Assembly (NCBI GenBank): GCA_020425125.1
Contig: JAGQRV010000024.1
Span: 1-55,299, forward strand
Direction: 5' to 3'
Length of the DNA stretch: 55,299 nucleotides
DNA from: Paracoccaceae bacterium
GTDB taxonomy: Bacteria > Pseudomonadota > Alphaproteobacteria > Rhodobacterales > Rhodobacteraceae
Shown here: positions 1 to 55,299 of the stretch, one piece after another
Layout of the letters: the number at the start of each line of letters is the position of its first letter
Numbering within the stretch: position 1 is the stretch's first letter
The notes under the pieces: generated by a model
Database searches by the model: none
Seen by the model: only the letters and a program-made list of their open reading frames with translations
What the model was told of the DNA's origin: nothing
Made by a program: the position numbers and the translations under genes

Positions 1-327
1 ATGACCCAGAACAATCTCGGCAACGCGCTTCGGACCCTCGGCCAGCGCGAGACCGGCACCGCCCGGCTCGAGGAGGCCGTCGACGCCTATCGTGCCGCGC
101 TCCAGGAACGCACCCGCGACCGCGTGCCGTTTCTCTGGGCGCAGACCCGCGAGAATATGGCGCTGGCCCATCGGGCGATCTTCGAGAGGACCGGCGATCC
201 GGCGGACCTCGACGCGGCGCGGCGCGCCGTGGCCCAGGCGCTCGAAATCTACGAGGAGGCCGGCGCCGGGTTCTACATCGAGAAGGCCACCCGCCTGCGC
301 GAGGACCTCGACCAACTGGCCCCCTGA
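1..327 (+). CDS. TPR-repeat protein, C-terminal part (5' end outside window)
   Basis: Only the last 108 codons are visible. The frame is open from the first base, so the ATG at position 1 is probably an internal methionine and not the start. The visible part has TPR-like helices, with NNLGNAL at residues 4-10, LEEAVDAYRAAL at 23-34 and a final repeat around LDAARRAVAQALEIYEEA. This repeat type is typical of long tetratricopeptide proteins in roseobacters, which act as protein-protein interaction scaffolds. Nothing here shows what sits N-terminal (for example a CHAT or signalling domain), so no specific role is assigned. An inverted repeat overlaps the stop codon. Confidence 0.7.
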   Translation: MTQNNLGNALRTLGQRETGTARLEEAVDAYRAALQERTRDRVPFLWAQTRENMALAHRAIFERTGDPADLDAARRAVAQALEIYEEAGAGFYIEKATRLREDLDQLAP

Positions 328-341
328 CAGGTCCCTGTCAG
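324..341. terminator. Inverted repeat at end of TPR gene
   Basis: CTGACAGG and CCTGTCAG form a perfect 8-bp stem with a 2-nt spacer (or 7 bp with a 4-nt loop), overlapping the TGA stop at 325-327. No T tract follows, so it may be a weak or Rho-assisted terminator or an mRNA 3'-end hairpin. Confidence 0.4.
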
Positions 342-471
342 TGCCGCGGTCAGTCCGACAAAAGTCCGATGCTTTTCCGATGCTTTTCCGATCGGTTTCG
401 GGGCCGTCCTTGACCCCCCGGCGCAAATGCTGTCAGGTCCGGCCAGATTCATTCCACGGAGGCACTCGCGC

Positions 472-717
472 ATGGCCCAGCGGCTCCACCTCGTCTTCGG
501 CGGCGAACTGGTGAACCCCACGAAGACGGTGTTCAAGGACGTGGACAAGATCGACATCGTCGGCATGTTCCCCGACTACAAGACCGCCTACGACGCCTGG
601 AAGGCGGCTGCGCAGCGCACCGTGGACGACGCCCATACGCGCTATTTCATCGCGCATATTCATAGGCTTAGGGACGAATCCAAGGCCGGGTCGCCGACCG
701 AGGAACTGGGCGAGTAA
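472..717 (+). CDS. DUF4170 domain protein
   Basis: An 81-residue cytosolic protein starting MAQRLHLVFGGEL. It matches the small alphaproteobacterial DUF4170 family by its opening 'LHLVFGGEL..P' and by the 'YKTAYDAWKAAAQRTVDDAHTRYFI' stretch across residues 38-62. The function of the family is unknown. The ATG at 472 is preferred over an upstream ATG at 427 because an ACGGAGG ribosome-binding site lies at 456-462 with good spacing, and the upstream extension has no family-like content. It lies 21 bp before waaA on the same strand and may be co-transcribed with the Kdo/lipid A genes. Confidence 0.8.
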   Translation: MAQRLHLVFGGELVNPTKTVFKDVDKIDIVGMFPDYKTAYDAWKAAAQRTVDDAHTRYFIAHIHRLRDESKAGSPTEELGE

Positions 718-738
718 GCCCGTCCGGCCGCGCCCCCC

Positions 739-2031
739 GTGACCGCCTCGCCCGCGCTTTCGCTCTATCTCGCGCTCAGTGCGCGCGGCGCAGGTTACGG
801 CCGGCGGGTGCTGAAGAAACGCCTCGAGGCCGGCCGCGAGGACCCCGAACGGATCGGCGAGCGCGAGGGCATCGCCGGCCTGCCCCGCCCGGACGGGCGG
901 CTGATCTGGTTCCACGCCGCATCTGTCGGAGAATCGCTTTCTTTACTTGAGGTTATCCGCCGCCTCGGCGAGCACGACACGGGCCTCAACTTCCTCGTCA
1001 CCACGGGTACGGTCAGCTCCGCCGGCATCCTCGCCGCCCGCCTCCCCGAGCGCTGCCAGCACCAGTTCGTCCCCCTCGACATCCGCCCCTTCGTGCGCAG
1101 CTTCCTCGACCACTGGCGCCCGGACCTCGCGGTCTGGACCGAGAGCGAGCTTTGGCCGGCGCTGATCCTGGAAACCCGCGACCGCGGCGTTCCGGTGCTG
1201 CTGATCAACGCCCGCCTGTCCGAACGAAGCGCCCGGCGCTGGCGCTGGCTGCCCGGCGCGGCGCGGCGGATCCTCGCGGCATTCCGGGCGGTTCAGGCGC
1301 AGGACGACGTGACCGCCGCCGCCCTTCGCAAGCTCGGCCTGCCCGCCGACCGTCTCGCCGTGACCGGCACGCTCAAGGAAGGCATGCCGCCGCTGCCCTG
1401 CAACGAGACCGAGCGGGTGCGGCTGGTCCGGCGCCTGGCCGACAGGCCGATCTGGGCCGCCACCTCCACCCATCCGGGCGAGGATGCCGTCGTGGCGTCG
1501 GCCCACGCCGCGGCCGCGCGATCCGTCCTGCGTCTCATGCTGATCCTGGTGCCGCGCCATCCCGAACGCGGCAGCGAGATTGCGGCCGAATTGCGCGGCA
1601 TGGGACTGAGCGTGGCACAACGCTCGGCCGGGGAGGATCCGCAATCCGACACCGCCATCTATCTGGCGGACACTCTGGGCGAACTTGGTCTCTGGTACCG
1701 GCTGGCGCCGGTCAGCTTCGTCGGCGGATCGCTGGTGGACAAGGGCGGGCACAATCCGTTCGAGCCTGCCGCGCTGGGGTCGGCGATCATCCACGGGCCG
1801 CACGTGCGCAACTTCGCCGACATCTATGCCCGTCTCGACGCCGCCGGGGCGGCTCGGACGGTACGCAATGCCGATGGCTTGGCGCTGGCCGTCACGGACC
1901 TGTCCCGGCCCGACCGGCGTGCACCGATGGCCTATGCCGCCTGGGAGCTGTGTTCGAGCGGCGCAGATGCGACGGACAAGGCCCTGGCCCTGATTCTGGA
2001 CCACCTGCCAGCCGCAGCCGGCTCCGGCTGA
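739..2031 (+). CDS. waaA: 3-deoxy-D-manno-octulosonic acid (Kdo) transferase
   Basis: A 430-residue protein of normal length for KdtA/WaaA, the GT30 enzyme that moves Kdo from CMP-Kdo to the lipid A precursor at the inner face of the cytoplasmic membrane. Visible hallmarks are WFHAASVGE near residue 55, [10 protein letters not shown] near 80, [25 protein letters not shown] and the C-terminal [12 protein letters not shown] box that binds the nucleotide sugar. The start is a GTG at 739. The TGA stop overlaps the ATG of lpxK by one base (TGATG), indicating translational coupling. A hydrophobic N-terminal segment ([11 protein letters not shown]) fits the usual membrane anchor. Confidence 0.95.
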
Positions 2032-3023
2032 TGCAGCCGCCGGGTTTCTGGTACGCATCTCCCGACCAGCCGGGTCTCGCGGCGCGGCTGATCGCGCCGC
2101 TCGGCGCGCTCTATGCCGGCGCCACGGCGCGCCGCCTTGCCATGGTAACGCCCTATCGCGCCAGGGTGCCGGTGATCTGCGCCGGAAACCTGAATGCCGG
2201 CGGCACCGGGAAAACGCCGACGGTGATAGCGCTCTTGGACCTGCTTCGCGACCGCGGCGTCGACGCGATGGTGGTGACGCGCGGACATGGCGGCAGCATG
2301 CGGGGGCCGGACATGGTCGACCCCCGGCGCCAATCCGCTGCCGAAACCGGGGACGAGCCACTGCTGCTCGCGGCCTTTGCAAAGGTCATCGTCGCCCGTG
2401 ACCGGGCGGCGGGCGTGCGGGCAGCCGAACAGTCCGGCGCGCAGGCCGTCGTTCTGGACGACGGCTTCCAGAATCCGTCGGTTGCCAAAGACATTTCGAT
2501 CGTCGTGGTCGACGCGGCCACCGGTTTCGGCAATGGCCGGGTACTGCCTGCGGGCCCGCTTCGCGAGCCCGTGCCCATCGGGCTGGCCCGGGCCGATATG
2601 CTCCTCAGCATCGGCGAGCCCGAGGATCAGCGGACGTTCGACCGGCTTTGGGCCAACCGGATCACCGTCCCGAGGCTGACCGGACGGCTCGCTCCGCTGC
2701 AGACCGGCATGGACTGGGCGGGTCTGCGGGCGCTGGCCTTTGCCGGCATCGGCCGGCCCGAGAAATTCTTCCGGACCCTGCGCATGGTCGGCGCCGATGT
2801 CGTGGAGGCAGTGTCGCTGTCCGATCACCAGCCATTCACGCCTGCTCTGCTGACCCGACTTGAATCCGACGCGCAGGCGCGACGGCTTCAGCTCGTCACC
2901 ACGGAGAAAGACGCAGTCCGTCTGCCGCCGTCCTTCCGGCTCAAGGTTCTCACCCTGCCGGTCCGGCTGACCTTAGACGATGTCGCGCCGCTCGATGCGG
3001 CGCTCGACCGGATCCTTGGCTGA
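2031..3023 (+). CDS. lpxK: Tetraacyldisaccharide 4'-kinase
   Basis: A 330-residue LpxK, which phosphorylates the 4' position of the lipid A disaccharide using ATP at the membrane. The P-loop is GGTGKTP near residue 57, preceded by the typical [16 protein letters not shown] context. VLDDGFQNP near residue 140 is the family's acidic motif. The N-terminal MQPPGFWY leads into a membrane-associated helix. The start ATG overlaps the waaA stop, so both are probably made from one message. Only six bases separate its stop from the stop of the convergent DsbA-like gene, with no obvious intrinsic terminator between them. Confidence 0.95.
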
Positions 3024-3029
3024 CGCGGT

Positions 3030-3668
3030 TCAGCCGTCCTGGCCCAGCTTTGCGTCGAGTGCCTGGGAGAATTCGTCGTAGGACATGTTGGAATGCTTGT
3101 CGCCGTCGATCAGGAATGTCGGCGTCGCGTCAATCCCGTCCTTCGCCCGGTTCTCGTTGTACCAGGCGACCAGAGTCTCGGCTGTCTTCGCGTCGCTCAG
3201 GCAGGCATTCACCTGGTCGTCGGTCAGGCCGGCACTGCGGCCGATCCGCCGCAGGTTGTCCGCGATCTGCGTCGGGTCCTCGCCCTTGAGCCACTCGCGC
3301 TGATCCCGGAACAGCATTTCGCCGATCCCGAAGAACCGCATCTCGCCGCCGCACCGCGCCACCATGGAGGCCCAGAGGCCGTAGCGGTCGAAGTAGACCT
3401 CCCGCAGGATGAAGCGCACCTTGCCGGTATCGACGTAGTTCTTCTTCAACTCGGGGAAGACATCCGCCTCGAACTTCGCGCAATGGGGACAGGTGAACGA
3501 GGCATATTCGATCACCGTGACCGGAGCATCCGGGTTGCCGATCGCCATGTCTTCCACACTCGACGTGTCGACCTGCGCATCTTCGGCTGCAGCGGTCTGC
3601 GGTCCGAACGGCCCGAACAGCGCGGCCAGAACCACCGCCACACCCGCCCATCGCGAGAAATGCATCAT
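3030..3668 (-). CDS. DsbA-family periplasmic thiol:disulfide oxidoreductase
   Basis: A 212-residue secreted thioredoxin-fold protein. The start at 3668 is chosen because GAGGAG sits just upstream and the protein then opens with a clean signal peptide (MMHFSRWAGVAVVLAAL, cleavage likely after TAAAE). The active site is CPHC in YASFTCPHCAKFE near residue 60. The cis-proline loop ATPTFLIDG is near residue 185. The family oxidises or isomerises cysteines of exported proteins. In roseobacters it commonly follows mutY and a DUF721 gene, as it does here, and it lies 10 bp downstream of the DUF721 stop. It resembles the DsbA/BdbD (thioredoxin_4) type more than classical E. coli DsbA. Confidence 0.9.
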   Translation of the reverse strand: MMHFSRWAGVAVVLAALFGPFGPQTAAAEDAQVDTSSVEDMAIGNPDAPVTVIEYASFTCPHCAKFEADVFPELKKNYVDTGKVRFILREVYFDRYGLWASMVARCGGEMRFFGIGEMLFRDQREWLKGEDPTQIADNLRRIGRSAGLTDDQVNACLSDAKTAETLVAWYNENRAKDGIDATPTFLIDGDKHSNMSYDEFSQALDAKLGQDG

Positions 3669-3678
3669 GTCAGTCTCC

Positions 3679-4209
3679 TCAACCCTTCTTGCCCGCCAGA
3701 ATCCGGGCGCCCAAACCGGCCAGCGCCGCGCGCAGGGCCGGATCGCGGACCCCGTCCGTGGCCGCTTCCGCCGCGTCCTCGGCTTCCTTGCCGGGAAGCC
3801 TGGGGTCATCCGGCGCTGCTCCGTGACCAAAAGACGCCGCTTCCTCAGCGAAGCTGGCGGACGCCGTCTGGGTGATCCGGATCTGGCCGATGGCGTGGTA
3901 GCCGTAGCAGGCGTTGACGCGCTCCCGGATCGCCGGCAATTGGGCCTGCAGGATCGGCCCCGCCGCGCCTCGCGCCAGAAGCGTGAGCGTGGCCCCGAGG
4001 CCGGCGCGGCCGAAGCCGACCTTGACCGGCCGGCAGAGCCGCGCGATGTCCTCGCCAACCACTTCTGGCCAATGCGTCAGCAGGCGGCTGACCGCGAATC
4101 CGCGCGCCTCACCGGCCTTTCGGATCTGCGGCTGCACGAGACCTCCGGCCAGCGCGAAGCCGCGGCCGCGCCTCGGCCTGCCGTTCCGTTCCGATGATTT
4201 CTGTGCCAT
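3679..4209 (-). CDS. DUF721 (DciA-family) protein
   Basis: A 176-residue basic protein. The core GFAVSRLLTHWPEVVGEDIARLCRP near residue 40 is the DUF721 signature, followed by LTLLARGAAGPILQAQLPAIRERVNACYG. DUF721 includes DciA, the ancestral loader/operator of replicative helicase DnaB in bacteria without DnaC/DnaI. A DciA role is therefore likely but not proven for this copy. The start at 4209 (MAQKSSERNG) is preferred. A longer frame reaches upstream to 4389 but would run into the divergent mutY. It pairs with the DsbA-like gene downstream, an arrangement conserved in related genomes. Confidence 0.8.
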   Translation of the reverse strand: MAQKSSERNGRPRRGRGFALAGGLVQPQIRKAGEARGFAVSRLLTHWPEVVGEDIARLCRPVKVGFGRAGLGATLTLLARGAAGPILQAQLPAIRERVNACYGYHAIGQIRITQTASASFAEEAASFGHGAAPDDPRLPGKEAEDAAEAATDGVRDPALRAALAGLGARILAGKKG

Positions 4210-4289
4210 CACGCCCCGTCGGTCCTGCGGGCTCACTTTACCCATGGCGGGGGCATGGACCAGCGCTTTGTGCGAGGGGGGTTTGACAC

Positions 4290-5354
4290 TTGCGTGAACC
4301 TGCGCGGGAAATTCTCGACTGGTATGACCGGCATGCGCGGGTCCTGCCGTGGCGGGTTCCGCCCGGATCGGAACAGACACCCGACCCATACCGCGTCTGG
4401 CTTTCCGAAGTGATGCTGCAACAGACGACCGTTGCCGCGGTGAAGGACTATTTCCGGACGTTCACAGAGCGGTGGCCACGGGTCCAGGATTTGGCCGAGG
4501 CACCGGATGCCGAGGTGATGGCGGCCTGGGCGGGGCTCGGCTATTATGCGCGGGCGCGCAACCTGCTGCGCTGCGCCCGTGTGGTGGCGCGGGATCTGGG
4601 CGGGGTCTTCCCCGACAACCGCGAGGCGCTGAGCCGTCTCCCGGGTATCGGCCCGTATACCTCCGCCGCCATCGCCGCGATCGCCTTCGACCGATCCGAG
4701 ACCGTGGTGGACGGAAATGTGGAGCGTGTGATGGCCCGTCTCTTCGCGGTAGAGACGCCGCTTCCGGCTGCGAAGGGGCGGCTGCGCGTCCATGCGGCGG
4801 AACTGACGCCGACGGCGCGGCCCGGAGACTATGCGCAGGGCGTGATGGACCTCGGAGCGACGGTCTGTACTCCCCGGCGTCCGGCCTGCGCACTCTGCCC
4901 GTGGAACGATCGGTGCCTGGCTCGCCGTTTGGGCATGGAGGCCGAACTGCCCCGCCGGTCCGCACGCAAGGCGAAGCCGGTGCGGTTCGGCCATGTCTAT
5001 GTCGCGCGCCGCGAGGACGGCGCCTGGCTGCTGGAGAAGCGGCCCGCGCAGGGGCTTCTCGGCGGGATGCTGGGCTGGCCCGGCAGCGACTGGTGCGAGA
5101 CTCTGCCCGAGGCCAGACCGCCCGCATCCGGAGGCTGGCAGCGTCTCGACGGCGAAGTGCGCCACACCTTCACCCATTTCCAACTGAGGTTGACGGTCTG
5201 GGCCGCCGACCTGGCGCAAAACTTCATGGCACCGCACGGCAGCTTCCATGCGGCTGCAGCGTTCCGGGCCGATAATTTGCCGACACTCATGCGGAAGGTC
5301 CACCAGATCGCCGAAGACTGGTTTGACCATCGGAATGAGGAACGGCCGGGCTAG
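4290..5354 (+). CDS. mutY: A/G-specific adenine glycosylase
   Basis: A 354-residue MutY, the base-excision enzyme that removes adenine opposite 8-oxoguanine. It has the helix-hairpin-helix LPGIGPYTSAAI near residue 120, the catalytic aspartate in VVDGNVERV near 141, and the [4Fe-4S] ligands in a C-X6-C-X2-C-X5-C pattern (CTPRRPACALCPWNDRC, about 195-211). A NUDIX-like 8-oxoG-recognition domain follows (VARREDGAWLLEKRP). The start is a TTG at 4290 with a GAGGGGG ribosome-binding site just upstream. It is divergent from the DUF721 gene. Its TAG stop lies inside a large palindrome. Confidence 0.95.
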   Translation: MREPAREILDWYDRHARVLPWRVPPGSEQTPDPYRVWLSEVMLQQTTVAAVKDYFRTFTERWPRVQDLAEAPDAEVMAAWAGLGYYARARNLLRCARVVARDLGGVFPDNREALSRLPGIGPYTSAAIAAIAFDRSETVVDGNVERVMARLFAVETPLPAAKGRLRVHAAELTPTARPGDYAQGVMDLGATVCTPRRPACALCPWNDRCLARRLGMEAELPRRSARKAKPVRFGHVYVARREDGAWLLEKRPAQGLLGGMLGWPGSDWCETLPEARPPASGGWQRLDGEVRHTFTHFQLRLTVWAADLAQNFMAPHGSFHAAAAFRADNLPTLMRKVHQIAEDWFDHRNEERPG

Positions 5355-5363
5355 CCCGGCCGT
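5342..5363. terminator. 22-bp perfect palindrome over the mutY stop
   Basis: Bases 5342-5363 read the same on both strands (core CCGGGCTAGCCCGG) and enclose the mutY TAG at 5352-5354. It lies between the convergent mutY and FAD-oxidoreductase genes, so a bidirectional terminator hairpin is the simplest reading. No clear T tract flanks it. Confidence 0.55.
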
Positions 5364-5412
5364 CTATGCTTGGACAGTTCCTGCGTGCGACCCGATCCGG
5401 GGCCGCCGCAAT

Positions 5413-6903
5413 TCATGCCGCGATGACAGACGGACGCGACGACGCCTTCGACGAGTCGCTATCCTTCTTTACCTGGAACTCTTCATGGTAGGAGCGCTCC
5501 ACGTTCACCGACCAAAGGTCGTGCTTCGCGCCCAAGATGTTGCGCGCGGCGAACATCGCCGAGAGCATCGAATGATCCTGGTTGTTGTAGCGATGCAGCC
5601 CGTTCCGGCCCACGGTCTGGAAGTTGTCGAGGGTCTCGATCCAGCCCTTGATGACCGTCAGCGCCTCCTGGTACTCGCCGTCATAGACCGGATAGGCCTT
5701 GGGCTGACGGATGATCGCAGCGTCGACCACATGCTCGTGGGTCGACAGGCCAAGTTCTTCGAGTTCCTGGCCCGCGAGCTCGCGCAATTCCGCGTCCGTC
5801 GAGTTCCAGAGCCCGTCTCCCTTCTGGCAGAAATATTCCATGCCGATGGAGGCGGTGTTCGGGTCCGGCACCATTTCCGGCGACCAGGCGCTGAAGTTCT
5901 GGATCCGGCCCACCTTGACCTGCGGGCTATGGATGTAGATCCAGTTGTCCGGAAACGGATCGGCCTGATCGAGCACAAGAGTCACGATGAGGAAATCCCG
6001 GTATTTCAGCTTGTTGGCCGCTTCGACCACCTCCGGCGGCGGCGGCGGGTCGAAGGCATGGATCAGGTCGCGCAGCGCCATCGAGTTGATGAAGTGCTCG
6101 CCCTCGACACGCTCGGTGCCCAGATCCTCGCCGGCCTCGCTCCAGCGCCGTACATCGACCGCGGTCACGTGGTTGCCGTCGCGATAGACCTTGGTCACCT
6201 CCGACCGCATCTGAACGTCGCCGCCATTCTGGTCGATCAGATCCTGGGTCTTTTCCCACATCATGCCGGGGCCGAGACGCGGATACTGGAACTCCTCGAT
6301 GAGGCTGGTGGTATCGTTCGCGCCCGAGATCGCATTCCAGATCGCCTTGAACAGCGAGAGGTTCTTGATCCGCTGGGCGGCCCAGTCGGCCCGGATCTCC
6401 TTGGGGTTGATTCCCCACACCTTCTCGGTGTAGCTACGGAAGAAATGCATGTAGAGGCGCCCGCCGAAGCGGTTGATCACCCACTCCTCGAAGCTCTCCT
6501 CGTTCTTGTAGGGACGCACCTGCCACTTGAGATAGCTGACGATGATGCGCATCGACTCGTAGGCGCCAATATTGGTCAGTGCGTTGAAAATCTTGAGGGG
6601 ATAGTCGAAGTACCGGCCGCGGTAGTAGATCCGGCTCTGACGCGGACGGGTGATGAAATCATCGCCCAGAACCTCTTGCCACATCTCCTCGACTTCGGGA
6701 ACTTTGGTGAAGAAGCGGTGCCCCCCGATGTCGAAGCGGTATCCCTTGTGAGACTCGGTCCGTGCAATACCACCGACGAGCGACGACCCTTCGAACACCA
6801 CAGGCTTGTAAGCATCGCTACGCTTCTGCAACTCGTAGGCAGCGGTGAGCCCCGCGGGGCCACCTCCAATAACGACCACGGTCGACTGAGACGATTTATC
6901 CAT
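5413..6903 (-). CDS. FAD-dependent oxidoreductase, protoporphyrinogen-oxidase/UDP-galactopyranose-mutase-like
   Basis: A 496-residue flavoprotein. VVVIGGGPAGLTAAYEL at residues 9-25 is the dinucleotide-binding fold, VVFEGSSLVGGIART follows, and FDIGGHRFFTK near 57 is typical of the amine-oxidase/UGM-like group. The C-terminal flavin-contact region reads FQTVGRNGLHRYNNQDHSM. Members of this group sit in polysaccharide loci and are often annotated as protoporphyrinogen oxidase or UDP-galactopyranose mutase-like. The substrate here is unknown, but the glycan neighbourhood favours a sugar or lipid-linked sugar over a porphyrin. A second, diverged relative lies at 17410-18879. It may be expressed from its own promoter, given the 278-bp gap upstream. 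Confidence 0.8.
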   Translation of the reverse strand: MDKSSQSTVVVIGGGPAGLTAAYELQKRSDAYKPVVFEGSSLVGGIARTESHKGYRFDIGGHRFFTKVPEVEEMWQEVLGDDFITRPRQSRIYYRGRYFDYPLKIFNALTNIGAYESMRIIVSYLKWQVRPYKNEESFEEWVINRFGGRLYMHFFRSYTEKVWGINPKEIRADWAAQRIKNLSLFKAIWNAISGANDTTSLIEEFQYPRLGPGMMWEKTQDLIDQNGGDVQMRSEVTKVYRDGNHVTAVDVRRWSEAGEDLGTERVEGEHFINSMALRDLIHAFDPPPPPEVVEAANKLKYRDFLIVTLVLDQADPFPDNWIYIHSPQVKVGRIQNFSAWSPEMVPDPNTASIGMEYFCQKGDGLWNSTDAELRELAGQELEELGLSTHEHVVDAAIIRQPKAYPVYDGEYQEALTVIKGWIETLDNFQTVGRNGLHRYNNQDHSMLSAMFAARNILGAKHDLWSVNVERSYHEEFQVKKDSDSSKASSRPSVIAA

Positions 6904-6948
6904 GATGATTTCCGGCTACCCCAAAAAAAGAAACCTGCACGGTCACAT

Positions 6949-6954
6949 ATTATA
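6949..6954 (-). promoter_or_regulatory. Possible -10 box for the FAD oxidoreductase
   Basis: On the minus strand the hexamer TATAAT lies 46 bases before the start at 6903, inside an AT-rich patch unusual for this GC-rich window. No convincing -35 hexamer is seen at 17-18 bp; a TTGCCT lies about 21 bp upstream. The rest of the gap 6904-7181 shows no gene. Confidence 0.3.
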
Positions 6955-7181
6955 GATGTCCCGACGGAGACCTATAGGCAAATGTGCGCGCCGGTTAATG
7001 AAAGCCTAACTTCCTGAATCGCAGTAGAATTCCTGCAACAGGTCCATAAGAGGAACTCCCGTGTGGGTTGTAACGCCATGAAACCGCTCAAGTTTTGCAC
7101 GAATCATCCTTCCTCTTACCCGATAGGAGCTTACGACAGAATCGCCGATAGGTCATTGCCGAAGCATATGACGAGGCCCGC

Positions 7182-8102
7182 ATGACGCGTCTTCCCGACT
7201 TTCTGATCATTGGTGCTGCTCGTGCAGGCACAACTGCGTTGCACTCCTACCTGCGGCAGGCCCCGGATGTCTTCATGCCGGACGCCAAGGAGCCGAACTT
7301 CTTCGCCTATGAGGGGCAAACGCTGGCGGTCAAGGGCCCCGGCGCGGGGTTCATCAACAACTCGCTGACCCGTCTCGAAGACTACGCGGCGCTCTTCGCC
7401 GGCGCGCCTGACGGCGCCATCTGCGGCGAGGCGTCGCCTCTCTACCTTTACGAGCCGACGGCTCCCGGCAACATCCACCGTCACATTCCCGACGCGCGGC
7501 TGGTCGCCATTCTGCGCAACCCGGTCGAGCAGGCGTTCTCGCATTTCCTCTATGCAAGTCGTCTCAGCGTCGAGACGCTGGACAGCTTCACCGACGCGCT
7601 CGGGCGCGAGGCCGAACGCCGCGCCCAGGGTTGGCAGCCGTTGTTCGGCTATTCCGCGTTCCCGCGCTACGGAGAGCAGCTTGCCCGCTACTTCGCGCTC
7701 TTCCCGCGCGAGCAGTTCCTGATTCGCACCTATGACGAGTTCGAACAATCGCCCGAGTCCGTAGTCACCGACATCCTCGCCTTTATCGGCGCCGATGCCC
7801 GGTTCGTCCCCGACATGTCGCAGCGACTCAACGCGGGTGCGGTGCCCAAGAGCCGGATCATTCAGGACTTCCTGATGAAGCCGAATCCGGTGACCGGTGC
7901 CGTTGGCCTGGTCGTGCCGGAGCGGACCCGGAGGCGGATCCGCGACTGGCTGGCGAAATTCAATGAAACTTCGGGGACATCCATGCCGCCAGCCGCCCGC
8001 GCAATCCTGCATGAGCGGCTGGACGAGGATATCCGTCGGCTCGAAGACCTTATCGGACGTGATCTGAGCGCCTGGCGGCGCCCGGAGACAGTCAGATCTT
8101 GA
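7182..8102 (+). CDS. Sulfotransferase-domain protein
   Basis: A 306-residue soluble sulfotransferase. The PAPS-binding 5' loop is FLIIGAARAGTTALHSYL at residues 6-23, and the 3'-phosphate loop is LRNPVEQAFSHF near residue 110. KEPNFFAYEG near residue 42 is shared with heparan-sulfate-type and bacterial carbohydrate sulfotransferases. It would move sulfate from PAPS to a hydroxyl or amine, probably on a sugar of the glycan encoded around it. The last 11 bases overlap the end of the convergent nucleotide-sugar dehydrogenase. The acceptor is not predictable from sequence. Confidence 0.85.
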   Translation: MTRLPDFLIIGAARAGTTALHSYLRQAPDVFMPDAKEPNFFAYEGQTLAVKGPGAGFINNSLTRLEDYAALFAGAPDGAICGEASPLYLYEPTAPGNIHRHIPDARLVAILRNPVEQAFSHFLYASRLSVETLDSFTDALGREAERRAQGWQPLFGYSAFPRYGEQLARYFALFPREQFLIRTYDEFEQSPESVVTDILAFIGADARFVPDMSQRLNAGAVPKSRIIQDFLMKPNPVTGAVGLVVPERTRRRIRDWLAKFNETSGTSMPPAARAILHERLDEDIRRLEDLIGRDLSAWRRPETVRS

Positions 8103-9441
8103 CCAGGCACCCGGCGGGAACGGCGATCCCGTTTCCGTCGAACACGTTGCGTGTGTCGAAGATCATCTGCGCAAATGCGCCGACGAGCGCGTAGTCGACG
8201 TCGGTGTGGTCCGTGGTGACCACAACGGCATCGTAGGCCGCAACCGTCTCGGGTGTCAGGGTGACCGAGACCCGTCCCGCAAGGTCCGGGTGGTCCCGGG
8301 TCATCGGCATCTCGGGAAAATACGGATCGTGGTAATCGCAGCGGGCTCCCATCGCTTCCAGGCGGCGCAGCACGCCGAGCGCCGGGCTTTCGCGCGTATC
8401 CTCGACATTCTTCTTGTAGGCGATTCCCATGACCAGAATCTGCGCGCCCTGAACCGCCTTGCCGGCACGCTGGTTCAGATCGGCCGCAACCCGGAAGGCG
8501 ATTCGGTCCGGCGCGGTCTCGTTGTTGCCCCGGGCGAGGTCGATGATCGGAGTTTCCGAGCCGACGTCGCGGGCGCGCCAGGACAGGTAGACCGGCGAGA
8601 CCGGGATGCAGTCGCCCCCGATCCCCGGGCCGGGATAGAAGGGCATGAAGCCGAAGGGCTTGGTGGCTGCCGCGCGGATCACCGGCCAGATGTCGATGCC
8701 CATGGCGTCGAGCGCCACCTTCATCTCGTTGACCAGCGCGATGTTGACGGTCCGGAAGCTGTTCTCGACCAGCTTGACCGCTTCCGCGGTGGCAGAGGAT
8801 TCCACCGGCACCGCCTTGGTGACGATCTTGGAATAGAACGCCTCCAGCAGATCGCGCGATTCCGAGTCGTCGGCACCGACGATCTTCGGGATCGACCGGG
8901 TCGAGAACTTGTCGTTGCCCGGATCTTCCCGTTCGGGAGAAAAGCCGAGGAAGAAGTCGGTCCCGGCGACCAGACCGGTCTTTTCGAGGATCGGCTTGAC
9001 GATGTTGGTCGTGCAGCCCGGCCAGACCGTGCTTTCCAGAACGACCAGCTGTCCCGGCCGCACCCAACGCGAAATCGTCTCCGCCGCGCGAATCACATAG
9101 GTCAGATCGGGCTCCCGCTTCCCCGAAAGCGGCGTCGGCACGCAGATCAGCACGATATCGGCCTCGGTCAGAATCGCCGGATCGGCAGTGGCCGCAAAAC
9201 GCCCGGTGCCGACGGCGGTCGCGATCCGGTCCTCAGGGAAGTATGAGATCACCTTCTCGCCCTGATTGATCCGTCCGACACGCTCGGCATTGACGTCGAG
9301 CCCGGTGACCGGGAAGCCGGCCTCGTGCACGGTCAGCGCCAGCGGCAACCCGACATAGCCAAGTCCCACGGTCACGACATGCGCCTGGCATTGCTGAATG
9401 CGGGTTCTGAGTTCGGACGAAAGGGAGAATGCGCGATTCAT
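8092..9441 (-). CDS. Nucleotide-sugar 6-dehydrogenase (WbpA/WecC/TviB type)
   Basis: A 449-residue UDP-sugar dehydrogenase that oxidises C6 of a UDP-hexose to a uronate with two NAD+. The N-terminal Rossmann motif is VGLGYVGLPLAL near residue 25. The catalytic cysteine lies in GGDCIPVSPVYLSW near residue 260, a context closer to the UDP-GlcNAc/UDP-ManNAc dehydrogenases than to the FGGSCFPKD of UDP-glucose dehydrogenase. A second Rossmann domain (VMGIAYKKNVEDTRESPAL) follows. The start at 9441 (MNRAFSLSS) has AAGGTTGG upstream; the open frame continues to 9510 without family similarity. The product is probably UDP-GlcNAcA, with UDP-GlcA as the alternative that could feed the decarboxylase at 21975. 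Confidence 0.85.
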   Translation of the reverse strand: MNRAFSLSSELRTRIQQCQAHVVTVGLGYVGLPLALTVHEAGFPVTGLDVNAERVGRINQGEKVISYFPEDRIATAVGTGRFAATADPAILTEADIVLICVPTPLSGKREPDLTYVIRAAETISRWVRPGQLVVLESTVWPGCTTNIVKPILEKTGLVAGTDFFLGFSPEREDPGNDKFSTRSIPKIVGADDSESRDLLEAFYSKIVTKAVPVESSATAEAVKLVENSFRTVNIALVNEMKVALDAMGIDIWPVIRAAATKPFGFMPFYPGPGIGGDCIPVSPVYLSWRARDVGSETPIIDLARGNNETAPDRIAFRVAADLNQRAGKAVQGAQILVMGIAYKKNVEDTRESPALGVLRRLEAMGARCDYHDPYFPEMPMTRDHPDLAGRVSVTLTPETVAAYDAVVVTTDHTDVDYALVGAFAQMIFDTRNVFDGNGIAVPAGCLVKI

Positions 9442-9809
9442 TGAACCAACCTTGCCATCGACAATTTCTGGCGAGTGCATATCACGCCGCACTGCGGGAC
9501 CGCACCGCAAAACCGCGGATTTGGCAAACGGGAACTAAAATCTCGCGATTTTCGGATCTTGCCGCACCTGCGAACAGACCGGCTGACGCCGAAGCAGGCG
9601 TACCCGAAACGGCCGATGCTGCATTGCGGCAGCAAATCACAACCAGGCCGCGAACTCTGTGTCCGCAGGATGTCAACTCGCAGCTTGATGAGACGGCGTT
9701 CACCCGAATCACCTAGCTGTGCAGCTGCGGCAATGTAGTGTGGCTCCGAATTGGGCGCTGTGCTATGTCGACGAGCGTTGGACCGAGTGTCAGGTTTCTG
9801 TGAGGCAGC
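9442..9809. other. Divergent intergenic region
   Basis: 368 bases between two divergently transcribed glycan genes. No convincing coding region or RNA gene is seen. It contains an AT-rich inverted repeat at 9537-9552 and probably holds both promoters of the locus. Confidence 0.5.
9537..9552. promoter_or_regulatory. AAAATC-N4-GATTTT inverted repeat
   Basis: A 6-bp perfect inverted repeat around a TCGC spacer, in the middle of the divergent gap upstream of both the dehydrogenase and the epimerase. A regulator-binding site is possible. No protein is proposed. Confidence 0.3.
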
Positions 9810-10775
9810 ATGGATATACTCATCACCGGCGGTGCGGGATTCATCGGGTCCCACCTCGCCGAATGGCTTGTCGGTGACGGCCATGGCGTGACGGTGCTCG
9901 ACGACCTGTCCACAGGCCGACGAGAGAACCTAGCAGCGCTGGAAGGTTCGAATTCCCTCGTCTTCGTGGAAGGCAGCGTGCTCGACCAGGACTTGGTGCG
10001 CGACCTTGTGGGACGCGCCGACGTGGTGGTCCATCTGGCCGCAGCGGTGGGCGTCAAGCTGATCATGGACGAGCCGAGCCGGTCCATCCTCACCAACATC
10101 AACGGCACCGAGAACGTGCTCAGCGCGGCAATTCCCGGCCGCAAGCTGACGCTCGTCGCCTCGACCTCCGAAGTCTACGGAAAGGCCACGAAGTTTCCGT
10201 TCAGCGAGGATGACGACCTGACCATCGGGGCGACGCGGAACCTGCGCTGGTCCTATGCCTGCGCCAAGATGCTCGATGAATTCATGGCGCTGGCCTATGC
10301 TCGCGACAGCGGGCTGCCGGTGGTGGTGCTGCGCTTCTTCAACACGACCGGCCCGCGCCAGACCGGGCGATACGGCATGGTCCTGCCCAATTTCGTGCAG
10401 AGTGCGCTCGCCGGGACACCGCTGACCGTACATGGCGACGGCACCCAGACACGGTGCTTCGGGCACGTCCGCGACGCGGTCGAGTCGGTCGTGCGCCTGA
10501 TGCGCGAACCGTCGGCGCAGGGTCAGGTGTTCAATGTCGCAAACGACCAGGAAGTATCGATCCGGGGACTTGCCGAACAGGTGATCGCGGCGACCGGTTC
10601 TGCGTCCGAGATCCGCCACGTGCCCTATGACAGCGTCTATCCCGTCGGGTTCGAGGACATGATGCGGCGGCTTCCCGACGTATCCAAGCTCGAACGCACG
10701 ATCGGCTTCCGTCCACGCCGACCGCTGTCCGAGATCATCGACGACATCGTCGCCGAAAAGCGCGGTTCAAACTAG
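9810..10775 (+). CDS. NAD-dependent epimerase/dehydratase (extended SDR)
   Basis: A 321-residue extended short-chain dehydrogenase acting on a nucleotide sugar. ILITGGAGFIGSHLAEWL at residues 3-20 binds NAD(H). The catalytic set is the STSEVYG serine region near residue 115 and Y-x3-K in YACAKML near residue 149. NTTGPRQTGRYGMVLPNF and the C-terminal 'GFEDMMRRLPDVSKLERTIGF' region resemble UDP-glucose 4-epimerases and UDP-sugar decarboxylase relatives. 4-Epimerase is the most likely class; a dehydratase cannot be excluded. It is first in a rightward three-gene set with the GT-C enzyme (14 bp gap) and the GMC oxidoreductase. Confidence 0.8.
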   Translation: MDILITGGAGFIGSHLAEWLVGDGHGVTVLDDLSTGRRENLAALEGSNSLVFVEGSVLDQDLVRDLVGRADVVVHLAAAVGVKLIMDEPSRSILTNINGTENVLSAAIPGRKLTLVASTSEVYGKATKFPFSEDDDLTIGATRNLRWSYACAKMLDEFMALAYARDSGLPVVVLRFFNTTGPRQTGRYGMVLPNFVQSALAGTPLTVHGDGTQTRCFGHVRDAVESVVRLMREPSAQGQVFNVANDQEVSIRGLAEQVIAATGSASEIRHVPYDSVYPVGFEDMMRRLPDVSKLERTIGFRPRRPLSEIIDDIVAEKRGSN

Positions 10776-10788
10776 AGGAGGTGCATGA

Positions 10789-12285
10789 ATGACGATCATG
10801 GATGCACGCCTTTCGGCGCAAACGTTCTCCCGGACGCCGGCAGATACACCGGCAAGAACCGAGATTGCCGCGCTCGCGGTCATTCTTGTTGTTGCAACCG
10901 TCCTGCGGGTGATCGGCCTGAACGGCCCGCTCTGGTTCGACGAGATCGTCACGGTCGACACGCATCTGCACCTCGGATGGGGCGACATGATGCACCATTT
11001 CGAGATGAACCATCACTACCTGCACAACCTGCAAGCCAAACTGGCGATGGCGCTGTTCGGCGACGCCGACTGGGTCGTTCGACTTCCGGCGATGCTCATG
11101 GGCCTCGCCACGGTGGTTGCCGTTTGGTGGCTTGCCCGGCAGATCGGCGGCAGGGCGGTCGGTCTGGTCGTCGCGGCGCTGATGGCGACCTCCTATCATG
11201 AGATCTGGTTCTCGCAGAATGCCCGCGGCTACACGGAACTGGCATTCTGGAGCAGTCTCGGCACCATCCTGTACCTGCGCGGATTGCGGCAGCCCGATGG
11301 CGCGACCTGGATGGGCTACGGCGTCACGCTGATGCTCGCCACCTTCACACATCTCACGGGCGCCTTCCTGTTTGCCGCGCAAGGGCTGGTCTGGCTGGGC
11401 GTCCTGGCCCGGCGGATGGCGGATGGCAGCCTCGACCGCAAGCTGGTTCTGTGGCCCGCGGCCGGCTACCTGTTCGGTGCCGTCCTGACCGTCGCCGTCT
11501 ACCTGCCACTGCTGCCGTCGCTGATCGCCACCGTCTCCGGTGTCTCCGCGACCTCTGCAGTCGACGTCATGGCGGAATACCAGTCGCCGTTCTGGACCGT
11601 ACTTGAAGGCGTCCAGACCGCCCTGGGTCATGCCGGCATCGTATCGATCCTGGTGGCGGTCGCCGTCTTTGTCCTCACCGTCGTCGGTGGCGTGGCCGCG
11701 CGCGGGACAACGCCGCAATTCGGCGTGATGGTGCTGGTGCATGTCCTCCTGACCGTCGCGATCCTGAGCGTCCTCGGCATGCGGATCTGGCCCCGTTTCT
11801 TCTTCGCCGACATCGGCTTCCTGCTGATCCTCATCGTGATGGGGGTGCGGGCGGTCTGTGCGCTGTTGGGATCGCATCGCGACCGGCGATCTGCCATCCT
11901 GTTCGCCCTGTCGGCAGCCGCCATGGTGGCGATCTCCGGCGCTCTGGCGGTGCGCAACTACGTCGCACCGAAACAGGATCTGGCCGGCGCCGTCGCTCTG
12001 GTGTCCGAGATCCGGCAGCCGGGAGAGCGGGTTTATGCGGTCGGTCCGGGCGCCGAGATCTTCCGGGGCCATTTCGGCCGGGACTGGCGCGGGATCGGCA
12101 GCGACGGAGATTACGACGAGGCGATGGCCGTACCCGGCCCGGTGCTGCTGGTCGTCGCCTTCCCGGATCGCAGCTTCCGTCTGGTCCCCCACCTGCAGAA
12201 CGACCGCAACACCCGGCTGGAACTGGTGCGGCGGCTCCCCGGAACGCTTGGCGACGGCTCGATCTTCATCCTCCGCCGCCCATGA
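10789..12285 (+). CDS. GT-C family membrane glycosyltransferase (GT39/ArnT-like)
   Basis: A 498-residue polytopic protein with about ten predicted membrane segments (first helix around AALAVILVVATVLRVIGL). The first periplasmic loop has the acidic motif GPLWFDEIVTVDT just after helix 1, the hallmark of GT-C enzymes such as ArnT and protein O-mannosyltransferases that use polyprenyl-phosphate sugars. The C-terminal soluble part is short. The likely role is transfer of a lipid-linked sugar at the periplasmic face; the GT2 enzyme at 19850 could make that donor. It overlaps the next gene by 4 bp (ATGA). An upstream AGAGGAGG at 10774-10781 is a strong ribosome-binding site. Confidence 0.8.
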   Translation: MTIMDARLSAQTFSRTPADTPARTEIAALAVILVVATVLRVIGLNGPLWFDEIVTVDTHLHLGWGDMMHHFEMNHHYLHNLQAKLAMALFGDADWVVRLPAMLMGLATVVAVWWLARQIGGRAVGLVVAALMATSYHEIWFSQNARGYTELAFWSSLGTILYLRGLRQPDGATWMGYGVTLMLATFTHLTGAFLFAAQGLVWLGVLARRMADGSLDRKLVLWPAAGYLFGAVLTVAVYLPLLPSLIATVSGVSATSAVDVMAEYQSPFWTVLEGVQTALGHAGIVSILVAVAVFVLTVVGGVAARGTTPQFGVMVLVHVLLTVAILSVLGMRIWPRFFFADIGFLLILIVMGVRAVCALLGSHRDRRSAILFALSAAAMVAISGALAVRNYVAPKQDLAGAVALVSEIRQPGERVYAVGPGAEIFRGHFGRDWRGIGSDGDYDEAMAVPGPVLLVVAFPDRSFRLVPHLQNDRNTRLELVRRLPGTLGDGSIFILRRP

Positions 12286-13829
12286 GTGCCGAGAAGGCCG
12301 ATTTCGTCATCGGCTCCGGTCCGGCCGGAATATCCGTTGCGCGCGCACTCCTCGATGCCGGGCGCAAGGTCGTTCTGGTCGATGACGGCAAGCGGGCAGA
12401 ACCCGAGGCGCTGGCCCGGCGCGACACGATGGCCGCGTCGGATCCCGCGACATGGACGCGGGCCGCGCGCGCGGCCTACATGGCGCCGCAATTCGCCGCA
12501 CCTCCGGGTCAGGTCCGCCGCTATGGCTCCGACTTCGCCATGGAACTCGCCGACGCGACCTTTGCCTCCGCGCCACCCGATTTCGCGCTTCGAGCCTCGC
12601 GCGCTGCGGGGGGGCTGTCCAATCTCTGGGGAGCGGCAGTCCTGCCGTATGCACAGTCGGACATGGCGGGCTGGCCCATCGGCGAGGCGGACCTCGCGCC
12701 GCATTATCGGGCCGTGGCGACCTTCGTGCCGATCGCCGGGCGCACCGATGATCTCGCCGGACTTTTTCCCGCCCTGTCCATCGACGACTGCACGTCGATC
12801 GAGCCGAGCCCGCAAGCCCGCACGTTTCTTGCCCGCCTCGGTGCGGCGAAGCCGGGCCTGAATCGGCTCGGCATCCGGGCCGGCGCGGCGCGGCAGGCGG
12901 TGGCTGCCGGCTGCCGCCAATGCGGCCTTTGCCTGCACGGCTGCCCCTGGTCGCTGATCTATTCGGCCCAGTCGAGCCTCGACGATCTACGCGGCCATCC
13001 CCGGCTGACCTACCGGCCCGGCAGCGTCGTCACGCACGTGTCCGAGGATGACGGCGGTGTGCGCCTGGGCCTGTCCAACGGACAGGCTGAAACAGGCGGC
13101 CGCGTCTTTCTGGCGGCCGGCGTGCTTGAGACGGCGCGCCTGCTTCTGGCATCGGAACTGGTGGCGGGCGAGCGCCTGACGCTCCGGGACAGCCAGCACG
13201 CCTTCCTGCCGGCGCTGCAATGGCGGTTCAACCGTGTGGCGCCCGACCGCCCGCCGTACCACACCCTGCCGCAGGCCTTTCTGGAACTCGGCGACGCGGC
13301 GATTTCGCCGTTTCTGGTCCATGCGCAAATCTACACATGGAACGAACATTTCGCCGCGGATCTCGTCGCCAATTACGGCCGTCTGCCAGGGTCGGCCCCG
13401 CTCCTGAGGCAACTGGCCCGCCGGCTCGTCGTGGCGCAGATCTTCCTCCACTCGGCCCACTCGGCACGGCTCCATCTGCGCCTCGCAGCAGACGGACGGC
13501 TTGACGCCTCGATCGAACCGAGCCCGGACACCGGCGCCGTTCTCGCCGGCGCGGCAGAACGGATCGGAGCCGCACTCGCGCTCGGCGGGCTGCGTGCCCT
13601 GACTTTCGCGCGGCGGGACGGGGCGCCCGGATCAAGCTTCCACGTCGGTGCCAGCCTGCCGATGACAAGCACGCCGAAGGCGGGTCAAAGCGATCCGCTC
13701 GGCCGGCCGGCGGGACTTCGCCGCATCCATGTGGTCGACGCCTCGGTGCTGCCTGCGGTCCCGGCGACGACCATCACCTTCAGCGTCATGGCCAACGCCC
13801 ACCGCATCGGGACCGCAGCCTGCGCATGA
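12282..13829 (+). CDS. GMC-type FAD oxidoreductase with a ferredoxin-like cysteine motif
   Basis: A 515-residue flavoprotein. FVIGSGPAGISVARALLDAGRKVVLVDDG near the N-terminus is the FAD-binding fold, split here as GSGPAG then VVLVDDG. The C-terminal VDASVLPAVPATTITFSVMANAHRI is the conserved GMC C-terminal segment, with an HVGAS histidine before it. Near residue 207 the sequence CRQCGLCLHGCPW fits CxxCxxCxxxCP, the signature of a [4Fe-4S] ferredoxin site, which is not a feature of classical GMC oxidases. It may pass electrons to a cluster instead of oxygen. Related proteins are found in glycan loci. The substrate, probably a sugar alcohol or lipid-linked sugar, is unknown. It overlaps the GT-C gene by 4 bp. 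Confidence 0.75.
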   Translation: MSAEKADFVIGSGPAGISVARALLDAGRKVVLVDDGKRAEPEALARRDTMAASDPATWTRAARAAYMAPQFAAPPGQVRRYGSDFAMELADATFASAPPDFALRASRAAGGLSNLWGAAVLPYAQSDMAGWPIGEADLAPHYRAVATFVPIAGRTDDLAGLFPALSIDDCTSIEPSPQARTFLARLGAAKPGLNRLGIRAGAARQAVAAGCRQCGLCLHGCPWSLIYSAQSSLDDLRGHPRLTYRPGSVVTHVSEDDGGVRLGLSNGQAETGGRVFLAAGVLETARLLLASELVAGERLTLRDSQHAFLPALQWRFNRVAPDRPPYHTLPQAFLELGDAAISPFLVHAQIYTWNEHFAADLVANYGRLPGSAPLLRQLARRLVVAQIFLHSAHSARLHLRLAADGRLDASIEPSPDTGAVLAGAAERIGAALALGGLRALTFARRDGAPGSSFHVGASLPMTSTPKAGQSDPLGRPAGLRRIHVVDASVLPAVPATTITFSVMANAHRIGTAACA

Positions 13830-13848
13830 CACCGGCAGGCGCCTCCGT

Positions 13849-15123
13849 TCAGGCGGCGGCGGATCCGATCTCAAGTGACCCTGCGGTCAGCTTCCGGGCA
13901 AGCTGCGTGTCGCCCTTGCGGTGCGCCGCACGCGCCAGAGCCTCGCCATATGCCGCAAGAACGCGGTCCTCGCGCCAGCGCGTTTCGAAGGCTTGCCGGG
14001 CCGCACGCGCCTGCCGCTCTCGAAGTGCCGCATCGTCTTGCAGGGCGTTCATTGCGGCCACCAGTTCCGCTTCGGTCTCGAACAGAGCACCGCCGCCGGA
14101 GGTCTCGACGATCTCCGGAAACGGACCGAGCCGCCGCGCGATCACCGGGGTGCCCAGACGGAAGCTTTCGATCAGGATGATCCCGAACGTCTCGTAGCAG
14201 ACGGACGGCACGATCAGCCCGAGCGCGCCGCGATAGTAGGACGCAAGTTCGTCCGGCGACATCCGGCCCAGGAACCGGATCCGCGGGTTCCCGGCCGCCT
14301 GCGCCTTCAGGTTGGCCGCGTAGTCGCCGTCACCGAGAATGAGCAGATCGGCGCCGCGGTCGGTCGCAAAGGCCGGAAAGACGTCCTGCAAGCCCTTGAT
14401 CTTCTCCAGCCGGCCCACGAACAGGAAATAGGGCCGCGGATGACCCGCGAAGGGCGGCGTCGCATTGTGATCGAGGTCGGGGAGGAAATAGGGCAGCACC
14501 TCCATTTCGTGGCGCAGGCCGAATTCGCGATGCTTGTCGCGGCTGAATTCGCTCTTCGCGATCAGCAGATCCACGTCGTCCAGCGCCCGCTCGATCATGC
14601 CCGTGTACCGCCAGAGCTGGGGGGGACGGCGGTAGTTCAGAACGCAGCGCAGGCATTGCCGCTCGTCACACAATTCGCGCCCGTGCCGCCAGAGCACGTG
14701 GGTCGGGCAGACCAGCCAGTGCTCGTGCGCCTCGTAAACCTTCAGCGCGTCGCCGATGCGGATCAATCCCGGTCCCCCGACCAGCGACATGTTGTTGTAC
14801 CAGATGATGTCATAGCGGCCGTCGGTGATCAGCGAACGAATGCGCGCGCCGTGCATCACCGGATAGCCGGTCTGCTGGGTCAGAAGATCCGAAACGAGCC
14901 CGAAGCGGTGCCGCAAACCGATCCGGGTCACGCCGTCCTGCGCCCCTTCGCCCGCGGGCACCGGCCCGCCGAGATTGAGATAGGCGTCTTCACCATGGAC
15001 GACGGTCACGTCGTGCCCGCGCGCCACAAGGGCCCGTGCCATCCGCTGCACCCCCACGGCATCGCCGCCGAAGGAATAGGGCGGGTAAAATGTGGTGAAC
15101 ATCAGGATGCGCAGTGCGGCCAT
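13849..15123 (-). CDS. Glycosyltransferase family 4
   Basis: A 424-residue GT-B glycosyltransferase. The N-terminal FYPPYSFGGDAVGVQRMARAL is typical GT4, as is the FVGRLEKIKGLQDVF start of the C-terminal domain near residue 225. The nucleotide-sugar site E-x7-E is seen in YETFGIILIESFRLGTP near 310. A cluster of cysteines (CPTHVLWRHGRELCDERQCLRCVL) near residue 142 is found in several roseobacter GT4 proteins and may bind zinc. It is the last gene of the leftward glycan set and converges with the GMC gene, 19 bp away. Donor and acceptor are not predictable. Confidence 0.85.
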   Translation of the reverse strand: MAALRILMFTTFYPPYSFGGDAVGVQRMARALVARGHDVTVVHGEDAYLNLGGPVPAGEGAQDGVTRIGLRHRFGLVSDLLTQQTGYPVMHGARIRSLITDGRYDIIWYNNMSLVGGPGLIRIGDALKVYEAHEHWLVCPTHVLWRHGRELCDERQCLRCVLNYRRPPQLWRYTGMIERALDDVDLLIAKSEFSRDKHREFGLRHEMEVLPYFLPDLDHNATPPFAGHPRPYFLFVGRLEKIKGLQDVFPAFATDRGADLLILGDGDYAANLKAQAAGNPRIRFLGRMSPDELASYYRGALGLIVPSVCYETFGIILIESFRLGTPVIARRLGPFPEIVETSGGGALFETEAELVAAMNALQDDAALRERQARAARQAFETRWREDRVLAAYGEALARAAHRKGDTQLARKLTAGSLEIGSAAA

Positions 15124-15150
15124 TCTCGGCTCCCAACCATCGTTACAACG

Positions 15151-16617
15151 TCAACTCCCGCTGGCGGCGCCGGCAGGACCGCCGCGGGTCATTGCCACGT
15201 AGGACCGCAGCAGCATCAGCCGGTCCCGCATCGTGTACCAGGCAATCGCCCCATAGACCGCGGCGCCCGACAGCGCGCCCAAACCGATCGCCACGACGGG
15301 CGGGCCGGCTCCCAGAGTCTGCAGCACCGCCCAGACCACCGCCGCCATCGTGAGCCCGGCAGTTGCCGGAACGGCATGGAGCCGCAGAAGCGAGCCAGCC
15401 TCAAGATCCGCCAGCCGCGCCACGAACCAAATCCGTGCCAGCCAGAGCACATAATAGACGGCCACGAACGCGCCGGTCATGGCCGGAAGTCCGCCTGGCG
15501 ACGACAGATAGGCCACGGCCGCCGCCGTTCCGGCGGCGATCCAGCCCAGTGCGGCCAGGTATCCGACCCTGCCCAGGGCAAGGCAGAATGCCTGCTCGAT
15601 CAGGCCAAGGCAGAGGTAGATGCCATAAAGGCTGAGCGGGCTGAGTGCAGCGGCGGCCGCGGTCCAGCCCGGGCCGAAGACAAGGGTCAGAAGCGGCCCG
15701 GCGAGCATCGACATGCCAAGGAAAGCCGGGAACGCCAGAAGGCCGGTCATTGCCAGCAGATCGACAAGGAAGGGCGCGGCGGCGGCCTTCTCGCGGCGCA
15801 GCGCGGCGAATGCGGACTGGGCTGCGGTCCGGATCGGCGTGACGATCAGGAACGACCCGATCTCGACCAGCCGCCAGGACAGCGAGAAATAGCCGACCTG
15901 GACCGGGCCGAGAACCGCCCCAATGGTCAGGGTCGGCAACTGCAGAGCCGCAATCTCGGCTCCCCTCAGCCCGAGGATATGCACCCCGAAACGGATCATC
16001 TCGCGCAGCCGGGTCGTGCGGGCGCGAAAGCCAGGACGCCAGGGTGTCGCGGTCCAGGCCAGGAAGACATTGGTGATGACAGTGGCCGCACGATGGCCGA
16101 CCAGCGCCCAGATCCCGGCGCCCGACAGCGCGAGGCCGATCCCGACAACACCGCCGGCAACCACCCCTGCGACTGCACGGATCGACAGTGTCCGCAGGTT
16201 TAGGTCACGGCGCAGGATGCCGGCCGGCACCGCGTCCAGCGATTTCACGAAGACCAGCGGCGCCAGCGCGCGCACGACCGGGACCAGAGCCGGTTCGCCG
16301 TAGAAATTGGCGACCGGGACGGCGACGGCGGCAAGGACAAGGCTGAGAAAGACACCAAGGCCGGCGAGCAGCCAGAAGACCGCGTTCAGATCCTCTTCCG
16401 ACAGGTCCGGCGCGGCAATGACGTACTCCGAAAGCGACTCGCGCACCAGCGCCTCGGACAGGATCACGAGCGCGCTGGCCATTGCGAGCAGGCCGAAGGC
16501 TCCGGCGCCAAGAAGGCGGGCGAGCAGAGCGAAGACCGCGAAATTGATCGCCTGTTCGGTCCAGTTGCCGAAGGCCATCCAGGCGACACCGCGGGTGAAC
16601 TTGCGTTCGATCGTCAT
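15151..16617 (-). CDS. Wzx-type polysaccharide flippase (MOP/MATE-like superfamily)
   Basis: A 488-residue integral membrane protein with 12-14 hydrophobic segments, of the WzxC/O-antigen translocase kind. The opening GVAWMAFGNWTEQAINFAVFALLARLLGAGAFGL splits into an amphipathic start and a first helix ending in LLARLLGAGAFGL, a strong hallmark. Its role is to flip undecaprenyl-linked oligosaccharide across the inner membrane. The start at 16617 (MTIERKFTRG) is used because a longer frame to 16734 would overlap the deacetylase gene by about 85 bases. It lies 31 bp after the deacetylase stop. Confidence 0.85.
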   Translation of the reverse strand: MTIERKFTRGVAWMAFGNWTEQAINFAVFALLARLLGAGAFGLLAMASALVILSEALVRESLSEYVIAAPDLSEEDLNAVFWLLAGLGVFLSLVLAAVAVPVANFYGEPALVPVVRALAPLVFVKSLDAVPAGILRRDLNLRTLSIRAVAGVVAGGVVGIGLALSGAGIWALVGHRAATVITNVFLAWTATPWRPGFRARTTRLREMIRFGVHILGLRGAEIAALQLPTLTIGAVLGPVQVGYFSLSWRLVEIGSFLIVTPIRTAAQSAFAALRREKAAAAPFLVDLLAMTGLLAFPAFLGMSMLAGPLLTLVFGPGWTAAAAALSPLSLYGIYLCLGLIEQAFCLALGRVGYLAALGWIAAGTAAAVAYLSSPGGLPAMTGAFVAVYYVLWLARIWFVARLADLEAGSLLRLHAVPATAGLTMAAVVWAVLQTLGAGPPVVAIGLGALSGAAVYGAIAWYTMRDRLMLLRSYVAMTRGGPAGAASGS

Positions 16618-16648
16618 CGCCGTGGCTTCCGGTGACCAGGGACCGCGA

Positions 16649-17404
16649 TCACAATCCGGGCAGCATCTGCTTGACGCCGCGCAGGAACCGCCGCTGCGCG
16701 AGATAGCTCGCGCCGCTGCCATCGAGATGCGCACGCCAGCGGTCCGGCGCGATGAAGTAGAACATCTCGATCCGCGGCAGGTCCATCAGGTCGTTGCTCA
16801 GCGTCGCCCGGTCGAGCCGCGTTCCGGCGGCGGTCTTGTAGAACCGTCCGGCATGCGCGGCGACCTGCGCGTTCGAGAATCCGTAAGGCGGTGCGAAATG
16901 CAGCACCTTCTGGCCCAGCCGATCCTCGATCTCCGCCTTCGAGACGCTCAATTCCACATCCAGCGTCTCGGCCGACAGCATGGTCAGGTCGGAATGGGTC
17001 ACGGAATGGCTGCCGAAGCCGACGCCCTGCCCGGCCAGATCTCGCATCGTGTCCCAGGTCATGATCGGCCGCTTCCTGCCGCCCGAGCGGTCCCAGTTTT
17101 CAGTCTCGCCGACATGGTCGGTGGGTACGTAGACGAGGGCGGGAAATCCGTGCCCCTCAAGGACCGGAAACGCGGTATCGGCGAAATCCTGGAGGGCGTC
17201 GTCGAACGTCAGCACAACCGATTGCGGCGGAAGTTCCTTGGTTCCGGCATGGGCCGCCAGAAGGTCGTCGAGGGTGATCACCGGCACGGCCGCGTCGGCA
17301 ATCGCCTGCATCTGGTCCGCGAAGACCGAGGGCGCGATCGACGTGGCTCCTCCCCCGTCGGAGATCGAATGATACATCAGGATGTCGATGACCGGGTCGC
17401 TCAT
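16649..17404 (-). CDS. Polysaccharide deacetylase (NodB homology domain)
   Basis: A 251-residue carbohydrate esterase family 4 protein. LMYHSISDGGG near the start, TFDD in VVLTFDDALQDF near residue 67, the metal-binding SHSVTH near 120 and FAPPYGFSN near 165 are the NodB motifs (catalytic Asp, metal Asp, two His). There is no obvious signal peptide, so it may act on cytoplasmic lipid-linked intermediates. It would remove N- or O-acetyl groups, consistent with a GlcNAc-type sugar in the product. The start at 17404 (MSDPVIDI) is used; the frame continues upstream without family content. It begins 5 bp after the FAD oxidoreductase stop. Confidence 0.85.
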   Translation of the reverse strand: MSDPVIDILMYHSISDGGGATSIAPSVFADQMQAIADAAVPVITLDDLLAAHAGTKELPPQSVVLTFDDALQDFADTAFPVLEGHGFPALVYVPTDHVGETENWDRSGGRKRPIMTWDTMRDLAGQGVGFGSHSVTHSDLTMLSAETLDVELSVSKAEIEDRLGQKVLHFAPPYGFSNAQVAAHAGRFYKTAAGTRLDRATLSNDLMDLPRIEMFYFIAPDRWRAHLDGSGASYLAQRRFLRGVKQMLPGL

Positions 17405-17409
17405 CCGCC

Positions 17410-18879
17410 TCAATCCTCCACGACATGGCGGGCGAATTCGGCTCGCCGCTCGGCCCATTTTTCCCGATCGATGCTGCCATCCGCAGCCAGACAGCCGACC
17501 GCGCCATAGGCCATCGCAAAGGCATGGTGCGTGTTGTCGTGTGCGAAAAGGCCCTGCCGTCCGAAATTGATCAGTCCGTCGAGGCCCAGGATCCACTCAT
17601 CCATCGTCTCGAAATTGGCCTGGTAGCCCAGATCGTAGACCGGGTAGGCGTGGCGCAGACGGCGGGTTTCGCAGCGGCGGACCGGAACCTTGACCGGTAG
17701 CCCGACGCCCTCCAGCCATCCGCAGAACGCTTCGCCCAGTTCGGCGTCGCTCATCGACCACCAGCGCTCGCCCGGATCGCAGGGCAGCTCGGCGCACAGC
17801 AGCGTCACGCCCTTCGGTTCGGTCGCGGCATTGTAGTTCTTCGGCTCCGACATCCGGCTGATCGGGATCGACAGTTCGGGGAAGTAGTGCGCGTCGAATT
17901 CTGTGAACCGGTCAGTTTCCAGGATCAGGTAGACGAGAATCATGCCGCGATAGCGGATAGCATCGGCCGCGGCGAGAACCTCGGGCGGTGCCGGCGGATC
18001 CATCAGCCGCACAAGCGTGGTGATCGGGATCGTGGACAGGACGCCTGCACTGTCGTGCCGCGTCTCCGCGCCGTCGTCGCCGGTCCAGATCGCGCTGACG
18101 CGATTGCCCTCCCGCTCGATCCGCCGGATCCGCGTGCCGAAACGGAATGCGGCCCCGCCCTTCTCGGCAGCCTGTGCCATCGCCTCTGAGATCTGCCCGA
18201 AGCCGCGCCGCGGATAGTAGAACCGACCGGTTGTCGGGCTGCGCAGGCCGGGCAGCATCCGCAGCATCTTGCCGAGAATCTTGCCCACCGAGCTGCCGGA
18301 CACGCGCCGTTCCGCCAGAGTCACCGCAAGATGATCCGGGTCGAGACCCCAGAGCTTCTTCACATAGGGAAAGTAGAAGTTTTCCGAAATCGTCGCGCCG
18401 AGGCCGTCATAGAGAACGCTCGAGAAGGTTGGCGCGCCAGTGCGCTTGCGGCGCAGAGGCTTGAGCGCCGTGTCCGCCAGCAGCGACGCCGCGAAGGGCA
18501 CGGGCAGCCGGGTCAGCGCATCGCCGATCTTGAGCGGGAAATGGATCCAGCGCCCGCCGAGGCGGATCCGCCCGTGGCGCGGCCTGAGCAGAAGATCAGG
18601 GCCCAGCAGCGCCTTCACGTCCGCAAGCACGTCGGGATCCGCCACCGGGTGAAACCGGTGCGATCCGAAATCGCACCAGATGCCTTCGATCATGAACGAC
18701 GCCGAATTGCCGCCGGCCACCGGCGCCGCCTCCAGCACTTCGACGGCCTCCGGTTTCGGCTGCCGCCGGCTCAGCGCATAGGCCGCGGCAATGCCTGCCG
18801 GCCCGGCGCCCAGGACGTGAAACGGGCTGGTGCGTTGCGCCCCCGTGCCCATGTCGCGCATCGATTCGTATTCGACCAC
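17410..18879 (-). CDS. FAD-dependent oxidoreductase, second UGM/protoporphyrinogen-oxidase-like protein
   Basis: A protein of about 489 residues related to the one at 5413-6903. It shows FHVLGAGPAGIAAAYAL, an acidic VEVLEAAPVAGGNSASF, the DFGSHRFHP counterpart of IGGHRFFTK, and a C-terminal INFGRQGLFAHDNTHHA in place of TVGRNGLHRYNNQDHSM. A GTG at 18879 is preferred because GGAG lies 8 bases upstream; an ATG at 18861 is the alternative, without a visible ribosome-binding site. The open frame runs on to 19809 but that part is antisense-like noise over the YbhN gene. The substrate is unknown. It sits between a membrane YbhN-like gene and the deacetylase. Confidence 0.8.
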   Translation of the reverse strand: MVEYESMRDMGTGAQRTSPFHVLGAGPAGIAAAYALSRRQPKPEAVEVLEAAPVAGGNSASFMIEGIWCDFGSHRFHPVADPDVLADVKALLGPDLLLRPRHGRIRLGGRWIHFPLKIGDALTRLPVPFAASLLADTALKPLRRKRTGAPTFSSVLYDGLGATISENFYFPYVKKLWGLDPDHLAVTLAERRVSGSSVGKILGKMLRMLPGLRSPTTGRFYYPRRGFGQISEAMAQAAEKGGAAFRFGTRIRRIEREGNRVSAIWTGDDGAETRHDSAGVLSTIPITTLVRLMDPPAPPEVLAAADAIRYRGMILVYLILETDRFTEFDAHYFPELSIPISRMSEPKNYNAATEPKGVTLLCAELPCDPGERWWSMSDAELGEAFCGWLEGVGLPVKVPVRRCETRRLRHAYPVYDLGYQANFETMDEWILGLDGLINFGRQGLFAHDNTHHAFAMAYGAVGCLAADGSIDREKWAERRAEFARHVVED

Positions 18880-18884
18880 TGGAA

Positions 18885-19853
18885 TCACTCCACGGGCATG
18901 GCCGGGCGCAGTTTCGCCCCCGACAGTGTCAGAACGAGACCGCCAAGTCCCCCGGTCAGGAACAGGACCGCCTGCCAGGCAAGGCCCGCGGTCACGACAT
19001 GCGCCGCATCCGCGCCATAGGGCGCCAGCAGCGCGGCAAGCGTCGCCTCGCGCAGACCCAGGCCGCCCAGCGAGACCGGCAGTACGGCGATCACCTTTGC
19101 CAGCGCCCAGGCGAAAGCCCAGGCAGCAAGCGGCACGGTCACGCCCACCGACTTGGCGAACAGGTAATTGAGAACAATAAAGCCGCCCTGCACCAGAACC
19201 GAGATGCCGAGCGTCACGAAGAGGAGGCCCGGCGCACGTCCGAGCCGCGTCAGGGCTGCGGCCAGATTCAGTGCGTGGGCGTGGCCGGGAAGCCGCGGGA
19301 ACCGCTCCGCCAGCCAGAGCAGCACCCAGGGCAGCACATAAAAGACGGAGAGTCCGGCCAGCAGCACGAGCCCGAGGGCCATCACGGCCATGCGTCCGCC
19401 ATCTCCGGCGTCGTCGGACAGCGCGAGCCCGGTGAGGCACAGGCAGGCCAGCGCCACCATGTCGATCAGCCGGTCGGCCGCCGCGCCGGCGGCGACCTTG
19501 CCGAAATCGCGCAGGCTGGCATAGGCGATCGCCGCGCGCACCGTATCTCCGCCTGCGGCGCCCGGCAGGCACAGATTGGCGGTGAGGCCCGCGAAATGCG
19601 CCCGAAGCGCAACGGGAAACCGCAAGGCCCGATGCAGGATGTTCCACCACTTCGCGGCCGCCACCACGTGACCGGCAACAAAGAGCGCGAAGACGGCCAG
19701 GAACAGGGCGGGCGGGATACGGGCGAAGCCCTCGATGATGGCCTCGCGGGGGACCATCCAGAAGATCACACCCAAGATTGTCGCCGAGCCCGCAGCGCGG
19801 ACGATCCACTTCCTGAGCGCAGGGGACACGGTCGCGGATCGCGCCATCGTCAC
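18885..19853 (-). CDS. YbhN/AglD-type flippase-like membrane protein (UPF0104)
   Basis: A 322-residue protein with 7-8 hydrophobic segments of the lysylphosphatidylglycerol-synthase transmembrane family. It has AGHVVAAAKWWNILHRAL near residue 60, the conserved LPGAAGGDTVRA near 95, ADRLIDMVAL near 128 and LPVSLGGLGLREATL near 260. Family members without the C-terminal MprF synthase domain, as here, occur beside polyprenyl-phosphate glycosyltransferases and are suspected lipid flippases or regulators. The start overlaps the stop of the DPM-like GT2 gene by 4 bp (ATGA), so the two are likely translated together. Confidence 0.8.
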   Translation of the reverse strand: MTMARSATVSPALRKWIVRAAGSATILGVIFWMVPREAIIEGFARIPPALFLAVFALFVAGHVVAAAKWWNILHRALRFPVALRAHFAGLTANLCLPGAAGGDTVRAAIAYASLRDFGKVAAGAAADRLIDMVALACLCLTGLALSDDAGDGGRMAVMALGLVLLAGLSVFYVLPWVLLWLAERFPRLPGHAHALNLAAALTRLGRAPGLLFVTLGISVLVQGGFIVLNYLFAKSVGVTVPLAAWAFAWALAKVIAVLPVSLGGLGLREATLAALLAPYGADAAHVVTAGLAWQAVLFLTGGLGGLVLTLSGAKLRPAMPVE

Positions 19854-20749
19854 GGCCGCAGATGCAGGCGGGAGATCATGTCGGCGATCAGTCCGAGCGA
19901 CCAGATCATGATCGCCGCAAGGAAGGCGAAGATCGCGGACTCGCTGAGGTTCATCTGCGTGATGTCATAGACCGACTTCACAATCCCCAACCCGAACAGA
20001 GCGAGACCCAGGGGAATGAACACACGGAGCGGATTGAACAAAGTGATGACCCGCAGGATCAGGATCGTGAAGTTGATGAAGTCCATAGGCCGGATCTTCG
20101 ATCGGCCGACGCGGCGGCCGTACTCGATCGGGGTATAGATCATCCGCTTTCCGTTGCACGACATGCAGAGCGTGATCGTCGTCGTGAACGAGAAGTTCTG
20201 CGGCAGCAGCGGCAGGAACGGGATCAGTTCCGACCGGCGGAACACACGGAGGCCTGAATTCAGGTCGTTGAGCTTGCGGTCGGCGAGGAACGAGGCAAGG
20301 TGGTTGAGGATGAACTTGGCCGGCCGCCGGACGAGAGGCACGTTCTTCATCGCGGCGCCGCGGTCGCCCACCACCATGTCCTGATGGCGGCAGAGTGCGA
20401 GCATCTGCGGCAGGTAACGTGCCGGGTAGGTCCCGTCGGCATCAAGGATCGCCACGTAGTCGTATTGCGCCCGCTTCACGCCTCGCTTCAGCGTTGCGCC
20501 ATAACCGGAATTGACGTCGTTCCAGTCAACGATGGCGCCGGAGGCGATCGCCTCGGCCCGGGTGCTGTCCTCCGACCCGTCGTCCACAACGATGATCTCG
20601 TAGTCGATCCCGAGGGGCGCGAGATTGGCGCGCACGTCCTCGACTGTGGAACGTACGGCACCGTGTTCGTTGTAGGCGGGGATGACCACACTGAGCGACA
20701 TCCCGGTGACACTTTCGGCGTCGGCCATGGCAATGTTCATGCCGTCCAT
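19850..20749 (-). CDS. GT2 glycosyltransferase with C-terminal membrane helices (polyprenyl-phosphate sugar synthase-like)
   Basis: A 299-residue GT-A enzyme. SVVIPAYNEHGAV, VVDDGSEDST and LDADGTYP are the GT2 nucleotide and metal motifs. Two hydrophobic helices near the C-terminus (VFIPLGLALFGLGIV and IFAFLAAIMIWSLGLI) match dolichyl/undecaprenyl-phosphate mannose or glucose synthases. The likely product is a polyprenyl-phosphate monosaccharide that could feed the GT-C enzyme at 10789. The start at 20749 (MDGMNIAM) is chosen for an AAGGAAGG ribosome-binding site; an in-frame ATG at 20770 exists. It is coupled to the YbhN-like gene. Confidence 0.85.
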   Translation of the reverse strand: MDGMNIAMADAESVTGMSLSVVIPAYNEHGAVRSTVEDVRANLAPLGIDYEIIVVDDGSEDSTRAEAIASGAIVDWNDVNSGYGATLKRGVKRAQYDYVAILDADGTYPARYLPQMLALCRHQDMVVGDRGAAMKNVPLVRRPAKFILNHLASFLADRKLNDLNSGLRVFRRSELIPFLPLLPQNFSFTTTITLCMSCNGKRMIYTPIEYGRRVGRSKIRPMDFINFTILILRVITLFNPLRVFIPLGLALFGLGIVKSVYDITQMNLSESAIFAFLAAIMIWSLGLIADMISRLHLRP

Positions 20750-20801
20750 GGGGCCTTCCTTTCCACGCATTTCAGTCCTCGCGGTGCGTCTGCCCGGCGC
20801 C

Positions 20802-21893
20802 TCATGGCACGTGCAGGCGGTTCTTCACGCCGAGGACATGGAACTCGAACAGGCACCACGAATAGGCGCCGGCGGAATAGACATAGTAGAGCTGGTGGTA
20901 GAGGAACGCCCGCAGCGCGAAGAGCGGACCGCCATTGGCGTTCATGAAGCGCAGCAGCGGCCAGTTCAGCAGCGCGGCGAGCGCAAGAAGCCCCAGCGTG
21001 ACCATCCAGGCGCCGGACAGGAACAGCGCAAATGGCAGCGAGCAGAGCAGAAGCCCGGCGACGCCGGCACGCAGCCGCTCCGCCCGTCCGACGTTCAGTT
21101 CGTCCACAAGACCGCCCCGGTTGATCATGAGGCGCGACCAGGGCAGCGCGCGCCGGAAGATATCGGTGAAGATCGCGTTCCGGATCGTCCAGACCTTCAG
21201 GTGCTTGGCCTGCAGTTCCGGTTCCACCCGGATCAGGCCACCGGCCCGCACGATCCGCTCTCCAAGTTCGATATCCTCGATCGACGGAACCTTGTAGGTA
21301 TCCACGTCGAAACCGCCGATCTGACGGAACGTGTCCGCCCGGACCGCCCCGCAGCCGGCCCAGAAGGTCGTCGCGGTGTCCCGGGCGCGCTGGTGATAGT
21401 ACCGGTGCATCAGGTTCTTGTAGCGCGAGAACCAAGGCTGCCCTTCGGGCGTGGTGTCATAGGAGCCGAACACAGCCTGGATTCGCGGATCGGCGAAGGC
21501 CCTGCGGATCGTTGCGGGACCGCCGGGCCACGCGATCACGTCGGAATCGACGAACCACAGGATGTCGCCCCTGGCGTGTTCGGCGGCAAGATTGCGCGCG
21601 GCTCCGGGGCCGCCATTGACCGGCGTGGTCAGAACCCCGGCTCCCATCTGCCGCGCAAGGCCAGCGGTTCCGTCGGGCGAGCGGTCATCGACCACAATCA
21701 CCTCGTCGACCTCGCCTGCCGCCTGCATCGCCATCAGCGGAGCCAGCACCTTCGGCAGCAAGTGTTCGGCGCGGTAGGCCGGCATCACCACGCTGATGGT
21801 CAGGCGCCGCTCCGCGACGTCGCCCTTCGCCTCGCTGGCTGCTTCTTCGGTATCGGCCTGTTGCCGCATGGCGGCTGCCCCAAGACCCGTCAT
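20802..21893 (-). CDS. GT2 glycosyltransferase with C-terminal hydrophobic region
   Basis: A glycosyltransferase of about 363 residues. Motifs are ISVVMPAYRAEHLL, VVDDRSPDGTA, the metal site WFVDSDVIAW near residue 112, and SIEDIELGERIVRAG near 200 (the ED motif of the acceptor site). The C-terminal 90 residues contain two or three membrane segments around GVAGLLLCSLPFALFL and LLALAALLNWPLL. The start at 21893 (MTGLGAAAM) has GAGGTG upstream; an in-frame ATG at 21962 would add 23 residues and lie 12 bp from the UXS stop. Donor and acceptor are unknown. The enzyme would extend the glycan at the cytoplasmic membrane face. Confidence 0.85.
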   Translation of the reverse strand: MTGLGAAAMRQQADTEEAASEAKGDVAERRLTISVVMPAYRAEHLLPKVLAPLMAMQAAGEVDEVIVVDDRSPDGTAGLARQMGAGVLTTPVNGGPGAARNLAAEHARGDILWFVDSDVIAWPGGPATIRRAFADPRIQAVFGSYDTTPEGQPWFSRYKNLMHRYYHQRARDTATTFWAGCGAVRADTFRQIGGFDVDTYKVPSIEDIELGERIVRAGGLIRVEPELQAKHLKVWTIRNAIFTDIFRRALPWSRLMINRGGLVDELNVGRAERLRAGVAGLLLCSLPFALFLSGAWMVTLGLLALAALLNWPLLRFMNANGGPLFALRAFLYHQLYYVYSAGAYSWCLFEFHVLGVKNRLHVP

Positions 21894-21974
21894 GGCGGTC
21901 ACCTCAGAAACCAGCGGCGTGTGCACCCGCCTGGACTCGGCCGGGCGCGCGACGCAATACATAGGGAATGGCGG

Positions 21975-22979
21975 TCACGACGCTTCTCCCACCGCAGAGC
22001 CGATATGCCCCCCTGCGGTCAGCAGACGGTCGAAATACCCGATCGTGGCATCAAGGCCCTCGGAGAGGGTCACCTTCGGCTCCCAGCCCATGATCCGACG
22101 GGCGAAGGATATGTCGGGCTGCCGCTGCATGGGATCGTCGCTCGGCAACGGCTCGAAGACCAGCTTCGACCGCGACCCGGTCTTCGCGATCACCGCTTCG
22201 GCCAGTTCCCGAATGGTCATCTCGGCCGGATTGCCGATATTCATCGGACCGGTAATCTCGGACGGGGTCTCCATCAGGCCGGCCAGGCCGTCGATCATGT
22301 CCGACACGAAGCAGAACGAGCGGGTCTGCTTGCCCTCGCCATAGATCGTGATCGGCCGCCCTTCCAGCGCCTGAATGATGAAGTTCGACACCACACGCCC
22401 GTCCTGCGGATGCATGCGCGGCCCGTAAGTGTTGAAAATCCGTGCGACCTTGATCTCCAGCCGGTGCTGGCGGTGATAGTCGAAGAACAGCGTCTCGGCG
22501 CAGCGCTTGCCCTCGTCATAGCACGACCGCCGCCCGATCGGATTCACGTTGCCCCAATAGGCTTCGGTCTGAGGATGGATCGTCGGATCGCCGTAGACTT
22601 CCGAGGTCGAGGCCTGCAGGACGCGGGCCCGCAGCCGCTTTGCCAGGCCGAGCATGTTGATCGCACCGTGCACCGACGTCTTGGTCGTCGCAACCGGGTC
22701 ATACTGGTAGTGGATCGGCGAGGCCGGACAGGCGAGGTTGTAGATCTGGTCGACCTCGACATAGAGCGGAAAGGTCACGTCGTGGCGCATCAGCTCGAAG
22801 CGCGGATTCTCCAGAAGATGTGCGACGTTCTGGCGCCGGCCGGTATAATAGTTGTCGACGCAAAGCACCTCGTGTCCGAAGCCCAGAAGACGTTCGCAGA
22901 GATGCGATCCAAGGAAACCCGCGCCGCCCGTGACCAATACCCGCTTCGCGCTTACACTCATAAGTCCAATCCGTTTCAT
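21975..22979 (-). CDS. uxs: UDP-glucuronate decarboxylase (UDP-xylose synthase)
   Basis: A 334-residue extended [20 protein letters not shown] binds NAD, and the long conserved UXS segment [16 protein letters not shown] followed by [18 protein letters not shown] is almost diagnostic. STSEVYGDP and YDEGKR supply the S-Y-K catalytic set, and [15 protein letters not shown] is typical. It converts UDP-glucuronate to UDP-xylose and CO2, so xylose is a probable building block. No clear UDP-glucose dehydrogenase of the FGGSCFPKD type is in the window. Starts at 22994, 22979 and 22961 are all possible. It heads the leftward eight-gene glycan set. Confidence 0.9.
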
Positions 22980-23215
22980 GTCCCGGTCCGACATTCCTCG
23001 CGTCCCGTCTTGACGCCAGAAGGTGAAGACCGGGATAACCGCGCCAAATTCGGCAGGGTCGTCCGCGAACGTCCTACACTACAATGCTGCCCCTGCGAAC
23101 GGAAATCAAACGACTGCCTTGCAGCCGCAGAATCCGTGCGGGGACGTGTCTTCAATACCGCCAAGTTGCCACGACTGCAAAACGCGCGACAGAAGATAAT
23201 TACTGTAATCTTTCG

Positions 23216-24151
23216 TCAGTCGGGCGCCTGGATGAACTCGGCATCGTCGCCGGGCGGCAGGGCGAACCGGCCATGGGCCCAGTCGCCTTCCTTCCAGGCC
23301 GCCTTTGCCGCTTCGATTCTGTCCCGCGAGGACGCCACGAAATTCCACCAGATGTATCGCGGTCCGCCCAGCGTTTCGCCGCCCAGGGCCATCAGCCGCG
23401 CGCCCGACGGTCCTGCCGCAACGCTGATCCGGTCGCCGGGGCGAAACACCATCATGCGGCCGGCCTCGAACTCCTGACCGGAGATTCTGACCGTTCCTTC
23501 AATGATATAGAGACCCCGGTCCTCATGGTCGTCGGGCAGGGGGAGCACTGCGCCCGGGACCAGCACCGCATCGGCATAGAACATTTCGCTGAACGTCCTG
23601 ACCGGTGCCCGCTCACCCCAGGCCTGCCCAAGGATGAGCCGGACCTGCTTGCCCTCGGCGTCGAGAAACGGAAGCGCTTCTTGCCCATGGTGCTCGAAGC
23701 TGGCCGCGGAGTCCTCGGCTGACTCCGGCAAGGCGACCCAGGTCTGAATCCCGGCAAGCGTCGACGGTGCCGCGCGTGTCGCCGCGCTGGTCCGCTCCGA
23801 ATGGGTGACGCCGCGCCCGGCAACCATCCAGTTCACCTCTCCGGGATAGATCATCTGGTTGCTGCCGAGCGAATCACGATGCTGAAACTCGCCTTTAAGT
23901 AAATAGGTTACGGTGGCCAGCCCGATATGAGGATGTGGCCGCACATCGATCCCCTGTCCGGTAAGGAATTCCACGGGACCCATCTGGTCGAAGAAGATGA
24001 ACGGCCCCACCATCTGGCGACGCGGTGCCGGCAGGGCTCGACGCACCTCGAATCCGCCGAGGTCGCGGGCGCGCGGAATGATCAGCGTCTCGATCGCGTC
24101 CGCCCCGATTGCGTCGGGACATTGCGGATCGATTGCGGGGTTCCAGCTCAT
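23216..24151 (-). CDS. Pirin family protein
   Basis: A 311-residue bicupin. The N-terminal cupin has RPHPHIGLATVTYLLKGEF near residue 70 and GRGVTHSERT near 115, giving the three His and one Glu that bind iron in pirins. FIFFDQMGPVEF near residue 50 is also characteristic. Bacterial pirins are reported as quercetinase-like enzymes or redox-linked regulators; no specific role can be given here. It is followed 15 bp downstream of the GNAT gene stop, so the two may be co-transcribed. Confidence 0.9.
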   Translation of the reverse strand: MSWNPAIDPQCPDAIGADAIETLIIPRARDLGGFEVRRALPAPRRQMVGPFIFFDQMGPVEFLTGQGIDVRPHPHIGLATVTYLLKGEFQHRDSLGSNQMIYPGEVNWMVAGRGVTHSERTSAATRAAPSTLAGIQTWVALPESAEDSAASFEHHGQEALPFLDAEGKQVRLILGQAWGERAPVRTFSEMFYADAVLVPGAVLPLPDDHEDRGLYIIEGTVRISGQEFEAGRMMVFRPGDRISVAAGPSGARLMALGGETLGGPRYIWWNFVASSRDRIEAAKAAWKEGDWAHGRFALPPGDDAEFIQAPD

Positions 24152-24166
24152 GGCGGTTTCCCTCCC

Positions 24167-24466
24167 TTACGCCAGCACATCGGACCAATCGGGATGGCGG
24201 CGGAATTGAGATGCGGCATAGGGGCAGAGCGGCGTGATCCGGATCCCGTCGCGGCGGGCGTCTTCGACCGCGCGGGTTACCAGCGCGAGTCCGATCCCCT
24301 GGCCGCGATAGGCATCCGGCACTTCGGTATGATCGATGATGATCTGCTGCGTTCCCGCCTTCGAGAAGGTCATCAACGCCGGGGGATGAGCGGGATCCGG
24401 ATGGTAGACATAGCGACCCTTGGTGGGGCCGTCCTCGCGGCGAATCTCGGCGACAAGCTGAGCCAT
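24167..24466 (-). CDS. Small GNAT-family N-acetyltransferase
   Basis: A 99-residue single-domain protein of the YidJ/GCN5-related minimal family. DHTEVPDAYRGQGIGLALVTRAVEDARRDG spans the acetyl-CoA loop, with the pyrophosphate motif RGQGIG near residue 57, and it ends CPYAASQFRRHPDW as in these short acetyltransferases. The start at 24466 has AGGAGA seven bases upstream; the open frame runs further to 24556 without support. The substrate is unknown. Confidence 0.85.
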   Translation of the reverse strand: MAQLVAEIRREDGPTKGRYVYHPDPAHPPALMTFSKAGTQQIIIDHTEVPDAYRGQGIGLALVTRAVEDARRDGIRITPLCPYAASQFRRHPDWSDVLA

Positions 24467-24610
24467 CGGAGTCTCCTGATGCTGTGCACAGACTACACGT
24501 GGCGCATCTCGCCCCAAAGTCACACCGGCAAACGTGTCATGTGCGAAATCCCACACGATATCGCCAGATCAAGGTTAATTGCTCTCTGGTACAGGCTTGC
24601 CAGCGATTGT

Positions 24611-24640
24611 CCTGCGCGGCGGTCGACGCCGCCGCGCAGG
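24611..24640 (-). terminator. Hairpin downstream of cydX
   Basis: CCTGCGCGGCGG and CCGCCGCGCAGG form a perfect 12-bp stem around a TCGACG loop, 22 bases after the cydX stop. There is no T run, so it is either a transcript-stabilising hairpin or a terminator of the kind that needs help. It most likely marks the end of the cyd operon. Confidence 0.55.
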
Positions 24641-24662
24641 CTCGGTGTTTCACCGGTCACCG

Positions 24663-24800
24663 TCAGCGGCGCGGCACGTCCTTTGGCTTTTCGGACATCT
24701 TGGGCGAGGCCTGCTGTTCCATGACCTCGTACCACATGGCGTTCAGCACTGCGAAGGCCGCGGCGAGCGGCAGTCCCAGGAGCCAGGCAAAATACCACAT
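24663..24800 (-). CDS. cydX: Cytochrome bd oxidase small subunit
   Basis: A 45-residue peptide read directly from the minus strand. It begins MWYFAWLLGLPLAAAFAVLN, the conserved single-helix CydX pattern (MWYFAW then a membrane span), followed by AMWYEVMEQQ and a charged tail. CydX stabilises the haem core of cytochrome bd beside CydA and CydB. It starts 15 bp after the cydB stop with AGAAGGAA upstream, so it is the last gene of the cyd operon. It falls below common gene-length cut-offs and is easy to miss. Confidence 0.9.
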   Translation of the reverse strand: MWYFAWLLGLPLAAAFAVLNAMWYEVMEQQASPKMSEKPKDVPRR

Positions 24801-24815
24801 CTGCGTGTTCCTTCT

Positions 24816-25970
24816 TCAGTAGGAATGACCTTCGCCCCTGGCGATGGCCTCTTCGTCGACCTTTCCCCAGAGCACGCTGTAGACCCATGTGGTGTAGGCC
24901 AGGATGATCGGCAGGAAAACGCCGGTGACCACAAGCATGACGAACAGCGTCAACTGGCTCGACGACGCGTCCCAGACGGTCAGGCTGGAATTCGGGTCAA
25001 GCGACGACGGCAGGATGAACGGGAACATGGAGAGCCCCACGGTCGAGATGATCCCGAAGATCGACAGGGCGCTGGCGATCAGTCCGATCTCGCGGCGGTC
25101 CCGGAAGGCCACCAGAGCACCGAAGGCACCGGCCAGTCCGAGAACCGGCGCGACCAGCATCCAGGGGTGCACGCCATAGTTTGCGAACCATCCCCCGGAC
25201 ACCTGCTCCACCGTCTTTGCGAGCGGATTCGACGCGCCATCGTGCGGCATCGTCCCGACGACCCGGTAGGCATCAACGCCCAGCCAGAGCCAGACACCGC
25301 CAAGCACGAACAGGACCATCGTCGCGATCGCCGCAACGCTGCCGGCCTTGCGTGCCCGCTCCACCACCACACCGTCGGCCTTCAGCGCGATCCAGCCGGC
25401 GCCATGCATGATCAGCATCGCAACCGACAGAAGCCCGCACAGAAGGCCGTAGGGATTGAGAAGTTCCAGAAGCGTGGTCCCGTCATAGATGATCCGCAGG
25501 TCGGATTCGAAATGGAACGGCACACCCTGAAGCACGTTGCCGACCGCCACGCCCATGACCAGCGCCGGAACCAGACCGCCGACGAACAGCGCCCAATCCC
25601 AGGTCTGGCGCCAGACCGGGCGTTCGCGCTTCGAGCGATACTTGAAGCCGACCGGCCGGAGGATCAGCGCGAAGAGGATCGCGAACATCGCGAGATAGAA
25701 GCCCGAGAACGAGACCGCGTATAGCGGCGGCCAGGCGGCGAAGATCGCACCGCCGCCGAGGATCAGCCAGACCTGGTTGCCCTCCCAGACCGGACCGACC
25801 GTGTTCAGGACAACCCGGCGTTCCAGGTCGGTCCGGGCGACGAACGGAAGCAGCATCGCCGCGCCCAGATCGAACCCGTCCATGACCGCGAAGCCGATCA
25901 GCAGGACACCCAGAAGAACCCACCAGATCAGGCGCAAGGTTTCGTAGGAGATGAGGTCGTGAAGGATCAT
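24816..25970 (-). CDS. cydB: Cytochrome bd ubiquinol oxidase subunit II
   Basis: A 384-residue membrane protein of normal CydB length. It opens with [29 protein letters not shown], seen as [19 protein letters not shown], the conserved first helix. [19 protein letters not shown] near residue 55 and [15 protein letters not shown] near 112 are family hallmarks. With CydA it forms the quinol oxidase that reduces O2 to water with high affinity. The start at 25970 ([12 protein letters not shown]) lies 7 bp after the cydA stop; an AAGGAT-like site is weak. Confidence 0.95.
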
Positions 25971-25977
25971 GGCACTG

Positions 25978-27552
25978 CTACTCCGCAACGATACCGGCAG
26001 GGATCAGTTCAGCCTCGGGCGCGACGTCCGGCTCCGGGCCCTTGCGTATGGACCGCAGCATCAGCCCCATCTCGACGATGAAGAGGACGGTGTAGATGGT
26101 CGCGAACCCGATGATGGTCGCCAGAACCGTACCGGCGCCAAGGTCCGAGACAGCCGCGGCCGTGGGCAGGACGCCCTCGATGATCCACGGCTGGCGTCCG
26201 AATTCAGCCACGAACCAGCCAAGCTCGGCCGCGATCCACGGCAGCGGAATCGCCAGCACCGCCAGCCGCAGGAGCCAGGGATGCCGGTCGAGCCGCCGTC
26301 GCGACGCCAGGACGAAGAACGTGGCCATCATAAGGATGAACAGGAACCCGAGACCGACCATCAACCGGAACGCCCAGAAGATCGGCGCGACGCCCGGCAC
26401 GGTGTCCCAGGCCGCCTGGGAAATCTGTGCCTCGCTCGCCTGCCTCGGATCGTCGACATAGCGCTTCAGAAGCAGCGCATAGCCGAGCGATCCACCGTTG
26501 TCCTCGAAGTCCTGACGTACCTCCGGGGGCACCTTGCCGGGGCCGCCGTCGGCGCGGATCTGCTGAAGCGCGTCGTAGGCTTTCACGCCCTCATGAATGC
26601 GTGTCTTGGCCAGTTCAACGAGTTCGTCGATGCCCGGTATCTGCTCGGTCAGCGACCGCGTGCCGATCAGTCCCATCACCCAGGGGATCCGCACGGCATA
26701 ATGGGTCTCGCGCGCTTCCTGATCGGGAAAGCCGAAGGCGGTGAAGGCGGCCGGTGCGGGCTCGGTCTCCCACATCGCCTCGATCGAGGCGAGCTTCATC
26801 TTCTGGTGTTCGCTCGCCAGATAGCCGCTTTCGTCCCCGAGCACGACCACCGAGAGCGCGCTTGCCAGACCAAACGACGCCGCCACGGTCATCGACCGCT
26901 TGGCGATCTCCAGATGCCGGCCCTTCAGCACGTACCAGGCCGAGACGCCCAGCACGAAGACCGATGCGGTGACATAGCCCGCCGACACGGTGTGCACGAA
27001 CTTGGCCTGCGCCACCGTGTTCAGCACGACCTGCGCGAAGTCGGTGACCTCCATCCGCATGGTTTCGGGGTTGAAAGCGGCACCGACCGGGTTCTGCATC
27101 CAGCCATTGGCTATCAGGATCCAGAGCGCCGAGAGGTTCGACCCGAGCGCCACCGCCCAGGTCGCAGCCAGATGGCCAACACGGGACATCCGGTCCCAGC
27201 CGAAGAAGAAGAGGCCGACGAAGGTGGCCTCCAGGAAGAAGGCCATCAGGCCTTCGATCGCCAGGGGCGCACCGAAGACATCGCCGACATAATGGCTGTA
27301 ATAGCTCCAGTTCATGCCGAACTGGAACTCCATGACGATGCCGGTGGCGACGCCGACGACGAAGTTGATGCCGAACAGCGTGCCCCAGAACTTCGTCATC
27401 TGCCGCCAGACGGTCCGGCCGGTCATCACATAGACCGTCTCCATGATCGCCAGCAGCACCGACAGCCCCAGCGTCAGCGGCACGAAAAGGAAATGATAGA
27501 GCGCCGTCATCGCAAATTGCAGGCGGGACAGCTCGACGATACCGAATTCCAT
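25978..27552 (-). CDS. cydA: Cytochrome bd ubiquinol oxidase subunit I
   Basis: A 524-residue haem-bearing subunit. [21 protein letters not shown] at the N-terminus contains the haem b595 histidine (in ALYHFLF). [12 protein letters not shown] near residue 255 carries the lysine and glutamate that bind quinol. An extended periplasmic Q-loop follows (the [20 protein letters not shown] region), so it is the long 'L' type as in E. coli bd-I. The C-terminal half has the [12 protein letters not shown] motif. The start at 27552 ([11 protein letters not shown]) is used; a longer frame upstream overlaps cydC. It follows cydC by 50 bp. Cytochrome bd resists sulfide and nitric oxide, which fits the upstream regulator. 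Confidence 0.95.
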
Positions 27553-27602
27553 GTGGTCTGCCGGGAGCTCCGGCCCTCCTTTGCTCAGGTTTCGCCGGAG
27601 TG

Positions 27603-29282
27603 TCAGTCCGGCCGGAGTGTGGCGAGAGTGGCGTCGAAGCCCGGATCGCCCCGTGAATGAATGGCCGTGATGCACCCTTGCGACAGAACGGCCAGACGGT
27701 CGGCCCGCTCGGCCTCGCGCCGCAGATGTGTGGCGGTCAGAATCGACCGTCCGGTTCCCCGCTCCCAGAGGCGGGCGAGGACGTCGCGGGCCGTGGCGCC
27801 GTCGAGCCCTTCGGTTGGCTCGTCTAGAAGCCAGAGGCCGCTGTCGCGCAGGAAGAGCCGCGCCAGCGCCAGACGCCGCGCCTGGCCGCCGGAAAGACCG
27901 AACCCGCCATCACCGAGCCGGGTCTCGAGCCCGCGTGGCAGCCCCCGGATGAGATCGTCAAGACCGGCCGCCGACAGCGCATCCAGAAGGCGCGCGTCAT
28001 CGGCGGCCGGGTCGGCGAGGCGGAGATTGTCGCGCAGGCTGTCGCGGAAAAGTTCGGTGCGCTGGGTCATCAGCGTGGCGGGAATGGCGGCGACACTCCC
28101 GGATCCGGGCGAAACCTCTTCAGCAACCAGGGACAGCAGCGTCGATTTCCCGGCGCCGGAGGGACCGACCAGCGCAACACGCTCTCCCACCGCGAGAGAG
28201 AGGGTCACGTCGCGAAGTGCAGGCGCATGCGCGTCCGGATGGCGCACGGTTGTGGCCACGATGTCCACCGCAAGGCCGGACGTCGGAGCCCGACGCGGCT
28301 CCCGAGAAACGGCCGGCGCGAGTCGCGGCGCAAGCCGGCGCGCCGCAAGCAGCGACCGGCCGAGCTCGCTTGCCGCGCGCCCGAGCGTCGCAAAAGGCTC
28401 GACAGCGAACAGCGCCAGCATCAGCGCAAGTGCAGACTCCGGCACGCCGATGGTCCCGTCCCGGACCAAAGCAGCGACGGCCAGAAGCGTCCCGGCAACA
28501 AGCGCCGCGCCGAGAATGCCAAGGCCCGCCCCCATCCCGGTCTCGATCCGGTCCAGCCGGCGATCAGACGCGGCGATCCGCGCGTCGATCCGGGCCAGCC
28601 CTTCCTGCCGTGTTCCCACTTGGCCGGCCATGACAAGTTCGCGCTGGCCGGTGACCAGGTCGATCGTCCCCGCCCTCAGCCGCTCGAGCCCGTGTGTCCG
28701 GGCCATCGCGGCCCGGCGTGCCGACCGGGACGCGGCAACCGGAAGAGCCAGGCCCAGTCCCAGAAGCGCGCCCCCGGCCGCAAGCCCGAGCATCGGATCG
28801 AGAATGCCCAGTGCAATAGCGGCAGTGCCGCCCGTGGTCAGCGCGGTCAGGCCGGGCACCAGAACCCGAAGGTAGAGTCCGTCGAGAGCGTCGGTGTCGA
28901 GAGTGAGGCGGAACAGCAGCCGTGCCGGTCGCAGGCGAAGCCGCCCTGCCGCGTCCGGCACGGCCCAGCCGCGGAACAGCCGCTCGCGCAGTTCCGCCAG
29001 GATGCGCAGGGTCGCGTCGTGGCTGACCAGCCGTTCGCCGTAGCGTCCGGCCGTGCGCGCCAGCGCGAGGAACCGGATAGCTGCGGCCGGCGCGAAGACA
29101 TCGAAGGCAAGCCCCGTGGCCACGGACGCGCCGGCCAGTGCCGTCGCGGTGATGAACCAGCCCGAAAGCCCCAATAGGGCCAGTCCGGCAAGCGCGGTCG
29201 CCGCCGCAAGTCCGATCCCCGCGGCCAACCGGACGCGGTCGGCAAGAAACAGGCGAAGGATCGGCCGGAGATCGCGGAGCAT
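27603..29282 (-). CDS. cydC: Thiol reductant ABC exporter subunit CydC
   Basis: A 559-residue ABC half-transporter: an N-terminal six-helix membrane domain (residues 1-310) and a C-terminal ATPase. Walker A is [14 protein letters not shown], the signature is FGLSGGQARRLALARL and Walker B is LWLLDEPTEGLD. With CydD it exports glutathione/cysteine or handles haem for cytochrome bd assembly, and its place between cydD and cydA supports the name. The ATG overlaps the cydD stop (TGATG), so the two subunits are translationally coupled. Confidence 0.95.
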   Translation of the reverse strand: MLRDLRPILRLFLADRVRLAAGIGLAAATALAGLALLGLSGWFITATALAGASVATGLAFDVFAPAAAIRFLALARTAGRYGERLVSHDATLRILAELRERLFRGWAVPDAAGRLRLRPARLLFRLTLDTDALDGLYLRVLVPGLTALTTGGTAAIALGILDPMLGLAAGGALLGLGLALPVAASRSARRAAMARTHGLERLRAGTIDLVTGQRELVMAGQVGTRQEGLARIDARIAASDRRLDRIETGMGAGLGILGAALVAGTLLAVAALVRDGTIGVPESALALMLALFAVEPFATLGRAASELGRSLLAARRLAPRLAPAVSREPRRAPTSGLAVDIVATTVRHPDAHAPALRDVTLSLAVGERVALVGPSGAGKSTLLSLVAEEVSPGSGSVAAIPATLMTQRTELFRDSLRDNLRLADPAADDARLLDALSAAGLDDLIRGLPRGLETRLGDGGFGLSGGQARRLALARLFLRDSGLWLLDEPTEGLDGATARDVLARLWERGTGRSILTATHLRREAERADRLAVLSQGCITAIHSRGDPGFDATLATLRPD

Positions 29283-30976
29283 CAGGCAGCCTCCCGGACC
29301 GGGTTGGGCCCAAGCTCGATCGCGCGATCCATGTGCTTGACGAGGCGCGGATCGTGAGTTGCAACGATCAGGGTCCGGCCTTTGGCGAACGCAACGAGCG
29401 CGCGGGCAACGTCGTCAGCCGTCTCGGCGTCGAGATGAGCGGTCGGTTCGTCCGCGAGGATCAGCCTGGTTCCGGGGCTCGCCGCAAGGCGGGCCAGTGC
29501 AAGGCGCAGCACTTCGCCGCCCGACAGGCCAAATCCGGCCTCGCCCACAGGACCCGCGCCGCGCGCCCGAACAACGTTGCCGAGCCCCGCAGCAGCCAGC
29601 GCCGCGTCCACACCCGGCCCATCGATGGACCGGCCAAGCCGCACGTTGTCGGCAAGCGTTCCGGGAAAGACATGTGGATGCTGGCCGATCCAGGCCGTTT
29701 CCGCGCGAAGCTCCACTGCGCTGGCACCGTCGAGCACCCTCCCGCCGATCCGGATCTGCCCCGCCGAAGGATGCGCCAGACCGGCCAGGAGGGCGAGCAG
29801 CGTGGATTTCCCCGCGCCGCTCGGCGCCACCAGCGCAACATGCTCGCCCGCTTCGACGGTCAGGTCGAGCCCGCCAAAGACCGGCGCGGTCGCCTCACCG
29901 TAACGAAAGCCGAGGCCGTCGACTTCTACGCGCGACGGCGCCGCTTTCCGGCCAGTCGCCGCGGGCGCGGCCGAGACACCGCTCGCACCCGGCAATTCCA
30001 TTCCCGGCCTGGAAAGATCCGCCAGCGCGGACAATGCGGCTTCTCCCGCCGCCCGGTCATGCCAGGCCGCTGCCAGATCCCTCAGCGGTGCAAAGAAGGC
30101 GGGGGAGAGCAGCAGGACAAACAGCCCCTGCGCCAGATCGAGGGGGGCACCCCAGACCCCGAAATGCAGAACGCCCAGCAGGTGAAATCCGACCCAGACC
30201 GCCACCATTGCCACGCCGAGAGCCGAGAACAATTCCAGCACGGCCGACGACAGGGTGGCTATCCGCAGCACCGCCATGGTCCGCCGCCGCAATCCATCGG
30301 CCTGGGCGCGCAGACGGAGCGCCGTTGCGTCGACAGCGCCGAAGGACCGGATTGTCGCAAGCCCGCGCAACCGGTCGAGAAGCATCGCATTCATTCCGCC
30401 CATCTCCGCGAGCTGGGCTTCGCTCGCCGCCTGTGCGCGCCAGCCGATCAGGGCCATGAAAACCGGGATCAGTGGCGCGGCCAGAAGAAGCACCAGCGCG
30501 GCGGCCCATGACTGGCTGAGGACCGCGAGCCAGATCAGCGGCGGAACCAAGCGTGCGCTCAGCCGGGCGGGCCGGTAGCGGGCCAGATAGGGCACCACGG
30601 CCTCGGCCTGCTCGGCGATCACACTGGCGGCCCGGCCGGCCGCCGGACGCGAGCGGTCGATCGGCGAACGCGCCGCGAGCGCGGCAATTGCGGTCGCCCG
30701 CTCCTTGCTCAGAACATCACGCGCCGTGGCAAAGGCTCGCCGCTTTCCATGCGCTTCCAGCACCGCGCGCAAAACCCCGAGCGCCAGAATACCTGCGGCC
30801 AGGCCCAGAACCGATCCGGGACCACCGCCCGACGCGAGCCGACCAAGCGCAAGGGCGAGAGCCGCGGCCTGCGGAATCCAGAGGATGGCGGCAGCAACCT
30901 GAAGACCGGCGATCGGCAGCGCCGACCGGCGCCGCCGCTGGGGATTTGAACTGCAATCTGGTGTCGGTCGGTGCAT
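29282..30976 (-). CDS. cydD: Thiol reductant ABC exporter subunit CydD
   Basis: A 564-residue ABC half-transporter. The membrane domain covers residues 1-330. In the ATPase, Walker A is [14 protein letters not shown], the signature is [16 protein letters not shown] and Walker B is [12 protein letters not shown]. It forms the CydDC heterodimer required to assemble cytochrome bd. The start at 30976 ([10 protein letters not shown]) is chosen over an open-frame ATG at 31045, because the extra 23 codons would run through the operator-like repeat at 31036-31055. It is the first gene of the cydDCABX set. Confidence 0.9.
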
Positions 30977-31035
30977 GGCATGACATCCAGTCGGCCGTTG
31001 GGACGGTTCCCGAGAGTCTATGCCTGAATAAACGT

Positions 31036-31055
31036 ATATTCGCAACTTGGAATAT
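31036..31055. promoter_or_regulatory. ATATTC-N8-GAATAT operator-like repeat before cydD
   Basis: A perfect 6-bp inverted repeat with an 8-bp spacer, between the ArsR-type gene and cydD, 60 bases before the cydD start. It contains ATTC-N8-GAAT, the half-site arrangement I know from persulfide-responsive SqrR/BigR regulators. It is AT-rich in a GC-rich setting, as promoters often are. An imperfect copy lies at 35935-35954. Confidence 0.6.
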
Positions 31056-31103
31056 TATGGGAGCCAGTCGCTTTTCGAAGGTCAGCCTTGCGCTCTGCGC
31101 AGG

Positions 31104-31430
31104 TCAGGTCGCCTCGTCCTTCGCTGCCGGCACGCCGCAGAATGCGGTGTAAAGCGCGCTTACGACTTCGCGGGCGGGCTCGCTGGCAATCCGGTACCAG
31201 ATCGTCTGACCGTCGCGGCGACCTGCAACCAACCGGTCGCGGCGCAGCAGCGCCAGGTGCTGGGACACGGTGGAATCGCGGATCTCCAGGAACGCGGCGA
31301 GCTGGCCGACCGATTTCTCGCCACCGATCAGCTGGCAGAGAATCAGCAGCCGGTGCCGGTTCGCCATCGCCTTCAGCAGATCGCTGGCTTCGTCGGCAGC
31401 AGAGGACATCGCGTTCGCATCTATCTTCAT
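31104..31430 (-). CDS. ArsR-family repressor with SqrR/BigR-like cysteine pair
   Basis: A 108-residue winged-helix protein. The recognition helix is in IRDSTVSQHLALLRRDRLV near residues 50-68, followed by the wing RRDGQTIWYRI. It has exactly two cysteines, Cys32 (LLILCQL) and Cys98 (YTAFCGV), 66 residues apart. SqrR (Cys41/Cys107) and BigR (Cys42/Cys108) have the same spacing and contexts and sense persulfides by forming a polysulfide bridge. The metal-site CxC of classical ArsR is absent. A persulfide-responsive repressor is therefore the best call. It lies between the RND pump and cydD, both of which have matching operator-like repeats nearby. Confidence 0.8.
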   Translation of the reverse strand: MKIDANAMSSAADEASDLLKAMANRHRLLILCQLIGGEKSVGQLAAFLEIRDSTVSQHLALLRRDRLVAGRRDGQTIWYRIASEPAREVVSALYTAFCGVPAAKDEAT

Positions 31431-31456
31431 GGCATCGAAAATACGAGGAGCCGCAT

Positions 31457-31468
31457 GTTGACGTCAAC
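31457..31468. promoter_or_regulatory. GTTGACGTCAAC palindrome upstream of the ArsR-type gene
   Basis: A perfect 12-bp palindrome 27 bases before the regulator's start codon. It differs from the ATATTC-N8-GAATAT repeats. It may be a site for another regulator; its position suits a promoter region. Confidence 0.3.
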
Positions 31469-31479
31469 GGCAGGCCGAC

Positions 31480-31504
31480 GTTCCTCCGATCGACTCGAAG
31501 GAAC
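31480..31504 (-). terminator. Hairpin after the RND pump gene
   Basis: On the minus strand GTTCCTTCGA pairs with TCGGAGGAAC (one G-T wobble) around a 5-base loop. It begins 20 bases after the pump stop codon and precedes the regulator gene. It may partly separate the efflux genes from the regulator-cyd genes. Confidence 0.4.
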
Positions 31505-31523
31505 CGGCCCGCCGTTGCGCGAT

Positions 31524-34500
31524 TTACGTTCGGAACACACGGTAGATCGCCGGGATCACCAGAACCGTGAGCAGGGTGGACGACGCTAGCCCGAACAGGA
31601 GCGAGATCGCCAGCCCCTGGAAGATCGGATCCGTCAGGATCACAGCCGCACCGATCATGGCCGCAAGCGCCGTCAGCAGGATCGGCTTGAACCGGATCGA
31701 CCCGGCTTCGATCAGGACCTGGGTCAGCGGCTCGCCCGGCTTTCCGCCGTGGCGGATGAAATCGACCAGCAGGATCGAGTTTCGCACGATGATCCCGGCA
31801 AGCGCGATGAACCCGATCATCGATGTCGCAGTGAACGGCGCATGGAACAGCCAGTGCCCGCCAAGAATGCCGATGAAGGTCAGCGGAATCGGCGTCAGGA
31901 TCACCAGCGGGACCTTGAACGACCCGAACTGCCCGACGACGAGGATGTAGATCCCCAACAGTGCCACCGCGAAGGCTGCCCCCATGTCGCGGAAGGTCAC
32001 CCAGGTCACTTCCCACTCGCCGTCCCAAAGAAGGGTCGGATGGGTTTCATCCTCGGGCTGGCCATGGAGCTTGATGACGGGCTTCGGCAGGCCGGTCCAG
32101 TCCTGTTCGTCGAGTGCCTGCTGGACCGCGAGCATGCCGTAAAGCGGCGCTTCGAAATCCCCCGCCAGTTCGGCCGTGACCATCTCGGCGGCACGTCCGT
32201 TATGACGGAACACCGGATAGGACGCGCGATCCTCCTTGACGCTGACGACATCGCCCAGTTCCACCACGCCGCGGTCGCCCGGCAGCACGTTGGCCGGGAT
32301 CGGCGTCGTCAGGAATCGTTCGTCCAGAACCTTGTCGCCGGCGGCCCGCTCGATCCGGATCGGGATCGGCTGCCGCCCGCCGCCGCGGTGCGAATATCCC
32401 ACCGTCTCACCGCCGCCGAGGATCGCCAGAGTGTCGAACACGTCCGATTCCTGCACCTTGTAGAAATCCGCGTCGTCGGTCGAGATCGTCGCCCGCAGCC
32501 GCCGAGCCGGATCGCCGTAGGAATTGTCCACATCGACAACATAGGGAACCGAGCGGAACGCCGCTTCGACCCGTTCCGCCACGGCCCGCCGCGTTTCCGG
32601 ATCGGGCCCGTATACCTCGGCCAGAAGCGTTGCCAGGACCGGCGGTCCGGGCGGCGGTTCGACAACCTTCAGAGAGGTTCCCGGCGGCACGTCGATCGCC
32701 TTGATCCGCTCGCGGATATCGAGGGCGATGGCGTGGCTCGCCCGGTCACGCTCACCCTTCGGGACGAGGTTGATCGCGACGTCGCCCTGTTCCGGCTGCG
32801 CACGCAGATAGGAATGGCGCACCAGCCCGTTGAAGTTGAACGGAGCCGCGGTGCCGGCATGGGCCTGCGCCGAATGCACCTCGGGCAGCTCCAGGACGCT
32901 CCGCGCCACCGCCTGTGCCACCCGGTCGGTGGCCTCGACCGACGCGCCTTCGGGCAGGTCGATCACCACCTGCAACTCCGACTTGTTGTCGAAGGGCAGC
33001 AGCTTCACGGTGACGTGCTTGGTGTAGAAGAGCGACAGCGAGCCCAGCGTCAGCACGCCGACAGCGGCCAGGAAGATCCAGCTTCGCGCCTTGCTGGCCA
33101 GAAGCGGACGGGCGACCGCCGCATAGGCGCGGCCGAGCGCGCCGCCGCCACCGTGGCCGGTATCATGATGCGCGGCCGGCGCGCGGCCCGCCACCTTCAG
33201 CATCAACCAGGGCGTGACCGTGACCGCGACGAAGAAGGAAAAGATCATCGCCGCCGACGCGTTGGCCGGGATCGGGCTCATGTAGGGACCCATCATCCCC
33301 GACACGAAGAGCATCGGCAGCAGCGCCGCGACCACGGTCAGCGTGGCGACGATGGTCGGATTGCCGACCTCGGCCACCGCCGTGATCGCTTCCGCGCGCC
33401 TGTCCTTCCCACCCATGCCCCAGTGGCGAGCGATGTTCTCGATCACCACGATGGCGTCGTCGACCAGAATCCCGATCGAGAAGATCAGCGCAAAGAGCGA
33501 CACACGGTTCAGCGTGTAGCCCATCAGCCACGACGCGAAGAGGGTCAGCAAGATCGTCACCGGGATCACCACCGCGACGACAATTCCCTCGCGCCAGCCG
33601 ATCGCCAGGACGACCAGCGCGATGATCGAGACGGTGGCGAGGCCGAGATGGTAGAGCAGTTCGTTCGCCTTCTCGTTCGCGGTCTCGCCGTAGTTCCGGG
33701 TCACTTCGACGGCGATGTCGGCCGGGATCAGCGATCCCTTCAACCCATCGACCTTCTCGAGGATCGCATCGGCGACGGTCACCGCGTTGGCTCCGGCGCG
33801 TTTGGCGACGGCCAGCGTTACCGCCGGTGTGCGGGCCGCATCGGTTCCGGAAAGCGACGAAACCAGAAGCCCGCCGCTTTCTGTCGAAAAGCCCACATCG
33901 GCGACGTCGCGGACATAGACCGGACGGCCGTCGCGCGTGGTCAGAAGCAGGTTACCGATCTCGTCGGGCGTCCGCAGCGTTTCGCCGGCAAGAACTGTGA
34001 TCTGCTCACCGCCGTCCCGAACCAGTCCCGCGGGGAACGACCGGTTCGCGCCCTGGACCTTGCCCGCCAGTTGCTGCAGCGTAACGCCATAGAGCGCGAG
34101 CTTGTCCGGGTCCGGTGCGATCCGCAGCATTTCGTCGGTCTCGCCCACCAGATAGGTCAGACCCACATCTTCGACTTTGGACACTTCCGAGCGCAATTCG
34201 CGCGCAATTCGCGTCAGATCGTTCGCGGTGATCCGGTCGGCGGCCGCGGGAACCGGCGACAGCGTCAGCGACAGGATCGCCACGTCGTCGATGCCCCGTC
34301 CCACGATCAGGGGGTCGGGAATACCCACCGGAATGCGGTCGACATTGGCGCGGACCTTCTCGTGCACGCGCAGGATCGCCGCATCCGACGAGGTGCCGAC
34401 CTCGAACCGGGCCGTGACCATGACCTGGTCGTCGGCGGTCTGGGAATAGACGTGCTCGACCCCGTCGATACCCTTGACGATGGTTTCGAGCGGCTCGGTG

Positions 34501-34715
34501 ATGAGCTTCACCGCATCCTCGGCCCGTAGCCCGTCGGCACGGACGATCACGTCAACCATGGGCACCGAGATCTGCGGCTCTTCCTCGCGCGGCAGCGACA
34601 CCAGGGCGAGAACGCCGAAGACGAAAGCGGCTATCAAGAACAGTGGCGTCAGCGGCGAGCTGATCGTCCCGCGGGTCAGCCTGCCGGCAATACCAAGCCG
34701 GATCTGGTCGGTCAT
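31524..34715 (-). CDS. RND-family efflux pump, inner-membrane permease
   Basis: A 1063-residue AcrB/CusA/NolG-type permease with the typical 12-helix, two-large-loop plan. Conserved pieces are PREEEPQISVPMVDV near residue 45, the helix-4 proton-relay region FSIGILVDDAIVVIENIARH near 410 (with the DD pair), and the symmetrical C-terminal ALAGIIVRNSILLVDFIRHGG near 980. It is closest to the COG0841 multidrug/unknown-substrate group; the CusA methionine pattern for copper/silver was not noticed. It overlaps the adaptor gene by 4 bp. Given the neighbouring regulator, it may export a toxic compound formed under sulfide or oxidative stress. That is inference. Confidence 0.9.
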   Translation of the reverse strand: MTDQIRLGIAGRLTRGTISSPLTPLFLIAAFVFGVLALVSLPREEEPQISVPMVDVIVRADGLRAEDAVKLITEPLETIVKGIDGVEHVYSQTADDQVMVTARFEVGTSSDAAILRVHEKVRANVDRIPVGIPDPLIVGRGIDDVAILSLTLSPVPAAADRITANDLTRIARELRSEVSKVEDVGLTYLVGETDEMLRIAPDPDKLALYGVTLQQLAGKVQGANRSFPAGLVRDGGEQITVLAGETLRTPDEIGNLLLTTRDGRPVYVRDVADVGFSTESGGLLVSSLSGTDAARTPAVTLAVAKRAGANAVTVADAILEKVDGLKGSLIPADIAVEVTRNYGETANEKANELLYHLGLATVSIIALVVLAIGWREGIVVAVVIPVTILLTLFASWLMGYTLNRVSLFALIFSIGILVDDAIVVIENIARHWGMGGKDRRAEAITAVAEVGNPTIVATLTVVAALLPMLFVSGMMGPYMSPIPANASAAMIFSFFVAVTVTPWLMLKVAGRAPAAHHDTGHGGGGALGRAYAAVARPLLASKARSWIFLAAVGVLTLGSLSLFYTKHVTVKLLPFDNKSELQVVIDLPEGASVEATDRVAQAVARSVLELPEVHSAQAHAGTAAPFNFNGLVRHSYLRAQPEQGDVAINLVPKGERDRASHAIALDIRERIKAIDVPPGTSLKVVEPPPGPPVLATLLAEVYGPDPETRRAVAERVEAAFRSVPYVVDVDNSYGDPARRLRATISTDDADFYKVQESDVFDTLAILGGGETVGYSHRGGGRQPIPIRIERAAGDKVLDERFLTTPIPANVLPGDRGVVELGDVVSVKEDRASYPVFRHNGRAAEMVTAELAGDFEAPLYGMLAVQQALDEQDWTGLPKPVIKLHGQPEDETHPTLLWDGEWEVTWVTFRDMGAAFAVALLGIYILVVGQFGSFKVPLVILTPIPLTFIGILGGHWLFHAPFTATSMIGFIALAGIIVRNSILLVDFIRHGGKPGEPLTQVLIEAGSIRFKPILLTALAAMIGAAVILTDPIFQGLAISLLFGLASSTLLTVLVIPAIYRVFRT

Positions 34716-35662
34716 GGCACGACCACCTCGTCACCTGCGGCAAGCCCGGTCAGGACCTCGACCTCATCGCCATTGGCCTCGCCCGCCACGACGGCCCGCG
34801 CAACCTCGGCCCCGTCTTCCATGACGGTCACGAAATCTATACCCGACCGCGTGGCGACCGCCGCCGCCGGAACCATCAGTGCCTCGCGCGTGCCGACCGG
34901 CAGTTCCACCGGAATGCGCGCATTGACGAACGCATCGGGCAGATCCGCGACCTCGACATCGGCAGTGACCCGGCCGCCTTCGATCTCGGGATAAACCTTG
35001 GCCAGGCGGCCTTCGGTGGTCGTTCCCGCTCCACCGACGCGGATCGTCGATCCCTCCTTCAGCACGGCGGCGTGGCGCTCGGGTACGGCAAGGCGCAGGA
35101 AGATGCCGCCGCTGCCGATGGTTGCCACCGGCTCGCCGGCGAGGATAACCGCACCGCGGGTCACCGGGACGGTCAGAACGCGACCGTCATCGGGCGCCAG
35201 CACGTCGCCTTCGGCGCCCTGCTGCTCGACCACCGCGCGCCCGGCCTGAGCCGAGGCGATCTGTCCCTGGATCACGTCGACGGCGGTGCGCAACTGGTCC
35301 ACCTGCTGCGCCGTCGTCACCCCGCGCTGGATCAGCGCCTGACCCCGCTCCAGATCGGTCTGTGCGGTGGCAAGTTGCGCCTGCAGCGCTTCGATCTGTG
35401 CGTCGAAGGCGGCAATCTGAAAACTGAGCTTCTCGTCATGGACGGTGGCCAGGCGCTGACCGGCGGTCACGGCGTCGCCTTCGGTCACCAGAAGATCCTG
35501 GACGATCCCGCCGATCCGGGCCCGCGCCGCCACGTCGGTCCTGGGCGCGACCGTCCCATAGATCGCCTTCCACTCGGTGACCGTCACCGGTTCGAGCGTG
35601 ATCGTTCCGGCAACCGACGGATCTGCCACCACCAGCGCCGCAAGAAGCACGAGCCCGCGCAT
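34712..35662 (-). CDS. RND efflux periplasmic adaptor (membrane fusion protein)
   Basis: A 316-residue adaptor. It has an N-terminal signal sequence (MRGLVLLAALVVADPSVAG), a first beta/lipoyl half ARIGGIVQDLLVTEGDAVTAGQRL, a coiled-coil hairpin (about residues 75-135, DAQIEALQAQLATAQTDL) and a second lipoyl half LAPDDGRVLTVPVTRGAVI. The lack of a lipobox cysteine suggests an uncleaved or soluble anchor. It links the RND permease to an outer-membrane channel; no channel gene is in the window. The start at 35662 follows the DUF2892 stop by two bases, so they are translationally linked. The frame extends upstream to 35959 without homology. Confidence 0.85.
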   Translation of the reverse strand: MRGLVLLAALVVADPSVAGTITLEPVTVTEWKAIYGTVAPRTDVAARARIGGIVQDLLVTEGDAVTAGQRLATVHDEKLSFQIAAFDAQIEALQAQLATAQTDLERGQALIQRGVTTAQQVDQLRTAVDVIQGQIASAQAGRAVVEQQGAEGDVLAPDDGRVLTVPVTRGAVILAGEPVATIGSGGIFLRLAVPERHAAVLKEGSTIRVGGAGTTTEGRLAKVYPEIEGGRVTADVEVADLPDAFVNARIPVELPVGTREALMVPAAAVATRSGIDFVTVMEDGAEVARAVVAGEANGDEVEVLTGLAAGDEVVVP

Positions 35663-35664
35663 GG

Positions 35665-35865
35665 TCAGAACGCCGTGCCGGGCTTCACGCCGAGACGGCG
35701 GAACACCATCGCCGCCGGACAGAATCCGGTAAAGGCGGACTGAAGCATGTTCACGCCAACAAAGACGGTCAGCCAGACGAAATAGGGCGACACCCAGAGG
35801 GTCAGCGCCACCGACAGGAGCACCATGGCCCCGGCGAAGGCAAGAACAGTGCGGTCCAGCGACAT
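35665..35865 (-). CDS. DUF2892 small membrane protein (YgaP-tail-like)
   Basis: A 66-residue protein with two hydrophobic helices (VLAFAGAMVLLSVALTLWV and FVWLTVFVGVNML) and the conserved cysteine motif AFTGFCPAAMVFRRLG. This is the DUF2892 domain, which also forms the membrane tail of the rhodanese YgaP and often accompanies BigR/SqrR-type regulators and sulfur-handling genes. Its function is unknown, though a role near persulfide chemistry is plausible. A GGAGG ribosome-binding site precedes the start. It is the first gene of the RND transcript, and the operator-like repeat at 35935 lies 70 bases upstream. Confidence 0.85.
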   Translation of the reverse strand: MSLDRTVLAFAGAMVLLSVALTLWVSPYFVWLTVFVGVNMLQSAFTGFCPAAMVFRRLGVKPGTAF

Positions 35866-36332
35866 TGAAAGCCTCCAAAGCAGAACCCGGCCGACCGGGC
35901 AGCAGAATCACTCCCGCGGCCATGGAACATCGATATATTCGAAGATGCGAAAATAACAAGGGCGTGTGCTACCGCGACCCGCATCAATTCCCCGCAGGCC
36001 GCAGGGGCCAGCCGGGTGGAAATGATGCCCAACGCGAATCGTAGCACGCGCAACGACCACAGAGCCTGACCAAGGTGAATCCGGCAGCGGGACTTGGTGC
36101 CGCGTGCGCCTTTCATCTTTGGTTTGGGCGGAAAGCCGACCGTCGCCGCGACATTTGCAAGCGGCCGCAATGTGGAGCCAGTCGGAGGCGCCCTGTTGCA
36201 CTTGTCTGGATCGGGAAGCCGGCCGAGATGCTTGCCTCGATCCGCCATTTCGCGGTGTAGGGTCGGGCAAAGCTCCAGTGGAACTCCGCTTCCCACACAA
36301 TCATTCCGGATATGGCTGGCCAATTTGCAGAT
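35866..36332. other. Intergenic region with operator-like repeat
   Basis: 467 bases between the DUF2892 gene and the decayed isomerase gene. Apart from the repeat at 35935-35954 and the ribosome-binding site of the DUF2892 gene, no gene or RNA is recognised. Confidence 0.5.
35935..35954. promoter_or_regulatory. ATATTC-N8-GAAAAT operator-like repeat before DUF2892-RND genes
   Basis: It matches the repeat before cydD in the left arm (ATATTC) and the 8-bp spacer; the right arm is GAAAAT instead of GAATAT. It lies about 70 bases before the start codon of the DUF2892 gene. This suggests one regulator controls both the efflux genes and the cyd genes. Confidence 0.5.
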
Positions 36333-37269
36333 TTAGGCGACGGCTTCATCGCAGCGGTAGGTCTGCCGCTGGAAGCTAGGATACCCGTAGTTGCGGGCCT
36401 CATAGTCGATCCAGTCGTCGATCTCGCCGGAGGCGGCGCGCCAGACGGGATCGTCGATCTGGTTGCACTGGCAAGGGTTGCGCGCGGAGCGTGTCGTCGC
36501 AGGAAGCGGCCATTTCCGGCGAGAGGTTCAGACTCGGGTCGGCCTTGACGAGGATCTGCAGGATCGCGGCGAAATCGACCATGCCGTCGCCGCATGGGCG
36601 GGCCTGTACGTCAAGGCCGCCGGGCGCACGGGCCACAGAGGCGTCTTTGACATGCGTCCGGCGCACGAAGGGTGCAAGGCGGCGGGCGGCCCAGACCGGG
36701 TGCTCGCCTCTCTGGAGACCGTTGGCGGTGTCGAAGACTGCGCCGGTGCACGCCTCTACCACAGCCTCGATTAGCGCCAAGATCTCGATCGAGGTGATCT
36801 CGTCGTGTGTCTCCATGTTCATGTGCGAGCCGAGCGCGCGCAGGACCGGGGCAATGCGCTGCATCACCTTTTCCATCGCGGCCATCTGGTCGGCCCAGTC
36901 GATGTCGGTGCGGAATCGGTCGTTGGCGAAGCCGCCGGGATACCTGTCCTTGAAGTTGCCGAGCGAGATCCAGAGCGCATGGAGGCCGATCTCGGCGGGG
37001 ATGCCGGCATTGCCGGCGGCGCGCAGTCCGAACGCCTCGGCGCAGGCAAAGAGACTGATGTTGCCGAGACCGGCCTCTACGTAAAGATCCAGATCCTCAG
37101 CCTTGTCGCGCAGATCGCGTTGGAAGCCGGGGCCCAACGTCGGGCTCATGACGAGGACAGTGGGAAAGCAGATCCCGCCAAGGCCCATCTCGCGCACGTG
37201 GTCGAGGCCGGCCATCGGCCCGCGCTTGGTTGCATCAGGCAGTTTCTGCCAGTCGATACCCGGTTTCAT
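36333..37269 (-). pseudogene. Sugar phosphate isomerase/epimerase (TIM barrel), frameshifted
   Basis: An AP-endonuclease-2-like TIM-barrel protein related to IolE/UlaE-type isomerases. Typical pieces are LGNISLFACAEAFG, GSHMNMETHDEITS, FDTANGLQRGEHP and RRTHVKDASV, with metal-binding His/Glu/Asp residues visible. The N-terminal part is open from 37269 (MKPGIDWQKL). Near 36480-36495 the homologous reading moves to another frame, which continues as NPCQCNQIDDPVWRAASGEI and ends at a TAA at 36333-36335. One indel therefore breaks the gene. It is the first member of the decayed block. Confidence 0.75.
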
Positions 37270-37293
37270 CGATGATCTGTGTGTCGCGCGGCG

Positions 37294-38074
37294 TCAGGCG
37301 CCGCTGACCTTGGAGGCGAAGTGTTTCTCCAGAGAATGCTGGCCGACCGACGCCACCGTGGTGATGCCGAGGTACCAGATCGAGGCGACGAACAGGAGTT
37401 CCATCACCAGGAAGTTTGCAGCGTAAATCTGCTGCGCCTGGGTCAGCAGGTCGCGCATGCCGATCGCCTGGTTGACGTTCGGCCCAATGACCAGCCGCAC
37501 CGCCTGCGGCAGGATGATCGTCCACATGGTCTGGAACCGCCTGTGCCTCAGCGCCTGTGTCGCCTCGCGCTGGCCGCAGTCGACCGAGTTTAGGCCGCAA
37601 CCGATGATCCTCGGTCATTTTGACGGCCGCGAGCAGGCCCAGTGCCAAGAACCCGGCGGCGGCGGGCGTGACCAGGAGGTTGATGTCCAGACCCCCGATG
37701 CCGGGGATGAACAGGGCAATGTTGAAGCACAGGAAGATCTGCGCGATCTGCGGGACGCCGTGGAACCACCAGACGAAGCCTGCAGCGACGGCCTTCAGAA
37801 CGAAGTTGCTGCCTATCGCCATCGCAGCCAGGGCGCAGTCCGCTGCTATGCCGAACGGCATGGCGCCAAGGGTCGGCCCCAGCGTCAGCACCACGCCACT
37901 CAGGATGCGGGGGTCGACCAGGAAACCGGGGATTTCGCCCCATTGGACGCTTTGGCTTTGCGACACGACGATGGCCAGACCGCCCAGGACCAGGATGGCG
38001 ACGGTACCGGTGGAGATCTGTCCCCGATGGATGCGGAGGGGTGGGCGCGGCGGGGCGATGTCCGCAGCGGTCAT
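37294..38074 (-). pseudogene. Amino-acid-type ABC transporter permease, frameshifted
   Basis: It starts MTAADIAPPRPP at 38074, with several hydrophobic helices including ISTGTVAILVLGGLAIVV, and reads through AAVKMTE. Around 37605-37612 the frame breaks. The neighbouring frame continues IIGCGLNSVDCGQREATQAL, then TMWTIILPQAVRLVIGPNVN, the EAA-like loop of HisM/GlnP-type permeases, and ends HFASKVSGA at 37294. Without the frameshift it would be a full polar amino-acid permease. The start lies close to the end of the binding-protein remnant, as in an intact operon. Confidence 0.75.
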
Positions 38075-38412
38075 CAGATAAGTCCACCGGCATGCTGGCG
38101 GCATCGTTGACCTTGACGGTCTCGACGGCCGGCGGGGCCAGGCCCCATTTCTGCATGATCGCGCCGTAGGCGTCCGTGTCGACCATCTGCTGAAGCGCCC
38201 TAACCAGAGTGTCGCGCAGATCTGGACGGTCCTTGGAGGTCAGTGCGCCGAGGTAGCCGACGGCCAGCCGCACGTCCGGCAGCGCCTCCAGGCCGGCGCC
38301 GTTGCCGATCTGCTTGGCGGAGGTGCAAGCGCTTGTGTCCTAGTCATTCACCGTCACGTCGGCGCGGCGAGTGCGCACGGCCTGAAGCACCTCCCGCATC
38401 TTCGGCAGCGAC
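38075..38412 (-). pseudogene. C-terminal remnant of an amino-acid ABC substrate-binding protein
   Basis: The reading VRTRRADVTVND is followed by an in-frame TAG at 38340-38342, then by IGNGAGLEALPDVRLAVGYL and LVRALQQMVDTDAYGAIMQKWGL, the usual C-terminus of family-3 periplasmic binding proteins. The end near the permease start also looks frameshifted. The N-terminal two thirds are missing: homology stops near 38412, where an oppositely oriented ATPase fragment begins. Confidence 0.7.
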
Positions 38413-38800
38413 ATGAGCCGCATCGGCCTCTCGCACGTGTCCGAGACCGCCTGCACCATTCGGTTCTGGAAGATACCGACCGGGCCGGCGACGCGGGTCG
38501 GGACCCTCCTGAACCTGGTGCAGATGCGGGCCTTCGCGGACCGCTTTCCATCGCGCCCGTCGGGTAGTCAGCAGAAGCGGGTCTCCGTGGCCCGCGCCCT
38601 GGCGCCCGATCCGGCGGTACTGCTGATGCATGAACCGTTCGGCGCCCTCGACCGGGTGCCCAGGGCCGCGCTTCAGGCCGAGCTGGTACGGATGCTGGAA
38701 GAGGTCTGCATCACCACCATCATGGTCACCCGTGACCAGGAAGAGGCGATGGCCGTTCTGGTCGCCTTCACCGCGGTCCGAGCAGAACACCGCCGTGATG
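38413..38800 (+). pseudogene. Polyamine-type ABC transporter ATPase remnant
   Basis: A C-terminal ATPase fragment. PSGSQQKRVSVARALAPDP corresponds to the LSGGQQQRVALARAL signature, and LLMHEPFGALD to Walker B, with the catalytic-context Asp changed to His. VTRDQEEAM is the H-loop region with its His replaced by Arg. The Walker A half is absent. These lesions show it is not a working ATPase. The PotA-like layout matches the permease and binding-protein remnants that follow on the same strand. Confidence 0.7.
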
Positions 38801-39310
38801 GCCTGGACCGAGATCCATAGGTTATACGGTGGCAGCTACGAGGACAAGCAGCCGGTCCGGGACCCGATCAAGAAGGATGTCGACGAGCTGACCATCGCAA
38901 GCTAGTGCGACAACCAGATGGCGCTGTACCAGCAAGGCGAAATCGCGGTCTTCATGACCTCGTCCGGCAACCTCGCCCGCCTGAACGACCGCTGCCTGGA
39001 CTGCAAGTTCGCCAAGCCGGTCGGGGGATTCCCGGCCGTCCCGGTGTCGATCCACCTCGCCAAGGGCGCATCGAACCCGGGCGGCGTCTAGGCCGGCATG
39101 GATGGGGCGATCTCTGCTGCGGCCCGGGTCAAGATGGCGGAAGCAGCGGCAGCGATGATCCCGATGAACAGGGACGTCCCCTTTTCCGAGGAAGTCTCGC
39201 AGTTCATCAGCCCCGAGCAGGTCGCCGCGGCGGTCTATCCCAACTGGGCCACGATCGAGACCCATCGGGCCGTGTGGACCGAAACCTTCGATCGCACCGC
39301 CGCGACGTGA
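38795..39310 (+). pseudogene. Polyamine-type extracellular solute-binding protein remnant
   Basis: A single frame with two internal TAG codons (38903-38905 and 39089-39091). It reads TEIHRLYGGSYEDKQPV, then NQMALYQQGEIAVFMTSSGN, GGFPAVPVSIHLAKGASNPG and finally FISPEQVAAAVYPNWATIE, the C-terminal part of a PotD/PotF-type (family 1) binding protein. The N-terminus is missing. Confidence 0.7.
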
Positions 39311-39329
39311 GCGGGAAAGTTAGGTTGCG

Positions 39330-39798
39330 ATGATTCACAAGGATATTCTTCCAAGCCGGCCGCTGATCATTTGCATGACGCTGCTCATCAGCGAGCAGGG
39401 CATCAGCATTGCGCTGGTGCAGATCGAGATGCCGTTCCTGCCGCTACCGGTCTTTGCTGTCATCGACCGGGCCGAACGCGCGACGGCCGAGGCGGTCGAG
39501 ACCATGCGCGCGGGCGCCGAGGGCCTGGTTCAGCGCCGCGCTGCCGCAGATCGTTCCGGCGAGCCTGACCGGCTGAGTGCCGGTCGTCGCCGGCATGACC
39601 ACCTCGTGCGTGACGCAGAGCGTCGTCGGCGGCGCGCGCCTAATCTTTCTCCCGCAATACGTCTTCCGCCAGGCCGGCGTGCTGTTTCAGCAGCCGATGA
39701 CCGCAACGATCTCCATGCTTCTGCTCGGTTCGACCGGGATCATCATGCTGGCACTGGCCACGCTTGGCCGGCACAAGAGGTTGCAGGCACAAGGCTGA
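39330..39798 (+). pseudogene. PotB-like ABC permease remnant
   Basis: The first frame contains VQIEMPFLPLPVFAVIDRAE, matching the stretch before the EAA loop of spermidine/putrescine-type permeases. The homology then shifts frame and meets a TGA near 39575, before resuming as VVAGMTTSCVTQSVVGGARL and ending in a C-terminal helix with LGSTGIIMLALATLG. Several lesions and a missing N-terminal half make it non-functional. Confidence 0.65.
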
Positions 39799-39869
39799 GA
39801 ACAGGGTGCTCCGCCCGGCGGTTTCGGTCGGGTTCTACCGGTCTTCGTCTGGGGAGGCGGTATCCTGAG

Positions 39870-40500
39870 GTTGCTTTACTTCATCAGGCCGGTCGTGGTC
39901 GCCTTGGTGATGCCCTTCAACACAAGCGCCACCCCCGCCTTCCCGCCCAAAGGCTTCCCACTGCCCTGGTACGAGCGGCCGATTGACCCCACGCAGTCCG
40001 GAACGATCCATACGGGGCACTGAACTCGTTCCAGATTGCGCTGGCCATGGCCCGCGCGCCCCGCACGATGGTGACGGCTACCGAACCGATGCTGCAAGCG
40101 CCGCTGATGCACCCGGCGCTGGTCTATTCGCTCTCGGCGTTCCTGGCGCTCAGTCTCCTGGGTTTCGGCATATCGTTCTGAACCAACCTGCTCGGGCACA
40201 GCATCGTCTTTGCGCCGCTCATGCTCCGCACCGTCTGGGCCTTGCCGAACGCCAGAGTCCGGCGCTGGAGGAAGCCTCGGCCACACAGGGTGCCTTGGGG
40301 CCCCGGACCTTCGGGCGGGTCAGACTGCCGGGCATCTTCGCCGGCGGGTTCCTTGTGTTCATGCAATCGCTCGACAACGCCGACGTCACGCTCTTCCTCG
40401 GCCCGCCCGGACATCCGATGCTGCCCATGCGCCTGTTCGCCATGCTCAAGGAATGCCTCGACGACCGTGTCGCCGCCATCTCGGGCCTGCTCGTTCTGGC
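39870..40500 (+). pseudogene. PotC-like ABC permease remnant
   Basis: Pieces of one permease appear in different frames. ATPAFPPKGFPLPWYE is the typical periplasmic loop; SFQIALAMARAPRTMVTAT, LVYSLSAFLALSLLGFGISF with a TGA, and TNLLGHSIVFAPLMLRTVWAL follow. It resumes in another frame with LEEASATQGALGPRTFGRV (the EAA loop) and SLDNADVTLFLGPPGHPMLP. At about 40500 it runs directly into a peptidase sequence, indicating a deletion joint. Confidence 0.7.
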
Positions 40501-41529
40501 CGACATCCCCGGCGACTCCGGCCAGAAGACCATCGAGGCGACGGTGCGGCTGCTGACCGACATCGGCGCGCTGAGGGGCAGCATCGGCTTCATCGGCGAC
40601 AATCGGTCGGCGGCGTTCCGGTCGGCGCTGACGACGGTAATGCCGGGGGCGAACGTCTCGGACCAACACAGCATCCTCGACCGGATGCAGCGCAACCGCA
40701 CCCCGGCCAAGATCGCGGTCTTCCGTACCGCGGCGCAGCTTGTCAGCATCGCCACTCAGGCCGCCTATCACGTCGCCCGGCCCGGCGTGACCGATTACGA
40801 GCGCTACGCCGCCGTCACAATGGCGCAGATGGCCCGCGGCGGCGAGACCGGCGACGGCTGTCAGATCGGCGCCAACGAATGGGGGACGCATTGCGGCATG
40901 CCCTATGGCCGGCCGATGCCGCCCGGCGATCTGGCGAACCTCAATATCTCGAATGTCACCTACCAGGGCTACACCGCCAAGACCGCCCGCATGATCGCAT
41001 TCGGCCAACTCACCGACCGTCAGGAACTTGTGCTCGACGCCTGCACCCGCGGCGTCACGGCGGCCTGGAAGGTGATCCGACTGGGCACCCTTGTCCGCGA
41101 CCTGATGAACGCAGCCTTCGACAGCTACATCGAGGCCGGGCTGATCAAGGACTGCGAGGCCCGCACCATGCCCAACAACTGGAGCACCGGCTCGGACGGC
41201 GGCCGCGCGAAAACCCTGGCCGGAATGTTCCCGACACCGATTACGAAGCCCAGGGCCGCCAGCTGACGCACGTCTACCCCGCGACCTTCGGGCCGCACAC
41301 TCCGAATCTCGGCCATTCGGTCGGCAAGGCGGGCGGGCAGAACGCCTTCAACATTGCGTCGCACAACTACGGCAAGCTGGAAGAGGCTATGGTCTTCGTG
41401 ATGCACACCCAGTGGCTGGAGCCGGTCTCCGCCGGCTGCGACATCGGCGACATGTATGTCGTGACCGCCGACGGGTTCGAGAACCTCTCGCGCCATACCC
41501 CCCTCGACACGCATCGCGTGATGGCATGA
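40500..41529 (+). pseudogene. M24-family peptidase/creatinase-like remnant
   Basis: It follows the permease in the same open frame without its own start. TDIGALRGSIGFIGDNRSAA belongs to the N-terminal creatinase-like domain, and AAYHVARPGVTDYERYAAV through NISNVTYQGYTAKTARMIAFG to the pita-bread domain. Near 41220 the homology shifts frame to THVYPATFGPHTPNLGHSVG, ending in DMYVVTADGFENLSR. The metal-binding Asp and the final His-Glu pair of M24 enzymes are not recognisable, so it is dead even apart from the frameshift. Its TGA overlaps the start of the flavin reductase (ATGA). Confidence 0.7.
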
Positions 41530-41586
41530 ACAACCTGTCCTTCGACTTCGCCGAACTCACCCCAAAGGAACGCTACAGGCTGCTTC

Positions 41587-41596
41587 CGTAATGGGC
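41587..41596 (+). repeat. IS subterminal inverted repeat, transposase-3' side
   Basis: CGTAATGGGC, the exact reverse complement of 43023-43032, 2 bases inside the inferred element end. Confidence 0.8.
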
Positions 41597-41889
41597 CTCC
41601 TGCCGTCAAGCACTTCTTCCTGGGAGGGCTCCGCCCCGCTCGGTGTGGTGAATGATTGCGCCTGTCGGCCTCCACTGTCGCGCCGCCGGCTTCATGCTTC
41701 CGTCCGTGGTCGGCGCGCGGCCGCCACATCATGCCATCCAGGTGAGCCCCGAGCGCCTATCTGAAGAGCGTGCTTCACGTCCGAGGACGGGTCACGAGCA
41801 GCCTGCCGGCGTCATCGGGGTCCGCGTCCCGGCGACGGGACCTCGGAGAGCCGGTCGCCCTGCGCCGGCTCGAACTGGAGACGATAGGC
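41597..41889 (-). ncRNA. Putative bridge/seek RNA region of the IS
   Basis: 293 bases between the transposase stop and the inverted repeat, with no coding content. In IS1111-group elements the guide RNA that picks the target is made from this end. Read on the minus strand, bases 41805-41797 are CAGGCTGCT, identical to the nine bases of the target gene ending exactly at the insertion point (41576-41584). A CCGAT at about 41818-41814, a few bases upstream in the RNA, could pair with the other flank (GATCGG), but that match is short. The exact RNA ends cannot be seen. Confidence 0.6.
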
Positions 41890-42924
41890 TCAGGCGGTCC
41901 GGACATCCTCCTTGCCGAAGTGGAATGTCGTCCCGTCGAGCCACATGCGGTGGAGGACGGTGGCCAGCTTCCGCGCGACGGCGACGATTGCCCGGTTGAG
42001 CCCGCGCCGCTGGGCGACCCGCAGACCCCACGACCGGAGCCGCGAGACGCTCTGCGTCTGGGTCAGCATCGCCTGCGCGGCCTCATAGAGCATCGAGCGC
42101 ATCGTTCCGTCGCCGGCTTTGGTGATCCCGCCGGTGATGTCGGTCTCGCCGGATTGGTGTTTCTTCGGCGTCAGGCCAAAGTGCGCTCCGACCCGCTTCG
42201 AGGAGCGGAAGCGGCCGGGATCGTCGACCGCCGACGTGAAGGTGAGCGCCGTCAGCGGACCGACGCCCGGCACCGTCATCAGCCGGCGGCAGGTCGCTTC
42301 ATCCCGGGCAAGATCGCGTGCTCTCTTGTCGAGCGCCGTCATCTCCGTCCGCAGGGCGTCGCGAGCGCGCAGCATCGCCGCCGTCACCCGCTCGAGCATC
42401 GAATTGCCGCCGGCGAGTTCCTGCACCCGCTCGGCGAAGCGGCCCTTGCTGATGTTGCCGATCCTGAGCCCGAAGCCCCTGAGCACGCCGCGGAGCCCGA
42501 GCTCGATGTCGAGCATCTTGCTCTGGAGCAGCTTGCGCGCCGTCAGCAAAGCGCGCACCTCCTGGGCCGAGGTGGACTTGCAGTGCACCGGCCGGAACCA
42601 TCCCATTCGCAAGAGCTGCGCGATCCCGCACGCGTCGCGCCGATCGGTCTTGATCGGCATTGCCGAAAGCGCCGCCTTCACCTGCCGGGTTTCCATGAGG
42701 ACCACCTCGATGCCCGCCGCAGCCAGGCCAGCGTGAAGCCACTGCGACAAGGGTCCCGCCTCCATGCCGAGGAGCGTGACCGGATGGTCCAGGCGTCCCA
42801 AGATTAGCAGAAGCGCTTCGGGGTCGCTCGCAACCTTCGTCTCTCGCAGGATTTGGCCCGCGCGGTTCATCACGCAGACGCTCGACTGTTCCGGCGACAC
42901 GTCGATACCGACATACTGTTCCAC
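41890..42924 (-). CDS. IS110-family transposase (DEDD recombinase)
   Basis: A 344-residue transposase. The N-terminal RuvC-like DEDD domain shows YVGIDVSPEQSSVCV (first Asp), LLGMEAGPLSQWLH (Glu) and PIKTDRRDACGIAQLL (Asp pair). The C-terminal transposase_20 domain contains LMTVPGVGPLTALTFTSAVD, then FGLTPKKHQSGETDITGGI with the serine region thought to be catalytic. The start is a GTG at 42924 with GGGAGA upstream, giving VEQYVGIDVS; the open frame continues to 43332 across the element end and is not used. No frameshift or stop is seen, so the enzyme is probably active. Confidence 0.92.
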   Translation of the reverse strand: MEQYVGIDVSPEQSSVCVMNRAGQILRETKVASDPEALLLILGRLDHPVTLLGMEAGPLSQWLHAGLAAAGIEVVLMETRQVKAALSAMPIKTDRRDACGIAQLLRMGWFRPVHCKSTSAQEVRALLTARKLLQSKMLDIELGLRGVLRGFGLRIGNISKGRFAERVQELAGGNSMLERVTAAMLRARDALRTEMTALDKRARDLARDEATCRRLMTVPGVGPLTALTFTSAVDDPGRFRSSKRVGAHFGLTPKKHQSGETDITGGITKAGDGTMRSMLYEAAQAMLTQTQSVSRLRSWGLRVAQRRGLNRAIVAVARKLATVLHRMWLDGTTFHFGKEDVRTA

Positions 42925-43022
42925 GGCTGTCTCCCGTTGTTGGCCTGGGGCCGCGTCCGCGGACCCCGTTCGCTCCTTCATCCTGGGGGACAGCCACCGA
43001 CCTCGCCATCGGGGCGCGGCCC

Positions 43023-43032
43023 GCCCATTACG
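43023..43032 (-). repeat. IS subterminal inverted repeat, transposase-5' side
   Basis: GCCCATTACG on the plus strand, matching 41587-41596 in reverse complement, 6 bases inside the inferred element end. Confidence 0.8.
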
Positions 43033-43658
43033 ACATCTGATCGGCACGGTGATCCCGCGTGCGATCGCGCTCATCACCACGCTGTCGTCCGAGTCCCTCA
43101 GCTTCTTCGACATCCCGATCCACGCCTCGGCGATCATGGCCGTCGGCATCGAGAACAAGCGCGACGGCCAGCCAAACGACACCGCCGCCAACATCCTGGC
43201 GACGGGCGAGTTCACCGTCCACATCTCCGACCACGTCCTTGTCGACCAAATGAAGATCTGCCCGATTAAGTTTGCTGCGGACAGTCTGAAGCCCGGCGAC
43301 GGAGAGTTCATCCAGGTCCGCAGCCCCCGCATCCTCCGGGCACCGGCCGCCTTCGAATGCCACCTGGTTCAGACCGTTCCGGTCGCCCCGGCCCGCGTCA
43401 TCGTCCTCACCGAGGTCAAGCGCATGTTCGTGCGCGAAACGCTTGTCGATCCAAAGACCCTCTACGTCGACCAAGCTGCCGTTGGTCGCCTCGGTGGCCA
43501 CCTCTACGCCCGCTAACTCGACCAGTTCGAACGCGTGACGCCGACGGTAGAGCAGTTCATGGCTGCGTGCGACGGACGCTGACGCCCAACGGCCGCATCG
43601 CAACCCGGGCATTCGTTGCGATGCCGGTGAAGGTCCGCAAAGGGCCGGACGCTACGGC

Positions 43659-44549
43659 CTAATCCTCCGACGACGGTCCGTCTCGCGCGACCTGCGCTGA
43701 GGGCGGTAAGGCTGTGGCGGTCTTCTTCAGGCGGCGGGCCATCCGGCTCAGGGTGGCGTAGAGAGCAGCGGCCTCCGGGTTCCATGCGGCGACGGCCGCC
43801 TCCTGGCGACGCAGCACTTCGAGATCTCCCCGGGCGGCGGGTCCCGTAAGTGCGGCGGCGGGGCCGAGCCGCGACACGCTTTCGGATGTCCCCGCAAGAA
43901 GCGAGTTGCCGAGGCGCGCCGCGATCTCCGCGGACACGCCGGCGTCCGTCCAGGCTTCGCGGGCGATGGCCTGCAAGACAGTTGTGAAATTGTTCGAGAA
44001 GACCGCCGCCGCGTGGTAGAGCGCCTTCCGCTCGGGATCGACCGCGAACGGCAGGCCCTGCAATGCCGTGATCAGCCCGGCGACAAGCGCGGTTGCCGGC
44101 GCGTCGCCCTCGATCGCGCAACACGTGCCCGGAAACTGGCGCGCGGCAATCTCCGGATCCGCGAAGCTCAGAACCGGATGGCAGCTCGCGACGGACCAGC
44201 CGAGGTCACGCAGAGGGGCGAGCACGTCCGAAGACAGGAACCCGCTGCAATGCATGGCGACGGGAGCCACCGCATCCGAAGGCAATTTCTGCCCTCCTTG
44301 CGCCTCCGCGAGAGCCCGCGCGACAGACACGATCCGGTCATCCGGAACCGAGAGCACCCAGAGCTCCGCCGGGCCCATCTCCGCCATGCTTGAAACCGCG
44401 CGTCCCCGGCCCGAAACGGCGACCGCCGCTTCCGCGGATTGCAGGTGGCCAGACAGGACATCGGTCAGCTTCGCATCACGAACCGTCCCGACCAGGGACA
44501 TGAGCGTGCGCCCGACCTTGCCGGCGCCAATGATGTTCACCCGCAGCAT
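43659..44549 (-). CDS. Rossmann-fold DUF2520 protein
   Basis: A 296-residue protein with an N-terminal NAD(P)-binding fold (VNIIGAGKVGRTLMSLVG at residues 4-21), VLSVPDDRIVSVARAL near 66, VAMHCSGFLSSDVL near 97 and SCHPVLSFADPE near 122. The C-terminal DUF2520 helical domain has ALYHAAAVFSNNFTTVL near 178. It resembles 6-phosphogluconate/ketopantoate-type reductases, but no substrate is known. It is intact and marks the right edge of the decayed region. A short cysteine-rich reading frame is divergent from it. Confidence 0.85.
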   Translation of the reverse strand: MLRVNIIGAGKVGRTLMSLVGTVRDAKLTDVLSGHLQSAEAAVAVSGRGRAVSSMAEMGPAELWVLSVPDDRIVSVARALAEAQGGQKLPSDAVAPVAMHCSGFLSSDVLAPLRDLGWSVASCHPVLSFADPEIAARQFPGTCCAIEGDAPATALVAGLITALQGLPFAVDPERKALYHAAAVFSNNFTTVLQAIAREAWTDAGVSAEIAARLGNSLLAGTSESVSRLGPAAALTGPAARGDLEVLRRQEAAVAAWNPEAAALYATLSRMARRLKKTATALPPSAQVARDGPSSED

Positions 44550-44717
44550 GATCCGCCCCCTCTCGGTGCGCCGACGCCGACGTCGCGGCGGATTTGGTCA
44601 ATCGCAGGCCGGCCCTATTCCGCGACGAGTGCGCAATGACGTGATCACCGATCTGCTCACTTCCGGTCGGCAACATCTACCCGTGAACTTGCCCCGTCTT
44701 GGTCGTACACTCGGCCT

Positions 44718-44927
44718 ATGCGCCTGTACGCCCTCATACTGATCGTTGCGGTCGTCGTACTGGCGCGACTGATCTGGCCGCCACGGGACCGGCGCCTCAC
44801 TGCACCGAAGGCCGCAGCGCTGCCCGAAGCCCCTGGTTCGTGGCAATCTGACGACGTCTGTGCCTTCTGCGGTGGCAGAAAGCGCGCGGATGAGCAATGC
44901 CCATCCTGTGGCGCGAACCATCGGTGA
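44718..44927 (+). CDS. Small membrane-anchored zinc-ribbon protein
   Basis: A 69-residue reading frame. It has one N-terminal membrane helix (LYALILIVAVVVLARLIW), a basic/proline linker, and a C-terminal CAFCGGRKRADEQCPSCGA that fits a CxxC-x9-CxxC zinc ribbon. The composition (helix plus zinc ribbon) is more ordered than expected by chance. No ribbon-containing family of this layout is recognised and no strong ribosome-binding site precedes the ATG. It could be a real unknown small protein. Confidence 0.5.
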   Translation: MRLYALILIVAVVVLARLIWPPRDRRLTAPKAAALPEAPGSWQSDDVCAFCGGRKRADEQCPSCGANHR

Positions 44928-45359
44928 TCTTTCGTTCCAACGCTTTTCAGCTCGCCCGAAACGCAATGTCCCCCGGACGCTGCGCCGATCGGGCCAGCTT
45001 TCCGCGCTCCGATCCGGATGCGCGCTGGCCAATCCGTGAATGATCCGAGGCTTGCGCAGAAGCAACGATCCTCGACCGCCTCCCCGCCAAGCGGATCGAG
45101 ATCTCATGCCGTGGCGGATCCGGCGTCCCGCATCAGCTACGTCCGGCCCCTCCCCGGCGGGGGGCGCCCTTGGCAGTTCGATCCCAGACAAGCGCTCCGA
45201 GCGCTGGCAACAATCAGGTTGCGCGCCGGACCCTCGCGCGCCTCGACAATCGACTGGCGCTACCGTGGAGCTACCAATCTCCGCGCAACGGGATGCGGCG
45301 CGCCCCGGTCGTCTCCAGACACCGCCTGGGTACCAGCCTGATATCTTTTGAGATGAGAC
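44928..45359. other. Intergenic region before tRNA-Thr
   Basis: 432 bases between the small zinc-ribbon frame and the 3' end of tRNA-Thr. There is no supported gene. It includes a GC-rich imperfect hairpin near 45145-45168. I saw no copy of the tRNA 3' end that would mark an integration site. Confidence 0.4.
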
Positions 45360-45435
45360 TGGTGCCGGTGAAGGGACTCGAACCCCCGACCCCATCATTA
45401 CGAATGACGTGCTCTACCAGCTGAGCTACACCGGC
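45360..45435 (-). tRNA. tRNA-Thr (anticodon CGT)
   Basis: A 76-base cloverleaf on the minus strand. The acceptor arm is GCCGGTG with CACCGGC, the D arm GCTC...GAGC, and the anticodon stem CGTCA/TGATG (with one mismatch-tolerant pair) around loop TTCGTAA, giving anticodon CGT (codon ACG). The T arm GGGGG-TTCGAGT-CCCTT is standard, and the CCA is encoded. It lies just upstream of the hemY stop on the opposite side of the gap, running leftward. Confidence 0.95.
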
Positions 45436-45476
45436 GGTGGCGTGCTGTTAGCAGGACTTTTCCCGCGAGTGTAGCC

Positions 45477-46958
45477 CTATTTTGCCGCTGCGGCGCCCGT
45501 CGGCGCCGGTTCCGAATCCGCGTCCCGCAAGGGATGGTCCACCACTACCGGCGTGGGAGCGGCGGCAGACGGCCCATTGTCGGGACTGCCAACAATCAGC
45601 GGCAGCATCGCCGCCGCAGAGCCGGTCATCGCGGCGCTGGTCGATGCCTCCCGCCAGCTCAGCGTGTCGAAGGCGTTGCAGTTCTCGCAGATCGCCAGCC
45701 AGTCGGCATGCACATGGCCGCAATTGTCGCAGATCCATTGCGGGCCGCGGGGTGCGGTCAATGCCTTGGCAAGCCAGGCCTTCACGGTGGAATCGTCCGT
45801 ACCTTCACCGCGCTCGATCGCCGCCATCAGCGTCATCACCCGTGCCGTCGGCCGCGTCTCCATCAGATTGCCCAGGGCCCGGCGTGCAGCGGGGAAATTC
45901 TCCGCCGCGATCTCCAGCTCCGCCTGCAGCATCTTGGTCTCGGGATGCGACGGCGCCAGACGGACCAGGTTTCCAAACCGCTTCACGCGCTGTTCGGGCG
46001 TCTCGTCGGGAACGATCTCGGCGAAGACGGCGGCCAGGTCGGGATGCGGTTCCTTGGACCACGCGGTCCGGATTGCCTTGGCCGCATTCTTCGGCTTGCC
46101 GAGCGCCAGATAGGCCCGCGCGCCCATCACCGCAGCCGGGACCAGCTCGGGCGATAGGCGCACCGCCTCGATCGCCTCGTCATAGGCATCCTCGGCGTGG
46201 CCCGCGGCGATCTGCGCCTGCGCGTCGGCCAGCGCCAGAACCGCATCACGCCGCTTGTGCAGGTCGCGCGGGATCTGGCCGTGCTTCAGCTTCGCGCCGA
46301 GCGTCTTGCGCGCACCGGCCCAGTTCTCCTTGCGAGCCTGAAGCTGCAACAGCGTCTCCGACGTTTCTGCGTTGCGCGGCTTCAGCATGAACGCTTTCTC
46401 CGCCAGCTTCAGCGCCGTCTCGGTATCGCCTTCGGCGAGCTTCTGTTTGAGAAGCCCGCGCACGCCCACGAAGCGGGTCCGGTCGTCGTCGAGCAGAAGC
46501 TTGTACGCATTCGCAGCCTGCGTCCGGTCGCCCGACATCTCGGCCGCCTGGGCCCGGATCAGGTTGGTCAGGTCGGGACGCCGCAGAAGCTTCTGCGCCC
46601 GCGTCGCCCGCGCCACCGCCTCGGTGCCCTCGCCCTCGGCCAGCGCGGTCAGCGCTTCGGACAGCGCCTTGTAGCCGCGACGTTCACGGTTGCGGTTGAA
46701 ATAGCGGGTGATCGCGGTCTCGTCGCCCCAGAGGAACTTGAGCACTGCCAGCAAGAGACCCAGCAGCTTCAGGAACAGCCAGACCGCGACGAGCAGCAGC
46801 ACGAAGGCAATCAGCGCCTGCAACGGCCCGAGGGTGAATTCCACGTTCGCGACCGCGATCCGCAGTTCGCCGCCGGTCGATAGCAGGACCTCGACGCCGT
46901 AGATCAGGCCGGCGACGACGAAGACGAAAAGCAGGGCCTTGACCAGGGTCATCAGCAT
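45477..46958 (-). CDS. hemY: HemY-like TPR membrane protein with C-terminal zinc ribbon
   Basis: A 493-residue protein. Two N-terminal membrane helices (VKALLFVFVVAGLIYGVEVL and LIAFVLLLVAVWLFLKLLGL) form the HemY_N domain. TPR-like helices follow (LAEKAFMLKPRNAETSETLL). Near residue 430, ICDNCGHVHADWLAICENC is a CxxC...CxxC rubredoxin-like zinc ribbon like the one at the end of LapB. The protein has no protoporphyrinogen-oxidase domain. In proteobacteria the gene is fixed in the hem cluster and is thought to scaffold haem synthesis at the membrane. It lies 10 bp after the mitofilin gene stop. Confidence 0.85.
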   Translation of the reverse strand: MLMTLVKALLFVFVVAGLIYGVEVLLSTGGELRIAVANVEFTLGPLQALIAFVLLLVAVWLFLKLLGLLLAVLKFLWGDETAITRYFNRNRERRGYKALSEALTALAEGEGTEAVARATRAQKLLRRPDLTNLIRAQAAEMSGDRTQAANAYKLLLDDDRTRFVGVRGLLKQKLAEGDTETALKLAEKAFMLKPRNAETSETLLQLQARKENWAGARKTLGAKLKHGQIPRDLHKRRDAVLALADAQAQIAAGHAEDAYDEAIEAVRLSPELVPAAVMGARAYLALGKPKNAAKAIRTAWSKEPHPDLAAVFAEIVPDETPEQRVKRFGNLVRLAPSHPETKMLQAELEIAAENFPAARRALGNLMETRPTARVMTLMAAIERGEGTDDSTVKAWLAKALTAPRGPQWICDNCGHVHADWLAICENCNAFDTLSWREASTSAAMTGSAAAMLPLIVGSPDNGPSAAAPTPVVVDHPLRDADSEPAPTGAAAAK

Positions 46959-46968
46959 GGGATCGTCC

Positions 46969-48585
46969 TCACTGCGCCAGAAGGGTTTCGCTCAGGCTCG
47001 CCGCCGCCTGAGTGACGTCAAGCCGGGCCTTGGCATCGGCCACCCAGTCGGCCATCGCGGTCTGGCCGGTCTCCGGCAGTTTGCCGATCTCGTCGATGGC
47101 CGTCTGCAACTCGCCGGCGCGCACCGCCGCTTCGGCACGCGACAGGATTGCATCGGGGTCGTCGCCTTCGCGCGGCGCCAGCGAACGCATGCCGGCCTGG
47201 CTGCGCAGGAACGCCTCGACACGTCCGAGCGGCTCGTCCGACACGGTTTCCTTGATCGAGGCGTCGAGCGCCGCTCGCGCCGCCGGGACGAAGCTCGCCT
47301 GAAGATCGGCCAGCGACGGCACCCCGTCGGCCGCATGATCCGTCAGAACCTGCGGGATATCCCCCAGCGGCGCCAGCTTGTCGAGTATCGTCTGATAGCC
47401 GACACCCCGTTCGATCGCAGCATCGAGGCTCGCCAGGGCTTCGCGCGCGGCGGCCTGCTGAGTTTGGCTCTCTGCCTGCTGCTGAAGTTCTGCCGCCCTG
47501 CTCGCCGCCGCCTCCACTTCGGATTTTGCCGCGGCCGCGCTGTCGGACATCTGCTTGGCGAGCGTGTCGTTGCTCTCCTTCTGCTGTGCCAGCGCCGTCT
47601 TCAGATTCTCGAGTTCGCGCTCGTAAGCCGAGAAGGCCGCCTTCGCGGTCTCGGAGCTTTCCACCAGCGGCCGCTTCTCGACCGCGGTCAGCCGGTCGCC
47701 GAACTCCGACAGTTGCGTCTCGACGGAACCGATCTGGTCATCGAGGCCCGAGAGCTTGCTTTGCAGGTCGCTCGCCACCGTGTCGATCCGACCGGCGACG
47801 TCGCCCATCTGCGTCTTCACCTGATCGCCGATCGCCGAAATCTGGCTTTCGACGCCGCTGAGATCGGGCTTCGAGACCGCCGACGCGATCTGTCCGATCT
47901 GGGTCTCCAGGCCGGACAGGCGCTCGCCCTGCGCTGCCAGTGCCTGTTCCACCGGGTCGGGCTTGCCGCCGCCAAGGATCTTGTCGAAGCCGCCATTGGC
48001 ATATTCGGCGATCCCGAAGCCGATCGCCGCCGCGATCAGACCGCCCAGAACCGGGGCGAAGAAACCGCCGCTCCGCTGTGGCGGCGGCGCGGCCGCCGCG
48101 ACCGGTTCGGACCTGGTCGGCGTGTCCTGCGTCGCAGCCGCTGCGCCCAGTGCGGCGCCGGCCGCCGCTGCACCACCCATTGCCGCGGCGTCGGATGCGG
48201 TCGTCTGGTCTGGTTCTTCCGGGGTCTCCCGCGCCTCGTCACGGCCCGAGAGCGTTGCGGACTCCGGAATATCGTCCTCGGCGGTCACGCCGGGGGTCAG
48301 ATATTCATCGCTTTCGCCATCGACAGCGCGTTCTTCCGCGTCAGCCGTCTCGGCCTCCAGAGGATCGAGGTCTTCCTCTTCGTCCCATTCGGTTTCGCCG
48401 GGCTCCTCCGTCCCGATGTCGGCATCGGATGCAGCCGGGATCTCGTCGACGATCTCGGCGTCCTCGATTTCGTCCTCGGGGCCCGATCCGGAATCCTCCT
48501 GCGGCTCGCCGGACGTTTCGGAGTCGATGGCCTTCTCGGTCTCGGACTTGTCCTCGAGACCATTGTCCTTCCTGTCGGAGCTCAC
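46969..48585 (-). CDS. Bacterial mitofilin (Mic60-like) membrane protein
   Basis: A 538-residue protein with the Mic60 plan. A long acidic, low-complexity N-terminal region (residues 1-180, rich in Asp/Glu/Ser) is followed by one membrane helix (FFAPVLGGLIAAAIGFGIAE near 185), a coiled coil (about 230-400, with AQLQQ-type heptads such as ELENLKTALAQQKESNDTL) and a C-terminal mitofilin-like domain. In mitochondria, Mic60 shapes crista junctions; alphaproteobacterial homologues bend intracytoplasmic membranes. Placement between hemD and hemY is the conserved alphaproteobacterial order and the main support. The acidic region is on the cytoplasmic side. Confidence 0.85.
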   Translation of the reverse strand: MSSDRKDNGLEDKSETEKAIDSETSGEPQEDSGSGPEDEIEDAEIVDEIPAASDADIGTEEPGETEWDEEEDLDPLEAETADAEERAVDGESDEYLTPGVTAEDDIPESATLSGRDEARETPEEPDQTTASDAAAMGGAAAAGAALGAAAATQDTPTRSEPVAAAAPPPQRSGGFFAPVLGGLIAAAIGFGIAEYANGGFDKILGGGKPDPVEQALAAQGERLSGLETQIGQIASAVSKPDLSGVESQISAIGDQVKTQMGDVAGRIDTVASDLQSKLSGLDDQIGSVETQLSEFGDRLTAVEKRPLVESSETAKAAFSAYERELENLKTALAQQKESNDTLAKQMSDSAAAAKSEVEAAASRAAELQQQAESQTQQAAAREALASLDAAIERGVGYQTILDKLAPLGDIPQVLTDHAADGVPSLADLQASFVPAARAALDASIKETVSDEPLGRVEAFLRSQAGMRSLAPREGDDPDAILSRAEAAVRAGELQTAIDEIGKLPETGQTAMADWVADAKARLDVTQAAASLSETLLAQ

Positions 48586-48615
48586 AACGATGTCCTTCCC
48601 TGTCTCAGCGAAAGC

Positions 48616-49356
48616 TTAGCCCGCTCCATGCCTGCCCTCAAGAAATCCCGCGTTTTCTGCCAGTTCCGCGAGCACGTCGAGGACGGCTTCGGCATCGGGG
48701 CGCGCCGCCACCGCGATCTTGGCGCCACTTTGCAACGGAAGCGCCCCTGCAACAGCAGGGCTGATTGCCGCAATCCGCAGATCGGCCTGCGCCCGGTTCA
48801 ACCCCGGCGCGAGAAGTCGCGCGGACCGCGCCGAAAAAAGCGGCACCAGAACCCGGTCCGTCCCGGCCAGCACCATGCGGGCCTCCCGGCTCAGGGGCAG
48901 CGCCCGCTGGTCGTAGATTGCCGCCTCGTCCGCCGGACGTCCGGCCGCACGCAGCATGCCGGCCAGATCCCCGGCGACATGGGTACCGTGAAGATGCACG
49001 ATGCGCCCTGCCCCTGCGCCTTCCGCGGCAATCGCCACGGCCAGCCCGGCCAGGTCCCCGGGACCCTCGGCCACGTCGAAGCCCAGCCGGCGCGCGGCCG
49101 CGGCGGTTCGCGGACCGACGCACCAGGCCGTCCCGCCTCCGCGCCCGCCAAGGCGCGCGTAGCTCTCGACGCCGTTTTCCGAGGTGAAGACCGGCACGTC
49201 TCCCGGAAGCAGTTCGGGTAGCGGCGCGACCGGATCGATCCGCATCAGGGGCGCGATCACGATCCGCGGCTCTGTTCCGATGCGGTCGAGCACCCGCGCC
49301 GCAAAGCGTCGCGATTGCGCATCCGGACGGGTCAAGAGAACCGTCAAGCCTGTCAC
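48616..49356 (-). CDS. hemD: Uroporphyrinogen-III synthase
   Basis: A 246-residue enzyme that closes hydroxymethylbilane with inversion of ring D. The opening [19 protein letters not shown] is typical, as is [17 protein letters not shown] near residue 57, followed by [16 protein letters not shown]. The second domain holds [14 protein letters not shown]. The sequence is weakly conserved in this family, so the hem context supports the call. A GTG at 49356 follows a GGGGAG site; TTG at 49347 is an alternative. hemC, usually upstream in this cluster, is absent; instead tsaD lies divergently 85 bp away. Confidence 0.85.
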
Positions 49357-49441
49357 TCCCCGGCCCCCCTGTTGCCCGGTATCGCCCCAAGTGGTAGCCG
49401 CAGCGGGCCATCGGTACAACGAAAAGACACCTCCTCTCGCC

Positions 49442-50539
49442 ATGCCAGCTCCACTGACCATCCTCGGCCTCGAAAGCAGCTGCGACGACACTGCCGCCGC
49501 GGTGGTCCGCGCCGAAGCCGGGCGAATGCCCGAGATCCTGTCGAACGTGGTGATCGGTCAGGATGCGCTTCATGCCGCCTTCGGCGGCGTTGTCCCCGAA
49601 ATCGCGGCGCGCGCCCATGCCGAGAAGATCGATCTGGCCGTCGAGCGCGCCCTTTCCGAGGCGGGGATCGCGCTGCGTGGGGCCGATGCGATCGCGGTCA
49701 CCGCGGGGCCGGGCCTGATCGGCGGCGTGCTTGCCGGCGTGATGTGCGCCAAGGGGCTTGCCGCGGGCACGGGCCTGCCGCTGATCGGCGTCAACCATCT
49801 GGCCGGACACGCGCTGACCCCGCGGCTCACCGACGGGCTCGCCTTTCCCTATCTCGTGCTTCTCGTCTCGGGCGGCCATTGCCAGTACCTGATCGCCGAG
49901 GCGCCCGACCGTTTCAGCCGACTCGGCGGCACCATCGACGACGCGCCGGGCGAGGCCTTCGACAAGGTGGCGCGGCTTCTGGGGCTCGGCCAGCCCGGCG
50001 GCCCGGCCGTGGAACGTGCGGCCGCCGCGGGCGATCCGGCGCGGTTCGACCTGCCCCGCCCGCTGCTGGACCGGCCCGGCTGCGACCTGTCGTTTTCCGG
50101 GCTGAAGACCGCTGTCTTGCGCGCCCGCGACGGGCTGGTCGCGGCACAGGGCGGATTGCGCGAAGCCGACCGGGCCGACCTTTGCGCCGCGTTTCAGGCC
50201 GCCGTCGCCGCGGTGCTTGCGGAAAAATCGCGCCGTGCCCTCGCGCGGTATCTCGACCTCGCGCCCGATGCACCTGCCTTCGCCGTCGCCGGTGGCGTCG
50301 CCGCCAACGGGCTCTTGCGCGCCGCGCTCGGCGACGTCGCGGCCGATGCCGGGGTCCGCTTCGTCGCCCCGCCACTTGCGCTCTGCACCGACAATGCCGC
50401 GATGATCGCCTGGGCCGGGCTGGAGCTGTTTCGCGCGGGCCATCGCGATGGGCTCGACCTCGCCGCCCGGCCGCGCTGGCCGCTCGACACCGAAAGCGCG
50501 CCGCTGATCGGTGCCGGCCGGAAGGGTCCGAAGGCGTAA
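49442..50539 (+). CDS. tsaD: tRNA N6-adenosine threonylcarbamoyltransferase
   Basis: A 365-residue ASKHA-fold enzyme that, with TsaB/TsaE, transfers the threonylcarbamoyl group onto A37 of ANN-decoding tRNAs. [15 protein letters not shown] at the start, the metal-binding [13 protein letters not shown] (HxxxH) near 112, SGGHCQYLI near 140, and [12 protein letters not shown] and [10 protein letters not shown] further on are all present. The start at 49442 (MPAPLTILG) agrees with family length; an open frame upstream to 49184 overlaps hemD and is ignored. A YciI-like gene follows 118 bp later. Confidence 0.95.
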
Positions 50540-50657
50540 GCGGACCGATTCGGCACAGGCAGGTGTTGCGCGTCCCGCCGGACTTCGTCCATACGCCTGC
50601 AAGACGCCGGCCCGACATCCGTCCAACGCTCCGCCCCGCCGCCGAAAGGACCGCCCC

Positions 50658-50933
50658 ATGTACTACGTGCTGCTCTGCCGCGATCGCCCCGGTGCGCTCG
50701 CGATCCGCAAGGCCACCCGCGATTCCCATCTTGCCTATATCCGCGATACCGGCGTGGTGACCGAGGCCGGGCCGCTGCTCGATGCCGATGGCGAAATGGC
50801 CGGATCTCTCGTCGTCCTCGACGTTCCCGACCGCGCGGCCGCCGAGGCCTGGGCCGCGTCGGATCCCTATGCCAAGGCGGATCTGTTCGCCGACGTGGAG
50901 ATTCTGACCTGGAAGCGGGTGATCGGCCTGTGA
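50658..50933 (+). CDS. YciI-like protein
   Basis: A 91-residue protein of the YciI/ferredoxin-like fold. RDSHLAYIRDTG near residue 21 holds the conserved histidine, and AAEAWAASDPYAKADLFADVEI is the typical C-terminal half with a DPY motif. Members include a dehydrochlorinase-like enzyme, but most have unknown function. An AAAGGA site precedes the ATG at 50658. The stop overlaps the GTG start of the EVE gene by 4 bp, so they are coupled. Confidence 0.9.
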   Translation: MYYVLLCRDRPGALAIRKATRDSHLAYIRDTGVVTEAGPLLDADGEMAGSLVVLDVPDRAAAEAWAASDPYAKADLFADVEILTWKRVIGL

Positions 50934-51355
50934 GCGCGTACTGGCTGTTCAAGTCGGAGCCCGGCACCTGGTCCTGGGACCAGCAGGTCGCCAAAGGCGA
51001 CGCGGGCGAGGAATGGAACGGCGTGCGCAACTACCAGGCACGCAACTTCATGCGCCAGATGGCGGTGGGCGACCGCGGCTTCTTCTATCACTCGCAGAAG
51101 GACAAGGCGATCGTCGGGGTCGTGGAGGTCTCGGCCCCCTGCCATCCCGACAGCACCGCGAAGGGCGACGACCGGTGGGACTGCGTGGACATCCGCGCGC
51201 TCTGGCCGCTTGCGACGCCGGTCACGCTCGACATGTGCAAGGCGGACCCGCGCCTCGCCGACATGGTGCTCGTGAAGAATTCGCGCCTGTCGGTCCAGCC
51301 GGTCACGCCCGAGGAATGGCAGGTCGTCTGCGCGCTCGGCGGCGTTCCGGCCTGA
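50930..51355 (+). CDS. EVE-domain protein
   Basis: A 141-residue single-domain protein. YWLFKSEPGTWSWDQQVAKG, WNGVRNYQARNFMRQM near 30 and FYHSQKDKAIVGVVEV near 52 are the EVE signature, matching the THYN1 group. EVE belongs to the PUA-like superfamily and is thought to read modified bases in DNA or RNA. Pairing with tsaD and YciI is common in alphaproteobacteria. The start is a GTG (MSAYW) inside the previous gene's last codon and stop. It converges with mtgA. Confidence 0.92.
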   Translation: MSAYWLFKSEPGTWSWDQQVAKGDAGEEWNGVRNYQARNFMRQMAVGDRGFFYHSQKDKAIVGVVEVSAPCHPDSTAKGDDRWDCVDIRALWPLATPVTLDMCKADPRLADMVLVKNSRLSVQPVTPEEWQVVCALGGVPA

Positions 51356-51362
51356 GCCCTCC

Positions 51363-52082
51363 CTAGCGCAGGAAGCACGCCGCCCGGCCATCCTGACGAA
51401 TGGTTTCGGCGCCGCTCAGGATCGACGCGGCGCGGCGCTGCACGAAGGCGGACGGCTTGGATGCCGAACGGGTCTTCGGACTGGGCAGGATCGCCGCCAG
51501 CCGGGCCGACTGGCGCGCGCTCAGCTTGTCGGCCTCGACACCGAAATAGTGCCGCGCCGCTGCCGCGACCCCGAACACGCCGGCGTCGAATTCGGCCACG
51601 TTCAGATAGATCTCGAGGATCCGGCGCTTCGACCAGACCACCTCGACCGGCACCACGAGCAGCGCCTCCATCGCCTTGCGCGGCCAGCTGCGGCCCTGCC
51701 ACAGGAAGACGTTCTTCGCCACCTGCTGGCTGATCGTGGAGCCGCCGCGCCGCAGCCCCCCGTCGATCGCATCCCGCAGCGCGCCGATGTCGAACCCCCA
51801 GTGGCGGCAGAAATTCGCATCCTCCGCGGCCACCGCGGCCAACTGCATCGCAGGCGCAATCCGGCTCATCGGCACCCACTGATAGTCGAGCTGGCCCAGC
51901 CGGACCCGCTCGGCAACCATGTAGGGCGTGATGGGCACCGGAACGACGGAATAGGCGGCGATCCCCAGGGCAAGGACCGCTGCCACCACCGCCACGGCAC
52001 GGATCAGCCATCGCCGCAGCCTGGTCACGATCCGGATGCGAGGGGTTTGGGACTTCGCGGTTGCCACGGCACCAAGAACCAT
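51363..52082 (-). CDS. mtgA: Monofunctional peptidoglycan glycosyltransferase
   Basis: A 239-residue GT51 enzyme with one N-terminal membrane helix (LIRAVAVVAAVLALGIAAYS). The catalytic motifs are EDANFCRHWGFD near residue 88 (first catalytic Glu) and GGSTISQQVAKNVFLW near 113, followed by KRRILEIYLNVAEFDAGVFG with the second Glu. It polymerises lipid II into glycan strands in the periplasm without a transpeptidase domain. The start at 52082 gives a short cytoplasmic tail; later starts are possible. Confidence 0.93.
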   Translation of the reverse strand: MVLGAVATAKSQTPRIRIVTRLRRWLIRAVAVVAAVLALGIAAYSVVPVPITPYMVAERVRLGQLDYQWVPMSRIAPAMQLAAVAAEDANFCRHWGFDIGALRDAIDGGLRRGGSTISQQVAKNVFLWQGRSWPRKAMEALLVVPVEVVWSKRRILEIYLNVAEFDAGVFGVAAAARHYFGVEADKLSARQSARLAAILPSPKTRSASKPSAFVQRRAASILSGAETIRQDGRAACFLR

Positions 52083-52111
52083 GCGGCTCCGGCACCGTCA
52101 ACAATCTCCGG

Positions 52112-52738
52112 TCAGCGCCGCCGGCGCCGCGCGATGCCCAGGGAAGACAGCGCTCCCGCCAGTAGCAGGGCCGTCGCCGGCAGCGGGACGGTCGCTGCAG
52201 GCGGATAGGGGTCTCCGGTCATCGTGATCGTCCAGACCCCGGGCGAGCCGTAGACCAGGCCTATATTCGTCAAGGAGCCATAGTAGGCGCGATAGTAGTC
52301 TCCTCCGCTACCAACCACGGCCATGAAATACTCGCTCGCAACGCCTTCGGGCGTGGATTTTATGTTGTAGCTGACGAGGTTGTAGTCACTGTCAAAGGCG
52401 AAGCTCAGTGTGCTGCCGCCAATTTGCGGGAGGAATCCGTGGCCCAGCACGCTGTTGCGTCCGATCGTGAGCCCGGTGGAGTATTCCAGCGGGTTCGGGT
52501 CGATATCCACGAAATAGTCGACCGAGCTGCCGGCCAGCGACCGGCCGAGGGCTTCCTCGCTGATGCTCAGATCCACCTTATAGCCCGGGCCGTATGTGGG
52601 GAGCTCGGGATAGCCCACGTACCCCAGATAGTTGCCGACATAAACCATGTGCAGGGTGGCGGCATGAGCGGTGCTGCCCAGAAGCAGCGCCGCGCAGAAT
52701 GCTGCAAGCGGAGTGGAGGCCACGGCGGTTCCCTTCAA
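52112..52738 (-). CDS. Secreted VPLPA-CTERM protein
   Basis: A 208-residue protein with a signal peptide (MKGTAVASTPLAAFCAALLLGSTAHA, seen as LAAFCAALLLGSTAHA) and a C-terminal sorting signal VPLPATALLLAGALSSLG followed by IARRRRR. That tripartite tail (VPLPA motif, membrane helix, arginine cluster) marks proteins processed by an exosortase. The 150-residue middle is rich in Tyr, Gly and Ser with no recognised domain. It is probably an extracellular or biofilm-associated protein. No exosortase is in this window. Confidence 0.8.
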   Translation of the reverse strand: MKGTAVASTPLAAFCAALLLGSTAHAATLHMVYVGNYLGYVGYPELPTYGPGYKVDLSISEEALGRSLAGSSVDYFVDIDPNPLEYSTGLTIGRNSVLGHGFLPQIGGSTLSFAFDSDYNLVSYNIKSTPEGVASEYFMAVVGSGGDYYRAYYGSLTNIGLVYGSPGVWTITMTGDPYPPAATVPLPATALLLAGALSSLGIARRRRR

Positions 52739-53044
52739 GTTGTCCCGTATCGCTGCAACGGTAGCAGGGCCGCCATTTAATTCAAAGATGCAAATTAAAT
52801 CTTAGATTGAATATTTACCTTCCTCATCCGACCCGGCGGACCCAACGGCGCAAGCCCGTCAACGGGTCAGACCCGGCTGCAATCAGGCGGTCGGACAGGA
52901 TTGCGGCAGACACCGGACGCCCGATCAAGCGCAAGACGAAGCGCAGCGTCCGCCGGTCCGGCCGCTGCGCTTGCAGGCATACAATGACGTGGTCCGGCCG
53001 ACCCCGTCAGGTGCCGGCGGATCGATCAGGGCTTGCGCCCGGCC
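52739..53044. other. AT-rich intergenic region
   Basis: 306 bases between the VPLPA-CTERM gene and the DUF1269 gene. Bases about 52776-52820 are strongly AT-rich compared with the rest of the window and probably form the promoter of the leftward VPLPA-CTERM gene. No gene is supported. Confidence 0.5.
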
Positions 53045-53578
53045 CTACGAGGCCGCGGCCGCGCTGGCGATCTCCTGCTTCAGCTCCGGCTTGGCCTCGA
53101 TGAAGGCGCGCAGCGCTTCCTCGCTGTCATGGCCCAGCGAGGTCTGCAGCACCTTGCCCTTGCCCCGGAAGTCCTCGAGCTTCTCCAGAACCTTGTCGCC
53201 CGTGACCTTGCGGGTCAGCACGAAGACCGCAGCGCCGCCTTCGGGCAGGGTCTGGCCCAGTTCCTTCATGAACTTGTCGTTCACACCGATATCGCTCAGC
53301 GCCCCGGCCAGCGCGCCCGACCCGGCCCCGACAGCCACGCCCAGCAGAGGGTTGAGGAACAGGAAGCCGATCAGAAGCCCCCAGAACGATCCGCTCGCCG
53401 CGCCGGCCGCGGTCAGGTTCATCGCCTGATGCAGCTTGACCTTGTCGCCGGGTTCGCGGGTCACGACGACCGCGTCCTCCATGTCGATCAGGTATTCCTT
53501 CTGCAGCTCCATGAGCCTGGCGCGCAGGTCGAAGGCGGTCTTCGGGTCTGCGAAGCCGATGACGATGAGATCTGACAT
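53045..53578 (-). CDS. DUF1269 membrane protein
   Basis: A 177-residue protein with two beta/alpha modules flanking a central glycine-rich membrane pair (GSFWGLLIGFLFLNPLLGV and AVGAGSGALAGALSDIGV). The N-terminal MSDLIVIGFADPKTAFDLRA and EYLIDMEDAVVVTREPGDK are conserved in DUF1269. The function is unknown; members are widespread and often stress-associated. It is a single gene with a promoter probably in the gap to the right. Confidence 0.85.
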   Translation of the reverse strand: MSDLIVIGFADPKTAFDLRARLMELQKEYLIDMEDAVVVTREPGDKVKLHQAMNLTAAGAASGSFWGLLIGFLFLNPLLGVAVGAGSGALAGALSDIGVNDKFMKELGQTLPEGGAAVFVLTRKVTGDKVLEKLEDFRGKGKVLQTSLGHDSEEALRAFIEAKPELKQEIASAAAAS

Positions 53579-53740
53579 GCCGGACGTCCTTTCCGATTTT
53601 GGTTCGTTTCGGAGCCTATACGCGCTCTGTGACGGAACGGCGTCAAGCCGATCCGCCGATCCGTCACGCGGTGGTGAGGGCTTTCGCTCCGTCAGCGCGA
53701 TCCGGCCCGTGCAACATGCAAGGAACAGGAGACATCAACG

Positions 53741-53773
53741 CCAAAAAGGCGAAGGGGCGCCAACCGGCGCCCC
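53741..53773 (-). terminator. Rho-independent terminator after gltB
   Basis: On the minus strand GGGGCGCC-GGTT-GGCGCCCC (stem at 53754-53773) is followed by TTCGCCTTTTTGG. A strong GC stem with a T run 5 bases after the gltB stop is a textbook intrinsic terminator. Confidence 0.85.
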
Positions 53774-53778
53774 AATTC

Positions 53779-55299
53779 TTATTCTGCCGGAACCGCCTTT
53801 TCCTCGATCCCCAGCGGATGGGACAGCTTGTCGAGCATCTCTTTCGGGCAGATCTGGACGAAGTGCTGTTTCTCCGTCTCCCAGTGCTGCAGCAGGGATG
53901 CCCCGCGCCGGCTGCCGGTTTCCGCCACGTGGCGGCGGATCAGGCCCAGCAGTTCCTCTTCCCAATGCGCCACGGTGACCGGGCAGGTCACCAGCGTCTC
54001 CATGTTCAGAAGATCGGGCGCCTTGCCGTCCGGGTCATAGATATAGGCCATGCCCCCGCTCATCCCGGCGCCGAAATTGGCCCCGATCAATCCGAGGATC
54101 ACTGCAACCCCACCAGTCATGTATTCGCAGCCGTTGGATCCGCAGCCTTCGATCACCACCCGTGCGCCGGAGTTGCGTACCGCAAAGCGCTCGCCCGCCC
54201 GGCCCGCGGCAAAGAGGTAGCCATCGGTCGCACCGTAGAGCACCGTGTTGCCGATGATCGTGTTGGCCGACGCCTCGAGCGGGCTGACCTGTGGCGGGTG
54301 TACCACGATGACGCCACCCGACAGGCCCTTGCCGACATAGTCGTTGGCATCGCCCGAGACTTCGAGCTTCAGCCCCGGCGCGGCGAAGGCGCCGAGCGAC
54401 TGGCCGCAGGATCCGGCAAGCTTGACTGTCAGGTGATCGGGCTGAAGCCCGTTGCGCATCCCGAACTTCCGCACCAGATGGCTCGAGGTCCGCGTGCCGA
54501 TGGTCCTGAGCGTGTTCTGCACCGCGTAGCTCAGCTGCATCTTCTCGCCGTCCTCTAGGAACCGCGCGGCGTCCTTGACGATCTCGGCATCGAGCGTGTC
54601 GGGCACCGGGTTGCGCGGCTTCGCCCGGTCGTAGCGCGCGTTCTTGGCACCATCGACCGTGATCAGCAGCGGGTTAAGGTCCAGATCGTCCAGATGCGAC
54701 GAACCGCGGCTGACCTGGCTGAGCAGATCCGCCCGTCCGATGATCTCGTCCAGCGACCGCGCTCCCATGTTGGCCAGGATCTCGCGCACTTCCTGAGCGT
54801 AGAACGTGATCAGGTTCACCACCTTCTCCGCCGTGCCGGTGAACTTCGCCCGCAGCCGCTCGTCCTGCGTGCAGACGCCGACCGGGCAGGTGTTCGACTG
54901 GCACTGGCGTACCATGATGCAGCCCATCGCGATCAGCGCCGCGGTGCCGATGCCGTATTCCTCGGCGCCCATCAGCGCCGCGATCACGATGTCGCGCCCC
55001 GTCCTGAGCCCGCCGTCGGTCCGCAGCGTCACCCGCTCGCGCAGCTTGTTCATGCTCAGGACCTGATGCGCCTCGGTCAGGCCCATCTCCCACGGCAGAC
55101 CGGCATACTTGATCGACGTCGCGGGACTGGCCCCGGTGCCGCCATTGTGGCCCGAGATCAGGATGACATCCGCCTTGGCCTTGGCCACGCCCGCCGCGAT
55201 CGTGCCCACGCCCGACTGCGCCACCAGCTTCACGGTGACCTTGGCCCGCGGGTTGATCTGCTTCAGGTCGTAGATGAGCTGCGCCAGATCCTCGATCGA
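53779..55299 (-). CDS. gltB: Glutamate synthase (NADPH) large subunit, C-terminal part
   Basis: The frame is open through the right edge (SIEDLAQLIYDLKQINPR just inside it), so about 506 C-terminal residues are visible of roughly 1500. The FMN-barrel part has GVGTIAAGVAKAKAD and GHNGGTGASP, and the [3Fe-4S] cysteines are in MGCIMVRQCQSNTCPVGVC. The final right-handed beta-helix contains SGDANDYVGKGLSGGVIVV. GltB makes glutamate from glutamine and 2-oxoglutarate using electrons from GltD. gltD is not in the window. The stop at 53779 is followed by an intrinsic terminator. Confidence 0.95.
   Translation of the reverse strand, partial: SIEDLAQLIYDLKQINPRAKVTVKLVAQSGVGTIAAGVAKAKADVILISGHNGGTGASPATSIKYAGLPWEMGLTEAHQVLSMNKLRERVTLRTDGGLRTGRDIVIAALMGAEEYGIGTAALIAMGCIMVRQCQSNTCPVGVCTQDERLRAKFTGTAEKVVNLITFYAQEVREILANMGARSLDEIIGRADLLSQVSRGSSHLDDLDLNPLLITVDGAKNARYDRAKPRNPVPDTLDAEIVKDAARFLEDGEKMQLSYAVQNTLRTIGTRTSSHLVRKFGMRNGLQPDHLTVKLAGSCGQSLGAFAAPGLKLEVSGDANDYVGKGLSGGVIVVHPPQVSPLEASANTIIGNTVLYGATDGYLFAAGRAGERFAVRNSGARVVIEGCGSNGCEYMTGGVAVILGLIGANFGAGMSGGMAYIYDPDGKAPDLLNMETLVTCPVTVAHWEEELLGLIRRHVAETGSRRGASLLQHWETEKQHFVQICPKEMLDKLSHPLGIEEKAVPAE

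What the first reader, a model, noticed from the sequence alone, without database searches (positions are those of the whole stretch)
41797..41805. Nine-base guide match between the IS non-coding end and its target
The minus strand of the 3' non-coding segment holds CAGGCTGCT, identical to the nine target bases ending exactly at the insertion point (41576-41584). By chance, one 9-mer anchored there should match in about 300 bases of either strand only about 0.2% of the time. IS110/IS1111 elements are known to use a structured bridge/seek RNA with target guides, and in IS1111-type elements it comes from this end. A CCGAT a few bases upstream in the RNA could be the other guide (target GATCGG), but that is weak. 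A CTTCCGT at 41698-41704 also matches the left element end with its CT and could belong to a donor loop.
Basis: partly seen in the sequence, partly recalled or inferred. Interest (0 to 1): 0.8.

Follow-up and report, generated by a model that had tools for sequence, protein, structure and literature searches.

The report
Guide RNA of an IS1111-type insertion sequence
A small mobile DNA element carries, beside its transposase gene, a structured RNA whose loop copies the DNA site where the element has landed; in its relatives the RNA and the landing site change together, which makes it a new but ordinary member of the recently described RNA-guided "bridge/seek RNA" elements.

Summary
The nine-base match is real and is a guide. 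Window 41585-43038 is a 1,454-bp IS1111-type insertion sequence (IS110 superfamily), minus strand, inside a flavin-reductase-like gene; a relative's uninterrupted gene confirms the ends. Its 3' non-coding end encodes a ~165-nt RNA (41842-41672). CAGGCTGCT (41805-41797) is the 5' target guide and pairs with the right flank plus core. Over 31 clusters (65 rows) this guide tracks the flank (z 10.5, 0 of 20,000 permutations). The second guide is not CCGAT, which lies in a helix, but CTTCAG (41766-41761); its last pre-core base pairs with the flank in 31 of 31 clusters (chance 12.3). Both lie in one loop of a comparatively supported fold. Two further segments match the element's own ends and co-vary with them by permutation, though a tree-based test is too weak to decide. 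So the RNA looks like a complete bridge RNA. Read on the + strand, its pairing (9 + 4, CT core) equals that of IS621, with the gene cassette reversed. Known kind of system; donor-guide covariation in IS1111-type elements is the most useful new point. Expression and function are untested.

The parts
41585..43038 (-). IS1111-type insertion sequence (1,454 bp, one copy of the CT/AG core counted in)
   Evidence: Empty-site alignment and conserved ends in relatives
41890..42924 (-). Transposase gene, 344 aa, DEDD/IS110 family, with GLTPKKHQSG (the GL-P----SG motif)
   Evidence: motif described in PMC11187229
41672..41842 (-). Bridge/seek RNA region as modelled (~165-170 nt)
   Evidence: Comparative fold; the model R1 matches it by construction; transcript not shown
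41797..41805 (-). 5' target guide CAGGCTGCT: pairs with the right-flank strand (tnp sense) AGCAGCCTG = 7 target bases + core
41761..41766 (-). 3' target guide CTTCAG; in this copy it pairs contiguously with 4 bases (TCAG, core included) of the left flank GATCAG
41759..41760 (-). AT directly after the core in the 3' target guide; equals the first two bases of the element's left end; position of the handshake guide of IS621
   Evidence: Sequence; analogy to passages of PMC11208158; conserved and partly imposed by my search motif, so no covariation test
41731..41735 (-). Donor guide GGCAT, pairs with left end ATGTC (one G-T wobble)
41697..41703 (-). Donor guide ACGGAAG, same sequence as the right end ACGGA plus core AG; the variable base is 41701
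41583..41584 (.). CT core at one end of the element (AG in transposase sense)
43037..43038 (.). CT core at the other end of the element
41604..41609 (-). TTGACG, -35-like box 25 bases from the right end; half of a promoter that would be completed only in the circular form
   Evidence: exact TTGAC in 29 and a one-base variant in 2 of 31 clusters, 25 bases (29) or 26 bases (2) from the end
41526..41584 (+). 5' part of the interrupted flavin-reductase-like gene
43039..43516 (+). 3' part of the interrupted flavin-reductase-like gene

Best explanation
Window 41585-43038 is an IS1111-type element whose 3' non-coding end encodes a two-domain bridge (seek) RNA. In the target arm, the loop holds CAGGCTGCT on its 5' side and CTTCAG on its 3' side. 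These pair with opposite strands of the target CAGGCTG-CT-GA (+ strand) and so fix the insertion at the CT core. A second domain holds GGCAT and ACGGAAG, which pair with the element's own left and right ends. Inferred steps: in the circular form the joined ends make a promoter (TTGAC in the right end); it transcribes transposase and RNA; the DEDD recombinase bound to the RNA brings the circle junction and the chromosomal target together and exchanges strands at the core. Shown here: ends, guide-flank covariation, guide-end covariation by permutation, conserved fold. Not shown: transcription, binding, recombination.
For: Family: NCBIfam NF033542 E 4e-78 and two Pfam domains. Ends: empty site. 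Right-flank guide: best-offset match z 10.5, 0 of 20,000 permutations, 31 clusters; 37 of 42 loci have their best match at RNA positions 32-38. Left-flank guide at fixed register: -1 31/31 (chance mean 12.3), -2 28/31 (13.5), -3 22/31 (12.1), -4 18/31 (12.6), -5 21/31 (11.6); 41763/-1 and 41764/-2 also lead the left-flank scan. Donor guides: right end -3 31/31, two of them wobbles (17.1), also the top right-end cell of the scan; left end +4 28/29 (21.3) and +5 23/29 (16.1). Fold: 93.5% of cells paired against 80.8% in shuffles, 15 of 24 pairs with changes on both sides. TTGAC-like box at a near-fixed distance in 31 of 31 clusters.
Against: Single-sequence folding gives no signal (z -0.22; 0.12). 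With the consensus helices forced and the guides kept open, the window RNA is 13.5 kcal/mol above its minimum (-65.3 against -78.8). In the column-by-column scan the right-flank guide does not stand out: the best cell (41820 with +3, z 4.1) lies outside it, and unrelated cells reach z 3-4.8. The left-flank guide of this copy mismatches at -3 and -4. Best right-flank matches fall outside the guide in 5 of 42 loci and 6 of 65 rows. Tree-based pairs are too few: right end -3 has 3 supported pairs, on average 2.6 the same way, 0 opposite, p 0.25; left end +4 has 3 pairs, 1.4 the same way, 0 opposite, 1.6 without difference, p 1; part of that output was cut, left end +5 with it. Two of 7 same-RNA copies look shifted by one base. 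No expression data.
Confidence: 0.94

Rival explanations
1. The RNA only chooses the target (a short seekRNA); the ends are recognised by protein at the subterminal inverted repeats, and the resemblance of RNA segments to the ends is shared ancestry or another constraint.
For: PMC11187229: an 82-nt seekRNA sufficed for ISEc11 and the authors suggest that end recognition may differ between the families. The tree-based test for the donor sites does not reach significance.
Against: The right end -3 base pairs with its RNA partner in 31 of 31 clusters where chance gives 17.1; left end +4/+5 also track; G, A and C at -3 recur in separate parts of the tree, with 8 changes of the end base and 7 of the RNA base. 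The segments sit where donor guides would be expected.
Confidence: 0.18
2. The 9-mer match is a chance repeat in a GC-rich segment.
For: The match alone has an expectation of 0.2-0.4% per tested anchor, and several anchors could have been tried.
Against: The guide region covaries with flanks in the relatives.
Confidence: 0.01
3. The match was left by the insertion itself (flank captured into the element), not used as a guide.
For: Some mobile elements pick up flanking DNA (general knowledge, recalled).
Against: Seven copies in one genome (G334) with the same RNA over the stretch compared sit at different loci whose flanks resemble the guide near the core and differ further out, as expected if the guide chooses the site.
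Confidence: 0.02

Closest known systems
IS1111-family insertion sequences with seekRNA (ISEc11, ISPa11, ISKpn4, ISPst6; PMC11187229)
   Same: 3' non-coding RNA; subterminal inverted repeats with 7/3-bp extensions; ~340-aa transposase with the GL-P----SG motif; guide complementary to the top strand lies 5' of the one matching the bottom strand; end-junction promoter (inferred here)
   Different: Here covariation also supports donor guides in the longer RNA; different target; relatives fetched by name are alphaproteobacterial; no experiment done
IS621 bridge RNA (IS110 group; PMC11208160, PMC11208158)
   Same: 9-nt 5' guide and 4-nt 3' guide around a CT core when read on the + strand; target and donor guides; possible handshake position
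   Different: RNA lies downstream of the transposase gene, and gene plus RNA are reversed relative to the recombination frame; donor guides lie in a multiloop, as noted for many IS1111 orthologues in PMC11208160
ISCro4 and IS621 transposases (PDB 9t56, 8wt6)
   Same: Best sequence matches among solved structures, E 1e-10 and 5e-10 over residues 191-336
   Different: Distant by sequence; no fold comparison was made

Membership tests
IS1111 family | DEDD transposase of about 330-350 aa with GL-P----S(t)G motif | tested here: met
   344 aa, NF033542, GLTPKKHQSG at residue 250
IS1111 family | Subterminal inverted repeats with 7-bp left and 3-bp right extensions | tested here: met
   GTAATGGGC/GCCCATTAC, extensions AGATGTC and GGA; 9 bp is shorter than the usual 11-13 of PMC11187229 but within the 7-17 of PMC11208160
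IS1111 family | Longer non-coding region downstream of the transposase gene | tested here: met
   305 bp downstream (41585-41889) against 114 bp upstream (42925-43038), from the coordinates
[quoted passage not shown]
   CAGGCTGCT at 41805-41797 precedes CTTCAG at 41766-41761
IS1111 family | RNA of 70-100 nt, with a longer form, bound to the transposase | not testable with these tools
   No RNA or protein data
Bridge RNA systems (IS110/IS1111) | Target guides covary with insertion sites | tested here: met
   (left flank)
Bridge RNA systems (IS110/IS1111) | Donor guides covary with element ends | tested here: met
   By permutation over clusters; the tree-based test does not reach significance
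Bridge RNA systems (IS110/IS1111) | RNA-dependent recombination between circle and target | not testable with these tools
   Needs a bench assay
Rfam families | Match to a described RNA family | tested here: not met
   Four matches up to E 5 in 41400-43200, all far below their gathering scores

The most novel reading that the evidence does not exclude
IS1111-type RNAs of this subgroup are complete bridge RNAs: four guides read both the target and the element's own two ends, with the same 9+4 geometry and CT core as IS621. IS110 and IS1111 would then share one mechanism, with the transposase-RNA cassette turned round relative to the recombination sites, rather than IS1111 using a target-only RNA plus protein recognition of inverted repeats.
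Probability: 0.72. Interest if true: 0.5.

Novelty: new member of a known kind. Interest (0 to 1): 0.36.

Why it matters
IS110/IS1111 recombinases are candidate tools for RNA-programmed insertion of large DNA. The 65 rows give natural guide-target and guide-end pairs for an IS1111-type subgroup, with four guides located to the base. They bear on an open difference between two founding papers: whether IS1111 RNAs also read the element's ends. Compensatory swaps of two or three bases would test it.

Tried and rejected
CCGAT as the second guide was rejected (helix; not among the listed left-flank cells). Single-sequence folding to find the loop failed. Rfam gave nothing. My first end-finding expression was too strict and was widened. 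The general inverted-repeat search picked spurious repeats in many loci, the window included, and was not used for counts. A fixed-register script had the right end shifted by one base, so its right-end result was void; it was redone. The donor-guide register picked wrong bases in some rows (left end +4: 20/27) and was corrected. The column scan did not resolve the right-flank guide, because the aligner puts gaps there, hence the best-offset test. An earlier count said 36 of 42; the printed rows give 37.

Dropped before counting. One search kept the best 80 of 119 confirmed relatives. One search examined 81 sequences (80 loci and the window): 51 had a right end, 45 both ends; 42 had full flanks (23 clusters); 133 motif matches, of which 32 lacked a right end, 10 a left end, 9 had short flanks and 17 were duplicates, leaving 65 rows from 64 sequences (31 clusters). 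The motifs demand an AG core, so constancy of the core was not tested; 2 of 31 clusters had no readable left-end donor guide. The tree used 64 of 65 rows. Alignment A1, model R1 and the pair counts used one sequence for 22 of the 23 clusters plus the near relative L004 (23 rows). Shuffled pairings treat clusters as independent, which they are only in part.

Full report
Observation. The 9-mer and its coordinates are as stated, unique in the window, with a chance expectation of 0.2-0.4% for this anchor. The CTTCCGT copy is one base off (41697-41703).

Element. A 344-aa IS110-family transposase lies at 42924-41890 on the minus strand. Joining 41301-41584 to 43039-43600 gives an alignment without a gap at the junction to an uninterrupted homologue in another genome of the family, so the element is 41585-43038 with a CT (tnp sense AG) core at both ends. 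The subterminal repeat GTAATGGGC/GCCCATTAC with 7-bp and 3-bp extensions, the downstream non-coding region and the GL-P----SG motif fit the IS1111 family as described in PMC11187229 (parts 1-4 of 9, the discussion and found passages read). The window's genome, a 109-contig draft, shows one full-length match and two partial ones.

Relatives. The scan of genome contigs confirmed 119 relatives and kept 80; the nearest are two Salipiger mucosus copies at 89% amino-acid identity. With loci from family genomes, viral contigs and multi-copy genomes, 65 rows from 64 sequences, the window among them, had both ends and all motifs and fall into 31 RNA clusters.

Target guides. A scan of RNA columns against flank positions (23 clusters, 1,000 permutations) put the strongest left-flank signal at 41763 with position -1 (23/23 paired, chance 9.6) and 41764 with -2 (21/23, 9.7). 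At fixed register over 31 clusters: -1 31/31, -2 28/31, -3 22/31, -4 18/31, -5 21/31 against 11.6-13.5 by chance; from -6 outward there is no signal. For the right flank the same scan did not resolve the guide: its best cell, 41820 with +3 (z 4.1), is elsewhere. The alignment is gapped there, so a best-offset test was used: z 9.3 in 23 clusters and 10.5 in 31, 0 of 20,000 permutations each; 37 of 42 loci had the best match at RNA positions 32-38. In this copy the 5' guide pairs nine bases (CAGGCTG + CT) and the 3' guide four contiguous bases (TCAG, core included), the same 9 + 4 as given for IS621 (passages of PMC11208158).

Copies with one RNA. A family genome (G334) has seven copies with the same RNA over the stretch printed. 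All seven have A at -1 and six have G at -2, as the guide predicts; by my reading of the printed flanks five of seven pair with the guide at +1 to +4 and two look shifted by one base.

Donor guides. The base at right end -3 pairs with its RNA partner (41701 in the window) in 31 of 31 clusters, 29 by identity and 2 by wobble (chance 17.1). Left-end bases pair with RNA 41733-41735: +3 29/29 (27.1), +4 28/29 (21.3), +5 23/29 (16.1). On a transposase tree the right-end base changes 8 times and its RNA partner 7 times. In the pair tests that I could see, independent pairs never go the opposite way but are too few: right end -3, 2.6 of 3 the same way, p 0.25; left end +4, 1.4 of 3, p 1; some of the output was cut. 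PMC11208160 shows predicted donor guides for three IS1111 elements found by inspection and says that in many IS1111 orthologues they lie in a multiloop (section 12; passages). PMC11187229 found an 82-nt RNA sufficient for ISEc11. The permutation evidence here favours donor reading in this subgroup. In six searches of open-licence PMC papers I saw no such covariation test for IS1111 elements in the listings; most listed papers were not opened, and papers outside that library were not seen.

Fold. The RNAalifold consensus has a closing helix, a target arm whose loop holds both target guides, and a donor hairpin flanked by the donor guides. 93.5% of cells pair against 80.8% after shuffling and 34-44% after sliding, and 15 of 24 pairs show changes on both sides; the structure was derived from the same alignment, which favours it. 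Single-sequence energies do not support it. With the target-arm and donor-hairpin helices forced and the guides kept open, the window RNA is 13.5 kcal/mol above its minimum, so the fold rests on comparison. CCGAT is in the target-arm helix.

Expression. Exact TTGAC (29 of 31 clusters) or a one-base variant (2) lies 25 bases (29) or 26 bases (2) from the right-end terminus. It fits a promoter formed when the ends join, as described in PMC11187229; the -10 half is poorly matched by eye and activity is untested.

Distribution. A covariance model of the RNA finds matches in 64 of 394 family genomes at E <= 1e-4, the window's own included. Of 32 loci brought in by the model (the window's own among them), 23 match this transposase within the fetched flanks, some only in part, and 9 do not; one of the 9 is a weak RNA match. 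A more divergent transposase could have been missed. Of the 9, I read four (L146, L152, L154, L161); they look like 3' remnants.

Verdict. A well-supported new member of a known kind.

Noticed in passing
L173 (G000:C91:21800-25600), 1278-1115 and 2124-1959, minus strand: The same genome carries two more related transposase-RNA units in tandem, with RNAs matched by the model at 45.7 and 39.2 bits. In the first, GAGACAAC in the RNA resembles TAGACAAC near its likely right end, which would imply a core other than AG.
   Followed up: partly
L146, L149, L152, L153, L154, L156, L157, L161: RNA matches of 83-100 bits without a match to this transposase in the fetched flanks. Four were read (L146, L152, L154, L161): they look like 3' remnants, three with a right end; whether such solo RNAs act in trans is unknown.
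   Followed up: partly
L006, L008-L012 (Microvirga) flanks: These six copies share the right flank AGCACTACAGTTGC, and L011 and L012 have GCAACTGTAATGCTAG on the left, so the target looks like a dyad within a repeat, possibly the end of another insertion sequence.
   Followed up: no
window 39983-41529: By eye, reading frames beside the element look broken or fused (overlapping long frames), which suggests decay or assembly errors; no family search was made.
   Followed up: no
L177, L178 right flanks: Two of seven copies with the same RNA have one extra G next to the core, as if the guide paired one base out of register.
   Followed up: no
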